DNA of 47,182 nucleotides, taken from assembly GCA_018650465.1 (NCBI GenBank), contig JABIFY010000156.1, positions 1 through 47,182 on the forward strand, given 5' to 3'. The DNA comes from Alphaproteobacteria bacterium. Lineage in GTDB: Bacteria; Pseudomonadota; Alphaproteobacteria; UBA2966. Under the pieces are notes generated by a model. The model was not told the DNA's origin, searched no databases, and worked only from the letters and a program-made list of their open reading frames with translations. The translations under genes and the position numbers were made by a program. Below, piece by piece: positions 1 to 47,182 of this stretch. Each line of letters begins with the position of its first letter. The stretch's first letter is position 1.

Positions 1-13
1 AAACGCACCGCCG

Positions 14-178
14 TCAGTCGAAGTAACTTCCAGATCGCGTTGCAGTCCGGATAAATCTGATCCGATGACCGTAGCGGTCCACCGTGATTTGTAGGCTACT
101 ATGACCTGCAAAGGTCTGTACAGGCATGGGTGCCAGCCCCACCTCACTCCACGTAGACATGGCACAGTAACTGAGAGG
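14..178 (-). pseudogene. Decayed C-terminus of a tyrosine recombinase (phage/island integrase)
   Basis: Read on the minus strand, the open frame between two stops contains GHSSLQITVDRYGH. This matches the GHSS...T..RYGH box that carries the last catalytic His/Trp and the Tyr region of tyrosine recombinases. Upstream, LSYCAMSTW lies where a working enzyme has LRH.aAtW, so the catalytic Arg and His positions read Ser and Tyr. An in-frame stop (complement of 179-181) immediately precedes this, and no longer integrase frame is visible. I infer a dead fragment of an integrase from an element once inserted at the neighbouring tRNA-Thr gene. The fragment is short and the family call rests on one strong motif. 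Confidence 0.55.
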
Positions 179-181
179 CTA

Positions 182-510
182 GGCCAGTTCACTACCTACA
201 CCTGCGCGATCCAGCGTTGGCTTCTACTGCCGCTCCACCATGTTGATGTAGCCAGTATACGGTGGCTGACAGCACCCCGGTGCATTGCCTACGACCACAT
301 CCTAAAAATTTTTTGAAATATTTTCCGCTGGCCATCTCAAAAACTGCCCCGGAGACTAACCGGAAGTCGATGTAAGGCCGACATATAGGGTGGTAAATGG
401 TGATCAGGGGAGTGGGGGGCTGTTTTGTGTCTTCAGTACATAGGTGGCTGGGTTAAATTCTGAAGTGCAGCAAACGTATTTGGGTACCAATAGGGTACCA
501 AAAACAAAAC
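182..510. other. Flank without a recognisable gene
   Basis: I see no convincing coding frame between the integrase remnant and the tRNA terminator. Short frames exist on both strands but lack family motifs and good start sites. The stretch has an A/T-rich tract near 302-326 and a tandem pair of GGGTACCAA at 482-490 and 493-501. Its composition and lack of coding fit a decaying island end. Confidence 0.5.
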
Positions 511-540
511 AATGGCCTAGCCGTTTCCAGCTAAGCCATT
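511..540 (-). terminator. Rho-independent terminator of tRNA-Thr
   Basis: Minus-strand transcription leaving the tRNA meets an 11-base stem (530-540 with 511-521, one wobble or mismatched pair, 8-base loop), followed by a T-rich run (complement of 499-510). It lies 8 bases past the CCA end, as expected for a monocistronic tRNA transcript. Confidence 0.8.
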
Positions 541-548
541 GATATTAC

Positions 549-623
<75 letters not shown>

Positions 624-679
624 ACGATATCATTGCAAGGACGGGATAAGTCACGAGCCTTGCGGAATTCGGCGCGAAA

Positions 680-2113
680 TTACGCCGAAGCGGGCCGTTC
701 GTCAATGTCTGGTGTTGGGGCGTGGCTTGGTGCAGCTATATCCGGGTCATCCTGTTGGGCGGCGACGCCTTGATCCACCAAGGCTTCCGGGGCGCTGGAA
801 GATCCCGTTGCGGGTTCGGGCAAGGCCTGCCAGACCAGCGCATCAAAGGCTTCACAGGCCGGACAATGGGGTGCCCAATCTGGCGTGATGGCACCACATT
901 CGGTGCAGGCCCAGGCTGGATCTGCGGGGGCGGTTTCCACTTTGACAAGCCAGTCCCTCGCGGCAGCAGCGTTACCACTCATCCCTTCTTCCAGGTCGGC
1001 CATCAACCGGCAAAGGCGTTGTTCAGGGAGCGATGAAACAGTATCGGCAACCAGGGGGGCCAAAAGGGTCCGGGCATCTTCAAATTTCCGGGCTTCGATC
1101 TGCTTGGCCGCGAGGGCCATACGGCCTTCGCGACTGCCGGGCCTGAGCGCATGCAAGCGATCCAGCCGCTGCATCACATATCCTGGTTTTTCATTTGACC
1201 ACAGCGCCTGATAAATGTTTGCCAGGGCCGGATGGGGGTTTTCCTGCCAACAGGTTTCAACCATGTCTGATGCCCGGCGGATTTTTTTGGCCGCCAACAG
1301 AAGCCGAGCACCATCGACAGCCACGGGCACCAGGCCAGGGGCTGCACTGTGAGCTTGATCAAACAGTTTAAGCGCGCCGCGGCGATCACCGGTAGCTTCA
1401 GCGGCCTGGGCCTGGGCATATTGGGCAATGGCTTTGCGACGTGTTGTGTCTTCAGCAGGCATGGCATTTTGTCGACTGGCATCGGCGAGCGTGGCCTGGG
1501 CCTCTTTCCACAATCCAGCCTGGGCCTGAATATCAAACAAGGTCTTTGTGGCCCAGTCTGCATCCGGACGGGCCCGATGGGCGCGAGTGGCATAATCAAG
1601 CGCCGCCACACGATCCCCTTCTCGCAGAGCCGAAGTCAGCAAACCCCGCAAGGCCAGAAATTCCGTTTCCTTGCTATCGAGCATTTCTTCAAAATAATGC
1701 CGGGCCGAAACATCATCGCCGTCAAGCTGGGCGGCCTGAGCGGATAACAAACGGGTTAACGGTGGTGCCTGCAATAAATTCTCGGCCTGCCGTGCCAAAG
1801 TGCGGGCCTGGGATGCATCTCCGGCGGCAACAGCGACCAGGCCTTTTGTCAGGGCCTCATAGCCTTGGCGTTCCCGGCGCTGGTCCCGGTTACGTGCCAA
1901 CACTTCTGGTGAACGTCCAAGCCAAAGCCAAGCGCGGTAAAGCAATCCGGCCAGGCCAAACAACAGCAACAAGCCGATCAGGACAACAGCGACCGGAGCC
2001 TCCAGACGCCAACCCTGCCAGTTGACCACCAGTTGGCCGGGATTATCCGCCAGCCAGGCTGCTGCCAGGGCCGCAGCAAACAAGGCGACGAAAGCGATTG
2101 TGGCCCGGATCAT
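680..2113 (-). CDS. hemY: HemY-type TPR membrane protein
   Basis: This 477-residue protein starts with two hydrophobic segments (about residues 3-20 and 40-60) that match the HemY N-terminal domain. A long Ala-rich helical repeat region of TPR type follows. Near residues 400-420 there is a zinc-ribbon-like WACTECG...HCPAC pattern, which I recall from alphaproteobacterial HemY proteins, and then an acidic low-complexity tail. HemY proteins are inner-membrane scaffolds linked to late heme synthesis; the molecular role is not settled. The start ATG overlaps the stop of the Mic60 gene (ATGA), so translation is coupled. It is the last gene of the hemC-hemD-mic60-hemY unit. It should not be confused with Bacillus HemY, the coproporphyrinogen oxidase. 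Confidence 0.88.
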   Translation of the reverse strand: MIRATIAFVALFAAALAAAWLADNPGQLVVNWQGWRLEAPVAVVLIGLLLLFGLAGLLYRAWLWLGRSPEVLARNRDQRRERQGYEALTKGLVAVAAGDASQARTLARQAENLLQAPPLTRLLSAQAAQLDGDDVSARHYFEEMLDSKETEFLALRGLLTSALREGDRVAALDYATRAHRARPDADWATKTLFDIQAQAGLWKEAQATLADASRQNAMPAEDTTRRKAIAQYAQAQAAEATGDRRGALKLFDQAHSAAPGLVPVAVDGARLLLAAKKIRRASDMVETCWQENPHPALANIYQALWSNEKPGYVMQRLDRLHALRPGSREGRMALAAKQIEARKFEDARTLLAPLVADTVSSLPEQRLCRLMADLEEGMSGNAAAARDWLVKVETAPADPAWACTECGAITPDWAPHCPACEAFDALVWQALPEPATGSSSAPEALVDQGVAAQQDDPDIAAPSHAPTPDIDERPASA

Positions 2114-3540
2114 TCCGCAGCCTCCGAAGGTTGAGCCAACTGTTGTACGGCGTGCCGGGTCAATTGCTCGAGGGCCGCCAGAGCCTTAAGGCGCAAACTG
2201 GCCCGCTGCAACCATGGGGCTGCAACCAGAGCGACAGGTGCGGGCAGGGATTTCAGTTCGGCAACAGAAGCTGCAAGATCGCCGCTGGCTAGGTGATTTT
2301 CCGCGCGGGCGATCCGCGCCGCTGCATCGTCACCATCAACATGTCCGGTCCGGCGGACGGTGACGAGCGACGCCAGGCGTTGACCAATTTTTTCCATCCA
2401 ACCATTCGCGGGAGAACGGTTAGCCGCCAACATCGCCGGTGCAGTATCCGCGAATTCACGCATCAATACAGATAGTGCCGGTACGCCATCAGTACTGGAT
2501 CGCAAATCTGACAGGGCAGGTGCAAGGCTTGCGTTGTCACCGACCAGACTCTGAACCGTTTTGAAATCAGACTTATAGGCCTGGCCACTTTCAACCCGAC
2601 CCCGCAATTGGCCTGCCGCGACGACAAGAGCTGCACTGATATTGCTGGTGCTGGTATTGTCGGCGTTTGTTCTGGTATTTGCTTCGGCCACCACAGCCAA
2701 GCCAGCTTCGGCAATGGAAAGGCGGGTGAGCAGATCCGACGTCAATGATTTCAGGGCAGAGACTTCGGCGGCGAGATCACCGTGTTCATGTGCCATATTC
2801 TGACTGGTTGCCGTTTGCCTTGCCGCCGGTTGGCCATTCAAAGATTGGGCCGGGTGGTTTTCAAGTTCAGCAACACGATTGCTCAAATCAGCCAAGGCGT
2901 CTGAAATCAGCCCAAGGCGAGCGCCAAACAGACCACCTTCGTCAGCCGAAACCGCGTCTGAAGTGTTTTCATTTGTGCCGGTTTCGCTGGCTGAGGCCTT
3001 TATCAATTGAGCCCGGAGATCAGCCATATCCTGTTTAAGTCCAGTGGCCGTCTCTTCTATTTTACTGTTCAGGGCACCGACCAGCTCCATGAAGTCGCCA
3101 GGCAGTTCGGGACGGGCAGCAAGTTCGGCAATCCTTTTTTGCAGGTCACTGAGGCGAAGCTTGATCCGGTCTTCCAGGTCCACAAGGACATCTTGTCCAA
3201 TGGCATTATTCTTCAAAGTGGCGATGCGCACGGCCAATTCATCCAACGCCTTGGTCACTTCAACCAGGCGACTGGAGCCAGGCTTCAGGCTTTCCGGCAG
3301 CCAGGGTTCCAGTGTGGGGGACAATTTTGGCCAGGCAACAAAGCCGCCGACGAATGCCGCAACAACAAGCAAGGCAATCCAGGTACCCGTGCGGGAGCGC
3401 CCCTTTACCGCGACGTCTTCTACAGGTGTCGCCTCGGCATCAACAAAAGGCCTGTCTTCAGGCGGCATGATGTCCTGATCCTCAGGGGGAACAATGATGA
3501 CCTCTGGCTCGTCCGGATCGTTGTCTTTTTTATCGCTCAT
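2110..3540 (-). CDS. Mic60/mitofilin family inner-membrane protein
   Basis: This 476-residue protein has a Pro/Glu/Asp-rich cytoplasmic N-terminus (1-50), one transmembrane helix (about 53-70, TWIALLVVAAFVGG), a long coiled-coil-like section (about 85-290) and a conserved C-terminal helical part. That is the layout of bacterial Mic60, the relative of the mitochondrial cristae-junction protein, which shapes intracytoplasmic membranes in alphaproteobacteria. Its position between hemD and hemY is the known alphaproteobacterial context. It overlaps the end of hemD by 11 bases and hemY by 4, so the three are probably co-translated. Family assignment rests on architecture plus context more than on a sharp motif. 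Confidence 0.8.
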   Translation of the reverse strand: MSDKKDNDPDEPEVIIVPPEDQDIMPPEDRPFVDAEATPVEDVAVKGRSRTGTWIALLVVAAFVGGFVAWPKLSPTLEPWLPESLKPGSSRLVEVTKALDELAVRIATLKNNAIGQDVLVDLEDRIKLRLSDLQKRIAELAARPELPGDFMELVGALNSKIEETATGLKQDMADLRAQLIKASASETGTNENTSDAVSADEGGLFGARLGLISDALADLSNRVAELENHPAQSLNGQPAARQTATSQNMAHEHGDLAAEVSALKSLTSDLLTRLSIAEAGLAVVAEANTRTNADNTSTSNISAALVVAAGQLRGRVESGQAYKSDFKTVQSLVGDNASLAPALSDLRSSTDGVPALSVLMREFADTAPAMLAANRSPANGWMEKIGQRLASLVTVRRTGHVDGDDAAARIARAENHLASGDLAASVAELKSLPAPVALVAAPWLQRASLRLKALAALEQLTRHAVQQLAQPSEAAE

Positions 3541-4267
3541 GTTGCGGGCGTTCTCCGGCAGTCCAATTGGTTATCAAATCCAGCAAAGCCGCCTGTTCCG
3601 GACGCCTGGACGTGTGAATGTTTCGCCATGGCAAGTTTCGGACCTTGGCTGCGACAGCCAGGCTGAGACACCAGACATCGGCAGTTGCACAGGTCTTTTC
3701 AAGGCCCGCCGCCAGCACAAGCGCCACAAAGGTTGCGGCTGTGCGCGGTGAATACAACAAGACACCATCGACGTCACCTGCTGACAGCATTTTTTTCAGG
3801 CCTGAAGGCAGTTTATCGGCAACGGTGGCCTTGTACAGAACCAGCCGCTGCACATCATAACCTGCGGCCTGCAATTCACCACCCAAATCGCCCGCGACCG
3901 TGGTGCCGGCCACATGCAACAACGCACCGTCCGAGGGTTGGCATTCTGCTTTAACCAGTTGGGCCAAAGCTTCCACATCTCCCGACGCTGTGGAAACCCC
4001 GGAAAAACCCATGTCGGCTGCTGTTCTGGCAGTGGCATCACCAACAGCAAAAACCTTAATGTCTCGCCTATCTGATTTTTTGGCAAAAGCGCGCAGGCCG
4101 TTGGCACTGGTCGCCAGCAAGCCGAAAATACCGGAAAGGTCGGGCAAAGTCGCCGCGATATCTTCAATCCGTAACAAGGGCGCAGAAATCACATCATGGC
4201 CCAGGTCTTCCAGGGCCTGGGTCAGGGACGCCGCGTCTTCTAATGGTCGGGTATTAAGAAGACGCAT
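3530..4267 (-). CDS. hemD: Uroporphyrinogen-III synthase
   Basis: This 245-residue protein is of normal HemD length. It begins RLLNTRPLEDA, the usual 'TRP' strand, and has the two-lobed Rossmann-like pattern with FAVGDATARTAADMGF near residues 70-90 and LLYSPRTAATF near 160, both typical of HemD. It closes and inverts the D ring of hydroxymethylbilane to give uroporphyrinogen III in the cytoplasm. It follows hemC by 9 bases, which supplies its substrate, and overlaps the Mic60 gene downstream. HemD is poorly conserved in sequence, but the neighbours make the call firm. Confidence 0.92.
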   Translation of the reverse strand: MRLLNTRPLEDAASLTQALEDLGHDVISAPLLRIEDIAATLPDLSGIFGLLATSANGLRAFAKKSDRRDIKVFAVGDATARTAADMGFSGVSTASGDVEALAQLVKAECQPSDGALLHVAGTTVAGDLGGELQAAGYDVQRLVLYKATVADKLPSGLKKMLSAGDVDGVLLYSPRTAATFVALVLAAGLEKTCATADVWCLSLAVAAKVRNLPWRNIHTSRRPEQAALLDLITNWTAGERPQHER

Positions 4268-4276
4268 GACTGAAAC

Positions 4277-5230
4277 CTAGCTGGCGGTCATGAAATCGGG
4301 GCCAGCCCGTTGCTTCAATTCGGCGCCGGCATCTTCACCCAGAGCCAGGGCATCTGAGACCGGCCCTTCCCGGGTTGTTTCCAGGGCTTCCGAGCCATCT
4401 GGCCGCAAAACAAGGGCCCGCAAGCTGATCGTGCCGTCATTCAAGGTCGCCAGGGCCGCAATGGGTGTGCGGCAAGAGCCGTCCAGGGCGGCCAAAACGG
4501 CACGCTCAGCCGTGACGCAAGCCATGGTATCGGCACAAGCCAGAGGTGCCAGATAGTCGAGGACCCGTTTGTCGCCTTCCCGGCATTCAATACCAATGGC
4601 ACCTTGGGCGACGGCAGGCAGCATTTGTTCAATTGATAATGTTTCTGTTGCGACATGAGCCATGTCGAGGCGGTTCAATCCGGCTTGAGCCAACAAGGTA
4701 GCATCGACAATGCCTTCTTCCAGCTTGCGCAGGCGGCTTTGTACATTACCGCGAAAAGTAACGACTTCCAGATCAGGTCGCTGATTTTTGATTTGGGCCT
4801 GACGGCGCAGGGAGGCGGATCCGATCACGGCCCCCTGCGGCAGGTCCTGCAGGCGGGACGCCTTGTTACTGATGAAGACATCGCGCACATCTTCACGCGG
4901 CAAAAGACAGGGAATGATCAAACCATCCGGCAATTCCGTTGGCATGTCTTTCATGGAGTGTACGGCGATATCCAGACTACCATCGCTGAGACCGGCTTCA
5001 ATTTCTTCCGTAAATAATCCCTTGCCGCCGATTTCCGACAGGGCACGGTCCTGAACCCGGTCGCCTTTTGTGCTGATGACGACGATTTCAACATCGTCTG
5101 TCAAAAGATCATCGTGGGCGGCGACCAACAGATCGCGGGTCTCGTGGGCCTGGGCCAAAGCCAAAGGGCTGCCACGGGTGCCGATGCGCATTTTGGCGCG
5201 CGTGCCTTCGGTTGTGTCTTGCGATACCAT
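4277..5230 (-). CDS. hemC: Porphobilinogen deaminase (hydroxymethylbilane synthase)
   Basis: The enzyme joins four porphobilinogens into hydroxymethylbilane. Visible signatures are RIGTRGSPLALAQA near the N-terminus, the FRGNVQSRL substrate-binding segment, HSMKDMP, and GSCRTPIAA, whose Cys carries the dipyrromethane cofactor. At 317 residues it is slightly long because of a 13-residue N-terminal lead; the second Met (5191) directly before RIGTRGSP is an equally good start. Neither start has a strong ribosome-binding site. It is the first gene of the minus-strand heme unit, diverging from tsaD across a 66-base gap that must hold both promoters. Confidence 0.96.
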   Translation of the reverse strand: MVSQDTTEGTRAKMRIGTRGSPLALAQAHETRDLLVAAHDDLLTDDVEIVVISTKGDRVQDRALSEIGGKGLFTEEIEAGLSDGSLDIAVHSMKDMPTELPDGLIIPCLLPREDVRDVFISNKASRLQDLPQGAVIGSASLRRQAQIKNQRPDLEVVTFRGNVQSRLRKLEEGIVDATLLAQAGLNRLDMAHVATETLSIEQMLPAVAQGAIGIECREGDKRVLDYLAPLACADTMACVTAERAVLAALDGSCRTPIAALATLNDGTISLRALVLRPDGSEALETTREGPVSDALALGEDAGAELKQRAGPDFMTAS

Positions 5231-5296
5231 GTATCAGGTGCTAATGCCCGCAGGTGAAAAGCGCAAGGCATAAGATAAGGAAAAACCAGGGACAAG

Positions 5297-6364
5297 ATGA
5301 CGCAGATCGTATTGGGGATTGAATCAAGCTGTGACGAAACAGCTGCGGCTGTGGTCGATAGCGAGCGCAATATCCTGAGTAATGTTGTGCTGTCGCAGAT
5401 TGAAGAACATGCCCCCTATGGTGGCGTGGTGCCTGAAATTGCAGCACGCGCGCATATTGATCATCTGGATCGCCTGATTGCAGAGGCCATGGCCGAAGCC
5501 AGGGTTGATTTCGACGATCTGGACGCCGTCGCTGCCACTGCAGGGCCGGGGCTGATCGGCGGTGTCATGATCGGTCTGGTCACGGCAAAGGCCATTTGCA
5601 CCGCCCGCGACAAACCCCTGATCGGGCTTAATCACCTGGAAGCTCACGCCCTGACAGCGCGGCTGACCAATGATGTGGCTTTCCCCTATTTATTGCTGTT
5701 GGTTTCCGGCGGTCATTGCCAATTGGTATCGGTCACAGGCGTCAACCAATATAAACGACTGGGTACCACTCTGGACGACGCCGTAGGCGAAGCCTTCGAC
5801 AAGGCAGCCAAAATGATGGGTCTGGGTTATCCCGGCGGGCCTTTGGTTGAAATCGCTGCCCGCAAAGGAGACGCCAGCCGTTTCAAATTGCCCCGTCCCA
5901 TGAAAGGCCGGGATAATTGCGATTTTTCCTTTTCCGGACTGAAAACAGCGGTACGCAGAGCCCTGGACAGCATTGGGGATCAGGCAAACGACCAGGATCA
6001 TGCGGATTTATGCGCCTCTTTTCAGGCGGCTGTCGGCGACGTGTTGGCAGATCGGACCAAACGCGCCATGGGTCTGTTTGAAGAACAGCACCCCGGCGCC
6101 CGACGGCTTGTCATTGCCGGTGGTGTTGCCGCCAACAAGGCCATCGGCGAGAGATTATCGACCATCACTGATCGTTCTGGCTTCGATCTGATTGTGCCCC
6201 CGCCTGGTCTTTGTACCGATAATGCCGCCATGGTGGCCTGGGCCGGACTTGAGCGCCTGAAACTGGGGCTGACGTCGGATATGACGATTTCCGCACGGGC
6301 CCGTTGGCCGCTGGATTCTCTTGCCGGGGCCACCGACAAACCTTTTACTGGCGCAAAGGCCTGA
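5297..6364 (+). CDS. tsaD: tRNA N6-threonylcarbamoyladenosine transferase TsaD
   Basis: TsaD transfers threonylcarbamoyl to A37 of tRNAs that read ANN codons, with TsaB and TsaE, in the cytoplasm. The protein begins [14 protein letters not shown], the Kae1/Gcp signature, and has the metal-binding NHLEAHAL motif (two His) and [11 protein letters not shown] with the metal-binding Asp near the C-terminus. The ASKHA glycine motifs are also present ([14 protein letters not shown]). At 355 residues it is of family length. A GGGA sequence lies 8 bases before the ATG. The usual alphaproteobacterial neighbour gpsA is displaced about 3.5 kb downstream. Confidence 0.97.
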
Positions 6365-6436
6365 CACGCCCTAAATTTTAATTGATGAAATTCCTGGCCA
6401 GCGCGCTCCCCCGGCAATCAACCAGAAAAAGCTCCC

Positions 6437-8047
6437 ATGACACAGCAAACGCAGCTACCAGTTCCTGACGAATATCAGATCAGTTATGAAGCCATGCCAG
6501 ATCGCCTGGCGGCTGTGATTGATGGGGTCACTCTTGCAGATACCGAAAAAGCCGTCATTTTGCACGAAAGCTATTTGACGCCGTCTTATTATATTCCGCC
6601 AGATGACGTGGATTTTTCTCTGCTGAAACGCAGCCACACAAGGACTTTTTGTCCCTTCAAGGGCACGGCCACACACTGGAGCCTGCATAGCCCGAACGGT
6701 GTCCGAGAAGACATCGCCTGGAGTTATGAAAACCCCTTACATGCAGGGATCGATGTTGGCGGCCATATTTGCTTCTATCCAAAGGCCATCGACGAATGGA
6801 TCGGAAACGAAACGTTTCGTGCCGAGCTTTCTTCTGCCCATCAGACCGAGGTTCGCAACAACGATTTATCGGACTGGGTGATTAACGAAGCCTGGCAGGC
6901 CACATCTGCCACTGAATTAACAAGCATGTTGGCAAAACGGTTAACCGATACAGGCATGGCGTTGATCCGCCTGAATATCGGCATCTGGACCCTGCATCCA
7001 CAACTGATCGGCTTGACCTACAACTGGACGAAAGAGCGCGACAGCGTCCTGGTCACAAATACCCCGCGCGGCATGCTTGACAGTCCGGCCTGGCTGCAAA
7101 GCCCGGTGCGTTTTGTATCTGAAGGCCTGGGCGGTGTGCGCCAACGCCTGGATGTGGACAATCCGGAGTTCCAGTTTCCTGTCATGCAGGAATTACGCGA
7201 AGCGGGCGGTACAGATTATGTGGCCATGCCCTTATGGTTTTCCGACGGTCAGACCAACACGCTGACCCTGACATCAGAACACCCCGATGGCTTCACCGTG
7301 GCAAATCTGGGCCAATTCTATCGCGCCCTGCCTGTTCTTGGGCGATTATACGAAGTCCACACAGTGCGCGACAATACGTCGGTGTTGTTGGATACCTACC
7401 TTGGCAAACGGACCGGCCAAAGTGTTCTGAACGGATTGACCCAGCGCGGCGACGGTGAAGATATTCATGCCGTTATCTGGTTTTGTGACTTACGCGGATC
7501 CTCTGCCCTGGCCGATGCCTTGCCACGGGAAGAGTTTCTTGCAGAACTGAACCGGTTCTTTGATGCCATGGGCGGCGCCATCGAAGAACGGGGCGGTGAA
7601 GTGCTGCGCTTTATCGGCGACGCTGTGTTGGCGATCTTCCCCATTAGTGACGACAACATAAAAGGCAGATCTTCCGCCGCCGTGGGGCGTACCTGTTTTG
7701 ATGCCCTGGAAGCAGTGCGCAGTGCCGAGGCCCGCATGGCTATTCTGAACCAGGAACTGATCGAAGAAGGCAAGGCTGCCCTGGGCTATGGCATTGGCCT
7801 GCATTTGGGCAATGTCACCTACGGTAATATCGGCACCGAAAGTCGCCTCGAATTTACCGTTATCGGGGCTGCCGCCAATGAAGCCGCCCGTATTGAAAGC
7901 TTGTGCAAAGTGCTGGACCATCCCGTGCTGATGTCCGGCGATTTTGCCAGGAATTGTCCCGAGGCACTGAGGTCTCTGGGCAAACATGCCCTGGCTGGTG
8001 TGGCGGAAGAGATGGAAATTTTGACCCTTCCGCCCCGTCACAATTAG
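6437..8047 (+). CDS. DUF427 domain-class III adenylate/guanylate cyclase fusion
   Basis: Residues about 20-125 match a DUF427 domain (AVIDGVTLADTEKAVILHES, YYIPPDDVDF, TFCPFKGTATHWSL, AWSYENP, ICFYPKAIDEW). A middle section of about 200 residues has no motif I recognise and is probably a sensory or linker region. From about residue 340 there is a class III cyclase domain: WFCDLRGSSALAD with the first metal Asp, FIGDAVLAIF with the second, and VIGAAANEAARIE carrying the Asn and Arg that stabilise the transition state. The Lys often seen before FIGD is Arg, and the Asp of the usual IGD.VN motif is Ala, so nucleotide preference is uncertain. The protein has no membrane helix. It converges on the next gene, with stop codons overlapping. 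Confidence 0.85.
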   Translation: MTQQTQLPVPDEYQISYEAMPDRLAAVIDGVTLADTEKAVILHESYLTPSYYIPPDDVDFSLLKRSHTRTFCPFKGTATHWSLHSPNGVREDIAWSYENPLHAGIDVGGHICFYPKAIDEWIGNETFRAELSSAHQTEVRNNDLSDWVINEAWQATSATELTSMLAKRLTDTGMALIRLNIGIWTLHPQLIGLTYNWTKERDSVLVTNTPRGMLDSPAWLQSPVRFVSEGLGGVRQRLDVDNPEFQFPVMQELREAGGTDYVAMPLWFSDGQTNTLTLTSEHPDGFTVANLGQFYRALPVLGRLYEVHTVRDNTSVLLDTYLGKRTGQSVLNGLTQRGDGEDIHAVIWFCDLRGSSALADALPREEFLAELNRFFDAMGGAIEERGGEVLRFIGDAVLAIFPISDDNIKGRSSAAVGRTCFDALEAVRSAEARMAILNQELIEEGKAALGYGIGLHLGNVTYGNIGTESRLEFTVIGAAANEAARIESLCKVLDHPVLMSGDFARNCPEALRSLGKHALAGVAEEMEILTLPPRHN

Positions 8048-9078
8048 CCAGGCTCGGCAATCGGATCGAAAGAAACCGGCATATTCATTTCAGCTTTGTA
8101 GCTATCGATTGTTTGACGTATTGCGACATCGGATTCAGTTGCCTGAAACCCTGGCAACAGTTCATGAAACCGCGGACCTTCGATCAGCACTGTGCTTTCA
8201 AAAAGATATTTCATCTCCAAGACTTCACGGATCAAGGGGTCAAACAACGCGACGAGTTTCAACACGACCCATGGTGCGCGATTGACCTTGTCACAACTAT
8301 TGGCAACCCGCGCGATGTCAGACATGAACTTTCGTTGAGAGGCCACAACTGTGCCTTCGAAGTTAACAATTTCAAACGGCTGCAACTCGCCAGGTATTTC
8401 CATCAGGTCAACTGTAGCCCTTGCCAGATCGGGTACATAGGCCCATTGGTGGGACAGGGCCAGGTTGCCCAATGCCAGCATGGCTTTGTCTTTTGCGGCC
8501 CCGCCGAACAGAGGATCAAGATAGCCGTTGCGCGCCGTGGGTCCAAAATAGTCCCCGGCCCGCATGATTAGCACACGCCCGCCCTGGTCCGAATAGGACT
8601 TAAGTTCTTCTTCCATCCATTGGCGCAATTCCCCCTTGCGGCTGACAGGTTTGTGGGGTGAGGCCTCGGTAAAGGGGCGATCCTGTGCCGCGCCGAGGCT
8701 GTAGACATTGCCGGGAAAGACGATCAATGCATCGTTCATGCGGGCGGCAACAAGGATATTATTTGTCGCTGTTTCCATGTGCGGAAACCATTGGTGGTAG
8801 GGGTAGTTTATCCCGTGCACGATGGTTTTGCAGCCCAAAGCAGCCCTGTTCAAATCTTCTGCATTTTGCACATCGCCTTCCACGATTTCCAGTAAATCGG
8901 GTTGGCCAAAACGATCGACCAGTTTTTGCCGATTACGCACGAGGGCGCGAACCCGCACCCCTCGTTTCAGTAATTCAGCGGTGACCGCACCAGCGAAGCT
9001 GCCGGTTGCGCCAAGCACAAGGGTCGAACCCTGGTCTGAATTCAGGACTTGCGAGGTCGTTGGAAGTTGCTGTGTCAT
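8044..9078 (-). CDS. NAD(P)-dependent SDR (epimerase/NmrA-like)
   Basis: This 344-residue protein has a Rossmann nucleotide-binding start (LVLGATGSFAGAVTAELLKRG), a downstream RALVRN that suggests NADP(H), and GDVQNAEDL, all typical of extended or atypical short-chain dehydrogenases. The catalytic YxxxK is not obvious: residues around VFPGNVYSLG resemble the epimerase Ser/Tyr region, and a nearby Lys is not positioned clearly. The substrate cannot be named. A TetR-family gene lies 97 bases upstream on the same strand, with a shared TTATTCAT motif in both leaders, so this is probably the regulated reductase of that pair. Confidence 0.8.
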   Translation of the reverse strand: MTQQLPTTSQVLNSDQGSTLVLGATGSFAGAVTAELLKRGVRVRALVRNRQKLVDRFGQPDLLEIVEGDVQNAEDLNRAALGCKTIVHGINYPYHQWFPHMETATNNILVAARMNDALIVFPGNVYSLGAAQDRPFTEASPHKPVSRKGELRQWMEEELKSYSDQGGRVLIMRAGDYFGPTARNGYLDPLFGGAAKDKAMLALGNLALSHQWAYVPDLARATVDLMEIPGELQPFEIVNFEGTVVASQRKFMSDIARVANSCDKVNRAPWVVLKLVALFDPLIREVLEMKYLFESTVLIEGPRFHELLPGFQATESDVAIRQTIDSYKAEMNMPVSFDPIAEPG

Positions 9079-9175
9079 TTGGTTTTCCCTGTTGGTGATT
9101 AATGAAGATTTTGCGTTTTATTCATAATATGGTCAAAAAAAGCCGCGCCTTATCGCCTCTTCAAACTGCTACTTG

Positions 9176-9763
9176 TTACCTTGTCTGTACGCCCTTGATC
9201 AAAAGTCGCACCACACCTTTGGCTTCCCGTTCCAGGGCAGGCAAATTCAGGCGCGACCATAACTGTGGGTAGCGAAATTTCAGGGTCGCCGCCTGTATCA
9301 TTTCAGCCGCAAAATCAGGTTTGGGAATAGTAAATTCACCTGACGCGATGCCGTCCTGCAGAACTTCTTCCAGGACCCTCCGGGTATCAGCCAGGCCCTT
9401 GTTAATCACATCCACCCGTTTGAACATGATGATGCGACCCATTTCTTCTATGGTCGGGCGATTTTCCATGGTCTCGAAAGTCTCGCGCAACTCAGCAATG
9501 ACCAGGGCTTCGACACGGGCAGCACTTGAGCGATATTTACGCGCCGACACCCGGCGCAGATTGGCCACAGATTCTTGTGTCACCAGATCGACGATCTTGG
9601 CCGCCAGATCAAGCTTGCTGGGAAAAAACCGATATAGGTTGCCGACGGACATATCGCAATATTCGGCGATTTCCGTCATCGTTGTTTTGCCGTAACCAAA
9701 GCGCGCAAAAAATATATTTGCGCTTTCAATGATTGCCTGGGTGCTTTCTTCTGTGGTTCTCAT
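9176..9763 (-). CDS. TetR/AcrR family transcriptional regulator
   Basis: Of 195 residues, about 10-55 form a standard TetR helix-turn-helix (ANIFFARFGYGKTTMTEIAEYCDMSVGNLYRFFPSK). A variable ligand-binding domain with no membrane segment follows. It probably represses itself and the downstream SDR gene. The leader contains a wide inverted repeat (9779-9818), and TTATTCAT or its complement recurs at 9118, 9803 and 9850. The effector is unknown; an electrophile or other substrate of the SDR would be the simple guess. Confidence 0.92.
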   Translation of the reverse strand: MRTTEESTQAIIESANIFFARFGYGKTTMTEIAEYCDMSVGNLYRFFPSKLDLAAKIVDLVTQESVANLRRVSARKYRSSAARVEALVIAELRETFETMENRPTIEEMGRIIMFKRVDVINKGLADTRRVLEEVLQDGIASGEFTIPKPDFAAEMIQAATLKFRYPQLWSRLNLPALEREAKGVVRLLIKGVQTR

Positions 9764-9778
9764 GATGACAATATGAAT

Positions 9779-9818
9779 GGTAAATAATGAACTGTCAAGA
9801 AATTATTCATTTTTTACC
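9779..9818. promoter_or_regulatory. Candidate TetR operator (inverted repeat)
   Basis: GGTAAATAATGAA at 9779-9791 is mirrored by TTATTCATTTTTTACC at 9803-9818, with 12 of 13 positions symmetric around a short spacer. It lies 16 bases outside the TetR start codon and upstream of gpsA, a typical place for autoregulation. Confidence 0.45.
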
Positions 9819-9909
9819 TGCTCACCACATCGAGGCCCTCGGCAGGATAATGAATAATGTTACGCCAGCAGGGCTTGCCAGCCCGTGCCGCGCTGATCAA
9901 GATAAGCTC

Positions 9910-10920
9910 ATGAATACAAAATCTGAAATCAATCGCATTGGTATCGTCGGTGCCGGTGCCTGGGGCACGGCTCTGGCAGTGGCCACACAGGCAGCAGGGC
10001 GGGATGTGGTTCTGTGGGCGCGTGAATCCACTGTGGTCAGCGCCATTAACGAGCAACATCGCAACACCATGTTTTTGCCCGATGCTGAACTTGATCCGGC
10101 GATCCAGGCGACTTCGGATTACGCCGATATCGCGGCCTGTGACGCTGTCTTGTTAGTGGCCCCTGCACAGTTTCTGCGTTCAATTTGCACGGATCTGTCC
10201 GCACACTGGCGCGAAGGCGTTTCAGCCGTAGTCTGCGCCAAGGGCATTGAACAAGGCACAGGTGCCCTGATGACAACTGTCGTTAAGGAGGCCCTGCCCC
10301 AGGCCCCGCTCGCCGTTTTGTCCGGGCCCACCTTTGCGGCCGAAGTCGCCAAAGGGCTGCCAACCGCCATTACACTTGCTTGCGAAGACCCGGATTTGGG
10401 ACAGGCCCTGATCAAGGCCATAGGCACAACAACCTTTCGGCCCTACCTGGCAGATGACCTGATCGGTGCCGAAGTCGGCGGGGCAGTAAAAAATGTGCTG
10501 GCCATCGCCTGTGGTATCGTCACCGGTCGCCAGCTGGGTAGCAACGCCCGCGCGGCCCTGATCAACAGAGGCCTGGCGGAAATGATGCGCCTGGGCCGGG
10601 CTTTGGGCGGCAAGTCGGAAACCATGATGGGCTTGTCCGGCATGGGCGATTTGGTACTGACTTGTTCATCAGAGCAATCCCGGAACATGAGCCTGGGTGC
10701 TGCCCTGGGCCGCGGTGAGCGCCTGAATGATATTCTGGGCGAGCGAAATTCAGTGGCAGAGGGCGTTGCCAGCGCCCCCGCGGTGACGGACCTAGCAGCC
10801 AGCCTGAATGTGGACATGCCGATCTGTAGCGCCGTGAACGCGATATTACATCAGGACCAGGGCGTTGAAGATATTATCAACGGTCTGATGGCCCGTCCGT
10901 TTCGCCCAGAGAAACCCTGA
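9910..10920 (+). CDS. gpsA: Glycerol-3-phosphate dehydrogenase [NAD(P)+]
   Basis: GpsA reduces dihydroxyacetone phosphate to sn-glycerol 3-phosphate for phospholipid synthesis. Signatures are the N-terminal IGIVGAGAWGTALA dinucleotide fold, LSGPTFAAEVAKGLPTA, and GAEVGGAVKNVLAIACG with the catalytic Lys. I chose the ATG at 9910, giving 336 residues; the open frame extends upstream to 9787, but that extension has no family similarity and covers the likely TetR operator. The stop codon lies inside the first copy of a 15-base tandem repeat, so the tail ends PEKP. Confidence 0.95.
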   Translation: MNTKSEINRIGIVGAGAWGTALAVATQAAGRDVVLWARESTVVSAINEQHRNTMFLPDAELDPAIQATSDYADIAACDAVLLVAPAQFLRSICTDLSAHWREGVSAVVCAKGIEQGTGALMTTVVKEALPQAPLAVLSGPTFAAEVAKGLPTAITLACEDPDLGQALIKAIGTTTFRPYLADDLIGAEVGGAVKNVLAIACGIVTGRQLGSNARAALINRGLAEMMRLGRALGGKSETMMGLSGMGDLVLTCSSEQSRNMSLGAALGRGERLNDILGERNSVAEGVASAPAVTDLAASLNVDMPICSAVNAILHQDQGVEDIINGLMARPFRPEKP

Positions 10921-11008
10921 GAAGAGAAACCCTGAGAAGAGAAACCCTGAGAAGAGAAACCCTGAGAAGAGAAACCCTGTTAAGAGAAGCCCTGTTAAGA
11001 GAAGCCAT
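10909..11008 (+). repeat. 15-bp tandem repeat spanning the gpsA stop codon
   Basis: GAGAAACCCTGAGAA is repeated exactly four times (10909-10968). Two diverged copies ending TTAA follow, and then a partial copy runs up to the next gene's start. The unit is five codons long, so every exact copy repeats the gpsA ending (Glu-Lys-Pro-stop) in frame; copy number can change without altering the protein. Each copy also carries an AAGAGAA stretch resembling a weak Shine-Dalgarno sequence, the last of which serves the Rieske gene at 11012. Confidence 0.95.
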
Positions 11009-11011
11009 ATA

Positions 11012-11419
11012 ATGAGCTGGATTGATCATTCCGAAAAACCCCCTTTAACCTACCCCGAACCAGGCACAGAATTATGTGAGCTAACAGATATTCCGGCCAT
11101 TGGCGGCAAGGGGTTTGTGTTTGGCAGCGGGACAGACCGCTTTCCCATGTTTGTCATTCGCCGCAATGACGAGGTGAAAGGCTATCACAATGAATGCCCG
11201 CATGTGGGCGGGCCACTGGACTGGGTATCAGATCAATTCCTGGACAAGGAAAAAACCCATATTTTGTGTGCCACTCATGGTGCGCGTTTTCGCATCGACA
11301 ATGGATTGTGCATCTCGCCGCCCTGCCCAGGTGCGCTACTAACGCCGGTGGCTGTCGAAGTGGTGGACGGAAAAGTGTTTGTCGGCAGCGATCATTCAGC
11401 AGCAGCAAATTCCAGATAG
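11012..11419 (+). CDS. Rieske [2Fe-2S] domain protein
   Basis: This 135-residue soluble protein has both halves of the Rieske cluster motif: NECPHVGG (Cys62, His64) and ILCATHGARF (Cys86, His89), followed by the usual Pro-loop region SPPCPG. It has no membrane anchor or signal peptide, so it is probably a ferredoxin-like electron carrier or a small stand-alone Rieske protein rather than a bc1 subunit. No oxygenase partner is adjacent. The start is preceded by an AAGAGAAG sequence from the tandem repeat. Its 3' end overlaps the convergent creatininase gene by 28 bases. Confidence 0.9.
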   Translation: MSWIDHSEKPPLTYPEPGTELCELTDIPAIGGKGFVFGSGTDRFPMFVIRRNDEVKGYHNECPHVGGPLDWVSDQFLDKEKTHILCATHGARFRIDNGLCISPPCPGALLTPVAVEVVDGKVFVGSDHSAAANSR

Positions 11420-12132
11420 TCACCGACCAGAAAATCGACCGAGGCCTCAAAAATTCGCGCACCTGCTTCCGGTGTAGCCAACGATGGATCGGAGCTCATG
11501 CGTCCATCAGGATAGCGGTTGCGATAGTCCATGGCATCACCAATGCGCGGCGGCTGTTTAGGCGCGGGTTCCATGGGTACTGACTTGATATCATTGGGAA
11601 ATAAATATTGCGTAACCGAAACTTCTGACGGCGTGGCGTGATAACCTTCCTTGTCGCCATAAAGTTCAGCAGACAATTTTTTGACTTCAGGCCCGATCCA
11701 CCAATTGCGCAAAACACAATTTATGCCCCCCTGGCCCCCGTCCAGACTGGCATCCGCATGAATCTCCTGAAAAGCTGTATTGATGGTGGAGATATTGCCG
11801 CCGTGTCCGTTGAGAAAATAAAACCGGCGAAATCCGTGTTTCGCCAGCGACAGAACATTATCGCGCATAACCTGGATCAGTGTGGTTGGCCGTAAGGTCA
11901 TTGAACCACTGAAGGCCATATGATGTTGCGCCATGCCCACAGAAATTACGGGTGCAACCATGGCATCGGCGCGTGCTGCCACTTCAATGGCTATGGCGTC
12001 AGCCATCAGGGCATCGGTGCCGATGAGGCCATTGGGCCCATGTTGTTCGGTTGATCCGATCGGTATGATGATGCCGTCTTTTTCTGCCAGATAAGCTTCG
12101 GCTTCGGCCCAGGTCGAGAGTTGCAAACGCAT
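11392..12132 (-). CDS. Creatininase family amidohydrolase
   Basis: The protein (246 residues from the ATG at 12132, preceded by a GGGA) has the family landmarks IPIGSTEQHGPNG and GTDALMADAIA (metal-binding Glu/His/Asp), then VGMAQHHMAFSGSMTL and FLNGHGGN. Members are metal-dependent hydrolases that open cyclic amides such as creatinine, or formamides in cofactor and siderophore pathways; the substrate here is not evident. The frame can be extended upstream to 12273, but the extension is not protein-like for the family. It diverges from acs. Confidence 0.9.
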   Translation of the reverse strand: MRLQLSTWAEAEAYLAEKDGIIIPIGSTEQHGPNGLIGTDALMADAIAIEVAARADAMVAPVISVGMAQHHMAFSGSMTLRPTTLIQVMRDNVLSLAKHGFRRFYFLNGHGGNISTINTAFQEIHADASLDGGQGGINCVLRNWWIGPEVKKLSAELYGDKEGYHATPSEVSVTQYLFPNDIKSVPMEPAPKQPPRIGDAMDYRNRYPDGRMSSDPSLATPEAGARIFEASVDFLVGDYLEFAAAE

Positions 12133-12369
12133 GGTGTATCCCTGACAAAAACAAGATTTCAGAAGTGAATAATTTACAGAATGCAATCTGGCCCCTCTTG
12201 GCCACTGAAACAAGGGCGGGCAAGGCTTGAAGACTAGGCCCGAGGTGTGGATAATCGCCAGGAACAACTGCATACGTTTACGGGGGTGCGTAATGTCCCC
12301 GAGGACTGATCATTTATATTCCGGACAACCGGGACGAACCCGGCACCTTACCTTCAGGGAGCGATCTTC

Positions 12370-14313
12370 ATGTCAGAGCACCACACCTTTCCCGTGCCGG
12401 ACGCATGGGCAGAAAAGGCCTGGGCCGATAACGACAAATACCAGGCCATGTACAAGCAATCCATTGACGACCCGGAAGCTTTCTGGGGCGAGCAGGGAAA
12501 GCGGATCGACTGGATCAAGCCCTATAGCAAAGTCAAAGAGACCGATTTTACCGGCAATGTCGACATCAGCTGGTATAGCGATGGCACCCTGAATGCCTCG
12601 GCCAATTGCCTCGATCGTCACCTGGCAACGCGCGGCGATCAGACGGCCATTATCTGGGAAGGCGATGACCCCAACGAAGCGAAAACAATTACCTATGCCG
12701 AGCTGCACAAGGAAGTCTGTCAGTTTGCCAATGGCCTGAAAAGCATCGGTGCCAAAAAGGGCGACCGCATTACCCTGTATATGCCCATGATCCCGGAAGC
12801 CGCCGTGGCCATGCTGGCTTGCGTGCGCATAGGTGCTGTTCATTCCATCGTCTTTGGCGGCTTTTCGCCGGACGCCCTGGCAGGACGCATTGTCGGGTGC
12901 GATTCAAACATCATCATCACAGCAGATGAAGGTCTGCGCGGCGGCAAGCCTATCCCCCTGAAAGCCAACACTGACGCCGCTGTTGGTCTGTCCAGCTCGG
13001 TCGAAAAAGTTGTGGTTGTCAAACGCACCGGCGGTAACGTCGCCTGGGATGACAGTCGCGATGTCTGGTATCACGACTTGATTGCGAACGCTGACACGGA
13101 CTGCCCACCGGAAGAAATGAACGCCGAAGATCCCATGTTCATTCTCTATACATCCGGCTCCACTGGCCAACCCAAAGGCGTTCTGCACACCACTGGTGGC
13201 TACATGGTCTATGCCTCCATGACGCACCAGTATGTTTTTGATTATCACGATGGCGATGTCTATTGGTGTACAGCGGATGTAGGCTGGGTCACCGGGCACA
13301 GCTATATTGTTTATGGCCCGCTAGCCAACGGCGCGATTACGCTGATGTTTGAAGGTGTGCCAAACTATCCGGATTCCTCGCGCTTCTGGCAGGTTTGTGA
13401 CAAACACCAGGTCAATATATTTTATACCGCGCCGACCGCTATTCGAGCCTTGATGCGGGAAGGCGATGATCCTGTGAAATCCACCAGCCGCTCTTCCTTG
13501 CGCCTCCTGGGATCGGTAGGCGAGCCGATCAATCCGGAAGCCTGGATGTGGTATCACGAAGTCGTCGGCGATGGTCGATGCCCGATTGTCGACACTTGGT
13601 GGCAAACCGAAACCGGTGGCATTTTGATTACGCCGCTGCCTGGTGCCACCGACCTTAAACCAGGTTCCGCCACACGGCCGTTCTTTGGCATTCAGCCGCA
13701 ACTCGTTGATGGTGATGGCAAACCAATTGAAGGCGCGGGTTCTGGTAATCTTTGTATTACGGATTCATGGCCAGGCCAAATGCGTAGCCTCTACAAGGAC
13801 CACGACCGGTTTATCCAAACCTATTTCTCTACCTATGCCGGCAAGTATTTTACCGGTGATGGCTGTCGTCGTGATGAAGACGGCTATTACTGGATTACCG
13901 GACGTGTCGATGATGTGATCAATGTGTCCGGTCACCGAATGGGCACAGCAGAAGTTGAGTCTTCTCTGGTCGAGCATCATGACGTGGCCGAAGCCGCTGT
14001 CGTCGGCGCGCCTCACGAGATCAAGGGTCAGGGCATTTACGCCTATGTCACGCTTAATCTGGGGGTAGAACCAACGGATGAGTTAAAAAAGGAATTGGTG
14101 CAATGGGTCCGCAAGGATATTGGCCCCATCGCCAGCCCGGATTGGCTGCAATGGGCCCCGGGCCTGCCAAAAACACGGTCTGGCAAGATCATGCGGCGTA
14201 TTTTGCGCAAAATTGCCGAAGATGATTTTAGTGCTTTGGGGGATACATCGACCTTGGCTGATCCGGCAGTTGTTGATGATCTGATCGAAAACAGAATGAA
14301 CCGTTCCACCTGA
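12370..14313 (+). CDS. acsA: Acetyl-CoA synthetase (AMP-forming)
   Basis: AcsA converts acetate, ATP and CoA to acetyl-CoA through acetyl-AMP. At 647 residues it is of full length. Visible motifs are the P-loop [55 protein letters not shown], and [16 protein letters not shown] near the end, whose Lys is the conserved adenylation Lys inactivated by acetylation in this family. A GGGAG lies just upstream of the ATG. The 237-base gap to the divergent creatininase gene must hold its promoter; it includes a perfect 5-bp hairpin at 12329-12343. Confidence 0.97.
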
Positions 14314-14358
14314 AAAACGGAATGACAGGAACCCTCTTCCGGTCACACTAAAAAATCG

Positions 14359-14392
14359 GGGTGGGGCAAACTGACGCGCCACCCTTTTTTTT
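14359..14392 (+). terminator. Rho-independent terminator after acsA
   Basis: GGGTGGGGC (14359-14367) pairs with GCGCCACCC (14376-14384) with one G-G mismatch, and a run of eight T follows. It lies 46 bases past the acsA stop. Confidence 0.88.
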
Positions 14393-14429
14393 GTTGCTTT
14401 ACCGACCATATGTTAGGTGTTATGGAGTA

Positions 14430-14446
14430 GAACGAACGAACGGTTC
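14430..14446. promoter_or_regulatory. Candidate operator of the downstream TetR regulator
   Basis: GAACGAACGAACGGTTC shows repeated GAAC half-sites facing GGTTC, in the style of operators of acyl-CoA-responsive TetR proteins. It sits 33 bases before the TetR start at 14479, after the acsA terminator. Evidence is the motif alone. Confidence 0.3.
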
Positions 14447-14478
14447 CATATTTGGAGCGGTTTCGCTGGGAGGAAATT

Positions 14479-15093
14479 ATGGCCAAGGGTGATGATACCC
14501 GCAACGCAATCCTGCGCACGGCTGTCAGTAAGGCAAGTGTTGAAGGTCTTGAAGGCCTGACAATTGGCGGACTGGCCAAAGAAATGGATTTGTCCAAAAG
14601 TGGCCTGATTGCGCATTTTGGCACAAAAGAAGGTTTGCAGCTCGGTGTTCTGCAAGCTGCGGCGGCCATGTTTGCCAACCGTATTATCCGACCTGCCCGT
14701 CGGGCGGCACCTGGCGAAGAACGACTTCGCGCGTATTTTGACAACTGGGTCAACTGGTCACACGCCCCTGAATTGCCAGGTGGCTGCATCTTCATAGCGG
14801 CAACAATTGACTTGGACGACCGTCCTGGAATTTGTCGCTACTTCTTGGCCAAAGTGCAAAAAGAATGGGTAGATGCCCTGGAAGGGGCAGCCCTGGAAGC
14901 CCGTGATAATGGCCAGTTCAGGGAGACCCTGGATCCGGCACAAATCGCCTTTGGCATGACTGGTATCATGCATAGCATTCATCTTTACGAACGACTGTTC
15001 AGAGATCGCTCTGCAGAAATTCGTGGTCGCGCTGCTTTCGATTCCCTGATGAACCGGGCCCGCAGAGTGGTTGAAGAAGACGAAGGCGAATAA
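14479..15093 (+). CDS. TetR/AcrR family transcriptional regulator
   Basis: This 204-residue protein has a TetR DNA-binding domain at about 8-55 (LTIGGLAKEMDLSKSGLIAHFGTKEGLQ). The C-terminal domain includes APELPGGCIFIAATIDLDDRPG, a pattern common in a TetR subgroup. The ATG at 14479 is preceded by GGGAGG at ideal spacing and is preferred over the upstream ATG at 14452. It stands alone between the acsA terminator and a permease gene. Its target is unknown; the nearby acsA or the TauE-like permease are only positional guesses. Confidence 0.92.
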   Translation: MAKGDDTRNAILRTAVSKASVEGLEGLTIGGLAKEMDLSKSGLIAHFGTKEGLQLGVLQAAAAMFANRIIRPARRAAPGEERLRAYFDNWVNWSHAPELPGGCIFIAATIDLDDRPGICRYFLAKVQKEWVDALEGAALEARDNGQFRETLDPAQIAFGMTGIMHSIHLYERLFRDRSAEIRGRAAFDSLMNRARRVVEEDEGE

Positions 15094-15259
15094 CCCTCGC
15101 CGACGCCTGCCCGTCGTACTATTCAAGTTGCTTCAATCCCGTTAACCGGTTATTATTTGTTATTTTCAGCCAAAAAATATGGGTGTGCATTTTTCGGAAC
15201 GAGGTGAATGATCGCCGATTCGAAAATGAAACCAGTCGTTCCCTTTTTCACATGAAATA

Positions 15260-15991
15260 ATGCCGGACTTTATAGACCAATCGTTCATATACATTGCTGT
15301 GGCGGTTCTCGTTGCGGGTTTGATCCGTGGTTTTACCGGCTTTGGATCCGCCATGGTAATGGCCCCGGTACTGGTTCATACCCTGGGTCCAGCCGAGGCT
15401 GTGGCCACGAACATGCTTCTGGAGTTTGCTGTATCATTGCAGCTGGTCCCGGCTGCGCGAAAGCATATCGATTTTAAAATGCTGGCCCCCCTGGGGGTAG
15501 GTGCCTGGCTTTGTGTACCTTTGGGTGTCTGGATTGTTGTCGCCGTAGACGAAGAGATCATGCGGCGCACCGTCAGTATATTAATACTGTCGTTCGTTAT
15601 CATACTAGCGCTGGGTTGGCGCTATCAGGGGACGGTACGTATTTGGCTGTCGACCATCATCGGCGGCGTCAGCGGATTGCTCTCAGGTGCCACAAGCATG
15701 GGCGGCCCGCCGATCATACTTTATCTGATGTCGGGACCAAATGACCCTGTGCGCGTTCGAAGTACGATCATACTTTATTTTGTCCTGTCCATCATTCCCA
15801 CATTGGGCAGTCTGGTATGGGCAGGTGTTATCAGCGCAGATGTTTTGTTTCGGGCAGCGGTGTTGACGCCTCCCTTTTTACTGACCGCGTGGACCGGCAG
15901 TAAATTCTTTCATATTGCTTCCGAAATGTTTTTTAGGCGTCTGACTTTGTCGCTGTTGGCGATCATCGCCCTGACCAGTCTGATCATCTAG
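15260..15991 (+). CDS. TauE/SafE family membrane permease
   Basis: This 243-residue, very hydrophobic protein has about seven or eight predicted membrane helices. The N-terminal half contains VLVAGLIRGFTGFGSAMVMAPVL, the Gly-rich RG.tGfG.a signature of the family, and the second half repeats it as SGLLSGATSMGGPPIILYLM. Family members export sulfite, sulfoacetate or related organosulfur anions; the substrate here is unknown. No clear Shine-Dalgarno sequence precedes the ATG. It converges on the small DUF1674 gene. Confidence 0.92.
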   Translation: MPDFIDQSFIYIAVAVLVAGLIRGFTGFGSAMVMAPVLVHTLGPAEAVATNMLLEFAVSLQLVPAARKHIDFKMLAPLGVGAWLCVPLGVWIVVAVDEEIMRRTVSILILSFVIILALGWRYQGTVRIWLSTIIGGVSGLLSGATSMGGPPIILYLMSGPNDPVRVRSTIILYFVLSIIPTLGSLVWAGVISADVLFRAAVLTPPFLLTAWTGSKFFHIASEMFFRRLTLSLLAIIALTSLII

Positions 15992-16016
15992 CGTCAGTTT
16001 CACTATCAGGCCAAAC

Positions 16017-16190
16017 TCAAAAATCGCTGAGGATACCTTTGCGCTCCCAGTCGCCATAGCGCGTCGGTTCCAGACCTTTGGGTCCGCCATACTCTTCTGG
16101 TTCGGCCCCGGCAGGTGTTGTTTCCGGCTTTACCGTCTCTGGTGCCGGTTGTTGAATATCTTTTGGGGTCGTCTTTTTTGTATCAGTCAT
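16017..16190 (-). CDS. DUF1674 / SDHAF4-like small protein
   Basis: This is a 57-residue gene. The first half is a disordered Thr/Pro/Glu-rich lead. The end reads EYGGPKGLEPTRYGDWERKG, the signature of the DUF1674 family. The eukaryotic member SDHAF4 helps assemble succinate dehydrogenase by binding the flavinylated subunit, so a similar role is likely but unproven here. It is divergent from rsmB, which I recall as a common alphaproteobacterial neighbour. Confidence 0.93.
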   Translation of the reverse strand: MTDTKKTTPKDIQQPAPETVKPETTPAGAEPEEYGGPKGLEPTRYGDWERKGILSDF

Positions 16191-16300
16191 GGCGCATCAT
16201 ATTTAATCCCGGCCCAGAATCAATCTACAACAGACCAATCAATCATCTTCAAGCCTTTGAATAATCGACAGGGCGCATCGTTTGCTCTAAACCCTCTGCC

Positions 16301-17683
16301 ATGAAAGATCACATGACATATAACAAGACAAAAAATCCGGGACCAAAGGCAGATGCCCGCGCCGTCGCCCTTCACATGCTGGGCCGCATCATTCAGAAAA
16401 AGCATACCCTGGATGAGGCCCTGGACGAGGCCTTCGCTGTAGATGCACCTGCTGCGAGCCTGGAAGCCCGCGACCGGGGCTTTGCCCGACTGCTGGTTGC
16501 AACGGTATTGCGGCGCAGGGGCCAGATCGATGACGTTTTGAAACGTTGTCTGAGCAAGCCCTTGAAGGAAGCAGATCCAAGGTTACTGAATATCCTGCGA
16601 CTGGGGGCCGCCCAGATCCTGTTTTTGGAAACGCCGCCCCATGCGGCTGTTAATTCAACAGTAAGCCTGGCGGGCAAACATGCGTCTCAACGCGGCCTCA
16701 TCAACGCCATCCTGCGGCGTCTGGATCGCGAAGGCCGGTCCTGGGTTGCCGAACAGTCAGAAAATGGCGCGGCGGAAGAATTAAATACCCCCGCATGGAT
16801 GTGGCAAAGCTGGTGCGAAGCCTGGGGCGTGGACGCGGCCCGACAGGTTGCCAAATGTCACGCCTTTGAAGCCCCGCTGGATTTGACAATGAACCCACGG
16901 GCAGAGGCAGCTGTTCTGCCCACAGAACTGGAAGCAACTGAGCTTCCCAATGGCAGTTTGAGACGCATCGCCGGTGGCCGCATCGAAGACCTGCCGGGCT
17001 ATGAAGAAGGCCATTGGTGGGTACAGGATGTCTCCGCCACCTTGCCGGCTAATTTGCTGCTCAACACCCTTAAGGATAATCCACAAGGTACCATCATTGA
17101 TCTCTGTGCTGCACCTGGAGGCAAGACAGCGCAGTTGGCCGCCACAGATCATCCGGTGACGGCGGTTGACCTTTCATCCAAACGGCTGCAACGGCTGTCT
17201 GAAAATCTGACGCGTTTGAAACTGGAGGCCACAGTCGTCAAGGCTGACCTGCGCAAATGGCAACCAGAAACCCCGGTCGCTGGTGTCCTGCTGGATGCCC
17301 CCTGTTCTGCTACCGGAACAATTCGCCGCCACCCAGATGCCGCCTGGTCCAAAAGCCCGGCGGAAGTTGAACGTCTGTCGACTATTCAAGAAGGCCTGGT
17401 TGAAGCGGCTGTCGAGATGTTGGCACCAGGTGGGGTGTTGATTTATTGCACCTGTTCCCTGCAGCCAGAGGAAGGGGAAGTCCGCGCGGCTGCCATGCGT
17501 GATCGGACTGATCTGGTACATCTGCCCGTGACGCCGGATGAAGCCCCAGGCTTCGAAGGTGCCATAACGACAACGGGTGATGTGCGTATACTGCCGGGAC
17601 TGGTTGCCTCGTCGGACATCGGCGAAAATTCGTTGCCTTCAGGAAATGACGGCTTTTTCATCACCCGATTCCGCAAGTCCTGA
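16301..17683 (+). CDS. rsmB: 16S rRNA m5C967 methyltransferase RsmB
   Basis: The N-terminal third (about residues 15-145) is a NusB-like RNA-binding domain (ARAVALHMLGRI...). The C-terminal part is the SAM-dependent RsmB/NOP2 catalytic domain, with IIDLCAAPGGKTAQLA for SAM binding, LLDAPCSATGTIRRHPD with one catalytic Cys and YCTCSLQPEEGE with the other. At 460 residues the length is normal. Two starts are possible (16301 or 16313), neither with a clear ribosome-binding site. It is followed by rpe and the heparinase-like gene. Confidence 0.95.
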   Translation: MKDHMTYNKTKNPGPKADARAVALHMLGRIIQKKHTLDEALDEAFAVDAPAASLEARDRGFARLLVATVLRRRGQIDDVLKRCLSKPLKEADPRLLNILRLGAAQILFLETPPHAAVNSTVSLAGKHASQRGLINAILRRLDREGRSWVAEQSENGAAEELNTPAWMWQSWCEAWGVDAARQVAKCHAFEAPLDLTMNPRAEAAVLPTELEATELPNGSLRRIAGGRIEDLPGYEEGHWWVQDVSATLPANLLLNTLKDNPQGTIIDLCAAPGGKTAQLAATDHPVTAVDLSSKRLQRLSENLTRLKLEATVVKADLRKWQPETPVAGVLLDAPCSATGTIRRHPDAAWSKSPAEVERLSTIQEGLVEAAVEMLAPGGVLIYCTCSLQPEEGEVRAAAMRDRTDLVHLPVTPDEAPGFEGAITTTGDVRILPGLVASSDIGENSLPSGNDGFFITRFRKS

Positions 17684-17890
17684 CCCCAACACAGATCGAC
17701 GATAAGAGTAAAACCTGTCACCACTGAAAAGGCAGGGTGTTTTAATTTCTACATAAAACACAGGACGTTCCTGATTTCTGGCAAGGACGTACAGATATGT
17801 GCCCAGGCTACTCGGATTAATCCAAATTCTCTCGGGTTCTGGGCCGCGTGAAGCTTGCTGACGGGCAGCCAAAATGCTACGACAGGCATC

Positions 17891-18556
17891 ATGCAACAAA
17901 GCACCCGCATCGCCCCATCCATCTTGTCCGCCGACTTTGCCCGTCTGGGCGATGAGGTTCAGGCCATTACGCAAGCCGGTGCCGATTACATCCACATCGA
18001 TGTCATGGACGGGCATTTTGTGCCCAACATCACCATTGGCCCGGATGTCGTAAAGGCACTGCGGCCGCACTCGGACAAATGTTTTGATGTGCATTTGATG
18101 ATCTCACCCGTCGATCCTTATATTAAGGCTTTTGCTGATGCCGGTGCGGACATCATTACGGTTCATGCCGAAGCCGGACCCCACCTGCATCGCACCCTGC
18201 AACTGATCCGGGGCCTGGGCAAAAAAGCGGGCGTGTCCCTGAACCCGGCAACCCCGGCCAGTGCCGTGGAAATGGTCATGGATGACGTTGACCTGATCCT
18301 CGTTATGAGTGTCAATCCAGGTTTTGGTGGCCAGAAATTCATACCGTCGCAACTTGATAAGCTTCGCGATCTGCGCCAACGCATTGATGCGACAGGACGC
18401 AAGATCGATCTTGAGGTTGATGGCGGCGTGTCCGCTGCCAATGCGGCAGAGATCGTTGCCGCAGGCGCTGATGTGCTGGTCGCCGGTAGCGCCAGCTTCA
18501 AGGGCGGACCAGAATGTTATGCCGATAATATCCAACAAATTCGCGCGGCGCGCTGA
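17891..18556 (+). CDS. rpe: Ribulose-phosphate 3-epimerase
   Basis: Rpe interconverts ribulose 5-phosphate and xylulose 5-phosphate in the pentose phosphate pathway. The 221-residue TIM barrel shows [31 protein letters not shown] with metal-binding His and Asp, [25 protein letters not shown] and the phosphate-binding [11 protein letters not shown] and AGSASFKG. I chose the ATG at 17891 ([12 protein letters not shown]); the frame extends to 17855 without similarity. It stops 8 bases before the heparinase-like gene, so they are probably co-transcribed. Confidence 0.96.
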
Positions 18557-18564
18557 GGCTGCTT

Positions 18565-20220
18565 GTGAGTTCTGACGCCAATGGCCCCGGTACCACAAAA
18601 GGCAGGCTGAAACGCGCCGTTGCCAACAGTTTGTTTAGCACCAAAGTCTATGACCTGACCCTGGGCAAGGGGGCGCCATCGGCCTTTGTCGGCCATATCC
18701 GTGACGCCTGGCCTGGTGCCGCTGACAAAGCCAATATTTTGTTTCAAGGTCGATATGAATTTGCCGGTGAGTCCCGCGCAGCCCTGAACGAGCCGCCTTG
18801 GGCGTTAGAGGGCAGCGAATACTGGCGGGCCGAATTACATGGTTTCAGTTGGCTGCGGCATTTTTCTGCCGCCGGGGGCGAAGCTGCGCGTCTGGGTGGC
18901 CGTGAGCTGATCCGCACCTGGATCGAAGGCAATGAAAACTGGCACGAGTTAACCTGGCGCGGCGATGTTATGGGCCAGCGCCTGGCCGCTTGGGCAGCGC
19001 ATGCCGGATTTTTGCTGGAAGGCGCCGAGCCGACCTTTCGTAAAAAATTCCTCACCGCTTTTTCCCGTCAAAGCAAACATCTGGGCCGTGCCATCAAAGC
19101 CAGCCCGGAGGGTCGGGCCAAAATTGCAGCCCTTCTCGGGCTGGTCACGTCTTCCATTGCCCTGAGTGGTGGCGGCAAGGGTCTTGAGCGGGCCCTGGAA
19201 CAATTACGCCAGGAACTGAGCCAACAAATCCTGGCGGACGGAGGCCACGCATCGCGCAGTCCCTCACAACATTTTGCCGTTCTGGCGGACCTGATTTCGA
19301 TCCGTGAGGCCCTGGCATCAGGCGGTCATGCGCCACCAGGCGAGCTAACCGGATCCATCAATCGACTGGCCTTGAGCGCCCGCTTTTTTCGCCATGGCGA
19401 TGGTGCCCTTGCCTTGTTCAACAGTGCCAACGAAGTGCCGACCAATGCCCAGGGCCTGGACATAGAGACCATTTTGGCCGCCGCGACAACAAAAGACAAA
19501 ATTCCGACAAGCCTGAACCAGACCGGTTATGAACGCTTGGCCGCCGCCGGGACACTTGTGCTGGTTGACGTGGGGGGACCGCCCCCGCCGCTATTTTGCA
19601 ATCAGGCACATGCAGCACCCATGGCCTTTGAAATGAGCATTGGCCGTGAACGCCTGATCGTCAATTGCGGATCGCACCGCAGCCCGGAATGGCGCATGGC
19701 CGGTCGGTCAACTGCTGCCCATTCAACGTTGACCCTGGCCGATACCAATGCGATTGAACTGGAGGAACCGGGCGGCGTTGGCAAGCGTCGTTGTGAGGTG
19801 ACTTCAACCCGCATGGAAGATGATGGTAGTACCTGGCTGGAAACAGCGCATGATGGCTATGCGCCTTTTGGCATTGTTTGCGGCCGTCGCTATTTTCTGG
19901 CGGCAAGTGGTGGTCTGAAAGGCGAAGACAGTCTGTCATGGCAGGGCGCAAAAAAGCGATCAGGCCACCCCTTCGCCGTGCGTTTTCATTTACATCCCGA
20001 TATCCAGGCTTCAATTGTTCGCGATGGCGAAGCCGTACTGTTACGGACTGCCAAAGGCAAGGGACTGACCTTCCATGCCGGGGGCGCGACACTTAGTCTG
20101 GAAGAAAGCGTCTATATGGGTCATGGCGACATTCGGCGCAGCGAACAAATCGTGCTTTCAGGTGCACTGGGCGCCGATGGTGCGGTCATCAAATGGGCCT
20201 TTGTACCGGTCGACAACTGA
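18565..20220 (+). CDS. Heparinase II/III family protein
   Basis: This 551-residue protein starts at a GTG 8 bases after rpe. The N-terminal half is an alpha-helical toroid (about 60-300, with WAAELHGFSWLRHF-like text and WRGDVMGQRLAAWAAHAGFL). The C-terminal half is beta-rich, with NCGSHRSPEWRMAGRSTAAHSTLTL, the conserved Arg/His region of heparinase II/III-like lyases. No signal peptide is evident, which is usual for the alphaproteobacterial form found between rsmB and purH. A polysaccharide lyase role is inferred from the family; substrate unknown. In many relatives purH follows directly; here it is about 15.6 kb away. Confidence 0.88.
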   Translation: MSSDANGPGTTKGRLKRAVANSLFSTKVYDLTLGKGAPSAFVGHIRDAWPGAADKANILFQGRYEFAGESRAALNEPPWALEGSEYWRAELHGFSWLRHFSAAGGEAARLGGRELIRTWIEGNENWHELTWRGDVMGQRLAAWAAHAGFLLEGAEPTFRKKFLTAFSRQSKHLGRAIKASPEGRAKIAALLGLVTSSIALSGGGKGLERALEQLRQELSQQILADGGHASRSPSQHFAVLADLISIREALASGGHAPPGELTGSINRLALSARFFRHGDGALALFNSANEVPTNAQGLDIETILAAATTKDKIPTSLNQTGYERLAAAGTLVLVDVGGPPPPLFCNQAHAAPMAFEMSIGRERLIVNCGSHRSPEWRMAGRSTAAHSTLTLADTNAIELEEPGGVGKRRCEVTSTRMEDDGSTWLETAHDGYAPFGIVCGRRYFLAASGGLKGEDSLSWQGAKKRSGHPFAVRFHLHPDIQASIVRDGEAVLLRTAKGKGLTFHAGGATLSLEESVYMGHGDIRRSEQIVLSGALGADGAVIKWAFVPVDN

Positions 20221-20331
20221 CGAAAAGCCCGATTGAAATTTTGATAGAAGACTTGACTGGATTATTGACTTCTTTTGTTGGGGAAACGCCATGGGTCGAT
20301 TATAATTGGCCAGAACAGGTACACATATCCA

Positions 20332-20370
20332 TTTGTTGAAACGGGTAATTTCGTTTGTTGAAACGGATAA
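20332..20370 (+). repeat. Pair of 17-bp direct repeats upstream of the polysaccharide cluster
   Basis: TTTGTTGAAACGGGTAA at 20332-20348 and TTTGTTGAAACGGATAA at 20354-20370 differ at one base. They are spaced 22 bases start to start, about two helical turns. They lie between the heparinase-like gene and the first cluster gene. A TATAAT hexamer lies at 20301-20306, but no -35 sits at ideal distance. Confidence 0.6.
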
Positions 20371-20388
20371 CATCTGAAGCGGGTAACT

Positions 20389-20571
20389 ATGGCGTCGGAT
20401 AAAAAACAGCTGACAAATTCACTGGCCCTGATCAAGGGCGCAAATGAGGCGTTGCAGCGCGAAGACCTGCCGCCGCAAGTTCGCGCCCGTCTGGAAAAGG
20501 CCAAAGAAATAGGTGAAGCCGGTTTGAAGCGCGAACTGGAAAATACCGACAAGCCTGCTGGTAACGCCTGA
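20389..20571 (+). CDS. Small hypothetical protein
   Basis: A 60-residue frame predicts a soluble, highly charged, mostly helical protein (IKGANEALQREDLPPQVRARLEKAKEIGEAGLKREL). Base usage resembles neighbouring genes, which supports coding. There is no recognisable domain and only a weak purine stretch before the ATG. It lies 47 bases upstream of the methyltransferase gene on the same strand. Function unknown. Confidence 0.5.
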   Translation: MASDKKQLTNSLALIKGANEALQREDLPPQVRARLEKAKEIGEAGLKRELENTDKPAGNA

Positions 20572-20618
20572 CATAATTTCCCGATTTTTTTCCTGATGCT
20601 TTTCTCTGGTTTTTGGCT

Positions 20619-21431
20619 ATGACAAACGACCTCAAAGACGTCTCCCGACATTTTGAATTCGGTGAAAACTGGCAGGATTATGCCGCCAGTCTTGACGAAA
20701 CCCATGTTAAACGAGCCATGACAAGCATGGAACGATTGCTGACAAAAGAGGAACTGGCAGACCGGTCCTTTCTTGAAATCGGATCGGGATCGGGTATCCA
20801 CACATTGTCGGCCTTGCGCCTGGGCGCGAAAGAAGTTTACGCGACCGACATCGACCCAAACTCAGTCAAGACAACCTCTTCAGTCTTGCAAAATTTTGCC
20901 CCTGACCAGAACTGGAAAAGCGAAGAAAAAAGCGTTTTTGATCTGGAGACAGAGGGCTTTGATATTGTTTATTCCTGGGGCGTATTGCATCACACCGGTG
21001 ATATGTTCGGCGCGATCGACAAGGCCCTGGACCAGGTTAGCCCTTCCGGCCTGGTGTGTTTGGCGCTCTATCGCAAGACAGCCTTGTGCTGGCTCTGGAA
21101 AATCGAAAAGAAATTTTATACCGGCGCACCAGAAGGTATCCGAAAATTCTTGCGTGGATTGTTTGTTGCCATCTTCCGTGCGGGCTGCATCGCCAAGGGC
21201 ATCAACTTCAAGAACTATGTCGATAATTATCAGTCCGACCGCGGCATGAGTTACTATCACGATATCCACGACTGGATGGGTGGATATCCCTACGAATCAA
21301 TCACACCTGAGGCATTAATCACCTATGTGGAACCCAAAGGTTATTCACTGGTCCGGTCCATCACCCGGCCTGGCGGTATCGGAATTTTTGGTGCCGGTTG
21401 TGATGAGTTTGTTTTCAGAAAAACTTCTTAA
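20619..21431 (+). CDS. Class I SAM-dependent methyltransferase
   Basis: This 270-residue protein has SAM-binding motif I FLEIGSGSGIHTLSALRLG near residue 50 and the acidic post-I loop YATDIDPNSV. VYSWGVLHHTGDMFGAIDKAL is the typical motif IV/V region of small-molecule methyltransferases. I use the ATG at 20619; the same frame has an upstream TTG two codons earlier. Its place in a polysaccharide cluster suggests sugar or precursor methylation, but the acceptor cannot be read from sequence. Its stop overlaps the stop of the convergent dehydrogenase gene. Confidence 0.88.
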   Translation: MTNDLKDVSRHFEFGENWQDYAASLDETHVKRAMTSMERLLTKEELADRSFLEIGSGSGIHTLSALRLGAKEVYATDIDPNSVKTTSSVLQNFAPDQNWKSEEKSVFDLETEGFDIVYSWGVLHHTGDMFGAIDKALDQVSPSGLVCLALYRKTALCWLWKIEKKFYTGAPEGIRKFLRGLFVAIFRAGCIAKGINFKNYVDNYQSDRGMSYYHDIHDWMGGYPYESITPEALITYVEPKGYSLVRSITRPGGIGIFGAGCDEFVFRKTS

Positions 21432-22702
21432 AGCTGCCAGCGGTGATAGCCGTCCGGTAAATCCATCTTGCGCCACATACCTTTGATATCTGCGATCAGA
21501 CCACCAGGGGCGACCATGGCGACAATTTTGTCAGCCGCCATTTGTCGATAATCATCATGGGGAACCGCCCCGATGACGCAGGCATATTTCCCGTCTTCGA
21601 TATCTGAAATCAGGTCGATACCATAATAGGTTTGCGCCTCAGCTGGATCGGCCATGGCATCATGCACATCAACTTCAAGACCACGTGCTTTCAGACCAGC
21701 GACCACATCGACAACCTTGGTGTTGCGTAAATCCGGTACATTTTCCTTGAAGGTCAGGCCCAGCAAAAGTACAGGCCCTTGCAAATCCACCGCCGCCATT
21801 TTGTCCGCAATGGCGTCAGCGACAAATACACCCATGGAGTCATTGATCCGGCGTCCCGCCAGGATAACTTCCGGATTGTGACCGACTTCCTTGGCCCGGT
21901 AGGCCAGATAAAAAGGATCAACGCCAATGCAATGGCCGCCCACAAGGCCAGGCTCAAAGGGCAGGAAATTCCATTTGGTGCGCGCTGCCTCCAACACATC
22001 ATGGGCTGAAATACCCAATTTATGAAAAATGGCTGCAACTTCATTCACAAAGGCGATGTTGATATCGCGCTGGGCGTTTTCTATTACCTTGGCGGCCTCG
22101 GCGGTTTTGATATTGGCGGCGATGAAGGTCCCGGCCGTAATAACAGCGCCATACATATCGGCTAGTTGTTGAGCAATTTCTGGCGTCTGGCCGGCAACAA
22201 CCTTGATGATCTTGTCCACCGTATGCACGGTATCACCGGGATTAATACGTTCCGGACTGTAGCCCAGATAAAAATCCACACCGCATTTCAGGCCGGATAT
22301 TTCTTCCAGGGCAGGTCCACAAATATCTTCAGTGACGCCGGGATAAACCGTACTCTCAAAAACAATGATTGATCCTTTTTTGAGGACCCCGCCCACGGTT
22401 TTGCAGGCCGCCCGCACCGGCGACAAGTCAGGCACATTATCCGCATCAACGGGCGTTGGTACCGTAACGATATAGATATCAAAATCGCGAATGTCACTCG
22501 TTTCAAGGGTCAGGGCAAGGGAGCTGGCCTGCAGCACATCAGCGTTGATTTCGCCTGTGCGGTCCTTGCCGCCGTTAAGTTCCGCAACCCGTTCGGCATT
22601 GACATCAAACCCGGTGACCGGGAACTTGTTTGCCAGAGCAACGGCCAGAGGCAAACCCACATAGCCCAGGCCAATCACAGCGATTTGTGGTGAGTTAGTC
22701 AT
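21428..22702 (-). CDS. Nucleotide-sugar (UDP-HexNAc) 6-dehydrogenase
   Basis: The protein is 424 residues from the ATG at 22702, which has GGAG at good spacing; the frame extends to 22768 without similarity. It has the NAD motif AVIGLGYVGLPLA at the N-terminus, SPERINPGD near 149-157 and the catalytic Cys258 in GGHCIGVDPFYLAY. The SPERINPGD form and overall length fit the TviB/WbpA/WbpO group, which oxidises UDP-GlcNAc or UDP-GalNAc to the uronic acid, better than plain UDP-glucose dehydrogenase. It probably supplies an N-acetylhexosaminuronate that the two AsnB-like enzymes downstream may amidate. It diverges from the regulator across the triple palindrome. Confidence 0.9.
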   Translation of the reverse strand: MTNSPQIAVIGLGYVGLPLAVALANKFPVTGFDVNAERVAELNGGKDRTGEINADVLQASSLALTLETSDIRDFDIYIVTVPTPVDADNVPDLSPVRAACKTVGGVLKKGSIIVFESTVYPGVTEDICGPALEEISGLKCGVDFYLGYSPERINPGDTVHTVDKIIKVVAGQTPEIAQQLADMYGAVITAGTFIAANIKTAEAAKVIENAQRDINIAFVNEVAAIFHKLGISAHDVLEAARTKWNFLPFEPGLVGGHCIGVDPFYLAYRAKEVGHNPEVILAGRRINDSMGVFVADAIADKMAAVDLQGPVLLLGLTFKENVPDLRNTKVVDVVAGLKARGLEVDVHDAMADPAEAQTYYGIDLISDIEDGKYACVIGAVPHDDYRQMAADKIVAMVAPGGLIADIKGMWRKMDLPDGYHRWQL

Positions 22703-22810
22703 TGTGGATATCTCCGTTCCCGGCGCACTTCCAATTCGCGAACTTCTATTTGTGCACTGGCCTTGCAAATCAAGTGAATAGCATCACGTGATATTCAATT
22801 TTTGGCATAT

Positions 22811-22873
22811 GTTCACACTATGAACAAGGCTTGACGTTCACCCTGTGAACGTAATAGTGTTCACACCACGAAC
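22811..22873. promoter_or_regulatory. Three-copy palindromic operator array
   Basis: GTTCACACTATGAAC (22811-22825), GTTCACCCTGTGAAC (22836-22850) and GTTCACACCACGAAC (22859-22873) are 15-base palindromes of form GTTCAC-n3-GTGAAC, with centres 25 and 23 bases apart. A TTGACG at 22831-22836 could be the -35 of a rightward promoter, with TAATAG or TAGTGT as -10, so the sites would straddle it. The array lies between divergent genes and is the natural target of the adjacent winged-helix regulator. Confidence 0.8.
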
Positions 22874-22931
22874 GCAAGATAACCAACCTTTTATCGCCTT
22901 CCCAAACGGGAAGCAAGCCAGGGGACTGTCG

Positions 22932-23597
22932 GTGGCCGATAATTCCACCACATCAGAGCAAAGTGCGGAAGCCGAAAACCGGATTACGCTCGATTTGCTG
23001 AACGCTGTGCATGAAAATGCGCAAGCGTCGCAACGTTCAATGGCCAGTGATCTCGGTATCGCTCTGGGTTTAACCAATGCTTATCTCAAGCGCTGTGTAC
23101 GCAAAGGTTTGGTCAAGGTGGCGCAGGCGCCGGCAAATCGTTATGCCTATTATCTAACGCCCAAGGGATTTTCCGAAAAAAGCCGTCTGACGGCCGGATA
23201 TCTTAAGCGGTCCTTCGATTTTTACCGCCATGCCCGCAGCGAATGTGATGATGGGTTGGCAAATTGTGCGGCCCATAACTGGAACAGAGTTGTCCTGGTT
23301 GGCACTGGTGACTTGGCCGAAATCGCGTTGCTGTGTGCCTTGCAACACGGGGTAACCGTCGTTGGCGTGCTTGATGCCCGATCAACTGGAACGTCTTTTT
23401 TGCATGTGCCCCTGGCGCAGGATATGTCAAATTTCGATGCCGTTGATGCCGCCTTGATCACAGACGTTTCGAAGCCGCAACGAGCGTATTTATCGCTGGG
23501 TGATGCCCTGCCGCGAGATCACATTATCGTGCCGCCTTTATTGGGCTTCGCACCAGAAGAAATTGAGCCATCTGCCATGTGGGGAGATACCTCATGA
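22932..23597 (+). CDS. Winged-helix regulator with Rossmann-like C-terminal domain
   Basis: With the GTG at 22932, preceded by AGGGGAC, the protein has 221 residues. The frame also opens at 22845, but that GTG lies inside an operator copy and lacks a ribosome site. Residues about 16-80 form a MarR-like winged helix (NRITLDLLNAVHENAQASQRSM, SDLGIALGLTNAYLKRCVRKG, YYLTPKG). Residues about 118-200 look like a nucleotide- or CoA-binding Rossmann half (VVLVGTGDLAEIALLCALQHG, VVGVLDA). The layout recalls Rex or the N-terminal domain of PglD acetyltransferases. It is translationally coupled (ATGA) to the NusG-like gene. It probably controls the cluster through the GTTCAC palindromes; the ligand is unknown. 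Confidence 0.8.
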   Translation: MADNSTTSEQSAEAENRITLDLLNAVHENAQASQRSMASDLGIALGLTNAYLKRCVRKGLVKVAQAPANRYAYYLTPKGFSEKSRLTAGYLKRSFDFYRHARSECDDGLANCAAHNWNRVVLVGTGDLAEIALLCALQHGVTVVGVLDARSTGTSFLHVPLAQDMSNFDAVDAALITDVSKPQRAYLSLGDALPRDHIIVPPLLGFAPEEIEPSAMWGDTS

Positions 23598-24097
23598 AAC
23601 GTTGGTATGCCCTTTATACCAAGCCCCGCGAAGAAGTCTGGGCCCGGACCAATCTTGAAGAGCGCGGCCTGGAAGTTTATTTGCCACGCTATCTGAAGCG
23701 CCGTAGTCATGCGCGCAAGGTCGAAATGGTTAAGATGCCTTTGTTTCCGCGCTATATCTTCGCCCGCGCAGATGTCAGCAAGGGTGAACGTCCGGCCATG
23801 GCTTATTCGCCCGGTGTCGAATATGTGCTGAGCTTTGGCAATCAACTGGGCACAGTGAATGATCGCATGATTGAGGAAATTCGTCAGCGAGAAGACGAAA
23901 ATGGCCTTGTGACAATGGGCATGACAGCAAAATTCAAGGCCGGACAACAGGTTCGTGTGGCAGACGGAGCCTTTAGCGATCACGTCGGACTATTTCAGTG
24001 CTCCAGTGATGACGAGCGGGTGTTTGTCTTGTTGAACCTGATGGGCGGATCCGTAAGGGTACACCTGCCCCTGGATTCGATCAGCGCCGAAATCTGA
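23594..24097 (+). CDS. NusG/RfaH-family specialised transcription antiterminator
   Basis: This 167-residue protein begins MKRWYALYTKPREEVWA, the NusG N-terminal (NGN) domain of the RfaH/UpxY subgroup, with LPRYLKRRSHARK and LFPRYIFAR. It ends with a KOW-type domain (GQQVRVADGAFSDHVGLFQ). Such paralogues travel with RNA polymerase on long polysaccharide operons and suppress termination. A GGGGAG precedes the ATG, and the start overlaps the stop of the regulator gene, so the two are made together. No ops-like element was found in the nearby leaders, so the recruitment signal is unknown. Confidence 0.92.
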   Translation: MKRWYALYTKPREEVWARTNLEERGLEVYLPRYLKRRSHARKVEMVKMPLFPRYIFARADVSKGERPAMAYSPGVEYVLSFGNQLGTVNDRMIEEIRQREDENGLVTMGMTAKFKAGQQVRVADGAFSDHVGLFQCSSDDERVFVLLNLMGGSVRVHLPLDSISAEI

Positions 24098-24132
24098 TTG
24101 CTACGCCCTTCAGAACTCCTCCGGGTCGCACT

Positions 24133-25464
24133 TCAGGCAACACCCGGTTTGCGGAGCGTGCGCCATAGCATGACCAGCAAAAACAGACAGGACACCACAT
24201 ACATCAGGGACGTGGACAGGGCGATTCCTGCCGCCCCCATATATTGCATCAAGATGTAGTTCATCACGATATTGACGGTCAGGTTGATCACCGCACCGAT
24301 GGTCAGAAACCTGTTTTCGCCGATGGCAGAAATCGCCCGTGCCAACACAATGCCCGCCAGATAAAACGGCACCTGAAAGGCAAACATAAAGTTCACGGCG
24401 GCCACCGCCTTCACGTCGTCTTCACCAAAACGGCCCCGTTCAAAAATCAGGGACACCAGCATTTCGCCGAACAAGGCAATGAAAACCGTGCCCAAAGCCC
24501 CGATCAAGGCAACTGTGATGGCGACCTTTCTGACGCTTTGAATAAAGGCCTGGCGATCCCGCTGGGCCAGATCGGCAAAATGCGGCAAGGTGCTGGTGCC
24601 CAACATGCCCGCCCCGAATACCGTGACGATCATGGTTATTTTTGCGCCAAAACTGACCGCAGCCGGATCGCCGGCATTCAGGGAAGCCGCCATGCTAAGG
24701 TCGACCAGATCGGTCGCCGCCATGGTCAGGCTGCCTACCACCAGAATGACATATTGTTGAAACAGACCCTGTCCTTCGCGACGCCACAGCCCGGCAGGCC
24801 AGCCTGGCCCCACCAGCCAGCCACGCCGTTGCACAACCCAGCCCGTGAGAGCCGCGTGGATAACAGCACCGCACAAGGTCGCCCAGGCAAGAACATCGGC
24901 GTCCGCTGTCATGTTGCCTGAAAATATGGCCAGCAGGATCGTAAAGGGAACAGCCGCGGGGGTGATCACTGCCAGGGCAAGGCGGCGTTCGGCAATCAGA
25001 ACTCCCGACCATAGCCCGGCGAGGTTTGAAAAGAGTAAACTGGCCGCCAGCACCGGCAGAACCGCCGACATCATGGCCTTTTTTTCGGGCGCGAAGCCGG
25101 GCGCTGTCAGATCAACGATACCGTCTCGAAACAACCACATCAGGATAAAGACCACCACCGAGAACAGTGTCAGTCCAAGGGTTGCCTGTCGCAAGACATC
25201 CCGGATTTCGCCAGCACCTTTGCTGGCATCCTGTTGCAGACGCATGAAGACGGGTGCCAGGACCGGCGCCATAGCCGCAGTGGCTGCAATACCCAGGGTG
25301 GTAGGAATAGCCAAGGCCAGTAAATAGGCTTCAAGAGCATCGCCCCGCCCAAGGGCCGCCGCAATGGCCACATCCTTGACCAACACCATAGCCTTGGGCA
25401 GCACAGATGCCGCGCCAACGATGGCGGTGGATCGAAACAGGGAATGGCTTTTGGTCGCGGTCAT
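24133..25464 (-). CDS. MurJ/MviN-like polysaccharide flippase (probable Wzx)
   Basis: This 443-residue integral membrane protein has about 12-14 hydrophobic helices. The start (TAIVGAASVLPKAMVLVKDVAIAAALG) and LALAIPTTLGIAATAAMAPVLAPVF match the MurJ/MviN branch of the MOP superfamily. In a polysaccharide cluster it most likely flips lipid-linked repeat units across the inner membrane. Being only about 440 residues, it is shorter than housekeeping MurJ (about 510), which supports the Wzx role. It converges on the NusG-like gene and diverges from the next methyltransferase. Confidence 0.85.
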   Translation of the reverse strand: MTATKSHSLFRSTAIVGAASVLPKAMVLVKDVAIAAALGRGDALEAYLLALAIPTTLGIAATAAMAPVLAPVFMRLQQDASKGAGEIRDVLRQATLGLTLFSVVVFILMWLFRDGIVDLTAPGFAPEKKAMMSAVLPVLAASLLFSNLAGLWSGVLIAERRLALAVITPAAVPFTILLAIFSGNMTADADVLAWATLCGAVIHAALTGWVVQRRGWLVGPGWPAGLWRREGQGLFQQYVILVVGSLTMAATDLVDLSMAASLNAGDPAAVSFGAKITMIVTVFGAGMLGTSTLPHFADLAQRDRQAFIQSVRKVAITVALIGALGTVFIALFGEMLVSLIFERGRFGEDDVKAVAAVNFMFAFQVPFYLAGIVLARAISAIGENRFLTIGAVINLTVNIVMNYILMQYMGAAGIALSTSLMYVVSCLFLLVMLWRTLRKPGVA

Positions 25465-25620
25465 TTAGCTTCAATCATGCGAAGTCCTTCAAACGTCACC
25501 CTTTATTGATGAAATTACAGCAAAGTTCCAGCCTACTTTTTGTGCGACAACCATGTTAGTAAACTGATCAAGGGAAGAGCCGGACGGGTCTTTGCCTTGT
25601 AACCAGGCCTCAGCCCTGTA

Positions 25621-26472
25621 ATGGCGCGGAAATATTACGGAATGAATCAGGAAAAACAGGTCGACAAGGCCAAGGTAGATCACTGGGAAACGGTTTGGGG
25701 TGGCATGGACATGCCCGACCCTATGGTCAGTGATGGCCAGGCTGTTCGAGATCATTTGACCCGTTGCTTTGATCGCTTTTTCTCCCGTGTTTTCGACCGC
25801 TTCCTTAAAACTGAAACAAATAAAGCCAACGTAATTGAACTGGGCTGCGGGAGGTCCATTTGGCTGCCGTGGTTTGCCCGCCGCTTTGGTTTGGAAATTG
25901 GCGGTCTGGATTATTCCCAAACCGGTTGCCAACAAGCACAAGCCCTGCTCGCCCGTGACAATATCAGCGGCGATATCCGCGAAGGTGATATATTTGCGCC
26001 GCCATCAGATATGTTGGAACGTTTCGATGTCGTCACATCTTTTGGCCTGGTGGAACATTTTACAGATACGGCTGCCTGCGTCGCCAGTTGTGCTGCCTTC
26101 GCCAAACCAGGCGGTCTGATTGTCAGTGAAATTCCTAATATGTTTGGCCTGAACGGGGCCATCGTCAAAGTGATCAACCGGCGGGTCTATGACATGCACG
26201 TGCCCATGACACGCGAAATGCTGGCGCGAGCGCACCTGGACGCCGGGCTGGAAGTGCTGGACAGTCATTATCTGATGTTTGCCAACCTGAATGTCAGTTT
26301 TCTCGATCAAAAGGCCCCGCGTTTGTTCCAGCTATTGATAAACGGCAGCCTTTACGCCACAACCCGATTGTTCTGGTGGCTGGAAACCATGGGTATTAAA
26401 CTGCCTGCAACTGCCTTTGCATCACCTTATGTGGTAGTGGTTGCCCGGAAACCAGCCGAGGATAAAATCTGA
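25621..26472 (+). CDS. Class I SAM-dependent methyltransferase
   Basis: This 283-residue protein has motif I VIELGCGRSIWLPWFARRFG, the acidic loop GLDYSQTGC, and FDVVTSFGLVEHFTD followed by AAFAKPGGLIVSEIPN. This is the UbiG-like fold used by many sugar or lipid methyltransferases. The second Met at 25642 is an equally likely start; neither has a strong ribosome-binding site. It begins the rightward run of cluster genes, and its stop is one base from the AsnB start, so the two are coupled. Acceptor unknown. Confidence 0.87.
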   Translation: MARKYYGMNQEKQVDKAKVDHWETVWGGMDMPDPMVSDGQAVRDHLTRCFDRFFSRVFDRFLKTETNKANVIELGCGRSIWLPWFARRFGLEIGGLDYSQTGCQQAQALLARDNISGDIREGDIFAPPSDMLERFDVVTSFGLVEHFTDTAACVASCAAFAKPGGLIVSEIPNMFGLNGAIVKVINRRVYDMHVPMTREMLARAHLDAGLEVLDSHYLMFANLNVSFLDQKAPRLFQLLINGSLYATTRLFWWLETMGIKLPATAFASPYVVVVARKPAEDKI

Positions 26473-26473
26473 T

Positions 26474-28402
26474 ATGTGTGGTATTGCCGGGGTTGTTTCC
26501 ATCACGCCTTTTCCCAATGCGCTGGGCATTGAACAAACGCTGCATCGCATGGCCCGTCTGATCGCCCATCGCGGGCCGGATGGCAGTGATATCTGGCACG
26601 ATAGTCATGCCGGCCTTGCCCATACGCGCCTCGCCATCATTGATCTCTCGGAAGCTGGTCGCCAGCCCATGCACGACGTGCAGGGCCACTACGTGCTGAC
26701 GTATAATGGTGAGATCTACAATTATCGCGAACTGCGGGAAGAATTGCGCGCCGCCGGTCATCATTTCCGCACCGAAACAGATTCCGAAGTTATCCTGAAC
26801 GGTTATCGCGAATGGGGTGAAGCGGTTGTAGATCGTTTGCGCGGCATGTTTGCCTTTGCCCTGTGGGACGAGCGCGAAAAGCGTTTGTTTATGGCGCGGG
26901 ATCGCGTCGGTCAAAAGCCCTTGTTTTTTGCCCGCTTCGGTGAAGTCTTTTTATTCGGCTCGGAAATCAAATCCATTTTGACCTGGCCTGGTTTTCCCCG
27001 TAAAGCAAATCTGCAAGCCCTGCATCAATACATGACCTATCAATATGTCATGCCGCCCAACTCAGCATTTGAAGGGGTGGAAGAATTACCTCCTGCGCAT
27101 ACATTGACCGTAATGCCGGACGGGCAGTTTCGTACCCGGCGTTACTGGCAATTGCCGGTACCCGGACAGCCACACAAAGGCGGAACCTTCAATCGCAGCG
27201 ATGCCAAAGAAGAAATCGCTGCTGAACTGGAAGAAGCCGTTCGCATGCGCCTGATTTCAGATGTGCCGTTGGGGGCCTTTTTGTCGGGCGGCATCGACAG
27301 CAGTGTGATCGTGGCCCTGATGGCCAAGCACAGTGCCGGGGCGGTCAAAACCTATTCCATCGGCTTCAATCACGATGAGTTTGACGAACGTCCCTATGCC
27401 CGCGCTGTGGCGGAACGCTATGGTACCGAGCATCATGAATTTGTTGTTGAGCCTGATGCCATGTCTGTGCTGCCCTCGCTTGTCTGGCAGTTTGGTCAGC
27501 CCTTCGGCGATTCGTCTGCCTTGCCAATTTATTATGTTAGCGCCCTGACACGCCAGCATGTGACGGTCGCCCTTAGTGGTGACGGCGGCGATGAAAACTT
27601 TCTCGGCTACAAACGCTATCAAGCCACCAAAGCCGAAGGCATTTACAATCAGGTGCCCGCACCTTTGCGTCAATTATTCTCGGCCCTGATCGGCAAGGGT
27701 GCATCCGGACCCGGTGCGCTTAAATTATTAAGACGACTAACCCGCGACAGTACAAGCAGCGAAAGTGCGCGGTATCTGAAATGGATCGGCATGTTCGATA
27801 CAGGCCAGAAACAGTCCCTTTATGGCCCGGCCCTTGCTCCCTTGTTGCCAGATGATGCAGGTGACTTGCTCGATGGATTATTTGCGGCAGATACTGGTCC
27901 GGCGTCACGTGCCGCCTGGGCCGATATCCATACTTACCTGCCCAACGACTTGCTGGCAAAAGTAGATATCACCTCCATGGCCCATGGCCTTGAGGCCCGC
28001 GCGCCGTTCCTGGATCACAAGTTGATGGAGATGGCCGCCCGCATTCCCGGCAAAGAACATCTCAAGGGTTGGCAACTGAAATCCCTGCTGAAAGACATCG
28101 CCCGGCCATTACTACCTACCGACTTAATCGACCGGCCCAAGATGGGATTTGGTGTGCCGATCAAAAAGTGGTTCCGGGAAGATCTGAAAGATTATCTGGC
28201 CGATCACTTACTCAGTCAAAAAGCCCGCCAGCGCGGCATGATTAATTCAAGTGTTGTGGAGACCATGATCCAGCAACATGTTTCTGGTGAAGCGGAACAT
28301 CATTATCAACTTTGGACCTTGTTGATGATGGAACTGTGGTTCGACATGTGGATTGATGGCGCGGAGTTGCCAACCCGCCCGGCGGTGCCGTCACTTGTTT
28401 AG
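26474..28402 (+). CDS. asnB: Asparagine synthase-like glutamine amidotransferase (first copy)
   Basis: The protein begins MCGIAGVVS, so the N-terminal nucleophile Cys2 of the class II glutaminase is intact; I therefore use the ATG at 26474, not the longer frame from 26441. The glutaminase domain (about 2-210) has LAHTRLAIIDLS and YNGEIYNYRELR. The synthetase domain has the PP-loop PLGAFLSGGIDSSVIVALM and LSGDGGDENFLGYKRY. At 642 residues it fits the AsnB type found in O-antigen clusters, where relatives (WbpS and others) amidate sugar uronic acids. It could also make free asparagine; the cluster context favours sugar amidation. Confidence 0.9.
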   Translation: MCGIAGVVSITPFPNALGIEQTLHRMARLIAHRGPDGSDIWHDSHAGLAHTRLAIIDLSEAGRQPMHDVQGHYVLTYNGEIYNYRELREELRAAGHHFRTETDSEVILNGYREWGEAVVDRLRGMFAFALWDEREKRLFMARDRVGQKPLFFARFGEVFLFGSEIKSILTWPGFPRKANLQALHQYMTYQYVMPPNSAFEGVEELPPAHTLTVMPDGQFRTRRYWQLPVPGQPHKGGTFNRSDAKEEIAAELEEAVRMRLISDVPLGAFLSGGIDSSVIVALMAKHSAGAVKTYSIGFNHDEFDERPYARAVAERYGTEHHEFVVEPDAMSVLPSLVWQFGQPFGDSSALPIYYVSALTRQHVTVALSGDGGDENFLGYKRYQATKAEGIYNQVPAPLRQLFSALIGKGASGPGALKLLRRLTRDSTSSESARYLKWIGMFDTGQKQSLYGPALAPLLPDDAGDLLDGLFAADTGPASRAAWADIHTYLPNDLLAKVDITSMAHGLEARAPFLDHKLMEMAARIPGKEHLKGWQLKSLLKDIARPLLPTDLIDRPKMGFGVPIKKWFREDLKDYLADHLLSQKARQRGMINSSVVETMIQQHVSGEAEHHYQLWTLLMMELWFDMWIDGAELPTRPAVPSLV

Positions 28403-28435
28403 CCAGAAACAAATCTTTAACGAAGAACAAATCTG

Positions 28436-30400
28436 ATGTGCGGGATCACCGGATTTTTTGACCCGGCGCGGGATAGCAGCGATCAAAAGCTGACATCAGT
28501 TGTGACTGGAATGGCTGCGGCAATTGCCCATCGCGGACCGGATGGTCACGGCATCTGGATCGATGAGACGTCCGGCTTTGCCCTTGGCCATCGCCGCCTG
28601 GCGATCATCGATTTGTCGAAAGACGGGGCTCAACCCATGGCCTCTGCCAATGGGCGATATGTCCTGGCTTATAATGGCGAAGTCTATAATTTTGCCGAGT
28701 TGCGCCGGGAACTGGAAACAAAAGGCCACAGCTTTCGCGGCCATTCGGATACCGAAGTTGTACTGGCCGGCATTGTCGAATGGGGTTTTGAAGCCACCAT
28801 TCAGCGCTGTACCGGCATGTTTGCCATTGCCTTGTGGGATCGCGAAACCAGGTCCCTGACCCTTGCCCGAGATCGCCTTGGGATCAAGCCGCTTTATTAT
28901 GGCTGGGTTGGCGGCGTGTTTATGTTTGGCTCAGAGTTATCGGCCCTTGAAGCACACCCTGTTTTTAAACGGGAGATCGATCAAAATGCGCTGGCGCTTT
29001 ATATGGTACGCAATTGCATTCCAGCCCCGCACTCCATTTACAAAGGCGTGCAAAAACTGGTCGCTGGTGCCAGCCTGACCATCGACACAAAAACGGCTGA
29101 GCGAGGTTTCTTGCCGCCTGTTAAAACTTTTTGGTCATTAGCAGACGTGGTCCGCGATGGCATGAACAATCCGTTCACCGGCACGGAAGAACAGGCCACC
29201 GACCAGCTGGAAGAATTGTTGCGCAGTGCCGTCGGTGATCGCATGGTGGCTGACAGGCCCCTGGGTGTTTTTCTGTCGGGCGGGATTGATTCCTCCACCG
29301 TCGCCGCCCTGATGCAATCCCTGAATCCCAACCCGGTAAAAACCTTTTCGATCGGCTTTCATGATGAAGGCTACAACGAAGCCCGTCATGCCAAGGCCGT
29401 CGCCCAGCATCTGGGGACCGACCACACGGAGCTTTATATCGACCCGGCCAAGGCCCTGGAAGTCGTGCCGAAGCTGCCAACACTTTATGATGAACCCTTC
29501 GCCGATTCGTCACAGTTACCAACTTATCTGGTATCCAAAATGGCCCGGCGGGATGTGGTGGTCTGTCTGTCGGGTGACGGTGGTGATGAATTGTTTGGCG
29601 GCTACAACCGCTATATGTGGGTCGACGCCATTGCCCGACGCACAAACAAGTTGCCGCGCGCCTTAACCCAATCCTTAAGTGCGGGACTGACCGCTTTATC
29701 GCCGCAAACCTGGGACCAGATGTTCGACGCCCTGGGACCAATCCTGCCCGGCAAATTGCGGCAACGAAATCCAGGCGACAAGTTACACAAGATGGCGGGT
29801 ATTCTGGCCGCCGGATCGGAAGCGGAAATTTATCGCGGCCTGGTCGGCCATTGGCGGCCTGATGAACAGGTCATGAAAAATGCCTCGCCCGCCACAACCA
29901 TTGTTGAGCAACAGGACCGCTGGCCGGACCTGCCCGACATTACCCAACAGATGATGTATCTTGATGCCGTGACATATATGACCGACGACATCCTGACCAA
30001 AGTTGACCGGGCCAGTATGGCCGTGGGGCTGGAGGCACGCGTACCCCTGATCGATCATCGTGTTGCGGCCTTTGCCTGGACCTTGCCCATGGCCTTCAAA
30101 ACCGGCGGCGGTGTGGGCAAGCGCGTATTGCGAAATGTCCTTTACCGGCACGTGCCGAAAGAATTGATCGAGCGCCCCAAGATGGGTTTTGCCTTGCCCA
30201 TTCACGACTGGTTGCGCGGGCCTTTAAGGGATTGGGCGGAAAATTTGCTGGATGAAAAGCGCCTGGATGAAGGGGGCTATTTCAATGCGGCACCCATTCG
30301 CAAGAAATGGTCCGAACATCTTTCTGGCAAACGCAACTGGCAGCATCATTTGTGGGATGTGCTGATGTTCCAGGCCTGGGCCGAAGGGAAAAACCTTTAG
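28436..30400 (+). CDS. asnB: Asparagine synthase-like glutamine amidotransferase (second copy)
   Basis: A second, distinct AsnB-type enzyme of 654 residues lies 33 bases after the first. It keeps Cys2 (MCGITGFFD), the glutaminase pattern (LGHRRLAIIDLSKDGAQPM, YNGEVYNFAELRREL), the ATP-binding SGGIDSSTVAALM and the LSGDGGDELFGGYNRY block. The two copies are clearly diverged, so this is not a recent duplication. A pair suggests two amidation positions or two different acceptors in the polymer. It is 2 bases from the glycosyltransferase start, indicating one transcript. Confidence 0.9.
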   Translation: MCGITGFFDPARDSSDQKLTSVVTGMAAAIAHRGPDGHGIWIDETSGFALGHRRLAIIDLSKDGAQPMASANGRYVLAYNGEVYNFAELRRELETKGHSFRGHSDTEVVLAGIVEWGFEATIQRCTGMFAIALWDRETRSLTLARDRLGIKPLYYGWVGGVFMFGSELSALEAHPVFKREIDQNALALYMVRNCIPAPHSIYKGVQKLVAGASLTIDTKTAERGFLPPVKTFWSLADVVRDGMNNPFTGTEEQATDQLEELLRSAVGDRMVADRPLGVFLSGGIDSSTVAALMQSLNPNPVKTFSIGFHDEGYNEARHAKAVAQHLGTDHTELYIDPAKALEVVPKLPTLYDEPFADSSQLPTYLVSKMARRDVVVCLSGDGGDELFGGYNRYMWVDAIARRTNKLPRALTQSLSAGLTALSPQTWDQMFDALGPILPGKLRQRNPGDKLHKMAGILAAGSEAEIYRGLVGHWRPDEQVMKNASPATTIVEQQDRWPDLPDITQQMMYLDAVTYMTDDILTKVDRASMAVGLEARVPLIDHRVAAFAWTLPMAFKTGGGVGKRVLRNVLYRHVPKELIERPKMGFALPIHDWLRGPLRDWAENLLDEKRLDEGGYFNAAPIRKKWSEHLSGKRNWQHHLWDVLMFQAWAEGKNL

Positions 30401-30402
30401 CC

Positions 30403-31539
30403 ATGGCACAAGGCAAATCAAAACGTCTACTGTTATTGTTAAACGATGCGCCGTTTTTTATCACCCATCGTTTGTCTGTCGGCATTGCCGCGCGGGCGGC
30501 GGGCTGGGAAGTGCATGTTGCTGTGCCCTTTGAGACGCAAGCCGTTGCCCGTATCAAAGCAGAAGGCCTGATCCACCATGATGTCCCCCTGGCCCGCGGC
30601 GGCACCAATCCCGTCGCAGAACTGAAATTGCTGGCGGCCTACTGGCGGCTAATGGGCGACATCAAACCAGATCTGGTGCATGCGGTGACCATGAAGCCGG
30701 GTGCCTATGGCGGTGCTGTTGCCCGCCTGCGCGGCGTGCCGGCCCTGGTTGTGGCGGTAACTGGTCTCGGGTTTTTGTTTTTGCGCGATACCTTGAAAAC
30801 CAGAATTCTGCGCAAGATTGTGCTGGGACTTTATGGCTTTGGCATGGGTCACAAAAATGCCCGGGCGATCTTTCAGAACCCGGATGATGAAGCCTTGTTC
30901 CGCCAACATAGTCTGATCGGCAATACCCCGGTGCACATGATCAAAGGCTGTGGGGTGGATCTGGAAAGCTTTGCCGTCACGCCGGAGCCTGCGGGCAAAC
31001 CGGTTGTCACCTTTCCGGCCCGCCTGATCGGTGACAAAGGTTTGCATGAATTTATCGACGCCGCAAAACGTTGCAAAGAAAACGGCCTTGAAGCGACCTT
31101 TCGTTTAGTCGGCCGCACCGACGCTGACAACCCAACCGACATTGGCGAAGAAGCCGTGCGCCAATGGGAAGCAAAGGGCCTGATCGAATGGCAAGGGTTT
31201 TCCGGCGACATGCCCGCCGTCTTTCGGGACTGTCACATCGTCTGTCTGCCATCCTATCGGGAAGGCCTGCCGCGTACTCTTATTGAGGCCACCGCCAGCG
31301 GCAGGGCCATTGTCACCACCGACGTGCCAGGTTGTCGAGAAATAGTCCAGCATGACGTAAATGGATTGCTGGTCCCGGCCCGTGACGGTGCCGCCACGGC
31401 AGCTGCTATCACTGACCTGGTCACCCATGCAGGTAAACGCCAGCGCATGGCGAAGAAGGGCCGGGCCATTGCAGAAGCCTCCTTTTCAGTGCAAAAATTC
31501 GTCGCCGATTCCCTTGCCGTTTATAACGAGATCAGTTGA
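30403..31539 (+). CDS. Glycosyltransferase family 4
   Basis: The start ATG at 30403 follows the AsnB stop by 2 bases; the frame opens earlier (30307) inside that gene and is not used. This 378-residue GT-B protein begins RLLLLLNDAPFFITHRLSVGIAARAAGWEVHVAVPF, a pattern I associate with PglA-like HexNAc transferases. The donor-binding C-terminal half includes VCLPSYREGLPRTLIEATASG, with the paired Glu of the EX7E motif, and the later DVPGCREIVQ. It probably adds a sugar to the lipid-linked repeat unit on the cytoplasmic face. It is the only obvious non-initiating glycosyltransferase in the cluster. Confidence 0.9.
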   Translation: MAQGKSKRLLLLLNDAPFFITHRLSVGIAARAAGWEVHVAVPFETQAVARIKAEGLIHHDVPLARGGTNPVAELKLLAAYWRLMGDIKPDLVHAVTMKPGAYGGAVARLRGVPALVVAVTGLGFLFLRDTLKTRILRKIVLGLYGFGMGHKNARAIFQNPDDEALFRQHSLIGNTPVHMIKGCGVDLESFAVTPEPAGKPVVTFPARLIGDKGLHEFIDAAKRCKENGLEATFRLVGRTDADNPTDIGEEAVRQWEAKGLIEWQGFSGDMPAVFRDCHIVCLPSYREGLPRTLIEATASGRAIVTTDVPGCREIVQHDVNGLLVPARDGAATAAAITDLVTHAGKRQRMAKKGRAIAEASFSVQKFVADSLAVYNEIS

Positions 31540-32753
31540 TGCCAACTTACTCCCTCTCCGCGAAAATATTGAGTTTCCTTTGCCTGCTGGTGTTACCGCT
31601 CAGCGTCTATGCCCCCAAGGGCGAAGTAATCCTGTTGGGTCTGACAGGGCTTGGCCTTTTGATCATCGCCGCCCGTGACAAACAATTAGCAAATCTGTTC
31701 CGCAGTCCTCTGGCAATCATTCTGGTGCTGGCATTGTTCTGGTCTGCTGCCAGTACCTTGTGGGCCTTGAATATACGCGATGCCCTCGATACCTGGACGT
31801 CAATCACCTTGTTGTTTGTCGGTATCGTTGTCGCCGCCGGGTCTGCACGTCGTTTGTCGGCCCAAGACCGGGAACAAGTTGGCAAGTGGGCGGTTCGTGG
31901 CTTGTGGCTCGCGCTTTGTTTGCTGGCCATGGAACTGTTCCTGGACATGCCGCTTGCCCGGATTTTCCGAAACTATCCAGGCGGCTTGCCATACCGGCCG
32001 CAAACAATCTTTAACGCCAGTTTGGGCATGGTCGCGATCACCCTTTGGCCCTCGATCATTTGGTTGTGGCAACAACAGAAGAAACTGGCCGCGACTTTGA
32101 CAGTCCTGGCTGCCTTTGTGATTATCTTTCAAGGCGAAGGAGATTCAGCCAAACTGGCCCTGGGCATCACAACCTTGATGTTCTTTTTGACCATGGTGAC
32201 CGGTAAAAACGGTATCAATGTTCTGGCCGCCCTGGTCGTCATCGGCGTCCTGGTGGCCCCCATCCTGCCCCTGAAAGTCATCAGCGAGGCACAGATTGAA
32301 GCAAACTTCCCGGCCCTGAAACATTCCGCCCTGCATCGGATCAAGATTTGGGAGTTCACGGCCACAAACATCACCGACAAACCTTTCACCGGCTGGGGTC
32401 TGGATTCTTCGCGCAACATCCCTGGTGGCAACAACACTATCAAGGGATCGAAAGTCCTGGCAGAAACCTATATGCCGCTGCATCCCCACAATGGTGTTTT
32501 GCAGGTCTGGCTGGAACTGGGCGCACCGGGTGCCGCCTTGATGGCTGCCCTGATTTTGATCTGCCTTTTGGGCTTGCGCAAATTCGGCGCCCTAAACCGG
32601 GCAGGTGCCACGGCTGCACTGGCAGGTGCTTTAACCATTGTTTGCCTGTCCTTTGGGATTTGGCAAAGCTGGTGGATTGCCTCGCTGGGCGTAATGGGCC
32701 TGCTGACAATGCTGCAAACCAGCGATCTGGAGCCGGACACCCAGACCCTTTAG
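31539..32753 (+). CDS. O-antigen polymerase/ligase-like membrane protein (Wzy/WaaL type)
   Basis: This 404-residue polytopic protein has about 10-12 hydrophobic helices and one larger periplasmic loop (about 250-310) with Gly/Ser/Asn-rich text. HSALHRIKIWEFTATNI and FTGWGLDSSRNIPG are followed by PLHPHNGVLQVWLELG; the H.HN...q...E.G pattern is shared by O-antigen ligases and Wzy polymerases. It starts at an ATG overlapping the stop of the glycosyltransferase (TGATG). In a Wzx-type cluster a Wzy role is more likely, but ligase cannot be excluded from sequence. Confidence 0.85.
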   Translation: MPTYSLSAKILSFLCLLVLPLSVYAPKGEVILLGLTGLGLLIIAARDKQLANLFRSPLAIILVLALFWSAASTLWALNIRDALDTWTSITLLFVGIVVAAGSARRLSAQDREQVGKWAVRGLWLALCLLAMELFLDMPLARIFRNYPGGLPYRPQTIFNASLGMVAITLWPSIIWLWQQQKKLAATLTVLAAFVIIFQGEGDSAKLALGITTLMFFLTMVTGKNGINVLAALVVIGVLVAPILPLKVISEAQIEANFPALKHSALHRIKIWEFTATNITDKPFTGWGLDSSRNIPGGNNTIKGSKVLAETYMPLHPHNGVLQVWLELGAPGAALMAALILICLLGLRKFGALNRAGATAALAGALTIVCLSFGIWQSWWIASLGVMGLLTMLQTSDLEPDTQTL

Positions 32754-32800
32754 AAGAGGGTCCTGGTTCCCCTGACTGTCGGTTCCGGCTATAACAAGGC

Positions 32801-33856
32801 ATGTTCGGACAGACCCTTTTATTCACCTTTTTGGCCGCTGCGGTGCTGTCTCTGATTGGCACGCGTCTGGCCCTGACCTGGTTGCGCCGGCGGGCAATCC
32901 TTGACCTGCCCAATGAACGATCCAGCCACACAGTCGCCACACCCCGTGGCGGTGGTATTGGTGTGGTCGCTGCCTTACTGGTCGTTGGCGGTGGCATTAT
33001 TTATGATCAGATGCCAGAAAATGCAGACATGGCCCGGGGTCTGGCGGGCACCCTGTTTCTGGCGGCCTGCCTTGGCATTGTGTCCTGGGCCGATGACCTT
33101 TACACCCTGCCAGCAGCACCCCGGTTTTTGGCACAGATCATGGCTGTGGCCGCGGGTATCGCCTTGTTACCACAAGATACACCTGTCTTTCAGGACCTGT
33201 TACCCGCCTGGGTAGATCACCTGGTGGCCGGTATCGCCTGGCTCTGGTTCATTAATTTGACAAATTTCATGGATGGCACCGATGGTATTACGGCGCTGGA
33301 AACCGGCAGCGTCGGTGCAGGCCTCGCCATCATATTTGGCCTGGTTCTCGGCAATTCGGACTATGCCCCCCTGGCCCTTGTTGGTGCCGCCCTGGCGGGT
33401 GTCAGCCTCGGGTTTTTTGCCTGGAACCGGCCACCTGCCAGTGTCTTTATGGGGGATGTGGGTGCCATCCCGCTCGGGTTCATCATGGGCTGGGTGCTGC
33501 TGGTCTCAGCCTCGCAAGGCTTTTTGGCGGTTGGCTTGATCCTGCCACTTTATTATACGGCAGATGCGACGGTCACTTTGTTCAAGCGGCTGTTTCGCGG
33601 TGAGAAAATCTGGCAGGCCCATCGCAGTCATTTTTATCAACAAGCTGTTCAAGCCCTTGAAGGGGTCGATGGGGTGCGGCGCACCAAAGCCCACCGCCAT
33701 ATTTTGATCATGATCTTGCTTTGCAATATTGTCCTGATTGATCTGGCGGCGACCCTGGCAGCCCTTCCGGCACAAACAATCTTGCTGAGCGTGATCGCAG
33801 CAGTGGTAGTTATGGCTTTGTTGTGGTATTTGGCCACAAGAAAATTCAAATCATGA
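32801..33856 (+). CDS. WecA/MraY-like undecaprenyl-phosphate glycosyl-1-phosphate transferase
   Basis: This 351-residue membrane protein has about 10 helices. It shows LPNERSSHTVATPRGGGIG, ADDLYTLPAAPRFLAQ with the catalytic Asp pair region, and NLTNFMDGTDGIT, the NFMDG motif of the polyprenyl-phosphate HexNAc-1-phosphate transferase family. It probably starts each repeat unit by moving a HexNAc-1-phosphate onto undecaprenyl phosphate. AAGG lies before the ATG. It is followed by the CapD-like dehydratase, a frequent partner that makes the initiating nucleotide sugar. Confidence 0.93.
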   Translation: MFGQTLLFTFLAAAVLSLIGTRLALTWLRRRAILDLPNERSSHTVATPRGGGIGVVAALLVVGGGIIYDQMPENADMARGLAGTLFLAACLGIVSWADDLYTLPAAPRFLAQIMAVAAGIALLPQDTPVFQDLLPAWVDHLVAGIAWLWFINLTNFMDGTDGITALETGSVGAGLAIIFGLVLGNSDYAPLALVGAALAGVSLGFFAWNRPPASVFMGDVGAIPLGFIMGWVLLVSASQGFLAVGLILPLYYTADATVTLFKRLFRGEKIWQAHRSHFYQQAVQALEGVDGVRRTKAHRHILIMILLCNIVLIDLAATLAALPAQTILLSVIAAVVVMALLWYLATRKFKS

Positions 33857-33892
33857 TGGCTGTTTCATGACCTGTGACCCGGAGTCTTATCT

Positions 33893-35839
33893 TTGCTGCT
33901 GAACCGGCGCATTGCAATTGTGGCCCTGCACGACATTTTTATGGCGGCCCTGTCGTTCGAGGTGTCGGTGCTGGTGCGCTATTACACCTATGGCGCCCCA
34001 CAGTCGCCAGGCTTTTTGTGGCCGGCAACCGTTGTCTTTACCACTGTCTGTTTCATTGCCTTCTGGCGTGCCGGGCTATATCGCGGCATCTGGTATTATG
34101 CCTCGTTCAATGATCTGGTGGCCATCGTCAAGGCGGTTACCCTGTCGATCCTGGTGTTCCTGGCCATCATGTTTGTCGCCACTCGCTTGCAGGATTTCCC
34201 GCGCACAGCGTTGCTGATCAACTGGCCCTTATTGATATTCCTGTTGGCCGGGCCACGTTTTTTGTATCGCGCCTTAAAAGATGGTAACTGGCGTGCAGCC
34301 TTCGAACGCAACGCCGACACGCGCATTCCAGTTCTGTTGCTGGGGGCAGGCGACGAAGCCGAGATGTTCATTCGCGATCAGTCTCGCGGCCGCAACGCCA
34401 ACTACCGGGTTGTTGGCATTGTGGATGACAAACCCAATCGCGTTGGCCGTGATATTCGAGGCGTCCGTGTGATGGCGACGATTGCCGAACTTGAACAGGT
34501 GATCAAGACTCTTGATAAAAAGGGTCAGCGCCCACAACGTCTGATCATCGCCAGTGAACGCATCGCAGGTCCGATAGTGCGCGACTTACTGGACAAGGCC
34601 GAGGCCTGGGGCCTGACCCTGGCGCGAGTGCCTAAATTGACCGACTTTGCTGACAGTAATGACGGTGCCGCCAGACCCCGACTACTTGATACAGACGGGC
34701 AATTGCAGGCCATCGATATTGCTGATTTGCTGGGCCGCCCCCGCAAGGTGCTGGATCGCGACGCCATGGCACGGCTGATCGCCGACAAACGGGTTTTGGT
34801 TACAGGGGCCGGTGGCACGATTGGATCGGAACTTGTGCGCCAGATCGCCGGCTTTGGTCCCGCCCACATGACCTTGCTGGATAACGGCGAATACAATCTT
34901 TATCGCATTGATATGGAGATGTCGGAAAAACAAGCCGATGTCCCGCGCGAAGCTGTGCTGGGCGATGTGCGCGATACCGCCCGATTGAATCAGGTCTTTG
35001 CCACGGATCGCCCCGATATCGTTTTTCACGCTGCGGCCTTCAAACATGTGCCCCTGAACGAGCGCAATCCCAACGAAGCCGCTCTTACCAATTGCCTTGG
35101 TACTTATAATGTGGCGGAAGCCTGTCGGGTGCACGAGGTCGGTACCATGGTGCAGATTTCCACCGACAAGGCCGTGAACCCGACCAATGTCATGGGCGCC
35201 ACCAAACGCATCGCCGAGATGGTTTGCCAAAGCCTGAACCTGGCCCGCACCAGCCCAAGCGACACACGATATGTCACCGTGCGGTTTGGCAATGTGCTGG
35301 GCTCCACCGGATCAGTCGTGCCGTTGTTTCAACGCCAATTGGCGGCAGGTGGACCTTTGACCGTCACTCATCCGGAAATTACGCGCTATTTCATGACGAC
35401 CGGCGAGGCTGTTGAGTTGGTTTTGCAAGCCAGTGCCATTCCGGAAGAAGACGCCGCAGACGCTAGCTCGCATGGCAACAAGGGTGAAGTCTTTGTGTTG
35501 GATATGGGTGAGCCTGTACGCATTCAGGACCTGGCGCGCCAGATGATCCGCTTGTCCGGCCTGCAGCCGGACAAAGATATTGCTGTTGAATTTTCCGGCC
35601 TTAGGCCCGGCGAAAAATTATATGAAGAGCTGTTTCATGATGCCGAACAGCTGGTGCAAACCGGCCACGAAGGTATCATGCTGGCCGCACCGCGAACCAT
35701 CTCATACGACGACCTGAAGTCTTTGCTGGATCAACTGAACGAGTCCGCTTCGGCCCGCCAGACAGACAAGACCCTGCAACTCATCAAAACTTTTGTCCCC
35801 GAATTTGAAAGTGATCTGATCAAGTCAAATTCTGAATAG
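33893..35839 (+). CDS. CapD/WbpM/FlaA1-like nucleotide-sugar 4,6-dehydratase
   Basis: This 648-residue protein starts at TTG, supported by GGAG nine bases upstream. The N-terminal part has about four membrane helices (15-125), then a first Rossmann-like section ([17 protein letters not shown]). The catalytic SDR domain begins [17 protein letters not shown] near residue 300. The active-site region reads [17 protein letters not shown], with Met in place of the usual Tyr, as is normal for the WbpM/PglF group. It makes UDP-4-keto-6-deoxy-HexNAc, the precursor of QuiNAc, FucNAc or bacillosamine. It is the last gene of the cluster, 26 bases before purH. Confidence 0.93.
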
Positions 35840-35865
35840 TATTCTCATCCCCCGGAGTTTTCCAC

Positions 35866-37458
35866 ATGTCCCGCGACCAAGTCGTTATCAAACGTGCTCT
35901 TGTATCCGTCTCTGACAAAACCGGCCTTGTTGAGCTCGGCCAGGCTCTGGCAGCCCGTGATGTCGAAATACTTTCGACCGGTGGTTCTGCCAAAATGCTG
36001 GCCGATGCCGGTGTGCCCGTGCGCGAAGTTGCCGATTATACCGGCTTTCCGGAAATGATGGATGGCCGCGTCAAAACCCTGCACCCAAAAGTCCACGGCG
36101 GGATTCTGGCCCTGCGCGACAAGGCGGAACATACGGACGCCATGGCCGCCCATGATATCGGCCAGATCGATCTGGTCGTGGTCAACCTTTATCCCTTTGA
36201 AGAGACCGTCGCCAAAGGTGCAGATTTTGCGACCTGCATCGAAAATATTGATATCGGTGGCCCGGCCATGATCCGCTCTGCCGCCAAGAACCATGATTTT
36301 GTTACCGTCGTTGTCGATGCCGCAGATTACGCCGATGTGATCGCCGCTCTGCAGGATAACGAAGGTGCGACACCGCATGAGCTGCGCCGCAAGCTTGCCG
36401 CCAAGGCCTATGCCCGCACCGGATCGTATGATGCGGCCATCGCGGGCTGGTTCGCTGACCAACAAGGCGACACTTTCCCCGACCGTCTGGTGGTTGCAGG
36501 CCAGCGTCAGGAGGTTTTGCGCTATGGTGAAAACCCCCATCAGGAAGCGGCGTTCTATACCAATGCCAGCACTCGCCCCGGCGTGGCCACGGCCACCCAA
36601 ATCCAGGGCAAGGCGCTGTCCTACAACAATCTGAATGACACCGATGCAGCCTTTGAACTGGTCAGTGAATTTGACCCAACAGAGGCCCCGGCATGTGCCA
36701 TCATCAAGCACGCCAACCCTTGTGGTGTGGCGCTTGGCAGCAACATGCGGGAGGCCTATCTGAATGCCCTGGCTTGTGATCCGGTCAGTGCCTTCGGCGG
36801 TATCATCGCCTTGAACCGGCCATTGGATGAAGTTACTGCCAGAGAGATATCGGGCATCTTCACAGAAGTTATCATCGCCCCCGATGCCGATGACGCCGCC
36901 CGTGAAATTATTGCCGCCAAGAAAAACTTGCGCCTGTTGCTGACGGGAGGCCTGCCCGACCCAAAAGCCACCGGCATGACCATGAAGTCACTTGCTGGGG
37001 GCTATCTTTTGCAGACGCGCGATGCGGGACGGGTTGCCGACCTCGACCTTAAGGTGGTGACCAAACGACAGCCCACAGAAACCGAACTTGCCGACCTGCG
37101 CTTTGCTTTCACGGTGGCCAAGCACGTCAAGTCAAACACCATTGTCTATGCCAAGGACCGGGCCACGGTAGGCGTCGGGGCCGGACAAATGAGCCGGATT
37201 GATTCTGCCCGCATTGCCGCCCGAAAAGCTGAAGATGCCGCGAAGGAAGCAGGCCATCCCGAACCCCTGACACGCGGTAGCGTCACCGCATCGGACGCCT
37301 TTTTCCCCTTCGCAGACGGCCTGATCATCACGGCTGAAGCCGGTGTCACAGCCGTCATCCAGCCAGGTGGCTCCATGCGCGACGATGAAGTTATCGCCGC
37401 GGCTGACGAAGCCGGCCTCGCCATGGTCTTTACCGGCATGCGCCATTTCCGGCACTAG
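35866..37458 (+). CDS. purH: Bifunctional AICAR transformylase/IMP cyclohydrolase
   Basis: PurH does the last two steps of purine synthesis, formylating AICAR and closing the ring to IMP. The 530-residue protein has the N-terminal cyclohydrolase (MGS-like) domain ([41 protein letters not shown]) and the C-terminal transformylase with [13 protein letters not shown], the catalytic Lys-His pair, and [10 protein letters not shown] near the end. GGAG sits before the ATG. In many alphaproteobacteria it follows the heparinase-like gene directly; here the polysaccharide cluster lies between them. Confidence 0.97.
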
Positions 37459-37475
37459 TATCAGGATTAAATGCA

Positions 37476-37802
37476 ATGATCATCTCAACAACATCAAATA
37501 TTGACGGCCAGCGGGTGCAAGAATATCGGGGCATTGTCTCGGGTGAGGCCATTATGGGGGCGAACTTTGTGCGAGACTTTTTCGCAAAAATCCGCGACGT
37601 CGTGGGTGGCCAGGTGGGTGGCTACGAAAAAGTGTTGAAAGACGCCCGTGATGTCGCCTTGCAGGAAATGCAGGACGAAGCGGAAAGCCTGGGGGCCACG
37701 GCGATCATTGCCGTTGATCTGGATTATGAAACCGTCGGCGAGACCGGCAGCATGTTGATGGTTACTTGCAGCGGTACGGCTGTCGTCACGGTAGCGGAAT
37801 AA
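37476..37802 (+). CDS. YbjQ/UPF0145 family protein
   Basis: This 108-residue soluble protein matches the YbjQ family in full: [31 protein letters not shown], then [29 protein letters not shown] and a glycine-rich end. Members form pentamers and are described as possible heavy-metal binding proteins; the cellular role is unknown. It lies 17 bases after purH with AGGA before the start and may be co-transcribed. It ends exactly where the convergent metalloprotease-like gene ends, with no spacer. Confidence 0.92.
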
Positions 37803-38843
37803 TTACCAGTCAGGGTGATACCCTATTTTTGCGGCCCCTGGTTTCATGGCCGGGCTGGAGCCGATCTTACATTTGACCGCGTCCAGATTTTTCGCCCAGG
37901 CGGCAAAATGGAACAAGGGTTCTGGTCGCATAACACATGCCGGATTGTCAAAGGGGTGGGCCAGCAGAATCAACATGTGGCCGATCTCGTGGGCCATATA
38001 TTGACCTGCCAGCTGCACGGCCTGATCGCGTGAGGAGATATCGGATGTACCTTTGGGCAGAGATTCATATTCGCTGAAGGGGAAAGTGCTGATGAAGGAA
38101 TATGTCTTGTATCGTCCCGATTTGCTATAGCTGGTTCCGCCGGCGCTAACTCCACCGCGCAAAGCAGAATTCAAACCTGAATCTTCGTATTCAGCACTGA
38201 TGACAGGTTGATTGGTGACAACAACGTCAAAGGGCATGTTGCTATATCCGAGCAAATCCCAGATCACCCATTCATTCACCAAAGTATTATCAAGCATAGG
38301 TGCCCCGTCACCCGCACGTCGGGCGCGCCAGTCTTTTAACCTGGACAAGTGCGTTTCAACCAAGGCTTTGGCCAGGCTTTCATAAGATTTTTTCTGAACC
38401 GGCCAAAGTAAAAATGGTTGCGCATAGGCAATGAGGTCAGCCAGCGGTGTTCCCCATTGCCTGAGTGTTTTTACATAGCCCTTTTGCAGGCGCTCACGAT
38501 CACCCGTGCCGGTTTTGAAATCATAAATAACGTTTTTTCGGGCCGTAACAATTTTTGCCGGGATCGCGGCCAACAAATCTGAAACCGTAATTTCAACGGG
38601 CCCTTCGAGTTTAATTTCAATTTGAAAATGCTCTGAAACCGTTCGCTGCATAACGGCCAACAAAGTTTGAAGCTCTTGATCTGTGACCTTGGGCAAACGC
38701 GGATTTACCGCGTGCACGACCCGAAGCCTTGCCACGCCATTTTCAATGCGCGGTACGGAAACCTGTTCTGCATCTGCCGGTGGCGTCAATAATATCGCCG
38801 CCGCCATCAGCAACCCTGCTGAATAACAGGCCCTAAGTCGCAT
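37803..38843 (-). CDS. Secreted HEXXH zincin-like protein, function unknown
   Basis: This 346-residue protein has an N-terminal signal peptide (about 1-25, hydrophobic core then ADA-E cleavage-like site). Near the C-terminus it contains AHEIGHMLILLAHPFD (HEXXH at 285-289, a third His at 296) followed by PACVM (Cys303, Met305). A third His 7 residues after the motif and a nearby Cys/Met recall metzincin or archaemetzincin sites, but spacing is not the standard HEXXHXXGXXH. No family name comes to mind for the rest. It is probably a periplasmic metalloprotease-like protein. It overlaps the upstream MFS gene by 11 bases, implying joint expression. Confidence 0.78.
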   Translation of the reverse strand: MRLRACYSAGLLMAAAILLTPPADAEQVSVPRIENGVARLRVVHAVNPRLPKVTDQELQTLLAVMQRTVSEHFQIEIKLEGPVEITVSDLLAAIPAKIVTARKNVIYDFKTGTGDRERLQKGYVKTLRQWGTPLADLIAYAQPFLLWPVQKKSYESLAKALVETHLSRLKDWRARRAGDGAPMLDNTLVNEWVIWDLLGYSNMPFDVVVTNQPVISAEYEDSGLNSALRGGVSAGGTSYSKSGRYKTYSFISTFPFSEYESLPKGTSDISSRDQAVQLAGQYMAHEIGHMLILLAHPFDNPACVMRPEPLFHFAAWAKNLDAVKCKIGSSPAMKPGAAKIGYHPDW

Positions 38844-40128
38844 CGCCCGAAGAGTGCGGCGCGCGCACTGTCATCAAGAGGCCCAGGCCGACGATAAAGA
38901 AGGCCAGAACAACCGCGAGGCCCCAACGCTGGCTGTCCATGCTGGCGGTGACAATAGCAACCAGGAGGGGCCCCAGAAATGCCGTGGCTTTGCCGGTCAG
39001 GGCATAGAGGCCAAAAAATTCCGTGCTATGCCCGGCAGGGGCCAGGCGTGCCATGAGGGAGCGACTGGCGGCTTGCGAGGGGCCAACGAAAATGCCAAGC
39101 AATGATCCCCAGACCCAGAACCAACTGACATCTTCCACGATAATGACACCGAAGGCAGTGGTGATCAGACCCACCAGGGAAATGATGATCGTTGGTTTTG
39201 AGCCGATCCAGTCGTCAATCCAGGCAAAGCAGATGGCACCTACACCAGCGGTGACATTCAGGATAATGCCAAAGGTGATGACTTCTGTGAGTTCCATGCC
39301 AAAGGTGCCTGCCGCATAGATACCGCCGAAGGCAAACATGGTGGCCAGGCCATCGGCATAGATCATGCGTGCAATCAAAAAACGCAAGACGTTGCGATGG
39401 TGGCGCAAACTTTTCAGGGTTTGACCAAGTTGGCGAAATCCTGTGGAGACTTTTTCGCCCAAGCCTGCAGAAGATTTTTCCTTGTCAGGTGTCCACATGA
39501 ACATGGGCCAGACAAAGGCCAGAAACCAGATCGCGACCAAAGGCCCGACGACACGGATATGCTCCAGGTTTTCTTTGTCGAGACCGAATAACGGGGTTTC
39601 CGCCTGCACAAACCCCAACAAGGCGATGATCATGGCACTGAGGCCACCGAGATAACCAAGACCCCAAGCCCAGCCCGACCAGCGACCCAAACGTTCCTCG
39701 GCGACCAGATCGGGCAGCATAGCGTTGTTGAAGACGATGCCGAATTCGAATCCGACGGTGGAAATAATTACCCAGAACATTGCCCAGTGGGCGAAACCCG
39801 GATCAGGTTCGGCATACCACAGCATACCAGAGCCAATAATACAGAGCGCCGTAAAGACAGCGAGCCAGGGTTTGCGTGGCCCCCCTGCGTCGGCAATGGC
39901 CCCCAGCACAGGACTGCCAATGGCGACAATTAGTCCGGCAATAGAAGCTGCATAGCCCCAAAGCTCCTGGCCACGGACCTCGTCACCGACAATACCCTTG
40001 GCAAAGTAGGTGCCAAAAACAAAGGTGATGATGACGGTGGTGTAGGGCGAGTTGGCCCAGTCATACAAGGCCCAACCCCACATGCCTTTTTTGGATGTGC
40101 GAAGGCGCTCCCCACTAAGCTCAGTCAT
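38833..40128 (-). CDS. MFS transporter, Atg22/UMF1-like
   Basis: This 431-residue protein has 12 predicted membrane helices and begins GMWGWALYDWANSPYTTVIITFVF, the ALYDWANSPY signature of the Atg22-like (vacuole effluxer/UMF1) branch of the major facilitator superfamily. The second half contains GPSQAASRSLMARLAPAGHSTEFFGLYALTGK, also typical. Substrates are uncertain; the fungal relative exports amino acids from the vacuole. It lies 22 bases downstream of the NAD-glutamate dehydrogenase gene on the same strand, compatible with an amino-acid related role, though that is inference. Confidence 0.92.
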   Translation of the reverse strand: MTELSGERLRTSKKGMWGWALYDWANSPYTTVIITFVFGTYFAKGIVGDEVRGQELWGYAASIAGLIVAIGSPVLGAIADAGGPRKPWLAVFTALCIIGSGMLWYAEPDPGFAHWAMFWVIISTVGFEFGIVFNNAMLPDLVAEERLGRWSGWAWGLGYLGGLSAMIIALLGFVQAETPLFGLDKENLEHIRVVGPLVAIWFLAFVWPMFMWTPDKEKSSAGLGEKVSTGFRQLGQTLKSLRHHRNVLRFLIARMIYADGLATMFAFGGIYAAGTFGMELTEVITFGIILNVTAGVGAICFAWIDDWIGSKPTIIISLVGLITTAFGVIIVEDVSWFWVWGSLLGIFVGPSQAASRSLMARLAPAGHSTEFFGLYALTGKATAFLGPLLVAIVTASMDSQRWGLAVVLAFFIVGLGLLMTVRAPHSSGDAT

Positions 40129-40150
40129 ATATCCCCCGAATAATAAACTT

Positions 40151-43100
40151 CTACCCTACAATCATGGCCCGGACCTGGCGGTTTGCCAAAGCCAATTGCG
40201 CCATATCGACAGTCCCCACATTGCGGAATTCAGCAATCATGCCGACGCCCCGTTCGATGGACCCGTCATTGGCGGTTGCCCATGCCTGTACGGCATCGGC
40301 ACCCGACAGCTTGCCACCCCCGTCCATCACCTTCAGGGTCAGAGCGCGTTGCTGGCCATAGAGGTCTTCAATGATCACATTGACAGCCAGGCGTTCCCAA
40401 TGGGATGACGGGTCGATTTTTTCGGCCGCTGAACGCAACCAGTCCAGCCCGATAAAGGCGCCGGTGCTGAAATAGGCGCGTGCGACGGTCGCGACCGCCT
40501 TGTTACTTGCGTTGGCGGCATGCACGACATGACAGGCCGAACGCATGGCATCGAGACCTGCTACCCGGCGGGCCAACGCCTTGGAAACACCGGCGACGAC
40601 ATAACTTTCTTCAGCAGCCATCAGGCTGGCGCTTTCCAGTTCACCCACCATGCTGTCGAGATTTTCTGCGATCTGCAGAATGCCGGCACTGTAGGTCCGA
40701 ATGGTTTGGGCAACATCCAGGGGCTGCGGCAAGTTGTTCAGCATCCACATGGTAACGTCTTGCAGCAAAGCTTCTGAGGCTTGGTTCATTCTGGTTTGAA
40801 CGGCAGCGTCTACTTTGTTGTCCAGCGAAGAAATATCGGCCCACAAGCTGCGGAAATCAAATACTCCGCGCGCCGCTGCATAGGCTCTGGCAATGTCCGC
40901 CGGAGCATGGCCGGTTTCTTCCATCACATTATTGATGAACGTTGCCCCTACCCGATTGACGATGGAATTGGCGATCAAGGTCGCCACAATTTCCCGACGC
41001 AAACTATGCCCGGTAATGGCCGAGAGATGTTTGCGCTGAATCTGTTTCGGAAAATAGGCGATCAGATCGTCGGTAAAATATTCGTCTTGAGGCAAATCAC
41101 TGGCCAGCAAATCATCATAGAGAACCATTTTGGCGTAGGACTGAACCACGGCAAATTCAGGTCGTGTCAGCCCCTTGTTGGCGGCAACCCGATCTGACAG
41201 GTCTTCATCATTGGGCAAGAATTCAATCTCACGATCCAGCCGGTCCCGGCGCTCCAGGGCGCGCATGAAACGACCCTGTTCTTCCACCGCCGCAACACCT
41301 GCATCTTCAGCACTGGTCATGGATTGGGTCTGCAAATAGTTTGTCCGTAGAACCAGCTCGCCAACTTCGTCTGTCATTTGGGCAAGGAAGCGATTGCGCT
41401 GCTTGAGCGGCAACTGTTTGTTGGCGACGACACTGTCGACCAGAATCTTGATGTTGACCTCATGATCCGAGCAATCAACACCGGCGGAGTTATCAATGGC
41501 GTCTGTATTTACCCGCCCACCATTCAGGGCATATTCAATGCGCCCGCGCTGGGTCATGCCCAGGTTGCCACCTTCACCGATGACCTTGCAATGAAGTTCA
41601 TTACCGTTGACCCGCAAGGCATCATTCGCCCGGTCACCCACATCGGCATCGCGTTCCGGTGTTGCTTTGACGTAGGTGCCAATGCCGCCGTTCCACAACA
41701 GATCGACATTGGCCAGCAACATGGCCCGCATTAATTCGTTGGGCGTCAGACTATCGCGGCGAATATCAAAACGGGCTTTCATCTGAGCCGAAATCGGAAT
41801 GGACTTGGCAGAGCGGTCAAAAATACCGCCGCCCTTGGAAATCAGTTTCTGGTTATAATCGCTCCAGCGTAACCGCGGATTCTCAAACAGGCGATTGCGC
41901 TCCGTCCAGGATTTTTTGGCATCCGGGTCGGGGTCCACAAAGATATGCAAATGATTGAAAGCGCCCACCAGCCGAATATGCTGCGACAGCAACATGCCGT
42001 TGCCAAAGACGTCACCCGCCATATCGCCAATACCCACGACGGTGAATTCTTCGGTTTGGGTATCGATACCAAATTCACGGAAATGGCGTTTGACTGATTC
42101 CCAGGCACCCTTGGCTGTGATGCCCATACCTTTATGGTCATAGCCTGCCGAGCCACCTGAAGCAAAAGCATCGCCCAGCCAAAAGCCGTAATCGATGGCC
42201 ACACCATTGGCGATATCAGAGAAAGTCGCCGTGCCTTTGTCGGCAGCAACGACCAGATAAGAATCTTCACCGTCATAGCGCACGACCTGGTCGGGGTGCA
42301 CGATGCCTTTGGATGTGCGGTTGTCGGTAACATCCAGCATGCCACGAAGGAAGGTCTGGTAACATTCGATCACCTCTGCCATCACGGCATCGCGGCCACC
42401 GGATGTGGGCAGGTTTTTGGTCACGAACCCGCCTTTTGAGCCAACCGGCACAATCACCGCATTCTTGACCATCTGGGCTTTCATCAAACCCAGAACCTCG
42501 GTGCGGAAATCCTCGCGCCGATCCGACCAGCGCAAGCCACCACGCGCCACGCGACCGCCGCGCAAATGCACGGCTTCAACTCTGGGGCTGTAAACAAAGA
42601 TCTCCACATGCGGGCGCGGCAAAGGCAGTTCGTCAATTTCCTGGCTGTTCAGCTTGAATGAAACATAACCCTTGTTCTGACCGTCTTGTCCCGACTGATA
42701 GTAGTTTGTGCGCAACGTATTTTCGACCAGATTAAGGAAGCGACGCAAAATTCGGTCTTCATCCAGATTGGCAACCTGATCCAGCAATCCGGCAATGCGG
42801 GCGAGCAGACGTCCGGCAGAGCGGTCCCGTTTTTTGGCGTCGACACTGCTGCGGTCGTTGGCCGGGTCAAAGCGCAAGTGAAAATATTCCACGATGCGGG
42901 CGGCGATATCCGGATTCCCGGCCAGAGTTGATTCCATATATTCCGGCGTGAAGGCGATACGGGCCTGACGCAGATATTTGCTGTAAGCGCGCAGCACCAC
43001 AACATCACGCCAGTGCAGACCGGCACTGACCACCAGGCGATTGAAACCGTCATTTTCGATTTCTCCGGCCCAGACACGGGCGAAGGTTTCCTGGAACTGT

Positions 43101-45010
43101 TCCCGGATGGCTTCGATCCTGACGCTGCCACCACTGTTGCTGACCAGACCGAAATCATGGATCCAGACCCGGCTGCCATCGGCCCGCTTGATCTTGTGTG
43201 GATTTTCATCGACCACCTTCAGGCCCATATTTTCCAATACCGGCAGGCAATCGGACAAAGGCAGGGGGCCGCCAGCGTGAAAAACCTTGAAGCGCAAGGA
43301 AGAATCCGCAGCATCTTCGGGACGATAAAGCTGCATGGCCAGGGTTACATCGCCGGTCAGTTCCTCCATGCGAGCAATATCACTCAGGGCGTTGGTTGCC
43401 GTAAACGCATCCCGATAACCGGCGGCAAAAGCCGTTTGGTACTGTGTCCAGAGTTCGGGTGAGGTTTGTTCGCCAAAATGTTCCTGCAGAGCATCCTTCA
43501 GGTCATCGCGCCACGAACGGGCCGCCCGGCGCAGACGTTCATCCAATTCATCTGCTGCAAGAGGCGCGCCTTTCGGATCATCAATGCCGATAATAAAGTG
43601 AATGCGGGCCAATGGTGTTTCACCAACGTGGGTATAGTTGGCGGAAATATGGCCATGAAAACCCTCGGCAACAATTTTGCCCATGCGTACGCGCATTTCC
43701 GTAGTGTGAATTTCCCGCGGCACATAAACCAGACAGGAAACGAAGCGACCAAAGGCATCACGGCGGGCAAAGGCCTTGATACGTGGCCGGTCCTGCAGTT
43801 CCAGAACACCAAGTGAGATATTGTTCAGGTCATCTTCGCCAATCTGGAACAATTCATCCCGGGGGAAGGTTTCCAGCACATTGGTCAGGGCCTTACCATC
43901 ATGACTGGAGGTCGACAACCCTGCATTATGCACGGCCTTGGTGACCTGGCGGCGCAACAACGGAATGGCCATGGGTGACTGATTGTAGGCGGCGGAGGTA
44001 AAGAGGCCGATAAAGCGGCGCTCACCGACGACCCGGCCTTTTTTGTCAAATCGTTTGAAGCCGATATAGTCCATATGCACGGCGCGGTGCACTGTTGAGC
44101 GCACATTCGCCTTGGTCACAAACAACGGCGTCGGCTGACTCATGAGGTGGCGGACTTCATCTGTGATGATCTGACCACTGCGGGTACCGGCGCTTTGCAA
44201 CACATGGGCACTGGGGTTCCGCAAAATTCCCAAGCCAGACCCTTTCACCAAACGAATGGCTTCGGTGCCCTTGGCACCGCTGTATTCATATTCGCGCACG
44301 CCCAACAGGGTGAAATGGTTGTCGGCCATCCATTCCAGAAAGGCTGTAGCTTCTTCCACTTCTTCCGCGTCCAGCGGTGGTGGCGTCAGTTTCATGGTCG
44401 TGATGGTTTCATGCAGGCGGGCCAGCATGAGCTTCCAGTCCTCAACCGCCGCCCGTACATCTGATAGAATGGATTTCATGCGGCGTTCAATTTCCCGCAA
44501 GCTTTTTGCCGTAGGCTGATGTTCGACCTGGACATGAATCCAGGATTCAACCGTGACATCATCACCGGCGCGATCATCGGGGAACAATTCATTCAGGCGG
44601 CCCGCGGCATTTCTTTTTACAAAGACGATGGGGTGCACGGCCAGTTGTACGGCATAGCCCGCCTGGGCCAAACCCTGGGTGACGCTATCAACCAGGAACG
44701 GCATGTCGTCGTTGATAATTTCAATGACCGTATGAGGGGTGGTCCAGCCATCGCGGGAGGCTTCCGGATTGCGGGCCCGGATGATCGGTGTGTTGGCCTT
44801 GCGGGAACCCGCGGCTTTCAGCAGGCTGGTGGGCGCGCCATAAAGATTTTCCACATTGGCGGAAACGATATCCTCAGGTGCCACGCGGGCGTAAAATTGC
44901 TGCACAAGCTCAGCCACCCTCGCCGACTTTTTCTTGCCGACTTTTCGGTTGAGATGGGCAATGACCTGCTTGATCCGGTCAGCTTTATCCTTACGCGCCT
45001 TGGTCAACAT
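40151..45010 (-). CDS. Large NAD-specific glutamate dehydrogenase (about 180-kDa type)
   Basis: This 1619-residue enzyme oxidatively deaminates glutamate to 2-oxoglutarate and ammonium, mainly for growth on amino acids. Length and sequence fit the large bacterial class (GdhZ of Caulobacter, GdhB of Pseudomonas). The N-terminal half has ACT-like regulatory sections (TVIEIINDDMPFLVDSVTQGLAQAG). The catalytic core in the middle includes RGGRVARGGLRWSDRREDFRTEVLGLMKAQ, PVGSKGGFVTKNL with the substrate-binding Lys, and GIGDMAGDVFGNGML of the NAD-binding fold. A long helical tail follows. The frame is uninterrupted, so the gene appears intact. It shares a 355-base divergent region with the outer-membrane protein gene. 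Confidence 0.97.
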   Translation of the reverse strand: MLTKARKDKADRIKQVIAHLNRKVGKKKSARVAELVQQFYARVAPEDIVSANVENLYGAPTSLLKAAGSRKANTPIIRARNPEASRDGWTTPHTVIEIINDDMPFLVDSVTQGLAQAGYAVQLAVHPIVFVKRNAAGRLNELFPDDRAGDDVTVESWIHVQVEHQPTAKSLREIERRMKSILSDVRAAVEDWKLMLARLHETITTMKLTPPPLDAEEVEEATAFLEWMADNHFTLLGVREYEYSGAKGTEAIRLVKGSGLGILRNPSAHVLQSAGTRSGQIITDEVRHLMSQPTPLFVTKANVRSTVHRAVHMDYIGFKRFDKKGRVVGERRFIGLFTSAAYNQSPMAIPLLRRQVTKAVHNAGLSTSSHDGKALTNVLETFPRDELFQIGEDDLNNISLGVLELQDRPRIKAFARRDAFGRFVSCLVYVPREIHTTEMRVRMGKIVAEGFHGHISANYTHVGETPLARIHFIIGIDDPKGAPLAADELDERLRRAARSWRDDLKDALQEHFGEQTSPELWTQYQTAFAAGYRDAFTATNALSDIARMEELTGDVTLAMQLYRPEDAADSSLRFKVFHAGGPLPLSDCLPVLENMGLKVVDENPHKIKRADGSRVWIHDFGLVSNSGGSVRIEAIREQFQETFARVWAGEIENDGFNRLVVSAGLHWRDVVVLRAYSKYLRQARIAFTPEYMESTLAGNPDIAARIVEYFHLRFDPANDRSSVDAKKRDRSAGRLLARIAGLLDQVANLDEDRILRRFLNLVENTLRTNYYQSGQDGQNKGYVSFKLNSQEIDELPLPRPHVEIFVYSPRVEAVHLRGGRVARGGLRWSDRREDFRTEVLGLMKAQMVKNAVIVPVGSKGGFVTKNLPTSGGRDAVMAEVIECYQTFLRGMLDVTDNRTSKGIVHPDQVVRYDGEDSYLVVAADKGTATFSDIANGVAIDYGFWLGDAFASGGSAGYDHKGMGITAKGAWESVKRHFREFGIDTQTEEFTVVGIGDMAGDVFGNGMLLSQHIRLVGAFNHLHIFVDPDPDAKKSWTERNRLFENPRLRWSDYNQKLISKGGGIFDRSAKSIPISAQMKARFDIRRDSLTPNELMRAMLLANVDLLWNGGIGTYVKATPERDADVGDRANDALRVNGNELHCKVIGEGGNLGMTQRGRIEYALNGGRVNTDAIDNSAGVDCSDHEVNIKILVDSVVANKQLPLKQRNRFLAQMTDEVGELVLRTNYLQTQSMTSAEDAGVAAVEEQGRFMRALERRDRLDREIEFLPNDEDLSDRVAANKGLTRPEFAVVQSYAKMVLYDDLLASDLPQDEYFTDDLIAYFPKQIQRKHLSAITGHSLRREIVATLIANSIVNRVGATFINNVMEETGHAPADIARAYAAARGVFDFRSLWADISSLDNKVDAAVQTRMNQASEALLQDVTMWMLNNLPQPLDVAQTIRTYSAGILQIAENLDSMVGELESASLMAAEESYVVAGVSKALARRVAGLDAMRSACHVVHAANASNKAVATVARAYFSTGAFIGLDWLRSAAEKIDPSSHWERLAVNVIIEDLYGQQRALTLKVMDGGGKLSGADAVQAWATANDGSIERGVGMIAEFRNVGTVDMAQLALANRQVRAMIVG

Positions 45011-45365
45011 ATGATGTCCCCGTCATGTTGCTTAAAGCGTATCCGACTGAACCCGAACCGCCTCACCTCAGATATGCCCTGTTTCTCAAGGCCCGACGAT
45101 CATCCTGTTTTTTCAAAAACCCTTAAACACCCTGATCGTCCCTACTAACCTTAGAGTCTTGTTATTACCTAAAAATTACCAACTTTTGTCATAATATCAG
45201 CAACCATGCCCGGATTGCGGGCTGCTGGCAAGCAAGACATTCACGCCCGAACGGTTGACGTCACCATCCAGTACGGTGAAACTCCGGGCGCTTACGCACG
45301 CTATGCGACTGATGTAGATCAGTTGTCTTCAAAATACAGACGGATAAAGATTCGGGAATAAGATT
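45011..45365. promoter_or_regulatory. Divergent intergenic region
   Basis: This gap between the GDH gene and the MipA-like gene must hold both promoters. It is A/T-richer around 45150-45200, but I see no convincing -35/-10 pair. The only coding candidate is the 51-codon frame at 45206-45361. Confidence 0.4.
45206..45361 (+). CDS. Possible small protein
   Basis: A 51-codon frame from ATG runs to a TAA 4 bases before the MipA-like start. It reads charged and soluble (VTIQYGETPGAYARYATDVDQL, shortened here), with codon choice similar to real genes of the window. There is no ribosome-binding site and no known family. It could be a leader peptide of the outer-membrane gene or chance. Confidence 0.25.
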   Translation: MPGLRAAGKQDIHARTVDVTIQYGETPGAYARYATDVDQLSSKYRRIKIRE

Positions 45366-46223
45366 TTGCGCCATCTAATTGTCGCCCTAACCTTGCTGAT
45401 CACTATGTTTGCCTTGTTCGCCCTGTTAGCTACGGGCAAAACCTGGGCAGCCGCCAAAAGCAAACCCTTGTGGGAGCTGGGGGGCGTCATCGGCGCCGGA
45501 TATCTGCCCGATTATCCCGCCGCCGGGCAAAGCCACTTTCAGTGGGGGGCCTTGCCCTTGCTGATTTACCGTGGCGAAATCCTGCGGGCCGGTGACAAGG
45601 GCCTTGTCCGCGGTCGATTGTATCGCAGTGATCGGATGGAATTTGATGTTTCCCTGTCCGGTTCCTTCCCGACCGATGCAGATGACAACAATGCTCGCCA
45701 GGGCATGAATGATCTGGACTGGCTGGGGGAAGTTGGCCCGCGCCTGCAAATCACCTTGGCACGCGCCGCGAAAGCCGCAAAAATTGACCTGGAATTGCCG
45801 GTTCGTGCTGTTCTCTCTACAGATTTCTCCAGTTTAGAGCATCAGGGTTTTATCTTCGCCCCGGAACTGGCTTATCAGCACGATGATTTCATGGGAAAGG
45901 GCATAGAACTGAAGCTTGGCTTATCCCTGGATTTTGCCAGCGAAGGTCTGGCCGACTATTTTTACGAAGTCCCCACAAACTTCGTCACAAGCACGCGTTC
46001 GGCCTATAACGCCAAAGCAGGCTTTATGGGCACGCGGCTGCAACTATCTGCCTATAAACCAATAACGGATCGCTGGCGTGTGTTTGCCGGGATCAATGGC
46101 GAGTTTCATCACGGAGCCGCCAATAAATCCAGCCCCCTGTTTCTGAATACAAGCAATGTTGGCGTGGGTTTTGGCGTGATCTGGTCCTTTTGGCAGTCTG
46201 ACGCCCGTGTGACAGAGGACTAA
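45366..46223 (+). CDS. MipA/OmpV family outer-membrane protein
   Basis: The protein is 285 residues from a TTG start (GGGAATAAGA just upstream; an internal ATG 13 codons later is the alternative). A signal peptide covers about 1-29 (ALLATGKTWAAA). The mature part shows the family pattern GGVIGAGYLPDYP, then ALPLLIYRGEIL, FDVSLSGSFPTD and LGEVGPRLQITL, and ends with an aromatic strand (VGVGFGVIWSFW), as in a small beta-barrel. MipA of E. coli scaffolds MltA and PBP1b; most relatives are uncharacterised. The tail RVTED extends past the usual terminal aromatic. Confidence 0.88.
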   Translation: MRHLIVALTLLITMFALFALLATGKTWAAAKSKPLWELGGVIGAGYLPDYPAAGQSHFQWGALPLLIYRGEILRAGDKGLVRGRLYRSDRMEFDVSLSGSFPTDADDNNARQGMNDLDWLGEVGPRLQITLARAAKAAKIDLELPVRAVLSTDFSSLEHQGFIFAPELAYQHDDFMGKGIELKLGLSLDFASEGLADYFYEVPTNFVTSTRSAYNAKAGFMGTRLQLSAYKPITDRWRVFAGINGEFHHGAANKSSPLFLNTSNVGVGFGVIWSFWQSDARVTED

Positions 46224-46243
46224 TTCTCTCTCTGCCATACCTG

Positions 46244-46301
46244 TTCAATAAGCGCTTGCCAGTCTCGACTGACTTCAATAAGCGCTTGCCAGTCTCGACT
46301 G
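46244..46301 (+). repeat. Two-copy 30-bp tandem repeat
   Basis: TTCAATAAGCGCTTGCCAGT...GACTG occurs at 46244-46271 and again at 46274-46301, period 30. The second copy runs into a palindrome GCCAGTC-TC-GACTGGC. It lies between the MipA-like stop and the next gene. No family is recognised. Confidence 0.9.
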
Positions 46302-46359
46302 GCCAGGCAAAAATCGACCCTTAGTGATTTTGCGATTTGGTTTTGTGGGAGTGACTGCC

Positions 46360-46719
46360 ATGAGTGAATTGACGGCAACATCAAGTATCGATCGGGTCTT
46401 CGACAACCTGCCGGCCGATGTGCGTGATGACCTGTCCGAAACCCAGTTGGGAGCATTGGCTGATGCCCTGAAAAAATCGGGCTGGCGCAAAGACCATGCG
46501 GTCAATATCAGGCTGAGCATTCCGCTGCTGTTCACCCGCATTTTCGTCACTGTAATTGCCGGATCTGAAAAACGCGAACCTGATCGTCGTATTGATGAAA
46601 AATCCAGTCACCCGCTCAGAACATTTGGCAATTTTCTGTTCGTCGGGGTTATTGCCCTGCTGATATACGCCGTCACTCTTGCCGGCATTCTCGCCTACAG
46701 TTCAATTCTGGAATTCTAG
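46360..46719 (+). CDS. Small membrane protein of unknown function
   Basis: The protein is 119 residues from the ATG at 46360, which has GGGAG at good distance; the longer frame from 46324 is less likely. The soluble N-terminal part contains a conserved-looking W.KDHAVNIRLSIPLLFTRIF and a basic AGSEKREPDRR. One transmembrane helix spans about 91-113 near the C-terminus. This looks like a widespread alphaproteobacterial uncharacterised type, but I cannot name the family. A 9-bp perfect stem-loop follows 4 bases after its stop codon. Confidence 0.75.
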   Translation: MSELTATSSIDRVFDNLPADVRDDLSETQLGALADALKKSGWRKDHAVNIRLSIPLLFTRIFVTVIAGSEKREPDRRIDEKSSHPLRTFGNFLFVGVIALLIYAVTLAGILAYSSILEF

Positions 46720-46722
46720 AGA

Positions 46723-46747
46723 GTGTTTCGATTATTTCTCGAAACAC
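46723..46747. other. Perfect stem-loop after the small membrane protein
   Basis: GTGTTTCGA pairs with TCGAAACAC across a 7-base loop. There is no T run on either side, so it is a weak terminator candidate or a transcript-stabilising hairpin. Confidence 0.5.
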
Positions 46748-46827
46748 CGGATTGCCGTCAGGCGCTGAAAAGTAATGCATGAACGAGATGAGGCGATCCG
46801 GTTTTTGCCGAATACGCCTTCGGGCGA

Positions 46828-47043
46828 TTACATCGTTGCCATCAGATCAAACAAGCTGGACAGGCGCGATTTCAGGTCACTTGCATCAATAGGTTTCATG
46901 AAAAAATAGGTGGCACCACTGCGCTTGGCTGTATTAAAGGCCTGTGCGTCCGTTTTGGCCGTCAGCATGACAAAGGCTGTGCCAGGGTAATCTGCCCGAA
47001 AGGCTTCAAGGAATTGCAGGCCATCCATGTTTGGCATTTGCCA
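46828..47043 (-). pseudogene. Response-regulator receiver domain, 3' fragment interrupted by IS256-like element
   Basis: The frame gives WQMPNMDGLQFLEAFR at its start, then FVMLTAK with the conserved Thr, FFMKPIDASDL with the conserved Lys-Pro, and ends soon after. It is thus the C-terminal two thirds of a stand-alone CheY-like receiver. The residue before WQMPNMDG should be the phospho-acceptor Asp (DWQMPNMDG is a common form), but here sequence of the neighbouring insertion element begins. The first half, with the acidic pair, is absent from the window. The apparent Met start inside MPNMDG is not a real start. The gene is therefore broken. Confidence 0.8.
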
Positions 47044-47182
47044 GAGGGTGTTCAGAATTCCGTGTCACTGGCATAGTTTAAATATCCAACACGTCGTCTA
47101 ATCTGCCTTCAAAATAGATTGAGAGTTGGGACAATGTCAAATTCCAGTTTTGCAGTGGCATCGTCCATTTTTGGGAAGCGTT
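47044..47182 (-). mobile_element. IS256-family insertion sequence, 3' end (cut by window edge)
   Basis: The element end begins at GAGGGTGTTCAGAATTCCGT (47044 on), which resembles terminal inverted repeats I recall from alphaproteobacterial IS256 relatives. The transposase C-terminus lies just inside. It interrupts the receiver gene, and family members make 8-9 base target duplications, so CATTTGCCA (47035-47043) or close to it is the expected duplication. The other end lies outside the window. Confidence 0.75.
47078..47182 (-). CDS. IS256-family transposase, C-terminal fragment
   Basis: The last 34 residues read KWTMPLQNWNLTLSQL then SIYFEGRLDDVLDI. This is the characteristic ending of IS256-family (mutator-type) DDE transposases, W.mp..nW...l.ql.i.FegR. 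The rest of the gene is beyond the window. This element is independent of the integrase scar at the other edge. Confidence 0.85.
   Translation of the reverse strand, partial: NASQKWTMPLQNWNLTLSQLSIYFEGRLDDVLDI

Follow-up and report, generated by a model that had tools for sequence, protein, structure and literature searches.

A putative autorepressed operon joining a MarR_EPS-like regulator to an RfaH-like NusG paralogue at an alphaproteobacterial polysaccharide locus

Complete transcription of long polysaccharide operons depends on RfaH-type factors. To our knowledge, the control of the supply of such factors has been little studied outside Enterobacteria, and we know of no co-transcription of the E. 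coli rfaH gene with a repressor. Regulators of the Rex type consist of a winged helix followed by a Rossmann-type domain. The ops-contacting residues of RfaH are K10, H20, R23 and R73, and ops9, GCGGTAGTC, is the ops DNA that was seen with RfaH in the crystal (PMC5995543). In Bacteroides, the role described for UpxZ is interference with heterologous upx operons rather than repression through an operator (PMC7593976).

The window, i.e. the whole stretch of DNA that was analysed, comprises 47,182 nucleotides of an alphaproteobacterial contig (JABIFY010000156.1). The features of the locus are as follows (operators were not assigned to a strand).

21428-22714, minus strand: divergent nucleotide-sugar dehydrogenase (TviB-like), sharing its intergenic region with the operators
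22811-22825: upstream operator GTTCACACTATGAAC, one mismatch to GTTCAC-n3-GTGAAC, 25 bp 5' of the spacer operator
22831-22836, plus strand: -35 element TTGACG
22836-22850: core operator GTTCACCCTGTGAAC in the -35/-10 spacer, a perfect GTTCAC-n3-GTGAAC
22855-22860, plus strand: -10 element TAGTGT, after an 18-bp spacer
22859-22873: second operator GTTCACACCACGAAC over the -10 and likely start site, two mismatches, 23 bp from the core operator
22932-23597, plus strand: regulator with a winged helix (MarR_EPS-like) and a Rossmann-like domain, 221 residues, GTG start
22977-23246, plus strand: winged-helix DNA-binding part and following helix of the regulator, residues 16-105, matched by TIGR04176 and PF13412
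23265-23582, plus strand: C-terminal Rossmann-like putative sensor domain of the regulator, from profile-profile matches
23594-24097, plus strand: NusG paralogue (RfaH-like), 4-nt ATGA overlap with the regulator
25621-35839, plus strand: long run of polysaccharide genes (methyltransferase, two asparagine-synthase-like, glycosyltransferases, CapD-like)

The neighbours of the regulator (nucleotide-sugar dehydrogenase, flippase-like, glycosyltransferases and CapD-like) identify an exopolysaccharide locus. Two tandem asparagine-synthase-like amidotransferases within the run (26441-28402 and 28436-30400) match an XrtA/PEP-CTERM-type profile below its cut-off.

The N-terminal half of the regulator is matched by PF13412 (HTH_24) with E 2.9e-9, and TIGR04176 (MarR_EPS) matches the protein with 66.3 bits and E 2.1e-18 (68.1 bits in a scan of its own genome), both scores being below the curated cut-off of 88 bits. 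The TIGR04176 match covers the N-terminal 90 residues in all 21 of the regulator members scanned. A preliminary description, made from the letters alone, had called this part MarR-like, and the profiles agree with it. The same description had placed a Rossmann-like domain in the C-terminal half. Single-sequence matches of this half are weak (NeuD N-terminal, CoA-binding and dehydrogenase domains), PDB sequence searches with the regulator gave marginal matches only, and no PglD_N domain was found in the genome to which the window belongs. Profile-profile comparison brought out N-terminal domains of the CapD/WcaJ type at 86% (P 5e-6) and NeuD at 56% (P 1e-4), with reversed, column-shuffled and unrelated controls at about 1% or lower; the alignment spans about 50-55 columns, i.e. 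the first beta-alpha-beta unit of the sugar-enzyme domains. The predicted order of secondary structure, E-H-E-E-H-E-E, comes with a model confidence of only 44; AlphaFold models built from a two-sequence input were unreliable (pLDDT of 42 for the whole regulator and 44 for the C-terminal domain). The profile matches with their clean controls give indirect support to a Rossmann-like domain of the kind present in nucleotide-sugar enzymes, although structure prediction gave no reliable fold. The glycine motif of this domain is GxG[DE]LAE, in which only the first glycine is invariant and the third glycine of GxGxxG is glutamate in nearly all members, which makes a classical dinucleotide site unlikely. 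NADH is not favoured as a ligand, because of this glutamate and because the nearest profiles are those of sugar-enzyme N-terminal domains.

All three of the GTTCAC-n3-GTGAAC palindromes reported previously are present upstream of the regulator, but only the middle copy is perfect. The likely promoter around which they had been placed is also there: a sigma70-type sequence TTGACG-N18-TAGTGT is embedded among the three, with one palindrome upstream of it, one in its spacer and one over the -10 and start. The number of palindromes in the whole window, three found and 1.62 expected for the two-mismatch pattern, is within chance, yet we consider them real because they are packed within 63 bp (22811-22873), because GTTCAYNNNRTGAAC is matched in the whole 4.8-Mb genome only by the two best copies, and because orthologues preserve their position and spacing. 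One-mismatch operators number 46 per strand in the genome of the window versus 12 in the reversed control, and among those listed there is no operator pair elsewhere. When further operator-controlled promoters were sought across this genome, the operator was found at the regulator locus only. The regulator leader (22874-22931) and the leader of L003 also contain a short inverted repeat, CTTCCC-n4-GGGAAG, common to the two species of the genus.

The regulator was found in 24 of the 61 related genomes searched, mostly as full-length matches with 89 to about 35% identity. The search for palindromes upstream of orthologues, which had been suggested as a check, recovered the pair in 18 of 22 distinct genomes, nearly always spaced by 22-24 bp and after a TTGAC -35 element, while three of the remaining orthologues have a single palindrome and one has none. 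An operator 24-25 bp upstream, as in the window, is present also at loci L057, L039, L041, L051 and L052. A search of 385 alphaproteobacterial genomes with a DNA pattern only (TTGACGTTCAYNNNRTGAAC, TTGAC and the palindrome), using no protein reference, gave 33 sites in 27 genomes and none with the reversed pattern. Directly downstream of 26 of these 33 sites lies a full-length regulator homologue, and one further site, located where a contig ends, has the same sequence as a regulator-promoter site, which brings the regulator promoters to 27. The six other sites head different genes, mostly recognisable polysaccharide genes, including NAD-dependent epimerases/dehydratases, ABC transporters and a nucleotidyltransferase-like protein (named by eye). 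At nearly every site the core operator lies within the 18-bp spacer, and the -10 element TAnnnT is conserved at its three fixed bases in 29, 29 and 26 of the 33 sites; unlike TTGAC, it was not part of the search pattern. Two contigs of a viral collection (L078 and L079, IMG/VR) contain the beginning of the regulator gene behind paired operators and the promoter; its reading frame ends after about 69 residues in L078 and runs to the contig edge in L079.

Regulator promoters and structural promoters form two classes. A second operator accompanies 25 of the 27 regulator promoters and none of the six structural ones (Fisher P 2.5e-5), and the RfaH recruitment core GCGGTAGC is present 71-131 nt downstream in five of the six structural promoters versus 0 of 26 regulator promoters (P 3e-5), where both P values overstate the strength because some of the genomes are related and the counts are not fully independent. 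The expected background of this core is about 0.015 per 180-nt leader, and its first seven bases (GCGGTAG) are the start of ops9. In a second search, an operator followed within 20-80 nt by GGCGGTAG was found in three genomes and in none of the control. Ten operator-bearing or ops-bearing genomes were examined; the regulator is present in all ten and an RfaH-like protein in nine, the exception being an incomplete assembly. Neither JUMPstart nor any other Rfam leader was found between positions 21000 and 36000 of the window or in those ops-bearing loci that were searched. In another genome (G002:C1:2709305, locus L126) the ops core precedes a nonulosonate-type operon whose promoter region has a different palindrome, CTATCGCGTGCGATAG, and at that operon the corresponding role may fall to another repressor.

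The NusG paralogue is matched over its full length by the RfaH profile TIGR01955 with 117.9 bits, below the cut-off of 144.5 bits. The ATGA shared by the two frames (22932-23597 and 23594-24097) bears out the translational coupling that had been proposed. In the alignment with E. coli RfaH, K10 is kept while H20, R23, Q24 and R73 are not; the paralogue of the window has W16, N20, E23, R24, S72 and P73, and its family is of the same type. Where the genome bears ops, the RfaH-like protein retains Q24 and T72 and in most cases has R23 or a lysine in its place. The sole operator-controlled leader that lacks the ops core is that of G293, whose paralogue is of the window type. This correlation of residue type with the ops core, drawn from a small set, predicts that the factor of the window uses a different recruitment sequence. 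The genome G002, of the same family as the window and with the ops core mentioned above, is a possible exception to the correlation. The ops core was not found in the leaders of the polysaccharide cluster of the window, and neither ops core nor operator was found in the leader of the run at 25621-35839. In the whole genome KGCGGTAGCNTG has three matches, fewer than in the reversed control; the single leader-like match, on contig 112, was discarded because it falls within a reading frame whose start resembles a signal sequence. Recruitment through ops is thus not borne out in the genome of the window, as the core was not found in the cluster leaders and the contact residues are altered. The nearest candidate targets are the polysaccharide run, for the NusG paralogue, and the divergent nucleotide-sugar dehydrogenase.

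We consider it probable that the locus is an autorepressed, ligand-responsive regulator operon which co-makes an RfaH-type factor for polysaccharide operons. A dimeric winged-helix repressor would occupy the sites in the spacer, over the -10 and start, and upstream, and so block RNA polymerase at its own promoter. The sequence itself shows the operators, their overlap with the promoter, the conservation, the overlap of the two genes, the two classes of promoter and the ops cores of relatives. Binding by the adjacent regulator is suggested because the DNA-only operator search recovers its gene, and repression because of the operator position. The Rossmann-like domain probably senses a polysaccharide precursor or a related nucleotide metabolite and thereby alters the affinity for DNA; a ligand of this kind is indicated by the relationship of the domain and by the context. 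Release of the promoter would give more of the repressor and, through translational coupling, the NusG paralogue, which would join RNA polymerase as it transcribes polysaccharide operons and take it through to the operon end, antitermination being expected from the family of this protein. It appears that the repressor controls its own promoter through conserved paired sites across many Alphaproteobacteria.

The competing readings concern both the protein and the promoter. The regulator could be an autorepressor only, with the Rossmann-like half as a ligand-free dimerisation or structural domain and with negative feedback simply keeping the NusG paralogue at a constant level. The GxGxxG glycines are indeed not kept, the matches to nucleotide-binding families are weak when taken one by one, and standalone MarR_EPS proteins manage with the DNA part without any C-terminal domain; however, G13, E19, Q72, P90 and L93 (domain numbering) are conserved across wide divergence, beyond the needs of a spacer, and the domain resembles those of sugar-nucleotide enzymes, and we regard this reading as rather unlikely. 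That the protein is a genuine Rex, sensing the NAD(H) redox state and acting on polysaccharide genes, seems to us very improbable: the order of winged helix and Rossmann-like domain is the same and the strand order is similar by eye, but the protein of the window has no Rex or CoA_binding Pfam match at E up to 1, CoA_binding matches one of 21 members at E 0.1, the winged helix is MarR_EPS-like and the dinucleotide motif is not kept. By the sequence tests applied, the Rex-like plan suggested at the outset holds for the domain order and not for the family.

On the side of the promoter, the regulator might activate by binding and untwisting the 18-bp spacer in the manner of MerR rather than repress. 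The position of the core operator in an over-long spacer at nearly every site would fit DNA distortion too, but at regulator promoters the second operator covers the -10 and start and would hinder the polymerase, and the DNA-binding domain is MarR/HTH_24-like with marginal MerR profile matches (best E 0.014), which leaves activation improbable. The NusG paralogue, finally, could be an unrelated passenger beside the regulator, as two of 22 orthologues have no adjoining paralogue and the Chelatococcus homologues are followed by a GDP-mannose dehydratase. We give this almost no credence, since in 20 of 22 genomes the paralogue is the next gene, with frames that overlap (mostly by 4 nt) or nearly so, and since operator-bearing polysaccharide leaders contain the RfaH recruitment core.

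The autorepressed, ligand-responsive operon remains our preferred reading, and it bears on the proposal that initiation and elongation of polysaccharide transcription are jointly controlled. Operators on polysaccharide promoters with ops-core leaders in relatives suggest that one signal would set initiation there directly and elongation through the RfaH-like factor. Structural promoters with operator and ops core, together with the overlap or adjacency of regulator and NusG genes, support linked control at the level of the module, which seems to control how polysaccharide transcription begins and whether it is completed. This part of the proposal does not extend to the genome of the window, where direct control of polysaccharide promoters is not supported, no further operator having been found. 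There the regulator, whose operator was seen at no other operon than its own, would influence polysaccharide genes by way of how much elongation factor is supplied. More tentatively, the module may be class-wide, a sugar-nucleotide-sensing repressor setting initiation via GTTCA..TGAAC and a co-made RfaH-type factor setting elongation from an ops core in the same leaders, the lineage of the window having a changed DNA-reading surface and a new recruitment sequence; we hold this possible, at somewhat less than even chances. An operator-repressor pair tied to an RfaH-type factor and to the ops-bearing operons of relatives offers a testable circuit of initiation and elongation. By sequence evidence, ops-type elements are extended to Alphaproteobacteria, a candidate DNA site is proposed for the annotated but unstudied MarR_EPS family, and RfaH-like proteins become available for comparison as natural sets that have or lack the ops-reading residues.

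Related arrangements occur elsewhere. Standalone MarR_EPS regulators on Rhodobacterales plasmids (L180-L191 and L030-L033, from Sulfitobacter, Roseivivax, Loktanella, Pacificitalea, Aestuarium and Limimaricola) show a similar pattern: of 16 leaders, 14 contain GTTCA-n4-TGAAC and 13 a GTGCGGTAGC-type ops core about 25-40 nt before the start codon, and in two cases the gene beside them is annotated as NusG-family or RfaH. The ops-like GTGCGGTAGCC elements are those of these 13 leaders; a description of such ops-like and palindrome leaders was not found in the open-licence literature. In Chelatococcus, the fused regulator and two operators head a GDP-fucose operon with no adjoining NusG paralogue.

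Compared with described systems, the regulator shares with MarR_EPS (TIGR04176) the N-terminal 90 residues and the polysaccharide setting, but that family consists of proteins of about 105 residues with no further domain, whereas the protein of the window has 221 residues with a Rossmann-like domain of about 100. The palindrome of standalone members is nearly the same, with a centre of 4 nt instead of the 5 nt here, and an ops core is often present as well. E. coli RfaH with ops/JUMPstart (PMC5995543, PMC2864571) is likewise a NusG paralogue, and leaders of the relatives contain the same ops core, but the paralogue of the window lacks H20, R23, Q24 and R73, and the alphaproteobacterial leaders fall short of the Rfam JUMPstart threshold. 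As with Bacteroides UpxY/UpxZ (PMC7593976), the polysaccharide locus encodes both a NusG paralogue and a partner regulator, the partner here being a winged-helix protein with promoter operators. From Rex the regulator differs in DNA-binding family, in the lack of a dinucleotide motif, in targets and in operator. In the open-licence literature, with most subscription journals outside its scope, we found no description of the regulator, its operator, the rfaH-regulator operon, the ops link or the fused sensor-type domain. The domains that align to the C-terminal half stand at the N-termini of CapD/WbpM-type dehydratases, WcaJ-type transferases and NeuD/PglD acetyltransferases, where they are fused to enzymes, while in the regulator the domain is fused to a DNA-binding domain. 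The parts are of known kinds, an autoregulated repressor and an RfaH-type factor, and it is their arrangement that is new relative to the literature searched.
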